Origin: Cladocopium goreaui
Lineage: Eukaryota; Sar; Dinophyceae; Suessiales; Symbiodiniaceae
DNA: 64,000 nucleotides
NCBI GenBank assembly: GCA_947184155.2
Contig: CAMXCT020000824.1
Location: forward strand, 616,001 to 680,000
Reading direction: 5' to 3'
Below are positions 1-64,000 of the stretch, piece after piece (position 1 is the stretch's first letter; each line of letters starts with the position of its first letter). The notes below the pieces were generated by a model. It had not been told where the DNA came from and did not search any database. It saw only the letters and a list, made by a program, of their open reading frames with translations. The position numbers and the translations under genes were made by a program.

Positions 1-1530
1 GTAGCTAGCTTAACTAAAAGGTGAGGTCTCCCCCAGTTTTGCCTGCTCGTTTATAACACCCATGAGCGATAGTTATATCCCCCATAAACTTTATAGTTAA
101 CCACATCATGACTTAACCTACTTATGTAGGGGGCCTGCCGAAGATGAGATGTTTAATTTTCCCAATGGGAAATCCACTACTGGATGGGAATCTGACTATA
201 GAGCATATTTTATATGTTTGGTGGCTCCTTATGCAAATCCGAGAATATTCGTTTACTGTAATACCCAATCTACTGTTCTTGGTGCTATAGAAATATACTT
301 GTAGTAATATTTATGATTTATTTAATCTTAGTGCTATGTATTGAACTATTTTGTATTATCACATTACTAGTACTGGTGTAATATGTCTTATTTTAAATTC
401 TAATGTTATACCCAATCTGGTGATTCAAACGATGGGGCACCACCTTGTGCCTGATGAGGGTCGTTTTTCGAGGTAAACTTTGGTTGCATGCATGTTGTTG
501 GTCATATTGGGGATATATTCAGCGAAGCTGCTAACAAGACATGTTTTTGTTGCTGGATGTTTTTCAGCGTTTCCATGTTCTCGAGAGGAGGCGAATGAAT
601 ATGACGACCTCACTGCAACGTCACATTTTACACATACCCTTTGATTATTTGACGTAGCTCCATGTTTACTTGGTAAATGATCATAAACCATACAACACAA
701 TATTGGATGGTCCACATCAATGTGAAGTAACCAGACGGTATATACATATACATGATGGTAACTTCACATAGGGGGAATATCCCCTCTGCAGGGCCGAACT
801 TTTCAGGTTTGATCAACAATCATGGGCATCTCAGTTGGTGTTTCATGAGATGGGGTAGAAACTTCTGAAATTCCCATATTTTGGGGGAATAGCCAACCTT
901 AACCAGCTATTTGAAGCTACCTAAGGTACCACGTTTTTGAATGTTTTTGACTCATAGCCAGATATTGAAAATTAGCCATGATTGAAGCTCTTTCCAAGTG
1001 GCTTCACACAATTCACACTTATCATTGGTGCTACATGGTTTCAGTGATGTCCTTTTTCCATTTAGTGCTTTCGTTTCAAGCTGCGGTTTCCGTTGGCCAT
1101 GTCAGATCGCATTGGATGATTGTTTGAAACTTTGGAATTTCGCTGGAATTCTCCCAAGCTCCAGCAGACGGTCTCGATTTTTGGGTCGCGACCCACTTTT
1201 TTTTCCCATTGGGGGATTCGTGGATTTCATGTTTTTTTTGGCGTGTTAGCCGTCAAGAGTCAAGAATGGGGATATCATTGATATCGGTTGATATAATTGA
1301 CAAGAGATTGTTGTTTGACAATGAGAGTGGATTATGATTGATTTATTGTACTGGGTAGTAATATAGCCCAGTGCCGAGGAATAGCAGTTAACCAACAAAT
1401 ATTTCATGTGATGGGACAGGGTAGCAATGCCTCGGCTCAATCGGAGATACCTGGAGTTTGTGATACCTTAAGTGTGTTATTTGTTTAAGTCCTGTGTCAG
1501 GCAAGCGGCCATGATAACATGTACGCTTAT
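1..1530. other. AT-rich non-coding DNA
   Basis: No exon-like island. The first 130 bases and 420-480 contain GGGGCACCACCTTG and CCCCAGTTTT words of a dispersed family that recurs across the window (see 4500-4650). The TATAGTTATA words are also typical of that family. Nothing else is supported. Confidence 0.5.
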
Positions 1531-1649
1531 GTTAGCATGTACATATAGGGTGGTCGAGAAGTGAAAGACACCAAGTTTGTTGCCTTAGTTGAAGGGCAAC
1601 ACATTTGTATTTAATTGCCTCCGGCAAGCCCGCCGGCCATAGGGAGGTG

Positions 1650-2020
1650 GCCCCAAGGGAGTTTGATGTGCATTCTAGGTGGAAGACCGCGAGAGAGCAG
1701 AAGAGAAAAGAAGGAGAAGAAGAAGAATAATAAGAAAGGAAGACTAAGACAAAGCCGTAAAACAGAAGCGGCTTTTGTAGCAAGGGTTGCTGTAACAACC
1801 TATTGACCGTATACCAAAGTTGTACCGCCCCCAGCAAAGTAGCGCCAGGTACTATGTATGAGCCTCTGGCTTGACAGCAGACCACCGCATGGAAGGAGAC
1901 AGGGTGGAAGCGAAGAGAGATTGCCCCAAGGGAGGTTGATGCGCACGCTAGGTGGAATTCCTGCGAGAAGAAGAGACGAAGACAGAGCCGTAGATCAGAA
2001 GCAGCTTGAGTAGCAAGTGC
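1650..2020. repeat. Diverged tandem duplication
   Basis: Two copies, about 1655-1800 and 1922-2020, share GCCCCAAGGGAG, GATG.GCA...CTAGGTGGAA, GACA.AGCCGTA and AGTAGCAAG. The first has gained a purine-rich AGAAGAAG expansion. The minus strand is open across both (frames up to 245 codons), but the residues are low-complexity Ser/Leu/Thr. Confidence 0.55.
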
Positions 2021-2159
2021 GTGCTTGAACACCCAATGGAACGCATACCAAATGAGCACTGGTCGATCAGTATCGTGTGCGTCCTGTGACGAGTACCTGT
2101 AGACGACGATAATGCTGTATGCAATGCCATTGGCTACCGGCACTACCAGTGTAGAATTT

Positions 2160-2345
2160 GGGGAAGCAAGGAGGAAGGAGTAGAGGAGTAAAGGAGTCGG
2201 AGTAGGTGTTGGCGTAGGAGTAGGAGTAGGAGTAGGAGGAGTAGTAGTAGTAGTCGTCGTCGTCGTCATCGTCGTCGTCGTCGTAGTCGTAGTAGTCTAG
2301 TAGTCGTAGTACTAGTACTAGCACTAGCAGTACTAAGGGGGGGTG
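2160..2345. repeat. Trinucleotide-rich tract (GGAGTA / GTC / TAG)
   Basis: Runs of GGAGTA, then GTCGTC, then TAGTAGT and ACTAGTACTAGC. Produces Tyr/Asp/Thr/Pro homopolymers in translated frames. Simple sequence. Confidence 0.85.
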
Positions 2346-2599
2346 ACCTTGATTCAGACGAAGCAAAAACGCGCAGCAAGACAACAAAGGAACAAGTGCA
2401 AGCCAAGAACAGAAAGAAGAACAACACTTTCCAATCAGACACGCCGGCAGGCCGGAGGATTGTATATGGCACAGTTGCACATGAATAATATGTTTACATA
2501 TTGACCACATTTACCCTTGCAAATTGTGTACACATATGGCATATGCATTTGCAGACGCAAATACTTACACATATGTATGCATATTGATGCAGGTGCGTA

Positions 2600-3915
2600 T
2601 ATGTATACATACTAGCACATAGAAGTACAGACAAGTAAATACAAGTACTTACAAGTACAAGTACATACAGGCACATACAAGTACATACAAGTACATACAA
2701 GTACATACACGTACATACACGTACATACAAGTACATACAAGTACATACAAGTACATACAAGTACATACACGCACATACAAGCACATACAAGCACATAGAA
2801 GTACATAGAAGTACATAGAAGTACATAGAAGTACATATATATATATACATACATACATACATACGTACATACATCCATGCATACATACATACAAGTACAT
2901 ACATACATACGTACGTACGTACGTACGTACGTAAGTACATACATACATACATACATACAAGTTCATACAAGTTCATACATACATACAAGTACATACATAC
3001 ATACATGCATGCATACATACATACATACGTACATACATACAAGCATGCATGCGTGCATGCATGCATGCGTGCATGTACATACATACATGTAAATACAAAC
3101 ATGTACATACATACATGTACATACATACATGTACATACATACAAGTACATACATACACGTACATACATACACGTACATACATACATGTACATATTTACAA
3201 TGACATACATACATACCTACCTACCTACGTACCTACCTACGTACCTACATACATACATACATACATTCATACATACATACATACATACAAGTTCATACAA
3301 GTTCATACATACATACAAGTACATACATACATACATACATACATACATACATACTTACTTACATACTTACTTACATACTTACATACTTACATACTTACAT
3401 ACTTACATACTTACACACTTACACACTTACATAATTACATACTTATATACTTACATACATACTTACATACTTACATACAAGTACATACAAGTACATACAA
3501 GTACATACAAGTACATACAAGTACATACATACATACAAGTACATACAAGTACATACATACATACATACATACATACATACATACATACATACATACATAC
3601 ATACATACATACATACATACATACATACATACAAGTACACACAAGTACATACAAGTACAGACCAGCACATACACGTATATACAAGTCCATACAAGTACGT
3701 ACAAGCAAATACAAGTACATACAAGTACTTACAAGTACATACAAGTACGTACATACAGACATACATACATTCCTACATACAGACATACAGACATACAGAC
3801 ATACAGACATACATACATACATACAGACATCCAGACATACAGACATACAAACATACAAACATACAGACATACATACCTACCTACGTACGTACGTACGTAC
3901 ATACATACATACATA
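2600..3915. repeat. TACA/CATA tetranucleotide microsatellite with variants
   Basis: About 1.3 kb of ACAT, CAAGTACATA, CATGCATG, ACGTACGT, ACTTACAT and CAGACATA variants in blocks. Each variant is locally homogenised, which points to slippage plus block duplication. All the Tyr/Cys/Met/Val or His/Thr/Tyr/Ile reading frames here are products of the repeat. Confidence 0.97.
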
Positions 3916-4499
3916 TGTTTTTTGTTTTTACACATATATACGCATCGACTTTGTGGTCGCAAACACTCCGGGCGATTGCTGACAACTTACTAGCTGGTTT
4001 TCACATCCTACAATGTAGGGCCCCCCAGTTATAAGTTGGTCTGTAGACCCCAGTGACTCTAATTAGTTATTTATGATAAACCTTAGTTATTGGAGTTATA
4101 AACAAACTCAGCTATCGACCTGTTGTTCATGGTAAGAAACCTCCAGAAAAGGTTTGGTGTTTTGAAGCCTGAATTTGCTCGGTTGGTGACATTGGGACGA
4201 TTCCTTTTGCCATAAACTTCCTGCTGAAGATTTTATGGGATTAGCAGTGATCCCTGCCCCGGTCATTGACCTCTTGCCAGATGCAAAAACATCCGAACAT
4301 GGATCCGCAAAAACAAAGTCTGGGTCAAAAAACATGGATCGGCACTAAGAACCTGGGCAAATATCGGTTGAATAGATGTTGTTCTTATTGTTGCTTTGCC
4401 ACACGGGGATATATTCACTCCGAGATGACCCGAGAGAATTTATGGCCAGTATCATAACGCGGTGAAATGGTGATCATTTCGGGTTGCTTCAACGCAATG

Positions 4500-4650
4500 T
4501 GGCTCCCCCCAGTCACCCAGTCATAAGTTGGGTTACAATCCCCATTATATAACATATTATAACTAGTTCGGTATAAGTATCATAAACCATAGTTTTATTT
4601 GAATTATAAACCAACTTAGCTATCGTAAACGGAGGTCCCACTTAGTTTCG
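4500..4650. repeat. Dispersed element with CCCCAGT.ATAAGTTGG ends
   Basis: Contains CCCCCAGTCACCCAG, AAGTTGGGTTACAATCCCC, then ATCATAAACCATAG and a reverse-like end AACCAACTTAGCTATCG followed by GGTCCCAC. The same words occur near 4020, 10545, 10910-11010, 13630-13720, 27160-27270, 39080-39140, 49770-49930, 54600-54760, 55205-55310, 55600-55715 and 61320-61385. It looks like an inverted-repeat family; ends are approximate. Confidence 0.6.
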
Positions 4651-5412
4651 TCATTGGAAATTCAGGTCGCTGATCTGCGAGTTTCAACTCCGTCGTTGTC
4701 ACCCGGTATGCCGACCGCCAAATGGCAAGTTCATCATAGGAATAATGGTGATAAACCAATGCAATATAATGTTATGGATTAGAAGGAATTGCATTATAAG
4801 GAATTATAATGTATTATAATGGATCTATGGGTCCCGGTTTTCTCAAGTTGCGGGGGATAGACCCTGAGAGTTGTATCGATTGGAGTTTGTCAGGAGTTTC
4901 TTCAGAAGCATCACCGGCAATAGGTCGTGCGCTTTTGCCCCATGACGACGGGGAGACATAGGGATCCTGTTTGCTGGTGCCACTGTGGAGTGTTCTGCCA
5001 CCAAAAATGTCTACAGTAGAATGACGTGCACAAGTTTTTTTTTTGGAGTGCCAGAGATATCAGTCTTTACTAAGAGATGGGCCCCTACTCAGCAACCTCC
5101 AAGCTGTTTAGTGCGAAAACTGCCAATAGGGGGACGGAAAAAATTGCAGTGCGGCATGAAGTGAGGCAGCTGTCATTCCACGCCAAGTCGAACAGACTGT
5201 CCCGTCCTGCTCAAATTCGAGCAGCCTGTTACACTGCCACCCCATTGGGGTTTCATGGCTGGAGCTGACTAATTTGAAAAACTGTGCCTGTGGTATCGGT
5301 CGTGTCCCCCTCAACAAGATCACCTCTTGGTCCTGGTGGAAACGGTGGAAACGCTCAACGTCAAAGGGGGTGACTGGATAGTTTCATGGGGGATAGCTAG
5401 TATAGTTTTATA

Positions 5413-5508
5413 ACCCAAATGCTCCATGGTGCTGGAATATGTTCCAACATTTACCTAAAAAATCATCCAGTTTTGTAGGTAAATATACCATACATGGAGT
5501 ATATGGGT
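5413..5508. mobile_element. MITE-like inverted repeat, CCCATATGCTCC family
   Basis: Starts CCCAAATGCTCCATG and ends ATGGAGTATATGGG. Flanked by ATAA on the left and TAAT on the right, compatible with a 3-bp TAA target duplication. About 96 bp, no coding capacity. Confidence 0.65.
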
Positions 5509-5866
5509 AATGGTTTATAGATCTTCATAGTTGTATAAACCTAGGCATACACATGCACCAATCTTACCTGGATATCTATAATCTTTGCGTACATGGGCAC
5601 CTATGCTCAGATGAGAGCCAACTGCTGTTTTTTTAGCGATCCCATAAAGTGGGGCCCGCCCAATCCGACTTGATTGGTTCATAACGATAGCCCCTCCAAA
5701 GGATGGCCAAATCATAACTATGGATTTTCCTGTTCTCCCTGCGGATTACTAATTCGACTGGCTGTCACATTTTAGTGATCATCACACATCCATAGAATCC
5801 ATAGCTAGATGGGGTTATGAGGCAACTTAATCACTGGGGGAGTCCTTATTTGGCGGCGGCTCCAGG

Positions 5867-6945
5867 TTTTTCCCCACCTGCCAGGTGAGGGTTGTTAGAT
5901 TTTATGTCAGTTGCTTCCTCCTCGTCCTCCTCCTCCTCCTCCTCTCCTCTCTTCTCCTCTCCTCTCCTCGTCTCCTCTCCGCGTCTCCTCTCCTCCTGCT
6001 CCCTGCCGGACTTCAACCACGACCATCCACGCCCAGTGTGCCCTGCCGGACCTCAACCACGACCATCCACGTGTTCCCTGCCGGACCTCAACCGCGAGTA
6101 TCCGGGCCCAGTGTTCCCTGCCGGACCTGAACCACGACCATCCACGCCCAGTGTTCCCTGCCGGACCTCAACCACGACCATCCACGCCCAGTGTTCCCTG
6201 CCGGACCTCAACCGCGGGTATCCGCGCCCAGTGTTCCCTGCCGGACCTGAACCACGACCATCCACGCCCAGTGTTCCCTGCCGGACCTCAACCGCGAGGA
6301 TCCATGCCAAGTGTTCCCTGCCGGGCCTCAACCACGACCATCCACGCCCAGTGTTCCCTGCCGGACCTCAACCGCGAGTATCCACGCCAAGTGTTCCCTG
6401 CCGGACCTCAACCGCGAGTATCCACGCCAAAAGATATGCCACATAGAGTGCCAGAAGATATGCCAGATAGAATGTTAGAAGATATGCCAGATAGAATGCC
6501 AGAAGGTATGCCAGATAGAATGCCAGATAGAATGTCAGCTAGAATGCCAGAAGATATGCCAGATAAAGTGCCTAGAATGTTTGCCAGATAGAATGCCAGC
6601 AGATTTGCCAGATAATATGCCAGAAGATATGCTAGATAGAATGCCAGATGGAAATGCCAGAAGATTTGCCAGATAATATGCCAGAAGATATGCCAGATAG
6701 AATGCCAGATGGAATGCCAGAAGATATGCCAGAACATATGCCAGAAGATATGCCAGAAGATATGCCAGAGAATCTGCCAGAAGATATGCCAGAACATCTG
6801 CCAGAAGATATGCCAGGTAGAATGCCAGAAGATATGCCAGATAGAATGCCAGATCGAATGCCAGAAAATATGTCAGATAGAATGCCAGAAGATTTGCCAG
6901 TAACAAAATGTATAAATGTCATGGTGGGGATCACACGAAGTAAAG
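5867..6945 (+). mobile_element. Composite array element, copy 1
   Basis: Order: 5' end TTTTTCCCCACCTG CCAGGTGAGGG with the palindrome CACCTGCCAGGTG; GTTGTTAGATTTTAT; a TCC-rich tract; 40-bp units (5998-6431) built on CTGCCGGACCTCAACC; 12-bp units (6432-6901) of ATGCCAGAAGAT and ATGCCAGATAGA; then 3' end AAAATGTATAAATG TCATGGTGGGGATCA CACGAAGTAAAGT. Copies 2-4 share the ends. No transposase gene inside. The long reading frames are open in several frames because the unit lengths and contents lack stops. Confidence 0.85.
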
Positions 6946-8222
6946 TTTTTTTTTTTTTTTTCTGGGTTGGGTATATTTCATCAGATGATCCCAGAGTGAT
7001 CTGATCCTACGCTGCTCTTGGCTCCAGGCCATTGGTTGAATATCGCACTGGAACGCTATAGGAACCTAGGAGGGAGCACCGAAACTGGGTGAAACATGTT
7101 CGGTAGGTGAATGGGCTATTTTTGGGGCTTGTGTATGGGCGGTTGGAAGTCATATCTTGCTGAAGAGGCAAAACAGTTAAACATAATAAACATATGAGTT
7201 GTTTTCAAACCCCCATGAACTGTAGAGGTATCTACATAGACTAACCGACTATGGGGCACCACCTTGTGAACATATCAACCAGACTCCATCGCTTTGCCAT
7301 GCACCCCAGGTCGAGCTTAGACCTAGGGGAACAGCAGACCCTCAAGCTCGATCGATATCCAACCGTAGATATATCCACCAAAAAACGATTCGTTTCTGTT
7401 TGCCCAGTTATCTCTACTAACATCCCCAGTATACAACTCAACAATATTTCTGTGTCCACTTGTGAATCAGTCAAATCCCCATAATACCAAGTGACCTATC
7501 GTCCTATCCTAATGCAACCCCTGTGAAACTGTGAACCCCCTAAAATCGTCAAGCCGACAACGCAATGTCACAAGCAGATGATGCCGCGGGGGGCCATGCC
7601 ACATTTATGAGGCAGCTGGGTGTCACGATGGGCTGATCTCAAGGGCTTTTGAACCCCAAAAGGAAGGTTCTATGCATGTCCTGGCACTCCTTTCAAGACT
7701 TGGATGGTAAACATATGGTATATCCTCTAGATGGTAGGAAAATAACCAGATGGTTATTAACCAGATGGTTAGTTTCTGGTCATGGATGATATTGAACATT
7801 GAAAGGAAAACCATTTCACTCTATGGCGACCATGATTTTCCTGATCTCTCTTTTTTATCAATCCATGGACACATCAGATTCGCTCATGGCAGAAACCGCA
7901 TCCATCCCTGGGGGTCAATGATCTTGACCCCCCATGATTTTAGCATGGCATTGCTTCTTTGAAGATAGGCCGGTGCCACCTTTTTTGCGATCAGGCATTG
8001 CTTAGTACGGGGTATACAGAATGTTTAAAGGCTGGAGTAAATTGGTGGATGGTTGGTGAAATGGTGAGTGTTTAAGCACACGTTTTTTTGACAACGGAGA
8101 AATTGGATATCCCGCTTTTTGACCCTCGGGTCATCTAAGGGAGGTTTCCTGATACAACCTATGTGGTCCCTGAGATAACACTTCACCGGGTGAACCGCCA
8201 TGGAATCTTAAAATATGTCTAC
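6946..8222. other. Non-coding stretch
   Basis: A T-run follows the composite element (6946-6961). A fragment of the GGGGCACCACCTTG family lies at 7250. TAACCAGATGGTTA inverted words (7690-7760) look like a decayed element. No exon-like island. Confidence 0.45.
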
Positions 8223-8337
8223 TACCCTCTGGTTATTTAACATAGCAATGGAAAATTGCCCATTTATAGATGGTTTACCTATTAAAACCTTCTTGTATAA
8301 GGGATTTTCTATGGCTATGTCAAATAACCAGATGGTA
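8223..8337. mobile_element. MITE-like element, TACCCTCTGG family
   Basis: Starts TACCCTCTGGTTATTTAAC and ends AAATAACCAGATGGTA with ATGGCTATG near the right end. Near-perfect terminal inverted repeats, about 115 bp. No clear flanking duplication. Confidence 0.75.
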
Positions 8338-8936
8338 AATTCAACCATTATAACAGTACATGGTTACACACCTCTACTGAAATCTCTAGTTAATTCTTCT
8401 ACCATTGTTCTGAATGCTCATCATAATGATGATATTTGATGATATTTGTCTTTTGTGTAGTAATCCGAATATGGTATACCTTCAAGTAATTTAACAGGTT
8501 GTTTTGAGAAATGGCCCATTCATACATCATTCCATTATTAAGATGGTTGTGTCGAAAAGAACAATGTTTAATTACCAGAGAGTTTGTTTTGATATTTTTT
8601 GAGTATCTATGTTAGCCCATCTAACTATAGTTATTTCATGTACAATTTCAACACCATAATCCCATAGTTTAGTGAACCAAATTAATATAAGATGATATAT
8701 ATATATATATATAACCATGTATGATCTTCATATCCATAACTAGGTAATACTAGCTTGATATATTTTATATAAGCCTAAGCCGCCGTGCTCAAAAAACGTT
8801 CACTTCGAAAAATCTCATCGTGAAATCTCACCAGGTATGATCAAACTTCCGAGGCGCGGGCGGATGGTGGCTTTGTGGTACAAAATTAGATGGGCCTTTC
8901 CGGAAATTTTAGCGACTCCTGGTTAGTAACTGGGGT

Positions 8937-9147
8937 TACCCTCTGGTAAATAAACATAACTATGGAAAATCACCATTTTTAATGGGTAAATCCACTATAA
9001 ATGGCCATTTTCAATAGCTATGTTAAATTACCAGAGGGTAGTGATACCCTCTGGTAAATTAACAGTTGGACCCTGAAAAGAACCAATTTTTAATGGAAAC
9101 TAATCTTCCAACCCCTGGCAGGGTCTATGTTAATTTACCAGAGGGTA
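8937..9147. mobile_element. Two adjacent TACCCTCTGG-family elements
   Basis: Copy a (8937-9040) is TACCCTCTGGTAAATAAAC ... ATTACCAGAGGGTA. Copy b (9045-9147) has the same ends but a different middle (CTTCCAACCCCTGGCAGGG), the same subtype as 21633-21741. Only four bases separate them. Confidence 0.8.
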
Positions 9148-11430
9148 ACCCCCAATGAAAATTAATTAATGAACAATAAACCATTTACTAAAAAAACAGT
9201 TCGCTAACTCTAGCTAGCCCATCTAGCTAACCAGTAATCGAACATGGCAACGGGAAATCTTGGATGATCGCTGCAGATTTTGCGGTTGCCCTTGGTGAAT
9301 CTATACGTGGATTTGGGCAATGTCGCTGAATATATCAGCCCTGATTTGGGTGTAATGTGAATATGATGAATATGTTTTAAGATAGTCATGAATAATAGAT
9401 GTTTAATTAATATATGTTAACATTCTTACGTGTATAATTGGACTATACGCACATTATGGACATGCACACATGTACTTAATGTATCTTAATACTAATATTA
9501 GTACAATTGATATCATATTTTTTTGAAATAAGATATATATATATATACACACATTATGATACATTAATCAGCAAGTTGTTGGTTTTCTATCCTCAGTACA
9601 TACCAAAACTTTCTGAATCACCGAGTTGCTGGTCGTGATGTCTGGAAAATTGGGACGGCCTGACATCGTTGGAATCCCTATGGTTGATAAATGTATATAT
9701 GGCTATGGATCAATACCTATGAAAATAGCATTTTTAGGGGGATGATGTTCACCAGGGCTACTATTGGTTTTGACACACTGCCATATAAATGTTGATGATC
9801 TCATCACACATGTATGAGTAACCGACATTTTTTTAGCGGAAGACTAAAGTATTGGTTGGTGGACATGGGATGTTGTGCGAAAACATTCACAGCCGATAGG
9901 GGCCCACCCACTTACCGATACTCTATTCTTGCACATAGCATGGAAGTACAAACCTTCACAACCGATAGGGGACCACCCACTTTGGCCATGTCCATTACGG
10001 GTAGTAAGTAATTTTGTCCGCCACTCATATTCATAGATATTAATATTGATACATAGATAAGATATACTTAGATGGGTGGAGTTGGTTAACTAATATAGTA
10101 AATGGGAAACATTTCATTGTTTTTTTTTGGGGGGTTATAACCTCAGTTACTAACCATCGACATAGCGTTTTTCCTATGGCCCATCGACATAGCGAAGGTC
10201 ATTTCGTCCATTGCCAGGCGACGAAGCCATTTCTGCCTCTCCGTCCGACCACGGGTCCCACGGGTCCCACGGGTCCCACGGGTCCTACGGGTCCGGCTAC
10301 AAACCAGGACTGGGAAAGGACCAATTGTTTAACCTTACCAGGAAATTTTAGGGATGTTTCCAAATTTATCGATGTATATCATTGTATACCCTAATTTCAC
10401 TTCGAAGTGGTTTAACCTGCAAATTTCGGGGTACCATTTTCAGAGCGAAAAACATGGCTGGGATGGCTGATGCGTGAACCTTTTGTCGCAGGTGAAGATA
10501 GGTAGAAGGTGGGCCCCCCGTCCCCGTTTACGAAATCGCTAAGTTGGTTCACATAACTCCAATGGCTATGGAACTATGATTTATGATACGTATATTAAGT
10601 ATTCATGAGGTTTATACACCAACAAACACAACCACGGATGTTTCATTATTTAGCCATGAATCATAGCCAAACTGTTCATCCAAAACAGCTTTGGAAAATG
10701 GCTCATAGAAATATATAGATGATTTCGCTATTGGAGATGGTGATTTGACTAGGCACACTATTAGTTTACCACAGAATATGTTTGTGTTTATATAATCTCT
10801 TCTGTGACTTCTCCAAAAATGATGGGGAAACCCCAAATTCACAAATGCAACGGGGAACATGATAAACTTCTGATAAACCATTGAATTTTGAGATAGTCAC
10901 AGTGCGTCCCCCCAAGTTATAATTTGGTTTGTAAACCTTATTAACTATAGTTATATCCTCCATAAACTATAATTAACCAAGTTACAAACCAACTTAGCTA
11001 TTGCTTGAGGTCCCACAGCCTATGTTCAGACAAAGCTGTATCCTGCAAACAGGGATGAAGCTTTTGCATGAGGATTTTAGGAAAACGAACGCCCTCACCC
11101 GGAGTCGCTTTCACACATTTCCATTTACACATTTTTACTAGGTTAACCTTGGATGGGTAGTGACTAATCCGTCCTAACTAGTCTTTTGGTATTAATGGGA
11201 TTATCTACTAACCAGCTCGGAATTTATTTTTTTACAGGGTATCTAAGATTGGCCATGACATTGTCATTTACACATTTTTATAGTGATATAGTGATTGCTA
11301 CAGCTATACATCTCATTGCATCTCCACATTTTTCGAGTTTCATGATTTAATGATATCAATGGTTAAAAGTTGGGTGTCCTTCAATTCGTTCAAGTCTTGG
11401 ATTACAAAAAAACAACTGCATTTCCTTCAG
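9148..11430. other. AT-rich non-coding DNA with small repeats
   Basis: Holds TATA runs (about 9530), a 9-bp GGTCCCACG repeat (10252-10302) and family fragments at 10530-10600 and 10900-11010. CTAACCAGCTC-type text near 11150-11225 resembles that at 60770-60840. The Gly/Pro/Thr frame at 10176 is the 9-bp repeat. No exon seen. Confidence 0.45.
10252..10302. repeat. 9-bp minisatellite GGTCCCACG / GGTCCTACG
   Basis: Four to five units in tandem; translates as Gly-Pro-Thr repeats. Too short for a collagen gene and without a supporting exon. Confidence 0.85.
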
Positions 11431-11431
11431 C

Positions 11432-11548
11432 TATGGCCATGGCTATTAGTTTTAACTGGTTATTTCTATGGGATTATACATTCTATAAATGGGGTTATAG
11501 TTATATATATATAAGTACTTAAAACTGGTATAACTTGGGCCATAACTG
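11432..11548. mobile_element. CAGTTATGGCC family, reverse orientation
   Basis: Reads GGCCATGGCTATTAG ... TTATTTCTATGGGATTATA ... CTTGGGCCATAACTG, the reverse of 12717-12839. TATA expansion in the middle. Confidence 0.7.
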
Positions 11549-11697
11549 TTTGCGTTGTCTTAGACCTTCATTTCCGTGTGTTGGGCTTCACTGGATTTCA
11601 GGCTGGCCCCTTAAGCGACTTCGGTCCTGGTGAGATCTCCCCTGGAATCGTCCCGAACTGGCAAACCATAGTCATTCAAGTATGGATGCTACAATAT

Positions 11698-11757
11698 CTG
11701 GTTGGTGGTTTGGAACATTTTTTTTCCAGTTGGGAATGTCATCATTCGATCATCCAG
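11698..11757. mobile_element. Truncated CTGGTTGGTGG element
   Basis: Left end CTGGTTGGTGGTTTGGAAC and the internal GGGAATGTCATCAT are present. The right inverted repeat is missing. Confidence 0.6.
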
Positions 11758-11784
11758 TTGACAATATTTAGCTGTTTTTTCTCT

Positions 11785-11888
11785 CCCAGATGCTCCATGG
11801 TGCTGGAATATGAATCTCAACATTTGCCCCTAATTTATCACCCAGTTTTGTAGGTATATAAATATACCTCACATGGGTTGCATCTGGG
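11785..11888. mobile_element. CCCATATGCTCC-family inverted repeat
   Basis: CCCAGATGCTCCATGGTG ... ATACCTCACATGGGTTGCATCTGGG. Carries CACCCAGTTTTG.AGGTA in the middle, as in 40535-40636. Confidence 0.6.
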
Positions 11889-12479
11889 TATGCTACATCA
11901 CCAAGCTGGAAATGTTGGAATGTTCTTGGTGTAGCAGCGTATGTATCCGTGTGTATCGATTGAATCCCCTTTTTTATCACCTCTTACTTGTTTGGACGTA
12001 TAGTTTAGCTCAAAGTACGCTGTGTTATGTCACCATTTCGTTGGTTAAACTCCAAATCTCTGTAGGTTACGCAATATCCATCAATATCCCATTTCTTGTT
12101 GCTGAACAGCGTCCATAGGTTTTGTTTGAAATCCTTTAGATTCTGGTTGAAATCCTGTCTGTGGGTATGAAACTCCAGAATCTGGAACGCCAAAATCCTA
12201 TCAAAATTGTGGCCTATAGTTTTCTTGGTAATTAAAATTGAATGGTTTGAGACAAACCCAAATATGGGGTGGATATACAAACCATGTCAAAAACCACATT
12301 AAAACAACTCTAACCGCATCCCCCTAATTACACAAGCATGCATACCCCCAAGCTATGAAACTCCGAGCCAGGCTTTCGTGGATTGTGGATGTTTCATGAT
12401 GGAAGTTGTAGCCCATTCCCATGATGAGATGCCTCGCCAGGAAATCTTCCAATGTGGAGGACCCGAGGCGCCATGAGAA

Positions 12480-12596
12480 CTTGCGCCATTTCTGGGTACC
12501 AGCCCTACAGTTGTAGCCCACAGAACATGTTATAACTGGATTTCTGGGTACCAGCCCTACAGTTGTAGCCCACAGAACATGTTATAACTGGCTTCT
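12480..12596. repeat. Short tandem duplication
   Basis: The 52-bp text TTTCTGGGTACCAGCC...GTTATAACTGG occurs twice in a row (about 12487-12539 and 12540-12590), nearly identical, so recent. Confidence 0.8.
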
Positions 12597-12716
12597 AACT
12601 TATAATTCAAGTTATATACAGCCTTAGTTGCAGGAGTTATACTCCCATTTGAAACTGTTGGGCCGTAATTGTATGAGTGGCTCTATGAATCATGAAATAA
12701 ACGGAGATCTTTCATA

Positions 12717-12839
12717 CAGTTATGGCCCAAGTTATACCAGTTATAAGTACTTATATATATATATATAACCCCATTTCTAGAATGTATAATCCGATAGAAA
12801 TAACCAGTTAGTTCACTAATAGCCATGGCCATTTCACTG
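12717..12839. mobile_element. CAGTTATGGCC family, TA flanks
   Basis: CAGTTATGGCCCAAG ... GCCATGGCCATTTCACTG with TA immediately outside both ends. CAGT termini plus TA duplication are typical of Tc1/mariner-type MITEs. Confidence 0.7.
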
Positions 12840-12879
12840 TAGCACATTGAACTGGCGATTGATTCATGTCGCAACGGCC

Positions 12880-12985
12880 TCAGATGACAGGAAGGGGGCG
12901 GGCCAAGCGCCGCCGCCGCGCCGTCGCGAGAGGCGCCTTCAAGGGACGACATGATGATGGCCGACCCATGGGTTCCTACCATATA
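12880..12985. other. GC-rich island, possible exon on either strand
   Basis: An isolated GC-rich block. + strand after GCCTCAG reads MTGRGRAKRRRRAVARGAFK, very basic. Minus strand reads MSSLEGASRDGAAAALGPPP. Such islands are where exons lie elsewhere in the window, but neither reading joins anything. Confidence 0.3.
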
Positions 12986-13082
12986 TAAGGCCTATTTGTT
13001 AGGCCTATGTAAGTGAATATCCCCTCAAAATATGGCCTTATATGGTACAGTACCTCCATTTTAGGATCCTGGAATTCCCATT
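12975..13082. repeat. GGCCTTATATGGTACAGTACCTCC element
   Basis: Shares TACCAT.TATAAGGCCTAT, GTAAGTGAATAT and GGCCTTATATGGTACAGTA with 36225-36360 and, in part, with 19640-19715. Short inverted arms TTATATATGGTAGG versus GGTACAGTACC. Confidence 0.6.
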
Positions 13083-14470
13083 GATTTATCGCCTGGATGG
13101 TTTCATGGATAGCTACCCCAGATTAGCTCACCATGGTGCTGGTAGATAAAAACCTAGAAAACTGGGTGATTTATTTTCGGGGCAAATGTTGAGATTCATA
13201 TTCCAGCACCATGGTTCGCATCTGGGATCTAGAAATTGGCCAACGGATATTTTTAAAATGGGTACTAGGTAGCCCCCATTTGTTCGGAAAGCTCCAGATA
13301 TGCATAGTTTATGGAACTATGGAACATAAAGGGGGACTATGTTTGATTTCCAGTTCTGCTCTTTTTAAACATACTTCCAATTACTGATGAATATGTTCAA
13401 GTATCCAATCCCGTTTTATAGTAACTAACTGGTAACAATTAGTATTATGAATTAGTAATTACTAGTTTATTCATACTTTCAATTAGTGTTAAGTGGTATG
13501 AATCAGTGATTGGCCCTAGCAAGACAATTTTGAGTTAACCATCCCATTAATAAACGAAATTCTTCCCTGCTGACCTCGCACCTGATGGACCTTTGTTTGT
13601 TCGTGGTTGGTGAACGTAACTAAACAATGTCACTATAGTTCATGAATGTTTATGATACTCTTATAACTATAGCATTTTGATGGGGTTTGCAAACCAACTT
13701 TTTTTAGTGGGGGGGGCCCACATCGTACCTTAATAAGATAGGTATCTATTTTCAATGTCACCAGCAGGATGTTTCACTGCCATGCGGCGTTGTTTTCAAC
13801 GGTGATGGAACGGTGGATTATGACAAAAATAGCCCGGCGAGCAGAAGATTCCCACAGGGGCTGTACAGTAATTGCAATATAATATATATATATATACTTA
13901 CACACATACATATATTAATATAGTGTAGATAGTGTATAGATACCATGATATACCATAAACACACGAGCGCACTTGGATGATTCGAAAAAGAAAAATGGTG
14001 TGTAACCGGATTTCAACACCTTGCAACTGGTAGGGGTTGAAATCCAGTGGCGAATCCTCAATGCCATCCCCCTAGTATTCAATACCCCCAATATGAACTC
14101 CATTTCCATAGATCCATTGCATCCCGCTAAAGGATGAACAACTTAGTAATGAAAGATCCATTTCATAGATCTAATTTGTAATTAAACATACCGCCACGTG
14201 AAGCTTGATGTTTGTCACCCAGGAAGCTGCAGAAACACTCCTAAGGCAGTGGGTGGGAGGAGGTGGCAGTGGCTGCTAAACCCCGCTTGGTTGAGGATTA
14301 TTCTTGATTGTAGTCATGCACTGAACCCTCCAACTATAGTAGGGATATAAGCGGTAAAAGTGGATACAACAGATAAATTATGGTTGGTTGATGATTAGTT
14401 GGGATTATTCGACCGCCTTTTTTGGGAATGATCACAATCCACTATGGGAAATCCGCTCTTCACCAACCAG
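13083..14470. other. AT-rich non-coding DNA
   Basis: Contains an inverted repeat around CACCATGGTGCTGG (13127-13222). AATTAGTATTATGAATTAG-type repeats lie at 13430-13500, and fragments of the CCCAGT.ATAA family near 13630-13720. No exon seen. Confidence 0.45.
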
Positions 14471-14574
14471 TACCCTCTGGTAAACTAACATAACTATGGA
14501 AAATCACCATTTTGAGTGGGTAAATCAACTATAAATGGCCATTTTCAATAGCTATGTTAAATTACCAGAGGGTA
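14471..14574. mobile_element. TACCCTCTGG-family element, intact
   Basis: TACCCTCTGGTAAACTAAC ... AATTACCAGAGGGTA, 104 bp, with internal GGGTAAATCAACTATAAAT. Closest to the copy at 8937. Confidence 0.8.
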
Positions 14575-17500
14575 TTTCATGGAACAACAGTGGGTTCTGT
14601 CCGCGAACGACCTGGTGCATGACCTTGTATGAGTTGGCCCAGTTGACGGGTCAATACCGGATATAAGCAGCCTGCCAAAGGATATTATTTTGATGTGTAG
14701 GCTCATAATATACAGTACGTAGTATAGCCAGCAAATAATGACACATATATACGTATATATATATATAATGTAAATAATATATATACATTATATATATATA
14801 CATTATATATATATATATACATTATATATACATGATTTTTTGTAGGATCGGCTCATACATTTATATATACTTATACACGTTTAGGCAGTGTTCATCCACG
14901 TAAAGAAATAAACTATAGTAGCTGCTTTAATAGTGAAATTATTATTATTAGATAGTTTTCACAAACTAATATTTCATAGCGGCTGTTTTGTTGGAGGCTC
15001 TTTTTACCGGTCAAAATCGCCACAGGAGTTTATGCGAAGAGCCTTATGAGACGGTCTTTGAGGTCAGCTCTCTCGTGCTGATGGTAGCAACGGAAAAAAC
15101 AAAATCACGACAAGTTGGGGCCACAGAACTCCAATGTCACTATGGTATGTTTAACATGTTCTAACTATAGTTACTACACTTAATGGATCAACATGTTATA
15201 ACATGTTATAACTGGGGTGCCCACATTGTAACGTGGTTATAGCCCACTAGATACTCAGTTCGATTCCAGTTGCTAATCAGTTCACTAATCCCATTGCCCA
15301 TCTGAGTAGCTTGATACCCTCTGATCGCTGCAAGTTTGAAAAGCAATGAATATCCCCGATTGATTATCCATTACAGTTTGGTCATTGAACATAGCTATGG
15401 AACTTCACCCTTTTTCAATAGGTAGATAATAATCAAAGTAATTTGGGTCGTTTATTCGCAGACGGTTTTATTACCAGATGGTATCATAGATGGTCTTCTT
15501 TGACATGTTGCTAAGGTGATATGTACATGCAATTAACATTATTCAACTGCAGATAAGCATGATAAGATGGATGCCGAAATAGGATTATGTTCATTTGCAA
15601 CAATGCGTTGATTCTTTTCATGGACTTGAACCATTGTATTCATTCAAGTCAAGGATAATGAATCACCATCTATGATCATGTTTCTTATTACATGGGGATA
15701 TTATTCTATATATATATACAGATGAATTTCAATTAGCTTAACAGATGTCCGAAGTTGAACCAAGGTGGATGAAGTTTCCTCAGGAATTGCACCTTATATC
15801 TTGAAATAGCAGTTGTACTGGGGTTAGATAAGGCTATCCCAAGTTGTATGAAGGTATTCCAAATTGCAAAACAATGAGAGTATATGAGGATAGCGTTATC
15901 TATGATCTGGAAATATACTAATTTGGAAAAGTTCTATGATCTGGACAAAAACTTATCTACGATCTACACTGGTTATCCCAAGTTCTTTGATCCGAAAAAA
16001 TACAAACTATGTTAGCCAGTGTCTAATAGCCCACATAGTGTCCATATCACGGTTGTGAGGATGATTATGCTATTACTTCAAGGGGGAGCCTGAGGTCGTG
16101 AACGCTAAGTTGGTTTAGTTCACTAATGCGTTTGTGGTGGCGGCATAACTAGATTGTTAGGTGGTGTGCGGTAACGTAAAGAAATTAGGAGCATCACCGT
16201 GTCTTATATCCCATGATTTTCCATTCTATTCCACTAAGTCCCAGTAAATCATTAAATCCCATTACATCACATCAATATCCCATGAAATCCCTATTTATAC
16301 ATATAACAAGATATAAAATCTCTATAAAATCACAACATCCCATCAATGCCATCAATGTCCCATCAATATCCCATGAATGTCCATTACAAATGCTAAGTGG
16401 GGATGCGTCAAAACCTATTTGTACCATATTTCGGGGAACGCTCTCTGGTAAGCGAACAGTTTGCTATTGAACATCACCATGTTTCATAGGTAAATCAAGG
16501 AACTAGCCATACGATAAATGGGCCATGGCTTCAAGTTCGCAAAGTGTACGAAATTCCCGGAGGCTAGTGGGGATCTAAACGGGGATCTTGGGAAACATCC
16601 ATCCAGCTGTTTTGGGGTACCATCCGGGTGCGATCTGGGTAAACGACCGGTGATCTCAGCGTCCAGGACGTGAGTGGTTACTCCAGCCTCCGGAATCTGG
16701 ATACCGGGGAGGCCAGGAGGATGTAAAAGGAGGGAATGTTTCGATACTTTCGATGGGATTTTGCAGCAAAATTTTTGCTAATGTTGTGTGGTAGAAAATC
16801 ATGCTAAAATGCTTCATGATGGCTAAACATTGGTTAATAATTGCCAGCAATGGAATTGAGGGATTTGAATGGATTTGAGGGATCTGATAGAAATATATGG
16901 AATATTACATATAATGACAGGGATATGGAATATGAAATATGGAATATGATGATAGAAATTTGGATGATATCATGTATCATTGACATGGAATATATATATA
17001 TATCCACGATACATTTAATAATTTTCTGGGATTTAGATTTAAAAAAAATAACAACTGGGATGATGGAATAATTGAAACATAATTGGCATATAATGGAAAT
17101 ATCACTAACTAATGGGATATGGAACAGTTCCGTTCGTATGATTTCAGCTTGCGGTGAGTTGCATCGCATTCTTGCGCCAAGGTTTGTGGATTCCGTGGAT
17201 CATACGGTGGATGGGCCGTTGCGAAATCCTGCACCACCAATTTGGGATGGTTGAAACCCAGAACCCATAGGATCCATGGTGCTGGTATATATGCTAACAT
17301 TTGTGGTATATTGATGGTAAATGTTAGCATATATATACCATACATGGATCCTATGGGTAATGGGATGTTTACCATTAACTGGTGACAACTGGATTTCGCT
17401 GGCCCATCCACAGTATGTTGACCATGTTGTTGCTTTCATTTTTTTTACCGTATTTACCTAGGAATTGATGTACCGATTTGGATCTAGCATATGATTTACC

Positions 17501-17910
17501 AACAAACAACATGGTAATCCGACTGGATTGTTTTTTGTTGGTCGCCATAGGCTTCAGAACATATTGACAGTGTCAATGTGTTTCTTTTTGAGTATCTGAG
17601 GTTACCCATGGACAAAAGATAAGAAATTGGATTTGCTGAGCCTCTGCAAGGTGTTTTTCCTCTGGCGTCGGAACTCTTCTCCTTTGAAGAAACCAAACAT
17701 GATGAAACTGAGTTACTGTTGCAAGTGTAGATTGCTGCTATACAATTGTGATCATGTGGTCGAAACAATTGGATACCTCTAAACGACATTCTCTGGTGCA
17801 ACCCCAAATGCCTTGCTGATTTTGGACCCTTGAGAGAGGAGTGCTTGCTACGGTTGCAACCCCAAATCGATGTCCACCCCCAAGATCGGGGCACATCTCA
17901 AATCATCCAT
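14575..17910. other. AT-rich non-coding DNA
   Basis: TATA/ATAT runs with hairpin potential (14745-14845). A family fragment at 15104-15240 is duplicated at 19045-19235 (ACAAGTTGGGG.CCACAGAAC). An inverted repeat CCCATAGGATCCATGG ... CATGGATCCTATGGG spans 17263-17358. CCCATCAAT words repeat at 16330-16390. I see no exon. Confidence 0.45.
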
Positions 17911-17911
17911 G

Positions 17912-18777
<866 letters not shown>

Positions 18778-18932
18778 TATATACATAATATTATATATAT
18801 ATTATATCTATATACTATATATTATAAATATATACTATATATATTATATATAAAACAATATTGTACATAATTATATATATATTATATATATTATGTATAT
18901 ATATATATATCAATATGTATATAATATACTAA

Positions 18933-20185
18933 ATCAGCGAACGATATGACTCTTTCGCAATGCCGTGCATTGGCAGCCCCAGGAGCGCCCCATGGTGCCC
19001 GAGAGTCTCACGGAAAGCTTTGTCCGGAGCCCGGGGGTGGCCCAAAAAAAGCGACAAGTTGGGGGCCACAGAACTCCAATGTCACTATGGTTTATGAGTG
19101 GTTTATGGTACTTGTAACTATACTACTATACTTACATTTTTCTCACTAATTATAGTTACATTTTCTAACTATAGTTATTACACTTAATGGATCTTAATGG
19201 GGTTTATAACCAAGTTATAGCATGTTATAACTGTGGGTGCCACATGACTGGTTTATGGTACTTGTAACTATTACGTAACTATACTTAATGGGCTTTGTAA
19301 AGCAAGATAAACCAAGTTATACTATACGTAATTATACTTAATGGGCTTTGTAAAGCAAGTTGTAAGCCACTAATTCTATGATTTATGATACGCCCTCGTA
19401 GAATGATGAGTAATGAATGGGATTATTAATTCATGGGATTATAAACCAACTTATAGTTGGGGGGGCCGCACAGGCCGCAGGGATCTTGGGAGATGATTTG
19501 TGGTTCGCAAAGAGGGCAGATGAATATTACACCAATGTTTACTCTGAATACGGTGTCAGTGGCCATTTCAAGAACCGATTTATTGGAGGTAGTTTTTTTA
19601 AAATTATTTCAGGTCTATGTAAGGGCTAGATTTCACGGAAAATAGCCACATTTTTTTATGGTTTGATATGGTACAGTACCTCTAGTTTAGGTACCTGAAA
19701 TGGACATTGAAGGATATTGAAGGTGTATATAATATGTACAAGTATATATTATATACGTATACATATATATATATATATGTATACATACACCATATTACAC
19801 ATATATGTACACATATATGTATATACTATGAATTACCATGCTATTTCATATCATACACATAGGATTTTAACATTAATAGTGTTGGGCCCAAGAAAGGCCG
19901 TAGAGGTTGCATCACTCCATGAGGTTGGAAAGCTGTGTCAGCCCAAATTTCACCGTGCACGTCCGTGGAAGCTTTGGTGGTTGGGGCTCTCAGCTGAATT
20001 CGAAGAACGCAGAACGACGGGGCAAGAAACTTCTCGGAGCGAAGCCATTAATTGGGATATACGTTAGAGAAAATATTTACCATTATATCTAGATATAACA
20101 CCTATCATAGATCTAGATATTCTACTATCTATATATCTTGCCCTAATTGGGATATAACACCTACGATCAGATCTACCATTAGGTA
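18933..20185. other. Non-coding stretch with repeated family fragments
   Basis: GC-richer patch at 18945-19045 (MTLSQCRALAAPGAPHGARE in one frame). Then a 15.1-kb family duplicate, two copies of ACTTAATGGGCTTTGTAAAG (about 19276 and 19337), and a partial GGTACAGTACC element (19640-19715). The coding-like patch 19880-20070 is listed separately. Confidence 0.4.
19880..20070 (+). other. Coding-like patch, unidentified
   Basis: A + frame reads GPRKAVEVASLHEVGKLCQP, then KFHRARPWKLWWLG and AEFEERRTTGQ, in a locally GC-richer block. A second frame is also open. No acceptor or partner exon was tied to it. It could be a fossil of a retroelement or a gene piece. Confidence 0.3.
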
Positions 20186-20302
20186 TACCCTCTGGTTATT
20201 TGTTACATAGCCATGGAAAATGGCCCATTTGTAGATGGTTTACCTGGGTTTACTTATTAAAACTGATGATTTTCCATGGCTATGTTAAATAACCAGATGG
20301 TA
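20186..20302. mobile_element. TACCCTCTGG-family element with flanking repeats
   Basis: TACCCTCTGGTTATTTG ... AAATAACCAGATGGTA. CATTAGG lies on both sides (20178-20184 and 20304-20310), a probable target duplication of at least 7 bp. Confidence 0.8.
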
Positions 20303-20505
20303 TCATTAGGATATTTAGATGTCAAATCATAGTGTGTAAAAAACCCTATATAGTATGTGTATGTGTTACTTCTATAGGGATGAATTGGGATATAACACCT
20401 ACTATGTAACCTGTAAGTATAATACAGAAGTATGCGGGATATCATACTTATAGTATAATTGGGAATTGTGCAGCACAACTATAAGTATTGGCTGTTAGAA
20501 TTACT

Positions 20506-20612
20506 TACCATCTGGTTATTTAACATAGCCATGGAAAATCATCAGTTTTGATAGGTAAACCATCTATAAATGGGCCATTTTCCATGGCTATGTAACAAAT
20601 AACCAGAGGGTA
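20506..20612. mobile_element. TACCCTCTGG-family element, opposite orientation to 20186
   Basis: TACCATCTGGTTATTTAAC ... AATAACCAGAGGGTA. The interior is the reverse complement of the copy 200 bp upstream, giving a head-to-head pair. It abuts the minus-strand coding-like remnant at 20612. Confidence 0.8.
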
Positions 20613-21020
20613 GCAAGCGCCAGCTGTGATTGTATAGCAGCTTTCCAGGCAATCGCAAGCGCTAAGCCGCCCTTAGCCTTGAGAGAAATTTGCTGAGAGT
20701 TTCCCAAGGGCTGAGCTCCCAAGTGCTTGGCAAGGTCTTGCCAAGAATCTAAGGGGTCAAACCAATCATGATGATACGAGTGGGCCAGTTGAACCAACCC
20801 GCAGTAGCTTTTAAAACTGAACTGATGTCAAGAGCGCTTGGATCTTACCTTGGATTCCTGTTTTTGTGGCTTGAAACATGTTGAAACCAACAGCCATTTT
20901 GCTTATGAGACCCTTCATGACCCGAAATGGTTTTGGAAAATCTGCAGGAAGCCCGTGCTGCCAGGTCCGAAAAGCGCCACAAGGTCAGCTTGATCCCTCA
21001 GCGTCAAAAGTTGGATTTGG
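20612..21020 (-). pseudogene. Coding-like remnant, minus strand, unidentified
   Basis: Minus frame reads VQLAHSYHHDWFDPLDSWQD, then LAKHLGAQPLGNSQQI and a Lys/Ala-rich helix, and stops being coding-like exactly at the inverted-repeat element 20506-20612. Further upstream on the same strand (20920-21010) another frame reads LLTLRDQADLVALFGPGSTG. The composition is protein-like, but no family is recognised and the frames differ, so it is treated as broken. Confidence 0.35.
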
Positions 21021-22835
21021 GAATAGGAATCATCATTTTCATAAGGTTTTTATAATTAGACCCGGTAGTAATGGAATGCCATTCATGATGGTGGGATGAC
21101 CATAAACCCTTGATCTTTTCACCATGGCGCATGTATTGTACCATATGTCTTAAAAAGCATGGCTTTTATTCAGCATCAACAGATGGGGATGCAATCGGGA
21201 TATAAATAGATATACTGGGGCGAGAACTATCAATATATCTGGATTATGTTGCGACCCCAGATCACGATGTCGATGAACTTCTCTGCGTGGTGAATGTTTT
21301 TGCAAGTCCTCCAGCAATGTTGGGAATGAACATCTAGGAGCATCAACTAGAGCTATTCTGATGTTCACGAGGCTAATGTGGTTAAAATATGTTAAAACAA
21401 GAATGAACCATAGATAGGTGCTATAAACCATTCCCAAATGGGTGGTTCATTATTGCTTTAACCACATTATTAAATTTTTAGATGACCTTCTCGTAGCTCA
21501 AACGTGGCTGGCTGGAAAATCCACTGATTTTACCCACCGAGCCAAAAAAGCCAACCGAATAGACCATCCGAGCGCAACGGAGACATAATTCGCCAGAGTT
21601 GCCCTGCAAAAAGCATATATTATATATATATATACCCTCTGGTAAATTAACATAGACCCTGAAAATATAGCCATTGTTTAGTTGAAACTAATCTTCCAAC
21701 CCCGATGACTGCCAGGGTTTATGTTAGTTTACCAGAGGGTGTATATGTATATATATATAGAGAGAGAGACCTAATAGATGATTATATATGTGGAGAATCC
21801 GCCATGTATCTCCATTTAAAAAAACAAAACAAAAAACAGACTATTAGATCATTGTGCAACATGAATTGTAAATATCCATGGAAATATCCATGTCTGTTCA
21901 CCCTAGGGGTAACGTGTGGCTGGACAATCAGACCATGGGGTCGTCCGACTGGAAGTGCGCTCTTTCAGTTGCAAGCGGATCACCATAGTTCTAGGGCCCA
22001 TATTCCAACTTTAAAATGGGTGTTCTTTCACCTTGGTTATACCTTCCACTGCGCCCGACAGTATCTAAACGGTTCGCAAGCAACTGTGGATGGCATTAGG
22101 TTCTATTGGGGTAAGGTTATGCATGATATGAAACTATATATATATATACATGATGTAAACGAATCTATTGTGTCATATTGTGTCTATATACATATGTTAT
22201 AAAGGTATATGAAAATATGTACGTATATTAATATACATATGTGCCTAAGTGTGTATTTAAATGTTTACGAGTATATATATATATACACACTTGTGTATCT
22301 TGTGTTCAATATGTTGTACTTTATTTTACACATTTAATATGTTGTGCATCTCTATTCACAATATGTGCATTTATTTTTATGTTATACATAGTTATTTGAT
22401 TGTATACAAATATATTATGTTTTGTTATGCATAGTTTGATTCTCATATTATATCAATGTTTATCCTCATGTATAGTTTCCTACATATCCCACACAATATT
22501 TTCAGTGTTTGAATTCAAACTTAAATCCCAATCCCCATAAATCGAGCTAGAAAAAGTACCGGTAAAATCCCTGCAGGAAGGGGCCCCATAGTTAGCTAAG
22601 CTGGTTTATAACTATAACATACTATAATGACAAGATGGTGTATAATAACATATGATACTTACACTTAGATGAGGTTATAACACCATATTATACACCATAT
22701 TGTTTATTATAATCCATATTGTTTATTATAATCCTTATTGTTTATTATAACACCATATTATACACCATATGATACAACTATTTATGGCGGATTAGATGAG
22801 GTTATAACCCAACTTCTTCGTTTTTCATCCGCCAG
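21020..22835. other. AT-rich DNA upstream of the first visible exon
   Basis: Contains a TACCCTCTGG element (21633-21741, CTTCCAACCCCGATG subtype). TATA-type tracts lie at 21740-22480. An inverted or tandem TATTACACCATAT / GTTTATTATAA cluster spans 22615-22800. The exon carrying the start Met was not found here. Confidence 0.45.
21633..21741. mobile_element. TACCCTCTGG-family element, CTTCCAACCCC subtype
   Basis: TACCCTCTGGTAAATTAAC ... TTAGTTTACCAGAGGGT. The interior matches 9045-9147 rather than the common type. Inserted in a TATATA run. Confidence 0.75.
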
Positions 22836-22966
22836 GACGAGCGTTTATTGGACGCCGCCGACCACGGCGACGCGGAGGCCATCCGTCAGCTGCTGACCCA
22901 ACCGGCCGACGGCGGACCCCCGGCAGCGGCGAATGCGCAGCAGCGGCACAGCAAGGGACGCACTGC
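22836..22966 (+). CDS. Exon 1 (first visible): start of ankyrin repeats
   Basis: Follows acceptor CGCCAG and opens [20 protein letters not shown], the two-helix shape of an ankyrin repeat, then an Ala/Gln-rich loop ending GRTA. It ends in phase 2 before donor GTGGCT. Joining to exon 2 restores GRTALHLAV, an ankyrin repeat start. There is no Met, so an upstream exon exists. The 966-nt intron holds a TACCCTCTGG-type element 34 nt after the donor (23001-23106) and a CTGGTTGG element (23743-23854). Confidence 0.85.
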
Positions 22967-25900
22967 GTGGCTGGATGGATTTGGGTCTGAGAAGAGGGGA
23001 TACAATCTGGTAAACTAACATAGCTATTGAACATGGTCATTTATAGTGGATTTTCCCATTAAAAATTGTGATTTTCCATATTTTTTTGTATGTTTACCAG
23101 AGGGTACCCACAAATAGCCGTTTTAGTAGGTAGAATGACGATAATCCACTGGAATTGTAGATACCCTATTTTCAGACAAACCCATTTGATGAGTTGTTGT
23201 CTCACTTGAGCTATCCCCAATGTTGGTGCCCCAGTAAAATGGGCAGCTACCCGACAAGAAACTTGGGATTTCTCCAAGAGAAGAATCGTAGTTGATGGTT
23301 GATTTCTAGGTAGCTAAGTCTGGTTTAGAACTTATATAACATAATATAACTATGGTCTATGTGGATGAAATAACTACAGCTAGATGGGGTACCAAATGCC
23401 AACAAACATAGCACTACGGACACCAAATTGCACAGACTTTCGGTAGACTCTTCGTGTTTTTTGTTGGGGTTGGACTTGCCGACCAATTTCCCTGCTCCCC
23501 TAGATTAAATACCCCCAAGAATCTTTTAACCCAATTAGGTATTATGAGGAAATAGTTAAAATAGTCAATCCTCATTTATATCCCGATTGTGATGGAAAAT
23601 AGCAATTTTTATAATTATTTGAACAGACCATTCAAATTAACCAGTTTTCATTTTAATAATACATCGTAAATATGCATCAGGTCAATAGTTGAAATCGTTT
23701 TGCCACTATGTTTATTGGTTAAATCACATTCTCCATTATTTTCTGGTTGGTGGTTTGGAACATGTTTTATGTTTCCATACATTGGGAATGTCATCATCCC
23801 AACTGACTTTCACTCCATCATTTTTCAGAGGGGTGGCGAAAAACCACCAACCAGTTATGATTGGTACTTCATATTTGATCCTCTTAAACGTCTTAAGTTG
23901 TTGTTGAGGATCAAACTGATCAAACCAGCAAGGTTGCACCTTGCTGTGGCCTCCGAACATCTCGAAGTGGTGGAACTCTTACTCCAGCGCGGAGCCAATG
24001 TGAACCGCTGAAAGTTCAGAAAGTGCGTGGGTGACTTTTTGACGGGGTGAAGGGTGAACAGTTCATGGAATTTGCTGGCGAGAGATGTTGCTTTGTATAT
24101 GTCTGGGAGATTGCAAGAATATGGGCCTGTAATGGGATATAATTGGATGTCTTTATTTTTATATATATATACACATGATGGGATATAATATGGGAGGGTC
24201 ATGCGATTCAATGGAAAACTGTTCGATTTAATATGATTTAGTGATATTTAGCGATATATAGAACCAAACATATTTTGGAAAATCTGGATACATGAAATAT
24301 AATAATAATAATAATAATATATATATATGGGTAATTCAACATGGCAATTAAAGATTCTTCAATTTGTCGAGATTTTGCATTGCCATTGTGACGATTTCGC
24401 AGTGCCCTGAGAAAGGTGATCGTTGTTGTGATCAGACAAATGAGAGACACCAGTTTTTTCAAGCAACCAGGGTGGTATCAAACAACTATGATTTAAGATA
24501 CTATTTTATCTTTATCCCAAATGCTCCATGTATTGAATATTTGCCAACATTTACCCTCAAAATCATCCAAATGTAGGTAAATATGGATGTGATTGGAAAT
24601 ACTATGATTGGAAATTGAAAATACGATTCTCTATGATTGTTTCTGTTCCAAGGTTTGGACAAAATAGTGTTTTGTCTCCAGAAATTGCGGTCGGGCCAAC
24701 TGTCACAAATAGGAAGCTGGTTTCTATTGTCATTGGACGGTTGAACTTCAAGGAATAAATATATCTTTTCTTTTGGCCCTTGAGAAGATCTCATGCCGAG
24801 AATAAATAAATTAGTGTATATATATATATATATGTTAACTATATTGACTCATTGGCTTGGTCTTGGAACTACTTTTCATATCAGCAGCTTTTATGAGGAC
24901 ACCTGGGTTGGAAGTCCTTCACCGATCAAGGTCGTAGAGGCTTAAAGCCATGGTGGCCAGTCAACTAACCCAGCTCCTAGCTCACTTTGAGATTTCATGG
25001 GCTGAATCCAATTTCAAAATCCCCAAAAAACCGGGGGGGGTGGGGTACAGCCGGGTACATCTGAGGTTTGGTAGAGTTTTGCAGCGTTAAGATCTGACTT
25101 TGTCTCAAATGGGGATAGCTATGGGCGAAGACGGGAAAAGAAATGATGATCAAAGGCCAAAGTCAATTTCAAATCATATATTAACAATTCATGGTGTTCC
25201 ATTTTTTTGAGACAGCCCCATATTAGTCGATCATAGATATGGATGGTGCAATGAAAGTGGACGGATTCAATAGGCGAAAACGGACACGAATCATAAATGC
25301 CCCAAGCAAATGCTGACAATTCACACTTCCCCAATTGACTAAATATGGTCGTGAACCATTGTACCATGTCTATCGATTTGTTTGATTGTATTCAAAAATC
25401 CATTATAATTAATCAAAAATTGAATTGAAATCCCCTTAATCAGTTCAAATCCCCATTCAATACCCAATCCAATCATTAAACTCCTATCAAATCTTTAAAT
25501 GCATAAACAACTCCCCATGAAATCTCAGAAATCAAGTCAAATCCTAATCCATGAAACCACCATCTAAAATCACCAGGAAGTCATCAACTCAATCATCCTT
25601 AAATCCATCGAAATCAGTACCCTCTGGTAAACTAAGAGTTTGCGAACTTGAAAATGGCCGATGGCCCAGTCGAAATCGTAGATTTTCCCGTGAAAATAGC
25701 ATGGTGGGTCTTTCCATAGTTTTTTCGGACTGTAGAAACCAGAGGGTAAAAAATCCATTTTCCTTTGGTTTTCCTTTGGTTTTCCTATGGTTTTCCCATG
25801 GTTTTCCCATGGTTTTCCTGTGGTTTTCCTATGGTTTTCCTATGGTTTTCCCATGGTTTTCCACACGTCCCTCATCTTCAGCATCGTCCGGTGCTTTGGT

Positions 25901-28900
25901 GTCGAGGTCAACGCTCGTTCGCGTTTGGGGAAACTGACGCCGCTGCACGTGGCGGCAGCTCAGGGCTCGGTGGACTTGGTGGAGCATCTGCTGGCGGCAC
26001 ATGCGGATGTGCTGTGTCAGACCGAGGACGGAGAAATGGGACATGGGATATTCCCGTGGGATATCAAAGGGTATGCTGATTATATATATATATACATATA
26101 TATACAATACACAGTATACCATATATACTACAATACACAGTATAAACATGTATATGTATAAGTATATTTCAATGTATATGTATATGTATATGTATAATGA
26201 AATATATTTATACATATACACAGTATACTATGTATATATATATATATAGTCAGATATAGTGAGATTGAACAGAATATTATGAGACATAGTGGGATACTAT
26301 TTATGGGATATATTTGGATACATTCAACCTTTGTCTATACTATACATCAGATATAACCAACTGATGGTGAACACCTTGGATCCTTTAAGTCAGTATGCAA
26401 AGCAGGTACCAGTAATGCTTGGTCAAATGGAATAAATGTGAGTTACCGCTATAATTAACGTGGTTGGGGGGTGATTTGAAGAATGGGGTTAGCTTTGGGT
26501 ATAGTCAAATTTAAGTTGTGGCCCATTTTGGATAACAAAAGGGTCATGCTTGGGATGCCCAGGTAGCAACGATCAATCCAGAATCCAGACTTTAATTGGA
26601 ACGTCTAGCTATACCATCAATCCATGCTTCAACTGGATCATTGAGAAAATACGCAAAACATCATGATTTTTATGCATTTCTCCATCCTTCGGCATTTTTA
26701 ACCGCCGTTTTATCATGAATATTTCAACCTTTCATAATTTGGATTTCTTCGAATCATTTCGGTGATTTAGAGATCTCCTTAACATTCCTTAACCCCCATT
26801 CTGATTTTCCAGACTTCCCATCAATAATCAGAGATATCCTTAACCCCCATTCAGAGATATCCTTAACCCCCAGATCAATAATCAACAAATGGACATTTTG
26901 GATTTCAACATTAAAATTTCATGAAATTTTGCATCTCTCCGGGGCATCCATCCACTTTCTTCATCCATTTGGAACCGCAGGATCGTCAAATCGCTCTGCA
27001 CTATGCTGCTGCCAATGGCCACGGCGAGGTCGTCAAGTGTTTGGTGCACCAGGACGGCAACCAGCTGATGTCTCTCGTCGTCAAAATGCGGACGAAAAAG
27101 AATAGGAAGAGGCTGAGTTGACCAAAAAACCGGGATTTAATGGGATTTAATGGGATTATAGCTGATTTATGATAGCTACTAGTAAGAGTTATTTAAACTT
27201 TGGTTTACTATGGTGTATGGGGAATATAACTATACAGTAATGGGGTACGTAGACCAACTTATAACTGGGGGGCCCTCCCCTTATAGGTGTAGGTTATCTC
27301 TAAGAGTACAAGTGTGTGTACGTTGGTACCATGGTTTTCGGTAAAACATCAATTTCTATTTGGTGGGTCAACCATTTGTTAAAGGGCAAAGTCAACCATT
27401 TGTTAAAGGGCAAAGTACACAAGCACCTTTTGTTTAATCAAAGTTGCTGTTATATGGTTCTGGATATGGATCAAAACCAACTGTGAAGAGCAACCAAAAA
27501 GAAATAGCGTATTACCAATCAGGAAATGTGTTTGTTGATTTAAGATGATTTAAGCATTTGGTTGTTGGCTTCAACCATATTTTTTCAATTGTCCATCTTA
27601 TTTGGGTTAATGGGTTGATGATCAAACATAGCTTCTGTGCTTTTTTGTTGGTGGTATGAAACCACCAACCAGATTGCCGGTGGATATTTGGCATGGGTTC
27701 GTCCCAAAATGTGCTGCGGGTTGCCCCCCGAAAATCCTTAACGGCTTCGCGTTGCTTTCCCGTTATATGAAGCTAAACTAACATAACTATGGAAAATCAC
27801 CATTTTCAATGGGTAAATCGACTATAAATGACCATTTTCAATAGCTATGTTAGTTTACCAAGGAGGGTATATGAAGCTATCATAAATTGAGGCTTGCTCC
27901 CAGTTCGGACAAAGCCATTTTTCCATCCCTCTGTGCCTATGGGGATCGTATTCCATTGTACCGAACACACAATCAGTTGGATATCACCAGGAAAAACATG
28001 TTGTGGATATTTGGTTGCTCTCTGACTAGCCAACCAACAATTGGCATACCATTTTAGATTTGTGTTTATAGCCAGTTCTTTTTGGATATTGCCAGAACAA
28101 TTCCACATTATTTTTGGAATGTGCTGCCCACAAGATATGTAGGTTGATTTATAATAAGATTTATAATAAGTAGTACATTAATTATATCTACCATCTAATG
28201 GGTTGATCAACAAACTTTTAAGTGGGCACCATCTTGGGATTGCTGAGATTAAACCCAATTGATGGGATTGTATCCCCAGTTAAAATCCCTATAGAACCTC
28301 ACTGTCTATGGATGCTTAAAGCTCCTATGTCCCTATGATGATTGTTCTGTGTATTTGTGCTTGATTAAGACCACTACATTTCACTACATTTAATATTTAT
28401 ATCTATATAGTAAATTATATAAGACATATGTCCATGTCACCATGTATGATACATACATCCATACATGCATGCATGCATGCATCCTTCCATCCATCCATCC
28501 ATCCATCCATGCGTGAATGCATACATCCATCCATCCATCCATCCATCCATCCATCCATCCATGCGTGAATGCATACATGCATGCATGCATGCATGCATAC
28601 ATACATACATACATACATACATACATTGATACATTGCGTTGCGTTGTGTTGCATTGCATTGCATTATATTGCATTACATTACATACACACATGTTTTTTT
28701 AGTGTATATATATATATGGACATGATATTTAATACACATTATATCTATGTATAATATATATATATATATATGTAATATGTATGATATAATAGAGGAATAC
28801 ATATATATATACACATGATATTCAAAATAGTTATTTATATATATAGTTATATATAGTTTTAGATATGATACTACAATATACAAGTAAAACATATATACTG

Positions 28901-31900
28901 TAATTGGTGGTGCCCCATAGTCAGCTAAGTTGGGTAATATTGAGGTTAAATGTTGGGTGTCTGGGTATTACAACATAATATGAGTAAATCGTTTGAAACA
29001 AGAATATAACTAAGGGGCACTACCTTGTAGAAAGAGTCCTGTCTGAACATTGGCATATTGCGAACTTGACTATTTCAAGAGGGAACATGGTGATAAATTG
29101 CTTCTGGTGTACCTTATTCTCATACATCTCAATGGTGATATATATATATATATAACATCAGCTACCATGTAACCACCATTTAACCACCATTTTACGACCA
29201 TGTAACCACCATTTTACCACCATTTTACCACCCATCAATGGTCGATTTCTATGGGTGCTTGGCTTTCGATCAGCTTCCCCAGGTATCGCAACTGCTTTGG
29301 GCAGCGGCCCGCTGAAGCCGCTGCGGATGCCAGCACCGCCATGATGTTCCGATTCGCCACCCACGTGCCTTGGTAGTTCATATTAGTTTACTGTATAAGG
29401 ATAACTCATATTAGTTTAACTTGGCATAACTCATAGTTTATTAGTTATATTAGTTCATATTGGTAGTTCAGATTAGTTTAAGAACTTTATAAGAATTGGA
29501 TTGTTTAAAAAAAAAAAAAATAGTTAACATGGTGTAAATCCAATAACTTTACAGTTTATGATACTTATGACATCTTATAACGAACTAGTATTGATGGGGG
29601 GGTACCCAACGAATATATAAGGGGCATCAACTTGTAAGGGTTCTGTGCGGGGATTTCCCACTTTGCCATGACATATCTCAACGATCTCCCTAGAAGATCC
29701 CAATGGCATCAACATATTACCATCATGTCCCAACAATATCCCTATGTATCCCTATGTAATATCATATCCCTATGAAGCCATTCAGGATATCTTGAATATT
29801 ATAGCCATCAGATATTTAGAATATTGCCTACAGTTATGGCCCTTTACCAGTTATAAGCACTTATAACCCCATTTATAGAAGGTATAATCCCATAGAAATA
29901 ACCAGTTATCACTAATAAATGGCTATAAGTGCAATAACCCTATCATATCCCTTGGCCCAGGACGCTGCGATCTGCAGCCTCTTGGGCAGTCGCCGGAACA
30001 GCGCCTGCAGCGACGCAAGCACGGCCACCGGCAGCTGCGCGTCGGAGGCGGTGGAGGTGACTGAGGAGGACGACTTCAGCTGCGCTGCGCTGCAAAACTT
30101 AAGGGAGGTATCCCACTTAGCAAATGGGTTATACCCCCAGTTCTTTATGGAATATCCATGAATATCCCCTATATATAGGATAATTTATGGCTTATATATG
30201 GGATTATAAACCATTTACTAAGTGGGATGCACATATAACTGCTTCGAAACAGTTGGACTGGGATTATATAACGAACTTCGAACTGTGGGGTGCAGTTTTA
30301 AGGCCCTGTAAGCCAGTTATGGCCATTGGATGAAATAACTCCTACGACGATGATAAAACATATCACTTATATACTTGACTTTTATAAGTTGGGTTATACT
30401 TCCATATTAAATAATATTAAATATATAGTTAGAAGTGTCATAAACCAACCTACCGCAGCTATCCAGGGGGCCCCTCCGGCACCGTGTCGCTGGTGAGGAC
30501 GGCTATGCCGAACGGAGCTGCATCCCGGGCGGCTGGCTGCTGCGCAACGCGCGCTGCGATGCAGTGCAGCGATTGCTGCAGAAGACGCGACAGCTGGAAA
30601 TGGAGACGCGGCAACTGATGACGGCCAGATCGTGGAAGGCCCCAGAAACCATACGAAACCATGCTCCATGTATGGTATATTACCTACATTTGGGTGATTT
30701 TTGGGGTACATGTTGATACATATTCCATACATGGAGCATTTGGGATATGAAACCATGGCTTTGATTGGAATTGAAACTGGATTTACCCTACGGTATTCAA
30801 GCGTGGCAGCAGGAAATCCCCCAACGAAATTCAAAAAATCAACTAGAATAATAGTTGAGGATTTTCTATTGTCATGTTTGATTTCCAGAGGTTAATTATA
30901 CATATTTGGTACTATTTTGGGGGTGTTTGATATTTTTTGTGGATGAGACTACAGATGGACCATGGGGTTAGCTAAATTCCTAGTGACAGGAAGGCATTAG
31001 ATACCAAGCAATATCCCAGTTACAAAGCAGTTACCTAATCCCATATGGCCCATCGAAGTAGAACGGACCCAATTAATTGCATCAATTATATAATTCTATG
31101 CATGCGTTTATTTCTATATAAGGTGGTGCTGGTGGTACGGCCAAGTTCGTTATCTTTGTTGGTTTATGTTAGTCCATCTCAAAAACTATATCACCGGGGC
31201 ACCACCTTGTATTATATCCCAGAGTATCCAATATCGCATTTGGTGAATCCCACAAAAAATCCCAGCTGCACCTTGGTGCACGCCAGTTCTATCCCCATCA
31301 AACTGTCGTTTCAACATCAGAAACCGCAACAGTTCAGGTCCCAACTTCCCCACTATGAATCAACCAAGACTTTTTCTTGGGTTCAATCCGCATTCCTCTG
31401 TTGTTTTCAACCCTAAAGCCGTCCAACGGTGGCTTTTTCAGCCCCCCAAACCCCCCGGTGCAGCCGGTGCCGCCCGGTGCAGTGCTAGGCCTCGTCGCCC
31501 AAAGACTCGCCGTCGCGGTCGCCCACCTCCAGCTGCTCCTCGGTGACCTCGCGCCGCACAGCGCCCTTCGCCAAGATGCGCCGCGGCAGCTCGCGCGTGG
31601 AGAAGGCCAGGCGGCGACCGCGGCGACCGAACAACGGGGCCTTAAAGGAGACTAGGACGGGTCATCGAAACCAAGAAATTGGATAAATTGGATAAATTGG
31701 GGACTTTGGAGATGAGATATGTTTTTTGTTGCGTTTTCTTTGTGTTTTTGCGATTTTTGTTGGATCCGTTGGCAGGTGGGCCCCAACAGTTTCGAGCTGG
31801 TGAACCTCTTGGGCCGTGGCAGTTTCGGGGAGGTCTTTCAGGTGAAGCATAAGCGAACGGGCAAAGCCTATGCGATGAAGGACGGGACGTGTGCTGCTGA

Positions 31901-34900
31901 TTTTGATGGGCAGAATCAGTGAATGATGGCCGTAGATAATGGCCCAAAATACCAGTTATAAGTACCTATAACCCCATTTATTAACTGTAGATAATGGTTG
32001 AGGATGACCTTTGCGTTCTGTGTGCGTGGAAAACCGATCGACACATGGTGGTTTAATATAGATTTACTAGCGTATTGCTAGATTTATGGGTGAACATTTC
32101 TCTTATTGTGCCATAAAGGCGGGCCTAAAGCCGACACATCTCAATTGTTTGATGCAGACTACTGATGTGACTTGATGTAACATGATGCAACTATGAACAA
32201 ATGGGATTTAACAAAACACACATGTAGTATATGGTGTACCGCAAGGCAAGGTGAGCTGGGTGGGTGTATATGGTGTTTGATGGTTTACTCATTTGTCATA
32301 ATAAGATTCGAGTCATGAAGGTGGGTGGTGGAAGCCGAACATGTTCTCAAAAATATGTCCTTTGCTAACCAAACATGGACAAGTATCCATATATATATAG
32401 ATAGATAGATGATTTAGCCATTAAAACCTCTATTCATAGTGGATATCCCAGCCTTGTTTCATTGCACCAGAGGCTAATTACACAGTGTTTATATATGGAC
32501 AATGAATGGGGTTGAAACCATAAGCAAAAAGGGACTTCTAGCCAGCACGCACCACACAGATTTCACCCGCAGAGTCTTGTTATGCCAACCTTTGGGAAAC
32601 TGACTTAGCCAGTCACCAATATCGGTGGGAACCTCACCAATACATCGGTCTACCATGGTCAAGTTACCCACCGATCTTGTTTTTTATGATCAGACAAATG
32701 AGAGGCACCAGTTATTTCAAGCAACCAGGGTGGTATCAAACAACTATGATTTAAAAATTAAGATTTTATCTTTATCCCAAATGCTCCATGTATGGAATAT
32801 TTTCCAACATTTACCCTAAAAATCATCCAAATGTAGGTAATTATACCATACATGGAGCATATGTGTATTGGAAGATTGTCATGAACCCATTAATCCGGAT
32901 TCGCCATTGTAAGGATTCGCCTGAAATGGGTTGAATGACCAGAACGAATGCATTTTTTTGACCTTGGTCGATATGGGTATTACAATTTTGATGGTCAGAA
33001 CCAGGATGAAGCAAAACTGACCAATATTCCTGAGCCATTATAGGTAATAACTTTCAACTGCTCACACGCTGATGCATCCACATTTTGTTGACGTTGGGCT
33101 GCTTGCTCAGATATGACGCCTTGTTGAAGTTGTTTTGTATTAGCTGAGCCAGAAGATAGAACAAGTTTATTTTAAATTTACCCTTACTTTATTAGGATTT
33201 TACCAATGTCTACATCTACTTTCGTGTGCTTCTTACACCAATACGACACAATGAGGCGGGGGAAAACCACATCAAGCTCTCGAATGAAATCAAATAGGTT
33301 ACATCAAATCTACACTATGTCACTATGGGTTACAGAGTTACAAAATGTTACAAAAATCATGACAAATCTAGGTCCCCGGGATTCCCCGGGCTGCCCGGCC
33401 ACCACGGGAGGTCTTGCAAAAGAGTCGGATCATGAGTAGCAACCTGCTTCGCTACGCCGTGACGGAACGGAATATTTTGGCCTACATCCGGCATCCCTAC
33501 ATTGTGCCGCACGGGGGGAAAGTGCTGTTGTGGGGATATGGATATATATGGAAATGGGAACTATATCTGATTTTGCTGGTTGAATATAAATGAATATGTG
33601 ATGACACATTTTCCATGGATTTTACCCATTGAAAATGGGACGATCAGTTTCAAGTGGAGATTGTCTTTTTTTCTTTTCGGGGGCTCTTCAGCCATGCTTC
33701 ACTGCTGTTGTTTATGACGGGTTGGAGCCAGAAAACATATGGAACAGAAATCGGATGCCGTGACAAAGATGACAAAACTTCTGGTGAATGTTCCCTTGGA
33801 AATCCCTGTGACATGATCCTTTGTGTTTCTTCAAAATGGCGCGGTCATGTTTGGGTTAGTTTCACTCCCTTAGTTTGATACATCTACCATAAACCGGTGA
33901 AATATGAGTGAACTAATTACCACCAACTTAGCTAATATCAATGAACTGGCGCACAGCCTTGTGAAATCGTTGTTTTGGCCTTTATGTTTGGACTTGTTCA
34001 TAAGTTCATCCTGCATGGTGGGCGAACTAGGGCTTGTTGGTTCCCTGGTGGGTGTGGAAAAAACATGTTTTGCATACGATCTGTGGCTGCCAAAATCCTG
34101 TTGGCTGATAATAATGACGGGGATTAGGAACATCCCCTTTGCATCCGTTCGCATTAATTACATAATATGGAATTATCATTAACTATCCTGAATGATCTTC
34201 ATTCATGAACTGGGAATCCGGGAATCAGTTCTTAACCAACCAGTTTTCATGGTGTCTGACAGGCTGGTGTTTAACGGACACTTCAAACTTGTCAGGTCTC
34301 ACTCCACTATGCCTTTCAGACACCGAGTCACTTGGTCTTGGTGTTGCAACTTGGCAGCAGGAAGCAGTAGGGATCAGCAGGCTACGCGACGGTGGCAGGT
34401 GGTGGCCCCCCGCCCTAGCGAAAGTAAGTTGGTTGTTAACCTCCTAAATAAGTGAACTGTAGATTCAGAATCACCATAAAGCCTGTTAGTCTAGTTCTAG
34501 ACCAACTGAGCGATTCTAAACTGGAGCACCACCTTGTACCCATGTTAGTGACAGATGTTGTAGCTAGGAGTTGATTCGAGCTATGCATTTGATCTTGGGC
34601 ACTGGAACCTTCATTGCCGTTGTTGTACCAGAGGCCAATCACCATATGCAATCTTGTCGATATTTATGTTGCCTTTGGAAAACAGAAAGACACAGATTCG
34701 GCACATTTGGAGGTTTCCCAAGTCATGGAGGTAGCCCCAAGTCATTGAAGTTATGGATGACGGTAACTTACTTATTGAAGCCTATGTTGCCTTGGGGGTC
34801 CCCCATGACTTAATACATATTATTTTTTGGAGTTGATATCCTCCAGCTGAAGGCATTACTGTCCCAGAGGGAACTTGCAGTGCGGGGGCTCAGTGTACAT

Positions 34901-37900
34901 GATCACAGTATGTCTCATTCCATTCAGTGGTGAATGGAGGGAGCGGTGAAGGGAGCTATACATCCAGTTGGAACTATGAATTGAGTTTATCAACCACATG
35001 ATAGCATCTGGTTGGTGGTGACTGGAACCATGGAATTTTATTTTTCCATATTTTGGGAATGGAAAAATCGTCCCAACTGTTACTCACTCCATCATGGGCA
35101 TCAGAGGGGTAGCTGGCTCAACCACCAGGCATCCACTGCCAAGCCCAATATCTGACTTTCTCCACAAGAGAGCTGATGAAGGCCCCAGTAGCCTTATCTA
35201 ATGTTGGTCCAATCGGTGAGATGTATCTGATGTTCCCACTTATGTATCCATATTTATCTTATTTTGCGTATCAAGTGGGATAGTTTTCCTTTTCTTTTCT
35301 CTTTGCTACATCTGCTACATCTGCTACGTGTCAATTGGGTGCGATCAGCCGATTAGTATGGGGTATCTGCTATATGCATAAACCTTTTACCATGTCTTAA
35401 ACCATGTCTTACTCATGTGGTCTTTACATGTTTTAAATGTCTTAAATGGCTGGTACGACTGGGGAGATTTGGGCTGAACTCTGCAATCTTCCCATTTCGG
35501 AATTTCGCTAGGCAGCTGCTCACTCGCGAGAAGCGACTTTGTGAGACTCTGTCACGTCTTTATTCCGTGCGGGTCCTAGTTGGGTAGACCTGGTGGTGAA
35601 GAGGAGGGATATCAATGGATTGATTTTCAGCTTGTTTTTTTCTTGCAAGCCTTGATTGGGTAGAAGAAACTGGCTTAATTTTCCGCCATTGGCTTTTCTA
35701 GGATGTTGGTTGAGTAGGTGAAACAGGGCTTGGTAAATGTCCTTTCAAGTATCTGTTGGTTGTCTCATCTCCCCATAGTTGGGTGATGTTCAATTAGGAC
35801 ATGTACCAACCCCTGGTGGAAAACTGACTATTTCTTGCCCAAACTGGTGTAACCAACCCCCAGAAAATCAGATCTACCCGGCACCTGTGAAATCAGGTGC
35901 CGGATAGTAAAGTTGCTTGAGAACCCTCTGGTAATTTAACATAACTATGGGAAATTGCCATAATTTATAGCGAATTTTCCCATGAAAGATGGTAATTTTC
36001 CATAGTTGTGTAAACGTTTACCATCGGGTAACTCATCCAAAGGACTCTAAACTCAATAGTCATATAGGTTCATACTCAGCACATAGAAATTCTGAACTAG
36101 GACACCAGCATCTGTTATATCCAATTATATCAATTATATCCCATAAAGTAGCCACATATGGTTGGTTCATGTTGGTTCTGTAGCCCGTAAAAAAAAAAAA
36201 TATATATATAAAATATGGATGGCCATTTCAGGTACCTAAATTGGAGGTACCTACCATGTATATCCATGTATAAGGCCTATGTAAGTGAATATCACCACAA
36301 AATATGGCCTTATATGGTACAGTATCTCCAATTTAGGTTCCTGAAATGGCCATTGAATTAAATATCCCCGCCCATGATTGTCCATCCCTATGCATAGATG
36401 TCAGTCAGTTGTACTTAGATTGGCGTTCTGCAACTAGTTAACTGATTAGCAACTGGAAGATTTTTCTGGGCATTTAATGGATTGTAACCCTGTTACTAAT
36501 CAGTTAACACAGTGAACCCTATATCCCATTTTACTCCATTCACAATCATTAACAGCTAGTATCCTAAAATCTAATTGTTGGGCTTGAAAGCTGGATATAT
36601 AACTAACTGTTTGATTCCTTTTGATGACTTCAAGGCCGGTTGGAGCCCCGCCCCATGGGCATATGAGGCCGAGATCCTACTGGCCCTGATTCATTTGCAC
36701 GAGAGGTGTGGCGGTGACCATGTGGGATTCTGGTGCTGGTATATATGCTAACATAAAGGGGATATATTGATGGGATCCATGTTACCATACATAGCAGCAC
36801 CATGGATCCGTCATGGGTTAAGAACCATCTTGCAATGCGAACCATCCATTTCCGACCAAATCAGATGCCAGGATGCCAGTTTTTCTTAGAACCTGCCATT
36901 TGGACCATGTTTTTTTTGCGCCATTAGAAAGGAAAAGAACATCCCAGAGCGGCCCACACGGAGCTGGCTTGGGCCAACCTTAGGAAACAGTTGGTCCATG
37001 AGATCGTTTTTAGCCAGAAAAGAGGAACATGATGAAGGTTCATGATGAATATATTCGTGTTTTCCTATCTTTTTTATGGATAACAATTTTAACAATGAAC
37101 CATCATGAACTTATGATGTCATTTTTATCATTGTTTATCCATAAAATATGTATTTTTTGATGAATCTCCAGCATTGCTGCATTCTGCTTGGTCAATCCAG
37201 CATTGGGTGCCGAAAAATTTTCGAATTGCTGAGTCTTGGAGATGTAGGATCTCCATTTAGGGCTGGTTGGTGGTGACTGGAACCGACTGGAATTCTTTTT
37301 CTGACTTTCCATATGGGAATTTCATATGGATTATAGTGGTTTAATGAATTTTAGTGGATTTTCCATATATATATGGGAAGTTCATCATCCCAACTGACGA
37401 ACTCCATCATTTTTCAGAGGGGTGGCGAAAAACCACCAACCAGAGGGATTTCCCAGAAATTGAAATGGGTGTACCGGTGTACCCCAACATCTATAGAGTT
37501 TATAAATGTTAATTTATAATGGACAATCCTATTCAAATGGAAAAAATAAAGGGGTACCCCCCATTTTAGGAAAGCTTAATTTCTCTGACTTACATCCCGA
37601 CCTTGATGTCGCTTACTTATTGATCCACATTTCCTCGACTGCGACAAGAAACAACCCTAGCCCTACTTAGAGCCATGGAATTAGTTACTGCTCAGTGACT
37701 GAGACACAACATGGGTATCTGGTTGGTGGTTTGGAACATTTTTTATTTTCCATTTCATATATGGGATGTCATCCTTCCCATTGACTTTCATATTTTTCAG
37801 AGGAGTTAAAACCACCAACCAGGTATTTAATGGCTCAAACAAAATCACCTCTTACAGTTATGGCCATTTATCAATTATAACTGGTTATTTCTATGGGATT

Positions 37901-40900
37901 ATATATTCTATAAATGGGGTTTTCTATTCGTACTTATAACTGGTTTTTCACTTGGGCCATAACTGTACAATCAGCAGTTCTCGGCCATAGAAAAATCCAC
38001 GGCCGATCGCACCAGGCATACAGTCTTTCGGGATTTGAAACCTGCAGCTCGGTTGCCTTGGCTCGGAGATGAGGTCATAAAAAGAAGCAGATCCCATGGA
38101 TTCCGATGGTTAATGATGGTTAATGATGGTTAATAATGGTTAATAATCACTGGTTGGTGGTGACTGGAACATGGCTGAAATATGTTCCCCAATAGGAACT
38201 GGATGATGATCCAATCTTTTTCGAAGTCCATCATTTTTCAGAGGGCTAGCGAAAAACCACCAACCAGATCAGGTTCCCCTTTTTTTGGCCATGAGTTTTT
38301 ACGGGGAATCCCCCATGGCGCAACAAGCCCAGAGGGGCTCATCCGGAGGCTCATCCCACAAGAATTTCACAGGAACTCGCCATCGTCCCAAGAGTGAGGT
38401 CCTTATGGAATGATGGTGAACGTAGGGGTACCAATATCATCCAATATCCACAAAAAACATCTGATATCCACAGTGTCCACAGTTGACGTTTTGCAGGGCA
38501 TGATCGTGTCAATGTACGCATTTAGATGCATTTAGTACCCAGTTGCCAAACTGTATCAAACTGTTTTGCAAATCCGGCTGTTTTGCCACAAAAAGCAGTT
38601 AGCAGACCCGGCTGTTCCATCAATGCCGCAAGACTCATAAAGTGGATCCGATGCATCTCTTTTACTCGGGTTTATGGAGATTTGGGGAGGCAAAGGTGCA
38701 ACCGCAACGAAAACCGAGTGGAGACAGCAGATGCGCCTACCGAGTGTAGCGGCTTACCTACTGGAATGTGGAGAATGTGGAAAGAATCCTCGAATCGATG
38801 CCCCCAGAGGATGAATAGTTGTCTAAACCCCATTGCCATTAACCATAGCTATACGGTAACGACATTTAAATATGTGGAGGGCGGGCCAGACCGCAAGGCC
38901 CCGGAGGTAGTATGAAATACCAGTTCGTATATTTAAATGTAGTTGCAGTATGTTTAAATGAATTGGATTCCGTATGTTTAAATGGCTGGGCAGGCCAAGG
39001 AAAACCTTCCCGGAGGTAGTCTAAAATACCTGTTCGTATATTTAAAAATCCGTATATTTAAATGTAGTTACCGTATATTTAAGTATCATAAACCGTAGCT
39101 ATTGGAGTTATAAACCAACTTAGCTATCGTTTACTGGGGCCCCACATAGCAGTTGATCCGAATTCTTCAGGACCAACGCAAAGGTCAACAACTCATTCCC
39201 AATGGTAACGAATCCCAAATGGCAACTGTGACTATCCCGACATGTCTTTAATGTGTTCCAATCATTTTCACAGTTGATCAACATCCTATACTCATGTTTG
39301 TTTTCCTATCCCATATGCTCCATGTATGGTATATTTACCTACAAAACTGGGTGATTTTGTTCGGGCAAATGTTGGCATTCATATTCCATACATGGAGCAT
39401 ATGGGTATTTGGTGATGATTTTGGAGTGCCTGATCAGGGGCGAAGAGTGCCATAAGGACAATGTGGTCATCGATGAGTCCCACCATGCCTTGTTGACGGA
39501 CTTCGGCTTGTCCAAGGAGATCATCGATGGGGAAAGCAACCAGAAAAAATGGATGTTTTGACGAGGGTTTAACCATGGTTTTAAGGGTTTCACAACCCGG
39601 TATGTGTTAATTGATAAATGGTTGTTGAATTATAAACTATGGTTTAACTATATATATATATATGTGGTTTAATGGGATTAACTATATATACATATTATAT
39701 ATATGGTTGAATCATCATCATCATCACCAAGACCATCATCATCATCATCATCATCATCAAGAAAGTACTGTGAATCCTGGTCTTAGCCAACCAGGAGTGA
39801 TAGATTAGGTTTTGACCACTGCTTAATTGCCGTTTTGGCATCGCTGAAGTGCGTTTGGACGAAAAAAGAGCGCTAAACGACGATATGGCTGACACTTAAG
39901 TGAGACTTACCCTCCAGGAACTAAACATGGCTATGGAAAACGTTTAAAGATTATCTACCCATTAAAATCCAAAAAAATGGTGAGGTGCCGTAGATATGTT
40001 AAGTGTGCCAGATGGTAAGTTGCTGTGTTCCTCAATTTCGATTCTTTCAGGGGCTCGTTCTCAGATGTACTTCCGGGGGCGAGCTGCGCGGACAAAATTG
40101 TGATAGCTTATACTGTCTAAAGTCAGTTGGGTATGGTGAATCCTATTGCTTTACTGACACAATATGATTAGTTTCGTTACAAATCATGGAAAGTATGGCT
40201 ATGCTGCACTATCTATGGATAGGTGCGTCTCGATCACCACCTTGGTGAAACCAACGTTCCCCCATCGTAGAATCAATTACCCTCCAGTAAACTAACAGTT
40301 TGCTATGGAAAATGGTCCATTTATAGTGGATTTACCTATGGAAAATGGTGATTTTCTATAGTTATTTTAAATTACCATAGGGTAGAATCATGTGTCCCCA
40401 CTGGTGTTTTAACATAGCCATGGAAGCCATGGCCCATAGAAATAGATGATTTTCCCAGCGAACTAAACCTCCATTTATAAGGGATTTTCCATGGCTATGT
40501 TAAATAACCATATGGTATCACTGGGGATCTGTATCCCATATGCGAACCATGGTGCTGGAATATGAATCCCAACATTTGCCCGAACAAAATCACCCAGTTT
40601 TGCAGGTAAATATACCATACATGGAGTCATATGGGTATTGTTACACCATATTATTTTGACAAACTTACAATGTTTGCTATATTCTCATATATGTAGTCGC
40701 TTGCAAGTTTAAGAAATGATCATCCAGCCGCATTTGGTCTGCACAAATTATAGCGAGGACAGCCGAGGCAACGAGGCAGGTTGCAGGAATTAGTGAGGTC
40801 AGCCCTTAATTTGCTCATCAGAATTAGCCGACCTCGACGAGGTAGCCTTGCATTGGTTCTGTTGCATGCTTGGGCTTGGCTAGAAAAACTTTTTGGGGGG

Positions 40901-43900
40901 CCAGAGGCCGGTCAGCAGGCAAGGAAGGAAAAAAAACTTTTCAGGCCCCAAAAAGTTTTATTTTCTACCGCCAGAGGCCGGTCAGCAGGCAAGGAAGGAA
41001 AAAAAACTAAAAAAACTTTTCAGGCCCCAAAAAGTTTTATTTTCTATCGCCAGAGGCCGGTCAGCAGGCAAGGAAGGAAAAAAAACTTTTCAGGCCCCAA
41101 AAAGTTTTATTTTCTATCGCCAGAGGCCGGTCAGCAGGCAAGGAAGGAAAAACAACTTTTCAGGCCCCAAAAAGTTTTATTTTCTATCGCCAGAGGCCGG
41201 TCAGCAGGCAAGGAAGGGATCAAAAAACTTTTCAGGCCCCAAAAAGTTTTATTTTCTATCGCCAGAGGCCGGTCAGCAGGCAAGGAAGGGATCAAAAAAC
41301 TTTTCAGGCCCCAAAAAGTTTTATTTTCTATCGCCAGAGGCCCGCTTCGTGGGTTGACGGCTGCAGAAGCAGTAGCATTCAGAGTTGCTCCAGAAGAGCA
41401 TTGCATCTCTGCGATGATGTCAGAGATGTCACCACCCAAGCGCAAGAAGCGCAAAGACCGATCAGACTCAGATTTAAAAATCCCTGCAAGAGACCGTGGA
41501 TCGTGGAAAAAAACTTTTCGGAAGCTGAAAAGTTTTTTTCCTTGGGGTTGGACCCTGGAAAGAAGGCCCACAAGCTACTTTCTTCCTTCGAATTAACGAG
41601 GTAAAGCCTTAATTTGCACCTGCAAATTAACGAACGAGGACAGTAATCATGGGGAACAAATTAAGACACGAGGGAGACGAGGTAAGAATTAAAGTAATTT
41701 GGCCAGATTTGGTGCAAACGTATGTTTTGTTTTGTCATATCTTCATGAATCAACATGAGTATCATGTACCATCATTATTTGTCTACATGTGTTGTTCCTT
41801 TACATCTATGTTTAACCAATGTTTTATCAATGTTTTTTCCTTCTAGACAAGTTCTAAAAATCTTGTTTTTGATTTCAGGTTTCATAATTGCATATACTCA
41901 TACATATTACATTTGTTTTATTAAGTTATATTATATTATATTAAAATTAAATTAAATTAGTATTATATTATATTAGTATTATAGTATATATCATATTGTA
42001 TAGTATTATTCTTTTTAATATTATATAATATTTATTTTTAATATAATATTGTATTTTATACAATATTATCTCTTATACAATATTATCTATCATACCATAT
42101 AAAATTTTCAAATATATTATATACTATTATATATATTATATTATAATATATTATATTATACTATACTCTACTATATTATGTTATATATTATGTTATATAC
42201 TATACATTAAATATGATATATGATTTGTTATATATTATGTTATATATATTATATATTATATTGTATATATATATATGTATGTATATTACAATTCTGTACA
42301 CGTATTTATTGGTATGTACACATGCGCTATGGTCAAAACAGCGTCTTTTCTTCTTTAAAATTTCAGACATGTGCAGCACAATGGTGGGATGATTTGACCC
42401 CATGCGTTCACCATGGCACCAATGAACATATATGGATGGTTAATGGCGCTTAGTGGTTAATGGTTAACGGGGTTACTTAGGTAACCACCAACTGGAATAG
42501 TTAACTACAGTACTAAACTATAACTTAAACTATAACTATAGTACTATGTTACTATACCTATTCATAGTGGTTTGGAATGGTTTATAAATATTTATAACAT
42601 CTTATAACAAATAGTTGTGGTTATGATAATCATGATGTATGGATGGTTAATGGTGCTTAGTGGTGATGAATTAGTATTAATGGAGATCAATGGAAATAAT
42701 GGGACAATATAATGTTTTTTTCTTGATGGGAATATTATGGTATATAATGGAAATATCTGGGTCAATTTCATCACGATTTCACTGTCCTCACTGGAAATCA
42801 TGGTCAATAAGGGAAATCATCCCCAGATGACTATGATTTACTCATTATAAGTGGGGCCTTTTGCTGTGATGTTGGTCTACATAGGCTTGGTTTTTGTTTC
42901 CGATGTGATGACTGTCTGTTCCTTATTTGTCTGACCATTGGCTGTGAGGGTACAGGACTCTGGACCGGTCATCCTCTGCGGCGTTCCGTCGCTGGGGGAG
43001 GGCCGATTGCGAAGTATGTGGGCCTTAACTCAGGTTAGTGAAATATGATAATTTACCCAGATATGTACATATATATATATATATCCGGGATATATGTACA
43101 ATATATAGATGCAATATATATATATTATACAATATTTACAATACTCATCTTTTCCACGCAATACAATTTTTATTTAGAGTACGTGTGTCTATATATACCT
43201 GATATATTTACACACATTATACATATACGCATCATATACACATAATAACACACATACTAAAACTAACAAACATAGTAATCATATAAGAATACATGTTTTT
43301 CCCCACCTGCCAGGTGAGGGTTGTTAGATTTTATCAGAGCTGTTCTCCTCCTCCTCCGCCTCCGCATCCTCCTCCTCCTCGTCCTCCTCCTCCTCCTCGC
43401 AGTCCAGATCCCAGTGGGCACTGCCGGACCTCAACCGCGAGCGCCAGATCCCAGTGGGCACTGCCGGACCTCCACCGCGAGCTCCAGATCCCAGTGGGCA
43501 CTGCCGGACCTCAACCGCGACTTCCAGGTTGCAGTGGGCACTGCCGGACCTCAACCGCGACTTCCAGATCGCAGTGGGCACTGCCGGACCTCAACCGCGA
43601 CTTCCAGATCCCAGTGTGCACTGCCGGACCTCAACGGCCAGATAGAATGCCAGAAGATATGCCAAATAGAATGCCAGAAGATATGTCAGAAGATATGCCA
43701 GAACATATGCCAGAAGATATGCCAGAACATATGCCAGAAGATATGCCAGATAGAATGCCAGAAGATATGTCAGATAGAATGCCAGAAGATTTGCCAGATA
43801 GAATGCCAGAAGATATGCCAGAACATATGCCAGAAGATATGCCAGATAGAAAGCCAGATAGAATGCCAGAAGATATGTCAGATAGAATGCCAGAAGATTT

Positions 43901-46900
43901 GCCAGATAGAATGCCAGAAGATATGCCAGAAGATATGCCAGAACATATGCCAGGAGATATGTCAGATAGAATGCCAGAAGATTTGCCAGTAAGAAAATGT
44001 ATAAATGCCATGGTGGGGATCATTCGAAGTGAAGTAATTTATCTCATATATTCTACTATTGCATATTATTATACATATATATATACACATGGATCCAAAC
44101 ACTGTCTAAGAAGGTACTTAACCCCCCAAATCATGCCCCAGTCCCACTTCCTAAGAAGGTATTTGGATCCATAGGGATTATATATCATCACCATTTTTTT
44201 ATAGGTAAATCAACTATAAATGGGCCATTTTCAATATGTTTTTGTATGTTTACCAGAGGATATATATATATATATACCCATAAGATCCATGTATGGTATA
44301 TATGGTAACATGGATCCCATCAATATACCCCAGTCATGTTAGCATATATACCAGCACCATGGATCCTATGGGATATATATTGTACCTTTCTGTAGCTATA
44401 CATTGGTTCCCTCCTGTCGCAGGAGGGCGTGGGGCAGCGCGGCACCAAATCCTTCTGTGGTTCCGTGGCCTTTCTGGCGCCCGAGATTCTGCTACGGAAA
44501 GGCCAGGCCGAAACGGCGCCGAGGGCCGGCGGAGGGCCGTTTCATAGGATTCAACCGGAAATTTCATGTGATTTTTTATGGGATTTGGGAATGTAAGATG
44601 AGAATTTATGGCACTTTATGGGATTTTAAAGGATATGTAATTAGATGTTATGGGAGTTTGATGTGAATTTATGGGACATTCATGCGATTTCATGAGGTTT
44701 GAGCAAATCAGATGGGGGATATCAACATTTTTTTGGAGGGAAATATCCCATGGGACATATAACCAACTTAATAAATCTTAATATGAGATATGGCTGTATC
44801 TGAAAATCATGTATACGGTATACGCTCAGGTGTGTTTTTCCCCACCTGCCAGGTGAGGGTTGTTAGATTTTATCAGAGTTGTTCTCCTCCCCCTCCTCCT
44901 CGGCTAGCTATCCTCCTGCTCCTCCTGCTCCTCCTCCGCCAGCATCTCCTCCACCACCTCTGCCTCCACTTCCACGTCCACTGTTGCCTTGCCAACTCTT
45001 CGCCAAGCTCTTCGCCAACGTCCGAGCTCAGTGTGCACCGCTGGACCTCAACCTGGGACCTTCCCAGCTCAGTGGGCACTGCTGGACCTCAACCTGGCCG
45101 CTGGGCCTCAACCTGGGACCTGCCCAGCTCAGTGTGCACCGCTGGACCTCAACCTGGGACCTTCCCAGCTCAGTGTGAACTGCTGGACCTCAACCTGGGA
45201 CCTGCCCACCTCAGTGTGCACCGCTGGACCTCAACGGCCAGATAGAATGCCAGAAGATATGCCAGATAGAATGCCATAAGATATGCCAGATAGAGTGCCA
45301 GAAGATATGCCAGATAGAATGTTAGAAGATATGTCAGATAGAATGCCAGAAGGTATGTCAGATAGAATGCCAGAAGGTATGTCAGATAGAATGCCAGAAG
45401 ATATGCCAGATAAAGTGCCAGAATGTTTGCCAGATAGAATGCCAGAAGATTTGCCAGATAATATGCCAGAAGATATGCCAGATAGAATGCCAGATGGAAT
45501 GCCAGAAGATATGCCAGAAAATATGCCAGAAGATATGCCAGGTAGAATGCCAGAAGATATGCCAGATAGAATGCCAGATGGAATGCCAGAAGATATGCCA
45601 GAACATCTGCCAGAAGATTTGCCAGGTAGAATGCCAGAAGCTATGCCAGATAGAATGCCAGAAGATATGTCAGATAGAATGCCAGAAGATTTGCCAGTAA
45701 CAAAATGTATAAATGTCATGGTGGGGATCACGCGAAGTAAAGTAATTTTATATAATGTATATATAATATATTTAATTGAAATTGCGGGGTAGCCTTGTTT
45801 TCAAACAACCCTATATGATTTTCCACGGGGACATTTTTTGGGAATCTACGGGAATATCATAGGATCCAAGATCCAAATGTAAAAAAAATGGTAGAACATG
45901 ATATCACTCAAAGGTGATTGGGATTTAATGTTAATGGGATGTCAATGAGGACCTCAATAATCAAAAAATAACATATACCTGCAAACCATGAACAGTTGTG
46001 TAGATACTACTTGTACAAACAAAAACTGAGGTTTAAACCCATGAGATTTTGGGGTTTGGGCACCATGTTCAGAAAAACCCACTAGGGGACTTGGTAAAGT
46101 TGCGGAGTTTGCAGTTGTTTTCTTTTTACATCCAAGACTTAAGAGTTGTTTCTTAACCATGAAACATACAGTAATGTTGATTACTGTAAACAAATGAATT
46201 TTGAAGCATCACACGTTAAGAGTTATCCATGGAAATACATGGGAATGCTGCATCAAAATTCGAACAATTAAGCTCCGAACCTTGGCATTTCAAGTATCAT
46301 AAAATGCAATTTTATATGATTTGGCCATACAAGATGAAGATTTATGAGCCATGGTATTGTAATCAATAATCTGTGCAAATTCATTTGCAACTTCACTGAC
46401 CTCACTTGCGCTAAATGATCTCAGGACTTTACCCTATATCCAAGGGATGTGAACATTGAAACACCGCTGCTTAGCTCAGATCTTCGTGTTTCCAGCCCAG
46501 GCGATGATGAGATCTACACGACTGCAATTCCAACCATTGCTACATTCCCATGACATGGGACAAAATAGGGTGCCCAAAATCTGGAACGTGTTATCAAAAG
46601 ACGTTGCCTACAGGATAGTACCCCAATTTGTTCGCCAAGTTGATTTTCTCTAGTCTAATATCTATAATATATATATATATATAAATGTTGGAGTTATGGT
46701 GGGTCTATGGTGAGTGTATGGTGAGTATAACAGCTAGCATGGGTTTATATAGTAACTAGGGAGCATGTTAGTGTATTCGGAGTTTCGAGACCCATATTCC
46801 TGCAGGTCACAACCACACGGTGGATATTTACAACCTCGGTGTGCTTCTGTACGACATGCTCACGGGTCTTCCTCCGCCCCTCCGTCCGCACGTAGCCTGT

Positions 46901-49900
46901 GATGTTTTTTCTCTGGGGGGGAAGTTCAGCCATTAATTCTGGGCAAATTCTAACGACCTCACTGCAACCTCGCTGGAATCATGGTTAAGAAGGGGTATCA
47001 TCCCAAAATTGTCTTATTGCAGGTTAGTGAATTATTATAATTTGCCTAGATTAATGATCATTGTGGATTTTTCATATCTGCGTTTTTCACTGGCAAGGAT
47101 TATGGTGAGAGCATGAAGCTCAAAATGATCCATGAATATATGTTTTTCTGAATGCAGTTAATTAATATGAAAGTCCCATGGATTTCTGGCAAACAGTGAT
47201 ATATGGTGGATTTCAATACTAAAATAGTCTAATTTGGATGATTTGGGGGTACCCCCATGACTTAGGAAACCTCCATACTGTGGATGGAAGAAACCCTGCA
47301 CCACCTTGGGCGTTTGAAACTTGATCAGTTCTATCCCTTCATGGCACTTTTTGAAGGGTTGAAACTTGAAACCCATCCTTAAAATCATGGGCTGAATAAA
47401 GCACCTGCCTCAACTGGTGCAGGATTTCTTCCACCCTCCACAGGCTTTGTCTATGTATGTCTACATCTGAACAACAAAGATGCGGATGTTTCTTACCATC
47501 CCCAGTTGTCCTCTGAGTTGCTCCTTTTCTTTTTCCGAAGTCTGTGGTTACCAGTTGACGACACGGTCAGCTCAGACATCTTGACCAAAAAAAACTAGGG
47601 CATGTTGTGTATCTATAAACTCTTATTTACCCTCTTGTAAACCAACATAACTATGGAAAATCACATTTTTTTAATGGGAAAACTCACTATACATGGCCAT
47701 TTTCAATAGCTATGTTAGTTTACCAAAGGGTAGTTGTATTTCATGAATTTTAAGTTTAAAACTGTTTCCACACTGATTTTGGTTTGGTACTTGAAACATT
47801 AGGAGGAAACCCTGTTCCATCCACTGATTAGTCATCATGTTGCGTCTTAAAAGATACCTTTTGATTTGGGGGTTAATCCTTTCACCCATATTCAGGCACA
47901 CCCAATTATGTCAGTTCAATGCTGGTTATATATTTCATGATGTACCATGATATCCCCATATTGTCGGTTATATTTCCTATTTGTGATTATCGATGTATTG
48001 TTATGTTCCCATTCTCTCTCCAAGCCACAAGCTCAAAATTGTTCAGGGCCGTTTTTGCATCATGGCACCTTGCTTAGGTTCTACCATCACGACAGGGAAA
48101 CCTTGTTCGCCAACATCAAGCATGCACGACTAGAGGCAGCTGGGACTGGCTTTCTTCAGTGCGGAATGGCTGGGAGAACCGTGGCTGGGGAGTTTTTCAA
48201 GGTAGGTTGATGTGAACATTGCCACATTGTGTATATATTATATACTACCGAGGAAGAATACCCTTAGTTTTGTGTTGGTTTGGAGTATTGAGGTATGTCT
48301 CTCTCTCTCTCTCTATGTGTGTGTGTGTAATTGTATATACGTATATATATATATATACAATACACGTACATTCCATGACTTGATTTGGTGTGCTGGTGAC
48401 AAAGACCTCTATGCTTTATTTTCTGCCACTGACTAAAGCACCATTTGACCATATTTCTAGCTCGAACATCCCAATTCCCAACAGCTACCATATCTATTCT
48501 CCATATTAAAACAATCGTAAATTGGTGCATATCATATTCATTCACATTCCCTAATATGAAACCATGAACTTTCATTTCAGGTGGGTTTTAAAGCAGTAAT
48601 CCCATCCCCTGTAATCAGATGTTGAGCAATCAGAAGTCCCACCTCAGATACAGTAGCGATAAAGCATCCCCTCGGCTGAAAATAGGCTACCACCCCCCCA
48701 TTCTGACATAGTTTCTGACATAATGTTTGGAAGTGTATATGACATATATATATATATATCAATACAACATTCTATCTGATATTCTTCCTTGGATATGCTC
48801 TGACATTCTATCTGACATTCTATCTGGCATCTATTCTGACATGCTTTCTGGCATATGTTTTGACATTCGCTTCTGGCTTTCTATCTGCCATGTGTTCTGA
48901 CACACTATCTTGCCGGTCTCTCTAACATTTTCTTCTGGCATTCTGCCTGGCATCTATTCTGACATTCTGTTTGGCATTCTATCTGGCATTCTCTCTGGCA
49001 AGTGTTCGGGTCCAGGCGTGCCCCACAGCATCCGGAGCTGGCGATATGCTGTTCGGAGGAAGAGGAGGAGGAAGAAGAAGAAGATGAGGAGGAGTGGCAC
49101 CTTTGTTAAAATCTAGAGACCCTCACCTAATTGGCAGGTGGGGAAAAAGAATGGTGTTCAGAGGCTTCATGGTTTTAAATTGGGCTTTAAATCGCTGATC
49201 ATACTGTTCTTCACATGTTTGGGGTATCCCGGTCTTTCCGACATTCAGCGACACCCAAGTCGGGTTCCATGAACCGTCTCAGGTGACCAACCATGACCGT
49301 ATCATTCTGCATTGTCACAAGCGATGCATCCAATGATCGACAAAAATAGTTAGGATAGTTCTCTCCTCCTCAGACTTACAGCCCAACTAACAGTTTTAAA
49401 TGGGATGAACTAATTCTTGCAACTGTTTGATTATATGTCACTTCTATAAATCATGTTATCTAAACCAGTTATGACTCACAGGGCATATGGGATTCTTGCA
49501 CGTTAACTCACCATATCTTGTTGCTCATATTCCAAATATTCACATTGACTGGTTGGTTATCCCAAAAAATGTTTGGTTGGTGGTTTGGAACATTTTTCTT
49601 TTCCATAATACATGGGATAATCCTTCCCATTGACTAATATTGTTCAAAGGGGTTGAAACCACCAACCAGAATAACATTTAAGTCCAACTCAATCCAACTT
49701 AAAGTGTGTGTTTGTCCCGTTTAAACTTCAAGTCATCACAAACCCAGTGGTAAAAGTTGGTACATGTACAAGGTGAGGCCCCCAGTTGCAAGTTGGTTTA
49801 CAAACCCCTCTACTTACAGTTCGATTCCCCATAACACAGTTAACCAAGTGATTTCAACCATTAAACATAGCCTGGTTGATTGTTTACGAACTAGGGACTT

Positions 49901-52900
49901 ATACATATTTATACCACCTAGTTTGCTGGGGATTCTGATAACCCACAATGTGGCTAAAACAACAATAAATCATCCCCCAATTCACATTTTTTATCGGTGC
50001 TGTACACCATTCCCAGTCATGGGTGGTTTATGACATTGGTTTTCCCACAGTAGGGAAACCTACAGTTATGGCCCAAAATACCAGTTATAAGTACTAAGAA
50101 AACCACATTTATAGAATGTATTTTATCCCATAGAAATCACCAGTTATAACTAATAGCCATGGCCATTTCACTGTATCAACCAACCAGTTGGCTTCACCTT
50201 GTACCACCTCCTGGTGGCGCGAGGTGCCGTTGTACGTGTCGCGTGTGGCCCGTGCCTTTATCGAGGTCGGCAAAGGGTTCCGAAGCCATGATGGAAAGCG
50301 TGGGAAAATGGGGAGCTTCATCAACCAAAACGGTGGAAAATCGTGGATTTCACCCAGAGAAACGATGGAAAATAGTGGATTTAAGCATCAACGATGGGAA
50401 TTTTAGAAGAAAAATACCATAAACCCTAGTTGTATGAGATACAAACTGGGGCACCATGTGGTGTATGAGCCGTATGAACTCAGATCCCGGTGACGGGTCC
50501 CGTGGAGGGTGACCAGGGTGACCAGGGTGACCAGAAACCACTTAGGCCACCATGGAACGAGAGCCCAACAAGCGTTTGGGTGCTCATCACACGGCACAAG
50601 TCAAGGCAGGATGTTTCGGAGCTTTACGGAGCTGGGAAAGTGAATCGGATTTCGGCTTTCAATCGGGGATATGTTGGTATTTCACAGGGGTATCATGGGA
50701 TATTCAATGGGAAATCCATCCAAACTCAGCAAACCCGATGGGAAAATCAAGAGAAATAGACGATGAAAACGTGCTAGCTGGGAAAATCCCATTATGAATA
50801 TGGTAAAATCATGGGAACATATGGGATACGGTAAACGGATTATAATTGGGATATAGGGGGTTTCTCCCCCAGTTACTAACCAGGAATCGCTAATCCTATA
50901 GCCAATCTAAGTATGGGAACATCCCAACATCCCCATGAAAAATGGAGGTTTCCGTTGGAAAATCTTCTGTCAATGGTGGATTGTCCATTGAGAAATTTGA
51001 TGACCGGAGGGTACAACGGGTGCATTTACCATTGCAAATCCTCGCCTTGCAGTTTTCCCCAAGAGGGGAGGTCGTTGGAATTGCAAGGAAGATTCATACC
51101 CCAACAGCCCAAAACCATCCCCGACATGACCATGCAAGGGTTGTTTAAACATATTCCCAATGGGTGGGTTTATATCCCATTGTATCCCATTTTTTCCATA
51201 ACTTTTTTACCATAACTGTTTAAATCCTGTTCTTTTTGGTTATAAGTGTTACAGTTATACCCCAGTTATATCTCCACCCTTGGGGGTCCCCGAAGACTTC
51301 CACATCAAATCGGGCCAGGAGCACGCCTTCTTTTCCGAGATGGACTTTGAAATGCTGATGCGCCGGGAGGTGGGGCATGTGGTGATGAGATAATTGCGTA
51401 TACTGTATACATTGTATGAAAATGATTTATTGATTACCAACAAAATCAAGTACTATGTGGCTAATTTTTGTAACGCATGAATTCATCAAGTGAATGTATG
51501 TCAGTATGACATCATTCTAGCAGTCACGTTACCATGGAAAAGAAGTGTTCAGGTTGACATGGGTTCGGATAGTTTATAGCCTCATGAGAGAAATTGTCTC
51601 GCGCTGAAACAGAATTATCGGTTCCTATGTCATAGGGCAAATCCGATCAATCAAGATGTGGGGCTTGGCGCATGGGCACTGCAATGAGATCAGAAAATAT
51701 TGGCTGTTCTCATTCCGAAACTTCGTATCTTCCGAATCTCAAAACAGGCATCGTGTCATCCAGCGAGACCGCGAGACTTTGTGATGCTCAAAGGACCTGG
51801 AAGATTTGGGATGGAAAGCGGTCGAGTCTCCTGCCTTCTTGACCCGGGATGCAGGGGACAGGTCAATCGGGATCCCAGTCGGACAGCGAGAATCGAATCT
51901 CAACTGAACTCCCTGGACTGAGTTCAAGACGACGAAAGCGGGGTGCTCAACGGCTCAACTCTGACTGTCGATGAGTACCTGCAGTTATGGCCCAAGTTAT
52001 ACCAGTTATAAGTACTAAGAAAACCCCATTTATAGAATGTATAATCCCATTTATAACCAGTTATAACTAATAAATGGCCATAACTGGAGTACCTGAAACA
52101 TCCTGAAGCCATGAGAGGATACATCGGAGACATGAAGAGCGAAATGACTTCCTTCTTAATCGCAGAATTGACATATATGAAACTCTCAGTCTTCCAGAAA
52201 GCGATGCCTAGTCCCACACAAGAACGGGCTGGAGCACCAGGTGATGGTTGAAACTCAATCCGTGAGGAAGTTCACCAGTACCCCAGTGATAGGTTTCTAA
52301 ATGCATCCATGGATCCCCTTTAGCCTTGGTCCAACCTTTACGAGAACTGACCTTTCTTCTGCTGATGTTCAGAATTACTAGTGGTTGGTGGTTTCAAACA
52401 TTTTTTATTTTCCATTTCATATATGGGATAACCCTTCCCATTGACGAATTCATATTTTTCAAGCTGGTTAAAACCACCAACCAGTTGATAATATACGAGG
52501 GTTTCGTATTGCTTTCGTATTTTCAATGGGTAAATCCATTATTTCTATGGTCATGTTCAATAGCAAACTGTTAGTTTACCACAGGGTAGTTGGCGGACAT
52601 AGTGCAGTATTTCCACCTGAGTGATCTCCCAGACTTTCATGCGACATGAGGGAACAGAACTTCACGCCCTTAGATCAGACACACTGGGTCTTACTGGGGC
52701 CCCAAACCCACTCCGAATAGGAATATGTGAATACGCTACCATTCAAAACGCTTATATTTTGTTAAAACACAGCTACTGGTAAAACAACCTTAGAAGACCA
52801 CATTGTTTTAGGGTTAAACGGTTAAACCTTAAACAAAACGGCTCTCCATAAAAATAAATCCAAAGCCCTGCATAAACCTTTCTAAAGAGGTCTAAGGGTT

Positions 52901-55900
52901 TTATAAATAGTTCTAACAGAAACCCACTCCATCCCACCCCCCAGGGGTCTGTCAATTTGAAGAGATGGTAACAAAATAACGATGAACCATCATTTTTTTG
53001 GGTACCCCATGTTTAGACAAACGCTATATTACATACATATATATATATATGTATATATAATATATATATATACATACTGTATATATATAATATAATATAT
53101 TATATATATATATATATATATGTTTTATATATACATATATATATCTATTTATTTATATGTATGAATATATATATATAGACATATTATATATATACATTAT
53201 TTATATATATAATATATAGTTATATGTATATATATATATATGGAAGTTTCCTAGAATGGTGGTATCTCCAAATCATCCAAGTCATGAAATCATTTTGGTA
53301 TTGAACCAACGGTGACTTGGGGATCACCAATTTGAAGAAACCTCCATATATCAGTTTTTTTGTCATTATATAACCAACTAGTAACCAATGCCTTAAATAA
53401 CTAAAAACAAAATAACATGATTATAATATATCACTTTACAAACCTATGGATTCCCAAACTATAATATATATACATATATATGTATGTGCAACCTGTGAGA
53501 ATGGAGCTTGTAAAGGTGCCTGTTCCAGAAGCTCATGCTGATGAGCCATCGATTCCCTGGCAGAGGCTGGAGAAGTTTGATACTGGCAGTTGCTGCCCCA
53601 GTGAGCTAAATCGCAAAGATGGTTCAGTTCACCAATATGTGAATATATGTGCATATATGTGAATATATGTGAATATATGTGAATATATGTGAATATATGT
53701 GAATATATGTGAATATATGTGAATATATGTGAATATATGTGAATATATGTGAATATCTGTGAATATTTGTGAATATCTGTGAATATATGTGAATATATGT
53801 GAATATATGTGAATATATGTGAATATATGTGAATATATGTGAATATATGTGAATATATGTGAATATATGTGAATATGTGTGAGTATGTGTGAATATATGT
53901 GAATATATGTGAATATATGTGCATATATGTGAATATATGTGAATATATGTGAATATATGTGAATATATGTGAATATATGTGAATATATGTGAATATCTGT
54001 GAATATATGTGCATATATGTGAATATATGTGAATATATGTGAATATATGTGAATATATGTGAATATCTGTGAATATATGTGAATAAAGGTGAATACATGT
54101 GAATATGTGAATATATGTGAATATATGTGCATGTATGTGAATATATGTGCATATCTGTGAATATATGTGAATATATGTGAATATATGTGAATATATGTGA
54201 ATATATGTGAATATATGTGAATATATGTGAATATATGTGGATATATGTGAATATATGTGAATATATGTGAATATATGTGCATATATGTGAATATATGTGC
54301 ATATCTGTGAATATATGTGAATATATGTGAATATATGTGAATATATGTGAATATATGTGAATATATGTGAATATATATATGTGAATATATGTGAATATAT
54401 GTGAATATATGTGAATATCTGTGCATATTTGTGCCTGTATGTGCATATATGTGAATATATGTGAATATATGTGAATATATGTGAATATCTGTGAATATCT
54501 GTGAATATCTGTGAATATATGTGAATATGTGTGAATATATGTGAATATATTTGAATACGTAGTATGACTGTAGTTTGATGAAGGTTCTAAACCTACTTGT
54601 AACTGGGAAGATGAACCAACACTACAGGGTGGTGACCCAAAACGTTGTGTTTGTTAATTTATGTTACCGCATCTAACTATAACTTTCATCACCACCAATC
54701 ATCTTATGACCTATACACAAACTCAGCTAACAAACTGGGGCACCACATTGTAGTTTATGTAACCACAGAACAAAGTGAGGATGTATAGCAGCCATTTTTG
54801 TCCACGAGCATTGTGGTAATTCAGAAATTCGTTGGATGACCATGTGCCATGCGGATCTCAAAGATTTCTTGGGGTTTCCCACACTACAGGGAGTTCGGTT
54901 TATGGCTGGCTTGACCATAGTACCATGCAAAACACATTGCACCAATTCTACCAGAAAGTGTCGCTTATAGACTATCCTCAATTACCGCATTTCTTGTGAT
55001 AGAATGACAATTAATGATCGATCCATGGCACATATATCAACAACTGTATATATATATGTGAATGTATTATATACATATTTTAAATGAATGAATATGTACA
55101 TGTATAGCTTTTGAATGAACATATAACATTCAAACCCTGGAATACCCATACATAAGTTCCAGAATACGATCATACATACCTTTTCATTTTATACATTCAA
55201 AGTGGGGCCCCCAAACAATAGCTAAGTTGACGGAACGTGGTTAACTGGTTTATGAAGGATATAACGAACTAGTTTTCATGGGGTTTACAAACCAACAAAC
55301 TTACGTAAAGATCACATTAGATGACCGGTTAAGTCCCATACAATCACCATTTCTGGTTGATAAAGTCCCATGCAACCAACAACAAACACAACTGCTGGGT
55401 CCTACCTGGTATAGCCATTTACAATTATCCATATGCATACTTATCTACAACCATATAGATAATATAGGTGTAACTATCCCATATAATTATCTAATATCAT
55501 ATCCATATTATCAGGGATATTTCTCAATTTTCCCATACAGACAAAGATTATCCATGATTATCCCACATAGTTTATTATCCCGTATGGGTGTTTCTATAAT
55601 GTGGGGCTCCTCAGTCATAAGTTGGTTTGTAAACCCCATGAATAGTATAGGTGAAAGTGTCATAAACCATACTTGTTGAACTTATGTTCACCAACTTAGC
55701 TATCGTAAACGGGTGCTTCACATTCTATATTTGTATATCATCCCATAATATATCGTCGAATATCATCTGTTATCATATATGGCTATGAACATACAAAAAT
55801 GGGATCAAATAGGTGGATGCCAATTCTTTTCTTTTTCAAATAGATCTGGTTGGTGGTTTGGAACATGTTTTATTTTTTCATATATTGGGAATGTCATCAT

Positions 55901-58900
55901 CCCAACTGACGAACTCATATTTTTCAGAGGGGTAGGTCAACCACCAACCAGAGATGTAATGATCTATTCCCATATCATCCCCTGTGGATCCAAACACCGT
56001 CTAGGAAGGTACTTAACCCCCCAAATCATACCCCGGCCCACTTCCTAAGAAGCTATTTGGATCCATAGGGATTACCCTCTGTTAAGCAGCCACATAACTA
56101 TGGAAAATCACCATTTTATAGCTGGGTAAATCCACTATTTCGACTGGGCCATTTTCAATAGCTAATATGATCACAACCCATAGACAGCTGTCCCAATGAC
56201 TCCAGTTGATCGTCTCCAGGTCCCCACTTGGCTTGGCTCGCGCCCCCGAGAGCCCCTTCGCGCGTGCGGATCGCGCCCCTCGCTGGAGGGCAAGGCGACG
56301 ACGGCGATGATGGCGGCGCCGAGAGGATGATGTCAGGGAGATCTTCAGGAAAGAGCCTATGGGTTGATAGGCAATTATTTGGTAACTTTATGTATTTATG
56401 ATCATCATATTAATGATGATAGGGTAATTCTATGTTCCGAATGTGGTAACTATGGTGAATTATACGATAATCATGTGTAAATTATAACTAGAATATTGGC
56501 GAAGGCTATGGGTTCATGGTACTTACATATTTGTATTCCTTCTTAGACTTTCATGGGGACTCTTGTGGCTTCATGTGGTTTCGACATTGATGCCCTTCAT
56601 GCGGTGCCAGGTATGTGCGAGGCCCAAATGGCGGAAGTGATCGCGGAGCGCCTGGGCCAAAATGATGTTTCCTTGCGGAGTAAACATAGCAGTCAATGGG
56701 TATAACATTAAATGATGAATTATTAGTGGTAAATGGTCATTAATGATAGATATTAATGGATATATATATATATAATGGACCCCGCCCACATAGAATATAG
56801 AATTGAAATTTTGGCTTCCCAGGGCATCCCCATAATTGAACTTGAAAACATTTACTTAGAATACAGTTGACGTCAAAAAACCTATACTTAGAATATCGTT
56901 GGGCCATATAAATTCTTTCACTTTTCCAGACGAATTCGTCATTTTTCCATAGAAATTCTTCACTTTTCTTTATAAATCCTTCACGTTTCCATACAAATAC
57001 AAACTCTTCACTTTTCCATATTTTTGCCATACAAATTCTTTCACTTGTTCAGTCAAATTGATCATTTTTCCATGTATTTATATATATATATATATTTAAG
57101 AAATCCTTCGCATTTCTATACAAATTCTTCACTTTTCCATTTTTTTCCATACGAATTCTTCCCTTCGGTGAGCCTGAAAAAATCATTTTTTTAATACAAT
57201 ATGAAAAGAAATTGATCATTTCGGGGCACCTTTTTTTGTTTGTTAAAACGTTCTAGTTTACGGACTTCAGACATCCAGGGGTGCTTCTCCCCAAAGGGAA
57301 TTACGTATATGATATATTATATTGATATATACCCTTATACTTTTACATGAAAGATACCCCATTCCTTGCAGAACTACATACATAGAATATAGGTCCCCAA
57401 TGAAAATAGCTAACCATTCCTTTGGGAACACCAACTAATTCCAGTAGTTTCATTGCAAACTATTTTTTTCCATTGTTCTCCGACACCGTTCGTGGGGGGT
57501 ACCCTTCGGTGAGCTTGAAAAACTCAGTTTTTTTAATTCAATATATAAAAAAAATGATCATTTCGGGGGACCTGTTTTTTTGTTGAAACGTTCCAGTTTA
57601 GGAACTTCAGATATCCAGGATTGCTGCTACCCAAAGGGAATTACGTATATAATAATTATACATGAAGGGGACCCTATTGCTTGCAAAACTACATACATAG
57701 AATATAGGTCCCCAGTGAAAAATATTCATCATTTTTTGAAGGAATGCCACCTAAGTCCATTAGTTTTCATTGCAAACTAGTTTTTTTTTTTCATAGTTCT
57801 CCGACACCGGTCGTGGGGGGTACCCTTCGGTGAGCTTGAAAAACTCGTTTTTTTAATACAATATGAAAAGAAATTGATCATTTCGGGGGAGCTGTTTTTT
57901 GTTGAAACGTTCTAGTTCACGGACTTCAGACATCAAAAATTGCTGCTCCCCAAAGGGAATTACGTATATTATATAATAATTATACATGAAGGGGACCCTA
58001 TTCCTTGCAGAACTACATACATAGAAAATAGGTCCCCAGGGAAAATACTCATCATTTTTTTAAAGGAATGCCACCTAAGTCTATTGGTTTTCATTGCAAC
58101 ATATTTTTTTCATAGTTCTACGACAAAGATCATTTCTTTAACGCAATATGAAAAGAAATTGATCATTTCGGGGGACCTGTTTTTTTGTTGAAACGTTCCA
58201 GTTTAGGAACTTCAGACACCCAGGATTGCTACTCCCCAAACGGAATTACGTATATCATATACACCCTTTTGATTGGAAGAGATAAAATTCCTTTCAGAAC
58301 TACATACATAGAATATAGGTCCCCGGTGAAAATATTCATTCATTTTATTGGCTTTCATTGCAAAAATATGTGTTTGGTCATAGTTTCCCGACACCGGTCG
58401 TGGGGGATACCCTTCGGTGAGCTTGAAAAACTCATTTTTTTAATTCAATGTATAAAAAAAATGATCATTTCGGGGGACCTGTTTTTTGCGGACTTCAGAC
58501 ATCCAGGATTGCTGCTCCCCAAAGGGAATTATGTATATAATAATCATACATGAAGGGGACCCTATGGCTTGCAAAACTACATACATAGAATATAGGTCCC
58601 CAGTGAAAATATTCATCAATTTTTGAAGGAATGCCACCTAAGTCCATTAGTTTTCATTGCAAAATAGTTTATTTTCATAGTTCTCCGACACCGGTCGTGG
58701 GGGTTGCCCTTCGGTGAGTTTGCAAAACTCATTTTTTTAATACAATATGAAAAGAAATTGATCATTTCGGGGGACCTGTTTTTTTGTTGAAACGTTCTAG
58801 TTTACGGACTTCAGACATCAAAAATTGCTGCTCCCCAAAGGGAATTACGTATATAATAATCATACATGAAGGGGACCCTATTCCTTGCAGAACTACATAC

Positions 58901-61900
58901 ATAGAAAATAGGTCCCCAGTGAAAATATTCATCAATTTTTTAAGGAATGCCACCTAAGTCCATTGGTTTTCATTGCAAAATATTTTTTTAGTTGATTTTC
59001 ATAGTTCTCCAACACCGTTCGTGGGGGGTACCCTTCGGTGAGCTTGAAAAACTCATTTTTTTAATACAATATAAAAAGAAATTGATCATTTCGGGGGACC
59101 TGTTTTTTTCTTGAAACGTTCCAGTTTAGGAACTTCAGATATCCAGGATTGCTTCTACCCAAAGGGAATTACGTATATAATAATTATTCATGAAGGGGAC
59201 CCTATTCCTTGCAAAACTACATACATAGAATATAGGTCCCCAGTGAAAATATTCATCATTTTTTAAAGGAATGCCACCTAAGTCCATTGGTTTTCATTGC
59301 AAACTAGTGTTTTTTCATAGTTCTACGACACCGGTCGTGGGGGGTACCCTTCGTTGAGCTTGAAAAACTAATTTTTTTAATACAATATGGAAAGAAATTG
59401 ATCATTTCGGGGGACCTGTTTTTTTGTTGAAACGTTCTAGTTTACGGACTTCAGACATCCAGGATTGCTGCTCCCCAAAGGGAATTACGTATATAATAAT
59501 CATACATGAAGTGGGCCCTATTCCTTGCAGAACTACATACATAGAAAATAGGTCCCCAGTGAAAATGTTCATCCATTTTTTCAGGAACACCACCTAATTC
59601 CATTAGTTTTAATTGCAAAATAGTTCTTTTCTCATAGTTCTCGGACACCGGTCGTAGAGGGTAGGTACCCTTCGGTGAGCTTGAAAAACTCATTTTTTTA
59701 AATACAATATGAAAAGAAATTGATCATTTCGGGGGACCTGTTTTTTTGTTGAAACGTTCCAGTTTAGGAACTTCAGACATCCAGGATTGCTGCTCCCCAA
59801 AGGGAATTTTGTATATAATACTCATACATGAAGGGGACCCTATTCCTTGCAGAACTACATACATAGAATATAGGTCCCCAGTGAAAATATTCATCAATTT
59901 TTGAAGGAATGCCACCTAAGTCCATTGGTTTTCATTGCAAAATAGTTCTTTTCTCATAGTTCTCGGACACCGGTCGTAGAGGGTAGGTACCCTTCGGTGA
60001 GCTTGAAAAACTCATTTTTTTTAATACAATATGAAAAGAAATTGATCATTTCGGGGGAGCTGTTTTTTTGTTGAAGCGTTCCAGTTTAGGAACTTCAGAC
60101 ATCCAGGATTGCTGCTCCCCAAAGGGAATTATGTATATGATAATTATATAACCTTATACATGGAAAAGATCAAATTCCTTGCAGAACTATATACATAGAA
60201 TATAGGTCCCCAGTGAAAATATTCATCCATTTTTTCAGGAACACCACCTAATTCCATTAGTTTTCATTGCAAAATAGTTCTTTTCTCATAGTTCTCGGAC
60301 ACCGGTCAAGGTGGGTACCTTTAGGTGAGCTTGAACAATTTCAAAAAGGATTTTTATGGTGTTTTGGTGGATTTTAGTGGGGTGAAAAAAAATGAAACAT
60401 GACCATTTATGTTCATTTATGTTGCGGTATGGGTGATATGTTGATAATTCAAAGGATTTTAGTGGGATGACAATTTGAAAAAATGACCATGTATGTCCAT
60501 TTATGCTGCAATATGGGTGATATTTTGATAATTCAACCGAAAATTAGTGGGGTGAAAAATTCAAAAAATATCAATTTATGTCCATTTATGCTGCAGTATG
60601 GGTGATATGTTGATAATTCAAATGGGGAGAAAACACATGAGCACGAAATGGGGGCATATTCTAAGTGGAGTTACGGTCGAGTTCAACTGCATAATTGGAA
60701 AAACGGATATTCTAAGATAACGGGGTAGATTATATATATATGGGATATTAATGGGATGATACACTAGGTCAATCAACTGGATGGGTAGAAAATAATCCTA
60801 ACTAGTCTTTTGGTATGGGATTATCTACGTTCACCAGCTAAGATTGTTTTTTTTGCTGAGTATCTAAGATTGGCCATGATCAGGGGAAGACAAATTGTTG
60901 TTGTAGTAAGGGAGCATTGGAAAGTGATCCGCACATTTTGGTTGTATGAATCCGCATTTGTTTTATTTGCTTGTTGAATTGGAAATTGACTCTCAGGCGC
61001 GTGAAGTTCATGAGTGATCCATGTTGATCCTGCATATAGGGTGTGTCTGAAACGGGGTATCCGGTATACCCCCCAAACTGGCAGTTTCTATTAGGGAACA
61101 TGATGATATTGTGGTCTACCCCCTATTAGACAAATCCATGTTGGACGGCTTCATGTTCTAAACAACAGCCCAACAGTGCATTGTGTCTTTATCATACCTT
61201 CCCTCGCTGGACACATCCAAAAAGCCTCGATCCATGGCTTGGAAGTAGCCGGATCATCTTGGTGAAACCACCTATTGATAGCGAAGTTGGGGATAGATAG
61301 CGCCAATTTCTCCATGGTTTATGATGTAACAGTATTCATGGGGTGAAAACAAACCGGCTTATTACTTGGAAGGCCCCACATTGTATGTATATTATTGTAT
61401 ATTCATATGTATCTATAGTCATCTGTCTGTCAAGAAACTGCAGGTTTTGTTGTCCCCCTTTGAGGGTTTTTCCTGCACCCATCAAATAATCACCCCACCT
61501 GCAGCCCCAAGTACTGTACCTAGGTAGCTAGTCCTGTCTCCTGTAGTTGGAATCATTGCACTAATCTCCCATCTGTAGTCGCTATACTATCATGAGGGAT
61601 TCCTGGGATTTCCAGTTATTTGCTACATAGCTATGGTTAATGATGCTTAACGAAAGAGAATGACGATCAATGGTGATTTATGCTGGTTGGTGGTTTGGAA
61701 CATGAATTTTATGTTCCATTTCATATTGGGATGTCATCCTTCCCATTGAGGAACTCATATTTTTTAAGATGGTTAAAACCACCAACCAGAAACACATGTT
61801 TTCTCCACCAGCTTGCGATTCCAAGCATCTCAGGTCTCTGATTGGGATTGCAACTTGGACTACTCTGTGGCGCCCAACAGCCGCGGCACGAGCAATTTGT

Positions 61901-63071
61901 CCTCGGGCGCCAATGGCAGCGAAAGTTCCGCGAGCACCTGGAGGTGAACCGAAGTTCGGGTGCTGCCCCAGGTTACCATAGGAAGGGAAATCAATCATGA
62001 AACATGAGGAAAATGAGGACTTCACCAGCTGGGATTTGGAATTGTATTTTGATCAATTTGGAGGACCTTGCTGTGGATCCACTTTTGGTGACTTCTATGT
62101 GGTCGGTAATTTTTGACCCCCATCTTCTATTTGATTTGATCTTCTATTTGTCCGGGCGGCCAAAACAAAATAAACAATGCTATTTTCAGGGCTATTTGGT
62201 CTGATATGCCAAGGCTCTGGAAGACTGACATTTAGAGTGTTTTCACACTTTCACGATCGAATAGCGCATATCAATTAGACGTAGTAGCTGCTAGTCAAGC
62301 AGTAACAGATAGTGGCAGGCAGTGGCAGGTAGCGGCAGGTAGTGGCAGGTGGAGGTAGTGTCGGATTGTGGCAGGTGGAAACACTGGCAGGTATTGGCAG
62401 GTGGTGGCAGGTAGTATCAGGTAGTGGCAGGTAGTGGCAGGTAGGTGAAGATTTTTAAATAATAGACCGATCAAATAGAAGATATTCACTGAATTAATTT
62501 CAATGGCTGATACCCATCCCAATTAATAATTATTCAATATCTTCTATTTGATCGGTCAGTTTGTACACCAATATCTTCTATTTGATGTTTTTTTCCTCAA
62601 CCGGGTTTGTGACTAACATCAAACCCAAAAAAACAAAACAAAAACGATGTTTTTTTTGCGTTTTTTCAGAAGTCGAAAAAAGGGCCCGTTGCAGATGGTT
62701 TTACGGGGGAGGACCTCTTTGTATCTTCTATTGGATCTGAAAATGTGAAAAAGGACCCTACATGACCCTCGAAACCGGCTCTTGGAGGACCCTTTGCGAC
62801 AAGGACCGTCTTCCAATTTGGTTTCTTTTCTTACACCTCCAATTTTGCATCTTCTATCTGGTTTAATTATTTAATATCTTCTATTTTTGTGTTTTATATA
62901 TATATATATATATAAATAAATAAATATATATATATCATACATCCATATCCAATAAATATATATATATATATAGACACACACACACACATGCAGAAACATA
63001 CATCCGGCGCCGCCAGGCGTGGATTGCCGATCCAAAGACGGCCCTCGTCGCAATCCTCCCGCGACCTTTGA
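22836..63071 (+). CDS. Ankyrin-repeat AGC-type Ser/Thr protein kinase, 25 proposed exons (whole gene, 5' end missing)
   Basis: Joined exons read in one frame for 1890 nt (629 residues plus stop). Exons 1-5 give ankyrin repeats, a protein-binding scaffold. Exons 6-7 give a Ser/acidic linker and a Gln/Arg/Glu-rich helix. Exons 8-21 give a full kinase domain that would transfer ATP phosphate to Ser/Thr: GRGSFGEV loop, AYAMK lysine, AVTERN alpha-C Glu, FRDLKPDN catalytic loop, TDFGLSK, SFCGS activation segment (AGC-like) and LAPE. Exons 22-25 resemble an AGC tail. No signal peptide or membrane segment is seen, so a cytosolic enzyme is inferred. No cyclic-nucleotide-binding domain is visible in the window. 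The start codon lies upstream of exon 1 and was not found. The chain was built by eye from reading frame, family similarity and AG|G acceptors. The kinase identity is firm, but several exon edges are not. Confidence 0.9.
23001..23106. mobile_element. TACCCTCTGG-family element in intron 1
   Basis: TACAATCTGGTAAACTAAC ... GTATGTTTACCAGAGGGTA. Begins 34 nt after the exon 1 donor. Confidence 0.75.
23743..23854. mobile_element. CTGGTTGGTGG element
   Basis: CTGGTTGGTGGTTTGGAAC ... TTTTTCAGAGGGGTGG ... ACCACCAACCAG, 112 bp. No perfect flanking duplication. Confidence 0.75.
23933..23999 (+). CDS. Exon 2: ankyrin repeat
   Basis: Follows acceptor AGCAAG. Reads [20 protein letters not shown] then AN, a textbook ankyrin repeat. 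Donor GTGAAC follows the Asn codon. Running on gives a stop within three codons, which supports the donor. The 1.9-kb intron holds a near-duplicate of 32688-32850 (at 24430-24590), a truncated CCCAAATGCTCC element (24516-24583), a TACCCTCTGG element (25618-25748) and a 12-bp array (25762-25862). Confidence 0.9.
24430..24590. repeat. Duplicated intronic segment (partner 32688-32850)
   Basis: GATCAGACAAATGAGAG.CACCAGTT, TTCAAGCAACCAGGGTGGT, ATCAAACAACTATGATTTA and the following CCCAAATGCTCCATGTAT occur in the same order in both places with few differences. The later copy keeps the right inverted-repeat end; this one has lost it. Confidence 0.8.
25618..25748. mobile_element. TACCCTCTGG-family element
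   Basis: TACCCTCTGGTAAACTAAG ... GAAACCAGAGGGTA, 131 bp with a diverged middle. Lies in intron 2. Confidence 0.7.
25762..25862. repeat. 12-bp array GGTTTTCCCATG / GGTTTTCCTATG
   Basis: About eight units end 44 nt before the exon 3 acceptor and are pyrimidine-rich on the + strand, so they may serve as or displace the polypyrimidine tract. The open frames across it (Met-Val-Phe-Pro-Trp) are repeat artefacts. Confidence 0.9.
25907..26032 (+). CDS. Exon 3: ankyrin repeats, GA donor
   Basis: Follows acceptor GTCGAG and encodes 42 codons starting [20 protein letters not shown] and ending in CQTEDG. Exon 2 ends RGAN, so the join gives RGANVNARS, exactly the ankyrin loop. The next exon continues [10 protein letters not shown]. 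The only boundary in frame with that is GAAATG, a GA donor. The 948-nt intron is AT-rich, with TATA-type runs at 26080-26250 and a repeated CCTTAACCCCCA motif near 26775-26875. Confidence 0.88.
26981..27069 (+). CDS. Exon 4: ankyrin repeat
   Basis: Follows acceptor ACCGCAG and reads [20 protein letters not shown], then LVHQDGNQL. It ends in phase 2. Donor GTCTCT is preferred; GCTGAT five bases earlier also fits the frame. The 2.2-kb intron holds a flanked TACCCTCTGG-family copy (27774-27867), CATC/CATA microsatellites (28445-28640), AT runs and a 12-bp AACCACCATTTT array (29165-29235). Confidence 0.85.
27774..27867. mobile_element. TACCCTCTGG-family element lacking its left tip, 11-bp flanks
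   Basis: Starts AAACTAACATAACTATGG and ends GTTAGTTTACCAAGGAGGG. TATATGAAGCT lies directly on both sides (27763-27773 and 27868-27878). The left TACCCTCTGGT is missing. Confidence 0.78.
28445..28690. repeat. CATC / CATG / CATA microsatellite cluster
   Basis: CATCCATC and CATGCATG blocks appear twice around GCGTGAATGCATACAT, then CATA, then ATTGCATTGC. All reading frames here are repeat products. AT-rich runs follow to 28880. Confidence 0.95.
29165..29235. repeat. AACCACCATTTT array
   Basis: Five to six units of about 11-12 bp, 50 nt upstream of exon 5. Confidence 0.85.
29283..29364 (+). CDS. Exon 5: last ankyrin-like repeat
   Basis: Follows acceptor TCCCCAG. In the frame set by exon 4 it reads [20 protein letters not shown] then MFRFATH. 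This resembles the closing ankyrin repeat, with FGQRP in place of GxTP. Donor GTGCCT in phase 0; without splicing there is a stop three codons on. The 596-nt intron holds a partial CAGTTATGG element (29831-29922). Confidence 0.72.
29831..29922. mobile_element. CAGTTATGGCC-family element, decayed right end
   Basis: CAGTTATGGCCCTTTACCAG, then TATAAGCACTTATAACCCC and TAATAAATGGCTATAAG. TA on the left flank only. Confidence 0.6.
29961..30091 (+). CDS. Exon 6: Ser/acidic linker
   Basis: Follows acceptor GGCCCAG and reads [20 protein letters not shown], then a Thr/Ser-rich and acidic stretch with VTEEDDFS. This looks like a disordered linker between ankyrin repeats and kinase, with several possible phosphosites (inferred). 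The 3' end is uncertain. GCAAAA (phase 2) matches an AG|G acceptor for exon 7. GTATCC at 30108 (phase 0) would need an AG|C acceptor. Confidence 0.65.
30467..30638 (+). CDS. Exon 7: coiled-coil-like segment before the kinase
   Basis: Read in the frame [18 protein letters not shown], then [20 protein letters not shown] and [11 protein letters not shown]. The last part has heptad-like Leu/Gln/Glu/Arg spacing typical of a short coiled coil. The exon must end in phase 0. GCCCCA after the AAG at 30638 and GCCAGA at 30624 both fit, so the last five codons are optional. The 1137-nt intron holds a CCATGCTCC inverted repeat (30658-30744) and a GC-rich block that reads best on the minus strand (31485-31640). 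Confidence 0.68.
30658..30744. mobile_element. CCCATATGCTCC-family inverted repeat
   Basis: CCATGCTCCATGTATGG ... CCATACATGGAGCATTTGGG. GAAACCATG is found at both edges (30653-30661 and 30749-30757), overlapping the left end. Confidence 0.65.
31485..31640 (-). CDS. Possible minus-strand terminal exon nested in the kinase intron
   Basis: GC-rich block. On the minus strand, an acceptor TTTAAG (at 31646-31641) is followed by 51 codons, [20 protein letters not shown] ... [20 protein letters not shown], and a TAG stop at 31485-31487. Charged, gene-like composition and the AG|G acceptor favour this strand. The + reading is Ala/Leu-rich and not needed to join exons 7 and 8, whose phases already match. 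No partner exons were identified; no function can be given. Confidence 0.4.
   Translation of the reverse strand, partial: APLFGRRGRRLAFSTRELPRRILAKGAVRREVTEEQLEVGDRDGESLGDEA
31776..31880 (+). CDS. Exon 8: kinase Gly-rich loop and catalytic Lys, GA donor
   Basis: Follows acceptor TTGGCAG and encodes 35 codons starting [20 protein letters not shown] and ending KAYAMK. The Gly loop GRGSFGEV and the beta-3 Lys (last codon) bind ATP. The next exon resumes VLQKSRIM directly, so the donor is GACGGG. The 1530-nt intron holds a partial CAGTTATGG element (31927-31990), a short ATAG run near 32400 and a duplicate of the 24.4-kb segment (32688-32866). Confidence 0.93.
32776..32866. mobile_element. CCCATATGCTCC-family inverted repeat
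   Basis: CCCAAATGCTCCATGTATGG ... CCATACATGGAGCATATG. Part of the segment shared with 24430-24590. Confidence 0.7.
33411..33503 (+). CDS. Exon 9: kinase alpha-C helix
   Basis: Follows acceptor ACGGGAG and reads [20 protein letters not shown], then [11 protein letters not shown]. The Glu of VTERN is the alpha-C residue that pairs with the exon 8 Lys. RHPYIV is a conserved AGC stretch. Donor GTGCCG in phase 0. The 792-nt intron shows nothing I can name beyond a GGGCACCACCTTG-type fragment near 33890-33965. Confidence 0.93.
34296..34342 (+). CDS. Exon 10: kinase beta-4/beta-5
   Basis: Follows acceptor TTGTCAG. Reads [15 protein letters not shown], the usual LHYAFQT strand of AGC kinases leading to the hinge. 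Ends in phase 2 before GTTGCA. Reading on meets a stop after nine codons. The 510-nt intron holds an inverted-repeat pair around AAGTCATGGAGG/CCCCATGACTT (34708-34813). Confidence 0.88.
34708..34813. repeat. GGAGGTTTCC/CCCCATGACTT element
   Basis: GGAGGTTTCCCAAGTCATGG at the left and GGGGGTCCCCCATGACTTA at the right. Related text occurs at 47215-47290 and 53247-53345. Terminal repeats are imperfect. Confidence 0.55.
34853..34876 (+). CDS. Exon 11: 24-nt microexon, kinase hinge
   Basis: Follows acceptor GCTGAAG and contributes HYCPRGN plus shared Val and Leu codons. Together with neighbours it restores [15 protein letters not shown], where AGC kinases have a DYCPGG-like hinge. Phases 2 and 2 match both neighbours. 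Donor is GCAGTG. The 635-nt intron holds a CTGGTTGG element (35008-35128) with GCAT on both flanks. Confidence 0.75.
35008..35128. mobile_element. CTGGTTGGTGG element, GCAT target duplication
   Basis: CTGGTTGGTGGTGACTGGAAC ... CTCAACCACCAG with GCAT on both flanks. Confidence 0.8.
35512..35527 (+). CDS. Exon 12: 16-nt microexon, kinase alpha-D
   Basis: Follows acceptor TCGCTAG. Only QLLTR plus the last base of the preceding Leu codon. The call rests on exact phase fit with exon 11 (phase 2) and exon 13 (phase 0), and on completing NLQLLTRAGW. Donor would be GAGAAG. Short enough that chance is a real risk; RNA reads across the junction would settle it. The 1107-nt intron holds an ACCCTCTGG-type element (35922-36030) and a GGTACCTAAATTGG element (36225-36360). 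Confidence 0.65.
35922..36030. mobile_element. TACCCTCTGG-family element
   Basis: ACCCTCTGGTAATTTAAC ... TAAACGTTTACCATCGGGTA. Diverged ends. Confidence 0.65.
36225..36360. repeat. GGTACCTAAATTGG element, longest copy
   Basis: GGTACCTAAATTGGAGGTACC at the left and CCAATTTAGGTTCC at the right are inverted. The interior has AAGGCCTATGTAAGTG and GGCCTTATATGGTACAG, shared with 12975-13082 and 19640-19715. Confidence 0.7.
36635..36705 (+). CDS. Exon 13: kinase alpha-E helix
   Basis: Follows acceptor TTCAAG. Reads [20 protein letters not shown] then [19 protein letters not shown] matches the FYAAEILLALEHLH helix of AGC kinases. Ends in phase 2 before GTGTGG. The 1310-nt intron holds a gapped inverted repeat (36729-36816), two CTGGTTGG elements (37263-37443, 37719-37822) and a CAGTTATGG element (37855-37965). 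Confidence 0.9.
36729..36816. repeat. Gapped inverted repeat CTGGTGCTGG ... CAGCACCATGG
   Basis: TGCTGGTATATATGCTAACAT and ATTGATGGGATCCATGTTACC are the same words as in 44277-44372 and 17263-17358, so it belongs to the same broad family. Sits 23 nt after the exon 13 donor. Confidence 0.55.
37263..37443. mobile_element. CTGGTTGGTGG element with internal insertion, AGGG duplication
   Basis: Normal ends and AGGG on both flanks. Middle enlarged by about 70 bp with TTTCATATGG and GGATTTTCCATATATAT. Confidence 0.8.
37719..37822. mobile_element. CTGGTTGGTGG element, GTAT duplication
   Basis: CTGGTTGGTGGTTTGGAAC ... AACCACCAACCAG with GTAT on both flanks. 104 bp. Confidence 0.82.
37855..37965. mobile_element. 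CAGTTATGGCC-family element, TA flanks
   Basis: CAGTTATGGCCATTTATC ... TTGGGCCATAACTG with TA outside both ends. Intron 13. Confidence 0.75.
38016..38043 (+). CDS. Exon 14: 28-nt microexon, catalytic loop
   Basis: Follows acceptor CACCAG. Reads HTVFRDLKP, the catalytic loop with the base Asp and the Lys of DLKPxN. FRD replaces the usual YRD/HRD, which occurs in active AGC kinases. The donor is GCAGCT in phase 0. The 1413-nt intron holds a CTGGTTGG element (38150-38267), an ORF-like stretch (38526-38915) that I do not recognise, and a CCCATATGCTCC inverted repeat (39310-39416) ending 40 nt before exon 15. Confidence 0.88.
38150..38267. mobile_element. CTGGTTGGTGG element, ATCA duplication
   Basis: CTGGTTGGTGGTGACTGG ... 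GAAAAACCACCAACCAG with ATCA on both flanks. A GATGGTTAAT repeat (38107-38145) precedes it. Confidence 0.82.
38526..38915 (+). other. Unassigned ORF-like stretch inside the exon 14-15 intron
   Basis: An open frame of 129 codons, starting [20 protein letters not shown], mixed composition. A second frame is open over 38630-38810 ([20 protein letters not shown]). It is not needed by the kinase phases. No family recognised. Followed by a tract where ATTTAAATG-like words repeat (38865-39080). Confidence 0.25.
39310..39416. mobile_element. CCCATATGCTCC-family element, TAT flanks
   Basis: CCCATATGCTCCATGTATGG ... CCATACATGGAGCATATGGG, long perfect arms, TAT on both sides. Ends 40 nt before exon 15. 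Confidence 0.8.
39457..39516 (+). CDS. Exon 15: DFG motif, GA donor
   Basis: Follows acceptor CATAAG. Reads [20 protein letters not shown] (20 codons). Asn2 and the Asp of DFG bind metal-ATP. Donor is GAGATC and the next exon starts GAGGGC. Reading on would add IIDGESNQ and break the family pattern. The following 4.9-kb intron carries ATC repeats, the 71-bp array, AT-rich DNA (41.88-42.29 kb) and composite element copy 2. Confidence 0.92.
39712..39762. repeat. ATC trinucleotide repeat
   Basis: CATCATCATCATCACCAAGACC then nine CATs. Preceded by TATA runs. Confidence 0.95.
39910..40016. mobile_element. Diverged TACCCTCTGG-family element
   Basis: TACCCTCCAGGAACTAAAC ... TGTGCCAGATGGTA. Interior only loosely related. 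Confidence 0.5.
40280..40384. mobile_element. TACCCTCTGG-family element with GTAGAATCA flanks
   Basis: TTACCCTCCAGTAAACTAAC ... AAATTACCATAGGGTA. GTAGAATCA occurs at 40267-40275 and 40382-40390. The exact ends are ambiguous by three bases. Confidence 0.78.
40400..40516. mobile_element. TACCCTCTGG-family relic, TTTAACATAGCCATGG type
   Basis: GGTGTTTTAACATAGCCATGG ... CCATGGCTATGTTAAATAACC then ATATGGTA. The inner arms pair well; the left CTCTGG tip is changed. Confidence 0.6.
40535..40636. mobile_element. CCCATATGCTCC-family element, TAT flanks
   Basis: CCCATATGCGAACCATGG ... CCATACATGGAGTCATATGGG with TAT on both sides. Confidence 0.75.
40788..41640. repeat. 71-bp minisatellite block bounded by degenerate direct repeats
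   Basis: Units run from about 40900 to 41345: CCAGAGGCCGGTCAGCAGG, CAAGGAAGGAAAAAA, ACTTTTCAGGCCCC and AAAAAGTTTTATTTTCTATC. Six full and one partial copy. The outer text AATTAGTGAGGTCAGCCC TTAATTTGC (40788) and AATTAACGAGGTAAAGCC TTAATTTGC (about 41592) match as direct repeats. The + frame stays open for 271 codons with Arg/Lys/Ser-rich residues but has no ATG at its start. A hairpin-like AAAAACTTTTC ... GAAAAGTTTTTTT follows at 41505-41540. Confidence 0.8.
41880..42300. repeat. ATATTATA-rich tract
   Basis: Over 400 bp of TATTATAT, TATATTAT and AATATTAT words. No gene. Strand-neutral low complexity. Confidence 0.9.
43296..44036 (+). mobile_element. Composite array element, copy 2
   Basis: Same 5' end as copy 1 (CCCCACCTGCCAGGTGAGGG, then GTTGTTAGATTTTAT), TCC-rich tract, 40-bp units (43418-43640) with CACTGCCGGACCTCAACC, 12-bp array (43640-43990) and 3' end AAAATGTATAAATGCCATGG. 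One + frame is open across the whole copy (293 codons). Lies in the exon 15-16 intron. Confidence 0.85.
44089..44262. mobile_element. ATGGATCCAAA inverted repeat next to a TACCCTCTGG-family half
   Basis: ATGGATCCAAACACTGTC ... GGTATTTGGATCCAT (44089-44172), with AAGGTACTTAACCCCCC inside. It runs into a partial TACCCTCTGG element ending GTTTACCAGAGGATA. The same pair recurs at 55983-56165. Confidence 0.7.
44277..44372. mobile_element. CCCATAGGATCC-type inverted repeat
   Basis: CCCATAAGATCCATGTATGG ... CCAGCACCATGGATCCTATGGG. Same subtype as 17263-17358. Ends 50 nt before exon 16. Confidence 0.7.
44423..44501 (+). CDS. Exon 16: activation segment and APE
   Basis: Follows acceptor TGTCGCAG. 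Reads [20 protein letters not shown] then EILLRK. TKSFCGS is the AGC activation-loop site, usually phosphorylated by a PDK1-type enzyme (family knowledge). LAPE closes the segment. Ends in phase 1 before GCCAGG. The 2.3-kb intron holds composite element copy 3. Confidence 0.93.
44835..45743 (+). mobile_element. Composite array element, copy 3
   Basis: Same ends as copies 1 and 2. Middle units (45030-45240) are about 40 bp with CGCTGGACCTCAACCTGGGACC. The 12-bp array (45240-45698) shares the interrupted order of copy 1 (AGAATGTTAGAAGATATG, GGTATG, AAAGTGCC). The + frame is broken by a TAA at about 45277. Exon 16-17 intron. Confidence 0.85.
46806..46875 (+). CDS. Exon 17: kinase alpha-F
   Basis: Follows acceptor CCTGCAG. 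Reads [20 protein letters not shown] then [18 protein letters not shown] is the alpha-F helix with its structural Asp. Ends in phase 2 before GCCCCT, and the join restores LPPFYH. The 1.2-kb intron holds a partial GGAAACCTCC repeat (47215-47290) and a TACCCTCTTG element (47628-47732). Confidence 0.93.
47628..47732. mobile_element. TACCCTCTGG-family element
   Basis: TTACCCTCTTGTAAACCAAC ... GTTAGTTTACCAAAGGGTA. Exon 17-18 intron. Confidence 0.72.
48078..48135 (+). CDS. Exon 18: kinase alpha-G region
   Basis: Follows acceptor TGCTTAG. Reads [19 protein letters not shown], the PPFY...LF.NI pattern of AGC kinases. Donor GCAGCT in phase 0. The 2.1-kb intron holds a short CT/GT run near 48300, composite element copy 4 in reverse (48766-49148), a CTGGTTGG-type element (49573-49669) and a CAGTTATGG element (50063-50173). 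Confidence 0.93.
48766..49148 (-). mobile_element. Composite array element, copy 4, inverted and shortened
   Basis: Reverse complement of the family: degenerate 12-bp units (TCTATCTGGCAT, TCTTCTGGCAT) at 48768-49010, a GC-rich spacer without clear 40-bp units, a GAGGAAGAGGAGG tract, then AAAATCTAGAGACCCTCACC, AATTGGCAGGTGGGG and AAAAA. The palindrome reads CACCTAATTGGCAGGTG here. Oldest-looking copy. Exon 18-19 intron. Confidence 0.8.
49573..49669. mobile_element. CTGGTTGGTGG-family element
   Basis: TTGGTTGGTGGTTTGGAAC ... GAAACCACCAACCAG. Short, flanks do not match. Confidence 0.7.
50063..50173. mobile_element. CAGTTATGGCC-family element, TA flanks
   Basis: CAGTTATGGCCCAAAATACC ... GCCATGGCCATTTCACTG with TA on both sides. 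Ends 50 nt before exon 19. Confidence 0.75.
50224..50265 (+). CDS. Exon 19: kinase alpha-H
   Basis: Follows acceptor GGCGCGAG. Reads [14 protein letters not shown], matching the AKALIxxLL helix. Donor is GTCGGC in phase 0. The intron is only 280 nt and carries a 9-bp GACCAGGGT repeat just before exon 20. Confidence 0.87.
50508..50533. repeat. 9-bp repeat GACCAGGGT
   Basis: Three units, 13 nt upstream of the exon 20 acceptor. Short. Confidence 0.8.
50546..50605 (+). CDS. Exon 20: kinase end, RLGA motif
   Basis: Follows acceptor CACTTAG. Reads [20 protein letters not shown] (20 codons). [10 protein letters not shown] is the conserved DPxxRLG motif that packs the C-lobe. Donor is GCAGGA. The 713-nt intron shows a short GGAAAATC inverted repeat (50938-50990) and otherwise nothing named. 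Confidence 0.93.
51319..51369 (+). CDS. Exon 21: end of kinase domain
   Basis: Follows acceptor GGGCCAG. Reads [17 protein letters not shown], the HxFF...DWxxLxxRE motif that ends AGC kinase domains. The frame is open for nine codons upstream ([10 protein letters not shown]), so a longer exon is possible, but the family joins VKEHAFF directly. Donor GTGGGG in phase 0. The 4.85-kb intron holds a coding relic with a transposon (51660-52250), AT runs and the 10-bp array. Confidence 0.92.
51660..52250 (+). pseudogene. Unidentified coding relic interrupted by a short transposon
   Basis: One frame reads [20 protein letters not shown] onward to SQLNSLD, a stop at 51919-51921, then [20 protein letters not shown]. 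It is cut by a 105-bp element (51982-52086) and resumes [20 protein letters not shown] ... [10 protein letters not shown] to a stop near 52250. Other frames are also open over parts (51.68-51.84 kb), suggesting frameshifts. It lies in the exon 21-22 intron, in the kinase's orientation, but breaks the kinase frame. It may be retroelement or gene debris; I do not recognise the family. Confidence 0.5.
51982..52086. mobile_element. CAGTTATGGCC-family element with 9-bp target duplication in a coding relic
   Basis: CAGTTATGGCCCAAG ... TGGCCATAACTG, 105 bp. GAGTACCTG lies at 51973-51981 and 52087-52095. Removing one copy and the element would rejoin an open frame. Confidence 0.88.
52382..52484. mobile_element. 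CTGGTTGGTGG-family element
   Basis: TGGTTGGTGGTTTCAAAC ... GTTAAAACCACCAACCAG. Flanks differ. A partial TACCCTCTGG element (right end TTACCACAGGGTA) follows at 52520-52587. Confidence 0.7.
53030..53245. repeat. TATATA-rich tract
   Basis: Alternating TA with TATGTATATA inserts, over 200 bp. Low complexity. Confidence 0.9.
53247..53345. repeat. GGAAGTTTCC ... GGAAACCTCC-like element
   Basis: GGAAGTTTCCTAGAATGG, CATCCAAGTCATG and the end GAAGAAACCTCC. Related to 34708-34813 and 47215-47290. Confidence 0.5.
53634..54556. repeat. 10-bp minisatellite GTGAATATAT
   Basis: About 920 bp, roughly 90 units, with variants GTGCATATAT, GTGAATATCT and GTGAATATTT. 10 bp divided by 3 gives a 30-bp protein repeat, so the minus frames give Tyr-Ser-His-Ile-Phe-Thr polymers of up to 336 codons. 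No gene. Confidence 0.97.
54557..55845. other. Intronic DNA with CCCAGT.ATAA-type family fragments
   Basis: GGGGCACCACATTG at 54738; ACAAACCAACAAACTTACG at 55288; CAGTCATAAGTTGG at 55613; ACCAACTTAGCTATCG at 55689. TATA runs near 55045. Nothing coding. Confidence 0.45.
55846..55951. mobile_element. CTGGTTGGTGG element, AGAT duplication
   Basis: CTGGTTGGTGGTTTGGAAC ... GTCAACCACCAACCAG with AGAT on both flanks. 106 bp. Confidence 0.83.
55983..56165. mobile_element. GTGGATCCAAA inverted repeat plus TACCCTCTGG-family half, second copy
   Basis: GTGGATCCAAACACCGTC ... GCTATTTGGATCCATAGGG (55983-56070), then TTACCCTCTGTTAAGCAGCC ... ATTTTCAATAGCTAAT lacking its right tip. Repeats the arrangement at 44089-44262. 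Confidence 0.7.
56220..56289 (+). CDS. Exon 22: proposed C-terminal tail
   Basis: Follows acceptor TCTCCAG. In frame with exon 21 it reads [20 protein letters not shown] then SLE, in the position of the proline-rich AGC tail. The 3' end was chosen as GCAAGG (phase 1) to fit exon 23. GCGACG at 56295 (phase 0) would instead join exon 24 directly and skip exon 23. Confidence 0.6.
56611..56663 (+). CDS. Exon 23: proposed short helical exon (may be optional)
   Basis: Follows acceptor GTGCCAG. Reads [17 protein letters not shown], an amphipathic helix. It fits phase 1 on the left and phase 0 on the right with a GATGTT donor. Support comes from phase, GC-richness and composition only. The 5.2-kb intron that follows contains the roughly 320-bp tandem array, a 90-bp triplicate and a CTGGTTGG element close to exon 24. 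Confidence 0.48.
57163..60330. repeat. Tandem array, about ten units of roughly 320 bp
   Basis: Unit starts (CCCTTCGGTGAGCTTGAAAA): about 57163, 57501, 57821, 58125 (start lost), 58408, 58707, 59028, 59345, 59667 and 59988. A diverged edge lies at about 60317. Common words: AAGAAATTGATCATTTCGG, GTTGAAACGTTC, CCCAAAGGGAATTACGTATA, ACTACATACATAGAA and CCGACACCGGTCGTGG. Small frames on either strand recur with the unit and are not considered genes. Exon 23-24 intron. Confidence 0.95.
60355..60625. repeat. Three units of about 90 bp
   Basis: TTTTAGTGGGGTGAAAAA, TTTATGTCCATTTATG, CTGCAGTATGGGTGATATG and TTGATAATTCAA repeat three times right after the 320-bp array. Confidence 0.88.
61683..61789. 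mobile_element. CTGGTTGGTGG element next to exon 24
   Basis: CTGGTTGGTGGTTTGGAAC ... GTTAAAACCACCAACCAG. Ends 44 nt before the exon 24 start. Flanks differ. Confidence 0.78.
61834..61943 (+). CDS. Exon 24: Ser-rich C-terminus
   Basis: Follows acceptor ATCTCAG. Reads [20 protein letters not shown], then [16 protein letters not shown]. The WDxxxDYS part resembles the hydrophobic-motif region of AGC tails. If not spliced, the next codon is a stop (61945-61947), giving a 612-residue partial protein. If spliced at GTGAAC, exon 25 follows. Confidence 0.8.
62120..62890. repeat. Cluster of TATCTTCTATTTGAT words
   Basis: ATCTTCTATTTGAT or close forms near 62123, 62141, 62537, 62570, 62722, 62850 and 62874, and in reverse near 62469 (GATCAAATAGAAGATAT). 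Mostly direct, irregular spacing. Confidence 0.75.
62300..62445. repeat. GGCAGGTAGT minisatellite
   Basis: Units of about 10-20 bp: AGTGGCAGGT, AGCGGCAGGT, GGTGGCAGGT. The minus-strand frame (Leu-Pro-Ala-Thr-Thr-Cys) is a repeat product. Confidence 0.9.
63017..63071 (+). CDS. Exon 25: possible terminal exon
   Basis: Follows acceptor CGCCAG. In the phase left by exon 24 it reads [17 protein letters not shown] and stops at 63069-63071. Phase and Ser/Arg composition fit, but the exon is short. The minus strand also reads openly here ([20 protein letters not shown]), so this is tentative. Confidence 0.35.
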
Positions 63072-64000
63072 CGCTGGGTGCTCAGTGCAGCGGGGAGGGG
63101 ATTTTGCTGGGATATCAATGTAATATATTTAATATAAGTATATTTCTATAGATGATAAGATGTGCATATATATATATGTGTTATTGTATGTTTTTGATAT
63201 CATATATGTATAGTTACAAAGGCAATATATCATTTTTTGTGTAATAGTAGACTTATGTTGGGGTATATTTATCATACATATGGTTGTACGCAAATACATC
63301 AATGATATTTGGAAATATGTTTACTTATATGTACTCGTAATGATGTAGAATATTCACGATCATTCAGTGATACTTGCAAATTATCATGTATGTATATATA
63401 CCTGGAAAGCCGTTTGAACAAATTTTTTTGTTCATTATGGGAAAATCTGGTCGAATACACCTTTTAATGATCAATGAACAATTTTACCCGTAATGACCAG
63501 ATAATTTGGTCAATTCACGATATTGCTATTGGAGGTGCGCCCGATCCTTGCATCCAAGGCTCACAGTATGGATGTGAATGATGTGAAATAAAAAAGGGGA
63601 AGATGCATGTGACCATGCACCCCAAATCGAGAATGGAAGAAATATATGATGGGTGCCATAGAATATATTATGTGGCATAGACTATATATTATAGATTCCC
63701 AACAGGGTCTCTTGAAATATGTGCATAGAAACCATGCGTCCTGATTGGGATGATTGCATCGCTGCTGAGCACGTTGAGGCCCGCTCTGATTACGTGGGGG
63801 GGGGGCATCGAAAAACGAAATAAGTTTGATTTGATTTCTTGCCATGAATTCTATCTTGCAAGTACAGTTGGCTTTTGCTGGAAGCTTTTGGGCGTTCCCT
63901 TCAGAGCAAACCGGCTCAAAAAAAAAAACGTTTTGCTGCCTTGCTATGGCGAACCTTTATGGTGTTGCTAAGCATTGGTGGATGGAGCCTTCCATCCAAG
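63072..64000. other. 3' flank, AT-rich
   Basis: No exon, polyadenylation signal cluster or neighbour gene that I can support. AATGTTTACTTATATG-type text and a G-run near 63797. The window ends in unannotated DNA. Confidence 0.4.

Follow-up and report, generated by a model that had tools for sequence, protein, structure and literature searches.

Cg_HINE elements of the oyster Crassostrea gigas are built, in the available portion of their published description, from a subTIR, an inverted repeat, a microsatellite, one or exceptionally two satellite-like arrays, a second subTIR and a palindrome (PMC7492417). The HINEs of the mite Metaseiulus and DINE-1 of Drosophila have palindromic subTIRs of 12–15 bp, which lie 2–4 nt from the 5' end and 38–60 bp from the 3' end, and a 3' palindrome; at least two Ts, varying in number between copies, border each side, and the target is left unmodified, as the accessible part of that report describes them (PMC4067079). 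Among the FoHeli elements of Fusarium oxysporum, which are of the Helitron2 type, FoHeli3-5 are without a 3' hairpin, and multiple 5' termini are ascribed to self-insertion in the excerpted account (PMC5148889).

Here we analyzed an array-bearing element in a 64-kb stretch of DNA (C824:616001-680000, referred to in its entirety as the window) from a host assembly of 1.17 Gb. We consider it probable that the element is a high-copy non-autonomous transposon working like a HINE, that is, a non-autonomous Helentron/Helitron2, in a dinoflagellate. The motif CCGTAGCCATTTTGGCTCAAG, which we take to be that of the dinoflagellate spliced leader, matched 251 places genome-wide (115 + 136, with at most one mismatch) vs 0 for the reversed control, and the host was therefore taken as a dinoflagellate. 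No match was present in 361 kb of sampled loci DNA, as expected because the genome-wide density is low (251 in 1.17 Gb).

Re-reading of the type copy bore out the extent (5867..6945, plus strand), the conserved ends and the two internal arrays given in the initial annotation. This copy is complete and belongs to the GTCAG subfamily. It starts with a run of five Ts (5867..5871, +) and a 5' end (5871..5891, +) that comprises the inverted-repeat half TCCCCACC and, according to folding, the hairpin CCCCACCTGCCAGGTGAGGG, with the palindrome at 5875-5887 (+). These are followed, all on the plus strand, by a CTC-rich pyrimidine microsatellite (5916..6002), a 40-bp array of 10.9 copies (6000..6428) and a 12/24-bp array of GCCAGAAGATAT GCCAGATAGAAT (6426..6900), after which comes TATAAATGTCATGGTGGGG. 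The 3' end module (6911..6945, +) holds the other inverted-repeat half, GGTGGGGA, at 6923-6930; its final fixed bases lie at about 6945, and a T run continues from there (6946..6961, +).

The window contains four copies, three of which keep the 3' end, in agreement with the count made at the outset. Besides the type copy, complete copies lie at 43296..44040 (+; left flank CAGAGCTG, right end ATCATTC, 40-bp units) and 44835..45749 (+; left flank CAGAGTTG, right end ATCACGC, 41-bp units). The fourth copy, on the reverse strand (48690..49148, the boundary at 48690 judged by eye), is diverged and has a widened palindrome, CACCTGCCAATTAGGTG, a short 12-bp array and a degraded 3' end. The 3' end matched three times in the window vs 0.05 expected, and 0 of 100 shuffles reached three. 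Exact palindromes in the window numbered three; with up to two mismatches there were six matches, which are the same three places read on either strand; a total of six was reached in 2 of 100 shuffles. By itself, the palindrome is unusual within the window to a moderate degree only. The window also holds other tandem arrays at 58492-60335 and 40900-41342 (316-bp and 70-bp units), with no relation to the array element as far as looked at.

The genome-wide search with both ends, which had been suggested as a check, returned 6,419 exact matches to the 13-base 5' palindrome (3,206 + 3,213) vs 12 (6 + 6) for the reversed pattern, and 3,868 matches (1,940 + 1,928) to the 27-place 3' end ATGGTGGGGATNACNCGAAGTNAAGTA vs 0 for the control. 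When 40 palindrome places were sampled as 5-kb pieces, 38 proved to be the array element, and a 3' end was recognized in 34 of these 38 loci (at most five mismatches, within 4.5 kb). The two remaining places (L009 and L010) are both on contig C1. This 7.38-Mb contig looks bacterial and is probably a culture associate; a reading frame in L009 matched PterinBD-DUF4346 in a profile search. Our tables of 37 complete copies combine the 34 loci with three copies from the window and leave out L020, L029, L031 and L042, in which the script recognized no 3' end, although in L042 a degenerate one is visible by eye. For pairing of the ends by coordinate, 96 of the 100 listed 5' ends were used (two C1 and two C47 places were left out). 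Among the matches listed, 62 of the 96 were joined to a 3' end, 57 of these 62 at less than 2.5 kb, and 34 stayed unpaired because the 3' list held near-exact ends only; the median element length of the 62 paired copies was ∼957 bp. The sampled copies were cut at the same bases and their flanks were mostly unrelated, with a few diverged exceptions (L020, L028, L029, L042 and L044). Since the sampled copies lie mostly at unrelated sites, the element is an interspersed mobile element. The 23-base 5' end gave 0 exact matches in viral contigs.

Between the fixed ends, the order is pyrimidine tract, 40/41-bp array and then 12-bp array, giving two arrays per copy. As had been noted from the window, both arrays differ between copies: their lengths vary, and the longer unit is of 40 or 41 bp according to subfamily. 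The window copies differ because they belong to different subfamilies. A GTCAG left flank occurred with 40-bp units and ATCACAC right ends in 18 of 18 copies among the 37 complete ones; in the same set, a given left flank mostly comes with a given unit type and right end, with mixed combinations in the smaller groups. Over 172 units of the 40-bp type, identity was 0.916 within a copy and 0.910 among different copies of one subfamily, and it fell to 0.724 across subfamilies. Since identity within a copy is about that between copies of one subfamily, unit types travel with subfamilies. The proposal that arrays evolve by slippage and conversion thus stood in part: array length varies among copies, but conversion inside each inserted copy was not visible in the identities of these units (0.916 vs 0.910). 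We also considered the arrays as coding sequence and rejected this, a stop-free forward frame being present in only 8 of 37 arrays and a reverse one in 15 of 37, and array lengths being divided evenly among the three frames (12/14/11). The 12-bp array can be read in one frame as MPEDMPDR, and the second window copy has a 295-aa open frame; the arrays look non-coding, and the element has no evident coding capacity.

We next turn to the insertion site. In 37 copies, the longest word shared by the two flanks averaged 1.97 for true pairs vs 1.90 (S.D. 0.28) for randomly re-paired ones (300 shuffles), and no target duplication beyond T was visible by this re-pairing. Two copies (L017 and L023) are embedded in repeats of other kinds, and uninterrupted paralogous relatives of these repeats, present in the sampled DNA, provide empty sites. 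At L023, removal of TTCCCC...GTAA leaves ATTTTTCCAT, as seen by eye in relatives in L029 and at 35.0 kb of the window. At L017, Ts are in surplus, which suggests that the element brought extra Ts, although the case is ambiguous. The flanks of L023 also drew our attention to a MITE-like repeat family of ∼110 bp with ends CTGGTTGGTGGTTT and AACCACCAACCAG, present in many sampled loci and, within the window, at about 11.7, 23.7, 35.0, 37.7, 49.6, 52.4, 55.9 and 61.7 kb.

The element has also inserted into itself. Element-in-element junctions in L083, L084 and L085 read GAGGGTTG|TTCCCC...AAAGTAA|TTAGATTTTAT, where the intact site is GAGGGTTGTTAGATTTTAT, so that the host element is split at G|TTAGATTTTAT; in L084 the host part is one T short, and the outer flanks of L084 and L085 are common to both. 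Because the inner left flanks of L083 and L084 differ, more than one insertion probably went into the same TT. Exact nested-type 3' junctions numbered 12 (control 0), and both nested junctions were found by coordinate at six loci (C491, C711, C937, C1141, C5543 and C5994). Of 23 5' ends with atypical sequence after them, 17 were doubled ends of this self-insertion kind; the doubled ends on C2083 are 25 bp apart, and some doubles may instead be short tandem duplications. Insertion occurs at a TT preceded by a purine, with no target duplication detected beyond the TT, and comparison of flanks, another of the suggested checks, yielded the empty sites of L017 and L023 and no duplication beyond TT. 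A duplicated target TT and a TT carried by the element look the same at these junctions. A copy number in the thousands, flanks that are mostly unrelated, the empty sites and the insertions into itself show that the element has moved in the past, and its initial description as a non-autonomous mobile cassette holds.

The start of the element was surveyed in 60 sampled places and four Rep loci with the pattern CCCCACCTGCCAGGTG; L009, L010, L028, L059, L069 and L072, which had no match to it, were left out, and L021 and L058, which have a common flank, were both counted. In the resulting 55 ends from 54 loci, the T run before CCCC was two Ts long in 20, three in 3, four in 0, five in 16, six in 13, eight in 1 and zero or one in 2. 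Starts with two and with five Ts were both present in the GTCAG subfamily. Background T runs of lengths 2–5 in the window fall steadily (4767, 1564, 547 and 169), and the five-T start is therefore not simply target sequence. The base before runs of at least two Ts was G in 31, A in 22 and C in 0 (n = 53), vs a background of 24% C in the window. At the 3' border of the 37 complete copies, GTAA was followed by at least two Ts in 26 and GTA by at least three Ts in 8, and 3 had no T. An asymmetric inverted repeat of 8 bp marks the ends, with TCCCCACC at the 5' terminus and GGTGGGGA ∼19 nt inside the 3' terminus. The 5' hairpin folds at -6 kcal/mol (z -2.68; an equally good fold arose in 4 of 200 shuffles), and none of the four 3' sequences folded gave a stem-loop (z -0.20, -0.60, 0.41 and 1.13).

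A hairpin at one end only, and a partner that was not found, would also suit a non-autonomous element of another HUH class, whether a canonical Helitron read in reverse (its hairpin end being the 3' end), a Replitron or an undescribed dinoflagellate lineage. Base-specific TT insertion with no other duplication is likewise expected of other HUH elements. The ends, TTCCCC and GTAATT, and the TT target do not agree with a canonical Helitron either way round: reversed, the element does not have the 5'-TC and 3'-CTRR termini, the hairpin lies 2 nt from the end vs ∼11, and the target is TT vs AT. The asymmetric repeats and variable T runs specifically fit Helentrons, and we regard another HUH class as unlikely, if still worth keeping in mind.

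We also looked for a Rep/helicase partner in the genome. The profile Helitron_like_N (PF14214) had at least 145 scored matches (330 candidates, 150 scored). These matches include dozens of Helitron Rep genes, with several families near-identical in score and open frames of 2,000–4,800 aa. In a domain scan, Helitron_like_N and the start of PIF1 were found in L050, and PIF1 and Pif1_2B in L074, so that the two scanned pieces show one gene that has both Rep and PIF1 helicase domains. A complete array element lies ∼0.7 kb upstream of both top Rep matches (L049 and L050). It was rejected as a sign of a partner, since it is one insertion seen twice: the two loci are 97–99% identical through the element and beyond. 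Together with L073-L076, they show two contigs that are 97–99% identical over ∼9 kb, including the Rep/helicase gene and the one insertion, and are allelic or duplicated; the L049 copy of the gene carries one stop. Downstream of the Rep gene, in L074, there was no such end, nor were there ends at a further Rep locus (L078/L079). On C12, L031 lies ∼11 kb from a Rep match and runs into N.

Near-exact ends away from array-bearing elements numbered 23 and 30 for the 5' end (the 30 including the 23) and 2 and 8 for the 3' end; on C3210 and C2601, the 5' end is followed by sequence other than the arrays. When the lists were compared by eye, no atypical end shared a contig with any of the Rep matches listed (at least 145). 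A Rep/helicase element with these ends was not found with near-exact end patterns, which would miss a diverged partner, most places being known by coordinate alone, and the search for a long autonomous relative sharing the ends, raised at the outset, came back empty with these patterns. A long copy at C25:245682 (4,031 bp between ends) was considered as an autonomous candidate and rejected, as it is an ordinary copy that contains a 3.1-kb inverted-repeat transposon (L077). The inserted element (∼570-3690 of L077, in reverse-complement orientation) has long inverted ends, CACAGGGCCCACGACC...GGTCGTGGGCCCTGTG, and internal repeats, and is nested between both arrays of the one copy.

A more specific proposal is that the family represents a branch of single-strand (rolling-circle type) transposons in dinoflagellates that has a 5' hairpin only, a two- or five-T start and a core of two arrays, and that is mobilized by a Rep protein still to be connected with it; we put this forward tentatively and think it rather doubtful. 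The junctions are compatible with a 2-bp TT duplication and hence with a derivative of a cut-and-paste DNA transposon, but the termini TTCCCC and GTAATT are not mutual inverted repeats, and only one half of the short inverted repeat is at a terminus, the other half lying inward from its end; with non-complementary termini and no duplication beyond the possible TT, a TIR transposon is improbable. Variable T runs at both ends recall a retroposed, SINE-like element with an A/T tail. This we judge very improbable, since target duplications are absent, both ends are fixed, no 5' truncation pattern was noted in the sampled copies and the exact TT self-insertions disfavor it. Introners, intron-making elements, are reported to be abundant in dinoflagellates in the portion of the literature source at hand (PMC11453091). 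By eye, the 5' hairpin ends in CAG|GTGAGG and is followed by the pyrimidine tract (5882-6002 of the window), a resemblance to a splice donor and acceptor tract that may be chance. The element ends themselves are not splice sites, and the flanks are often AT-rich or within other repeats, which makes an introner hard to credit. Segmental duplication of one locus, named at the outset as a result that would overturn the reading, and to which the few copies with common flanks (L021/L058, L084/L085 and L049/L050) might point, is refuted for the family as a whole by the unrelated flanks of most other copies cut at the same bases, the empty sites and the nested copies.

Returning to the HINE-like reading, we infer a single-strand rolling-circle mechanism with Rep/helicase acting in trans and array change by slippage. 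A Rep/helicase protein supplied in trans would recognize the TCCCCACC/GGTGGGGA repeats and the 5' hairpin, and one strand would be peeled off by rolling-circle replication and joined at TT. Between the end modules, the pyrimidine tract and both tandem arrays would ride as passengers; array length would be altered by slippage or unequal exchange, and unit types would spread with successful subfamilies. If this is true, satellite-carrying HINE-like elements, which the reports used here describe mainly from animals, extend to a dinoflagellate with thousands of copies, and rolling-circle elements would serve more generally as carriers that disperse short tandem arrays in genomes. How the 5' end is chosen could readily be tested from the exactness of TT insertion, the two peaks of the T start and the insertions of the element into itself. 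A literature search of freely accessible journal papers found no work naming Helentrons and dinoflagellates together.

The initial annotation held that the element fits no standard class. Taken together, however, the subTIRs, 5' palindrome, TT insertion, variable T runs, microsatellite and central arrays match Helentron-type HINEs as these are described in the available parts of the reports (PMC4067079, PMC7492417). Counted against this reading are the lack of a 3' stem-loop, the short 8-bp repeat nearer the 3' end and the failure of the near-exact end patterns to reveal a matching Rep/helicase element. We accordingly call the element HINE-like, without assigning it formally to the HINEs.

Compared with the described part of Cg_HINE, the element shares a 5' subTIR with a complementary inverted repeat, a microsatellite, central arrays and a 3' subTIR, as well as the absence of target duplication, oligo-T insertion sites and array types tied to subfamilies; its two consecutive array clusters are the exceptional arrangement in the oyster. 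It differs in host (a dinoflagellate vs an animal), in its subTIR of 8 bp vs 11–12 bp, in monomers of 40/41 and 12 bp vs ∼140–180 bp, and in that the 3' palindrome of the oyster element was not found here (PMC7492417). Over the HINEs covered by these excerpts, the inverted repeat is 11–15 bp vs 8 bp here. Unlike the Metaseiulus HINEs and DINE-1, for which a 3' palindrome and a Rep/helicase/endonuclease partner are known, the element has yielded neither, and its 3' subTIR lies ∼19 nt from the end vs 38–60 bp. It resembles them, on the features excerpted, in having no coding capacity, a palindromic 5' subTIR near the end and an internal 3' subTIR, at least two Ts in variable number on each side, a TT or T-rich target and unmodified empty sites (PMC4067079). 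The FoHeli elements are about 5–11 kb long with Rep/helicase genes, FoHeli1 and 2 use a TNAT|A target vs TT here, and central arrays such as those of our element are not mentioned in the part of the account at hand. Like them, the element has asymmetric terminal inverted repeats and a 5' hairpin, like FoHeli3-5 it has no 3' hairpin, and like FoHeli it forms composites with more than one 5' terminus (PMC5148889).
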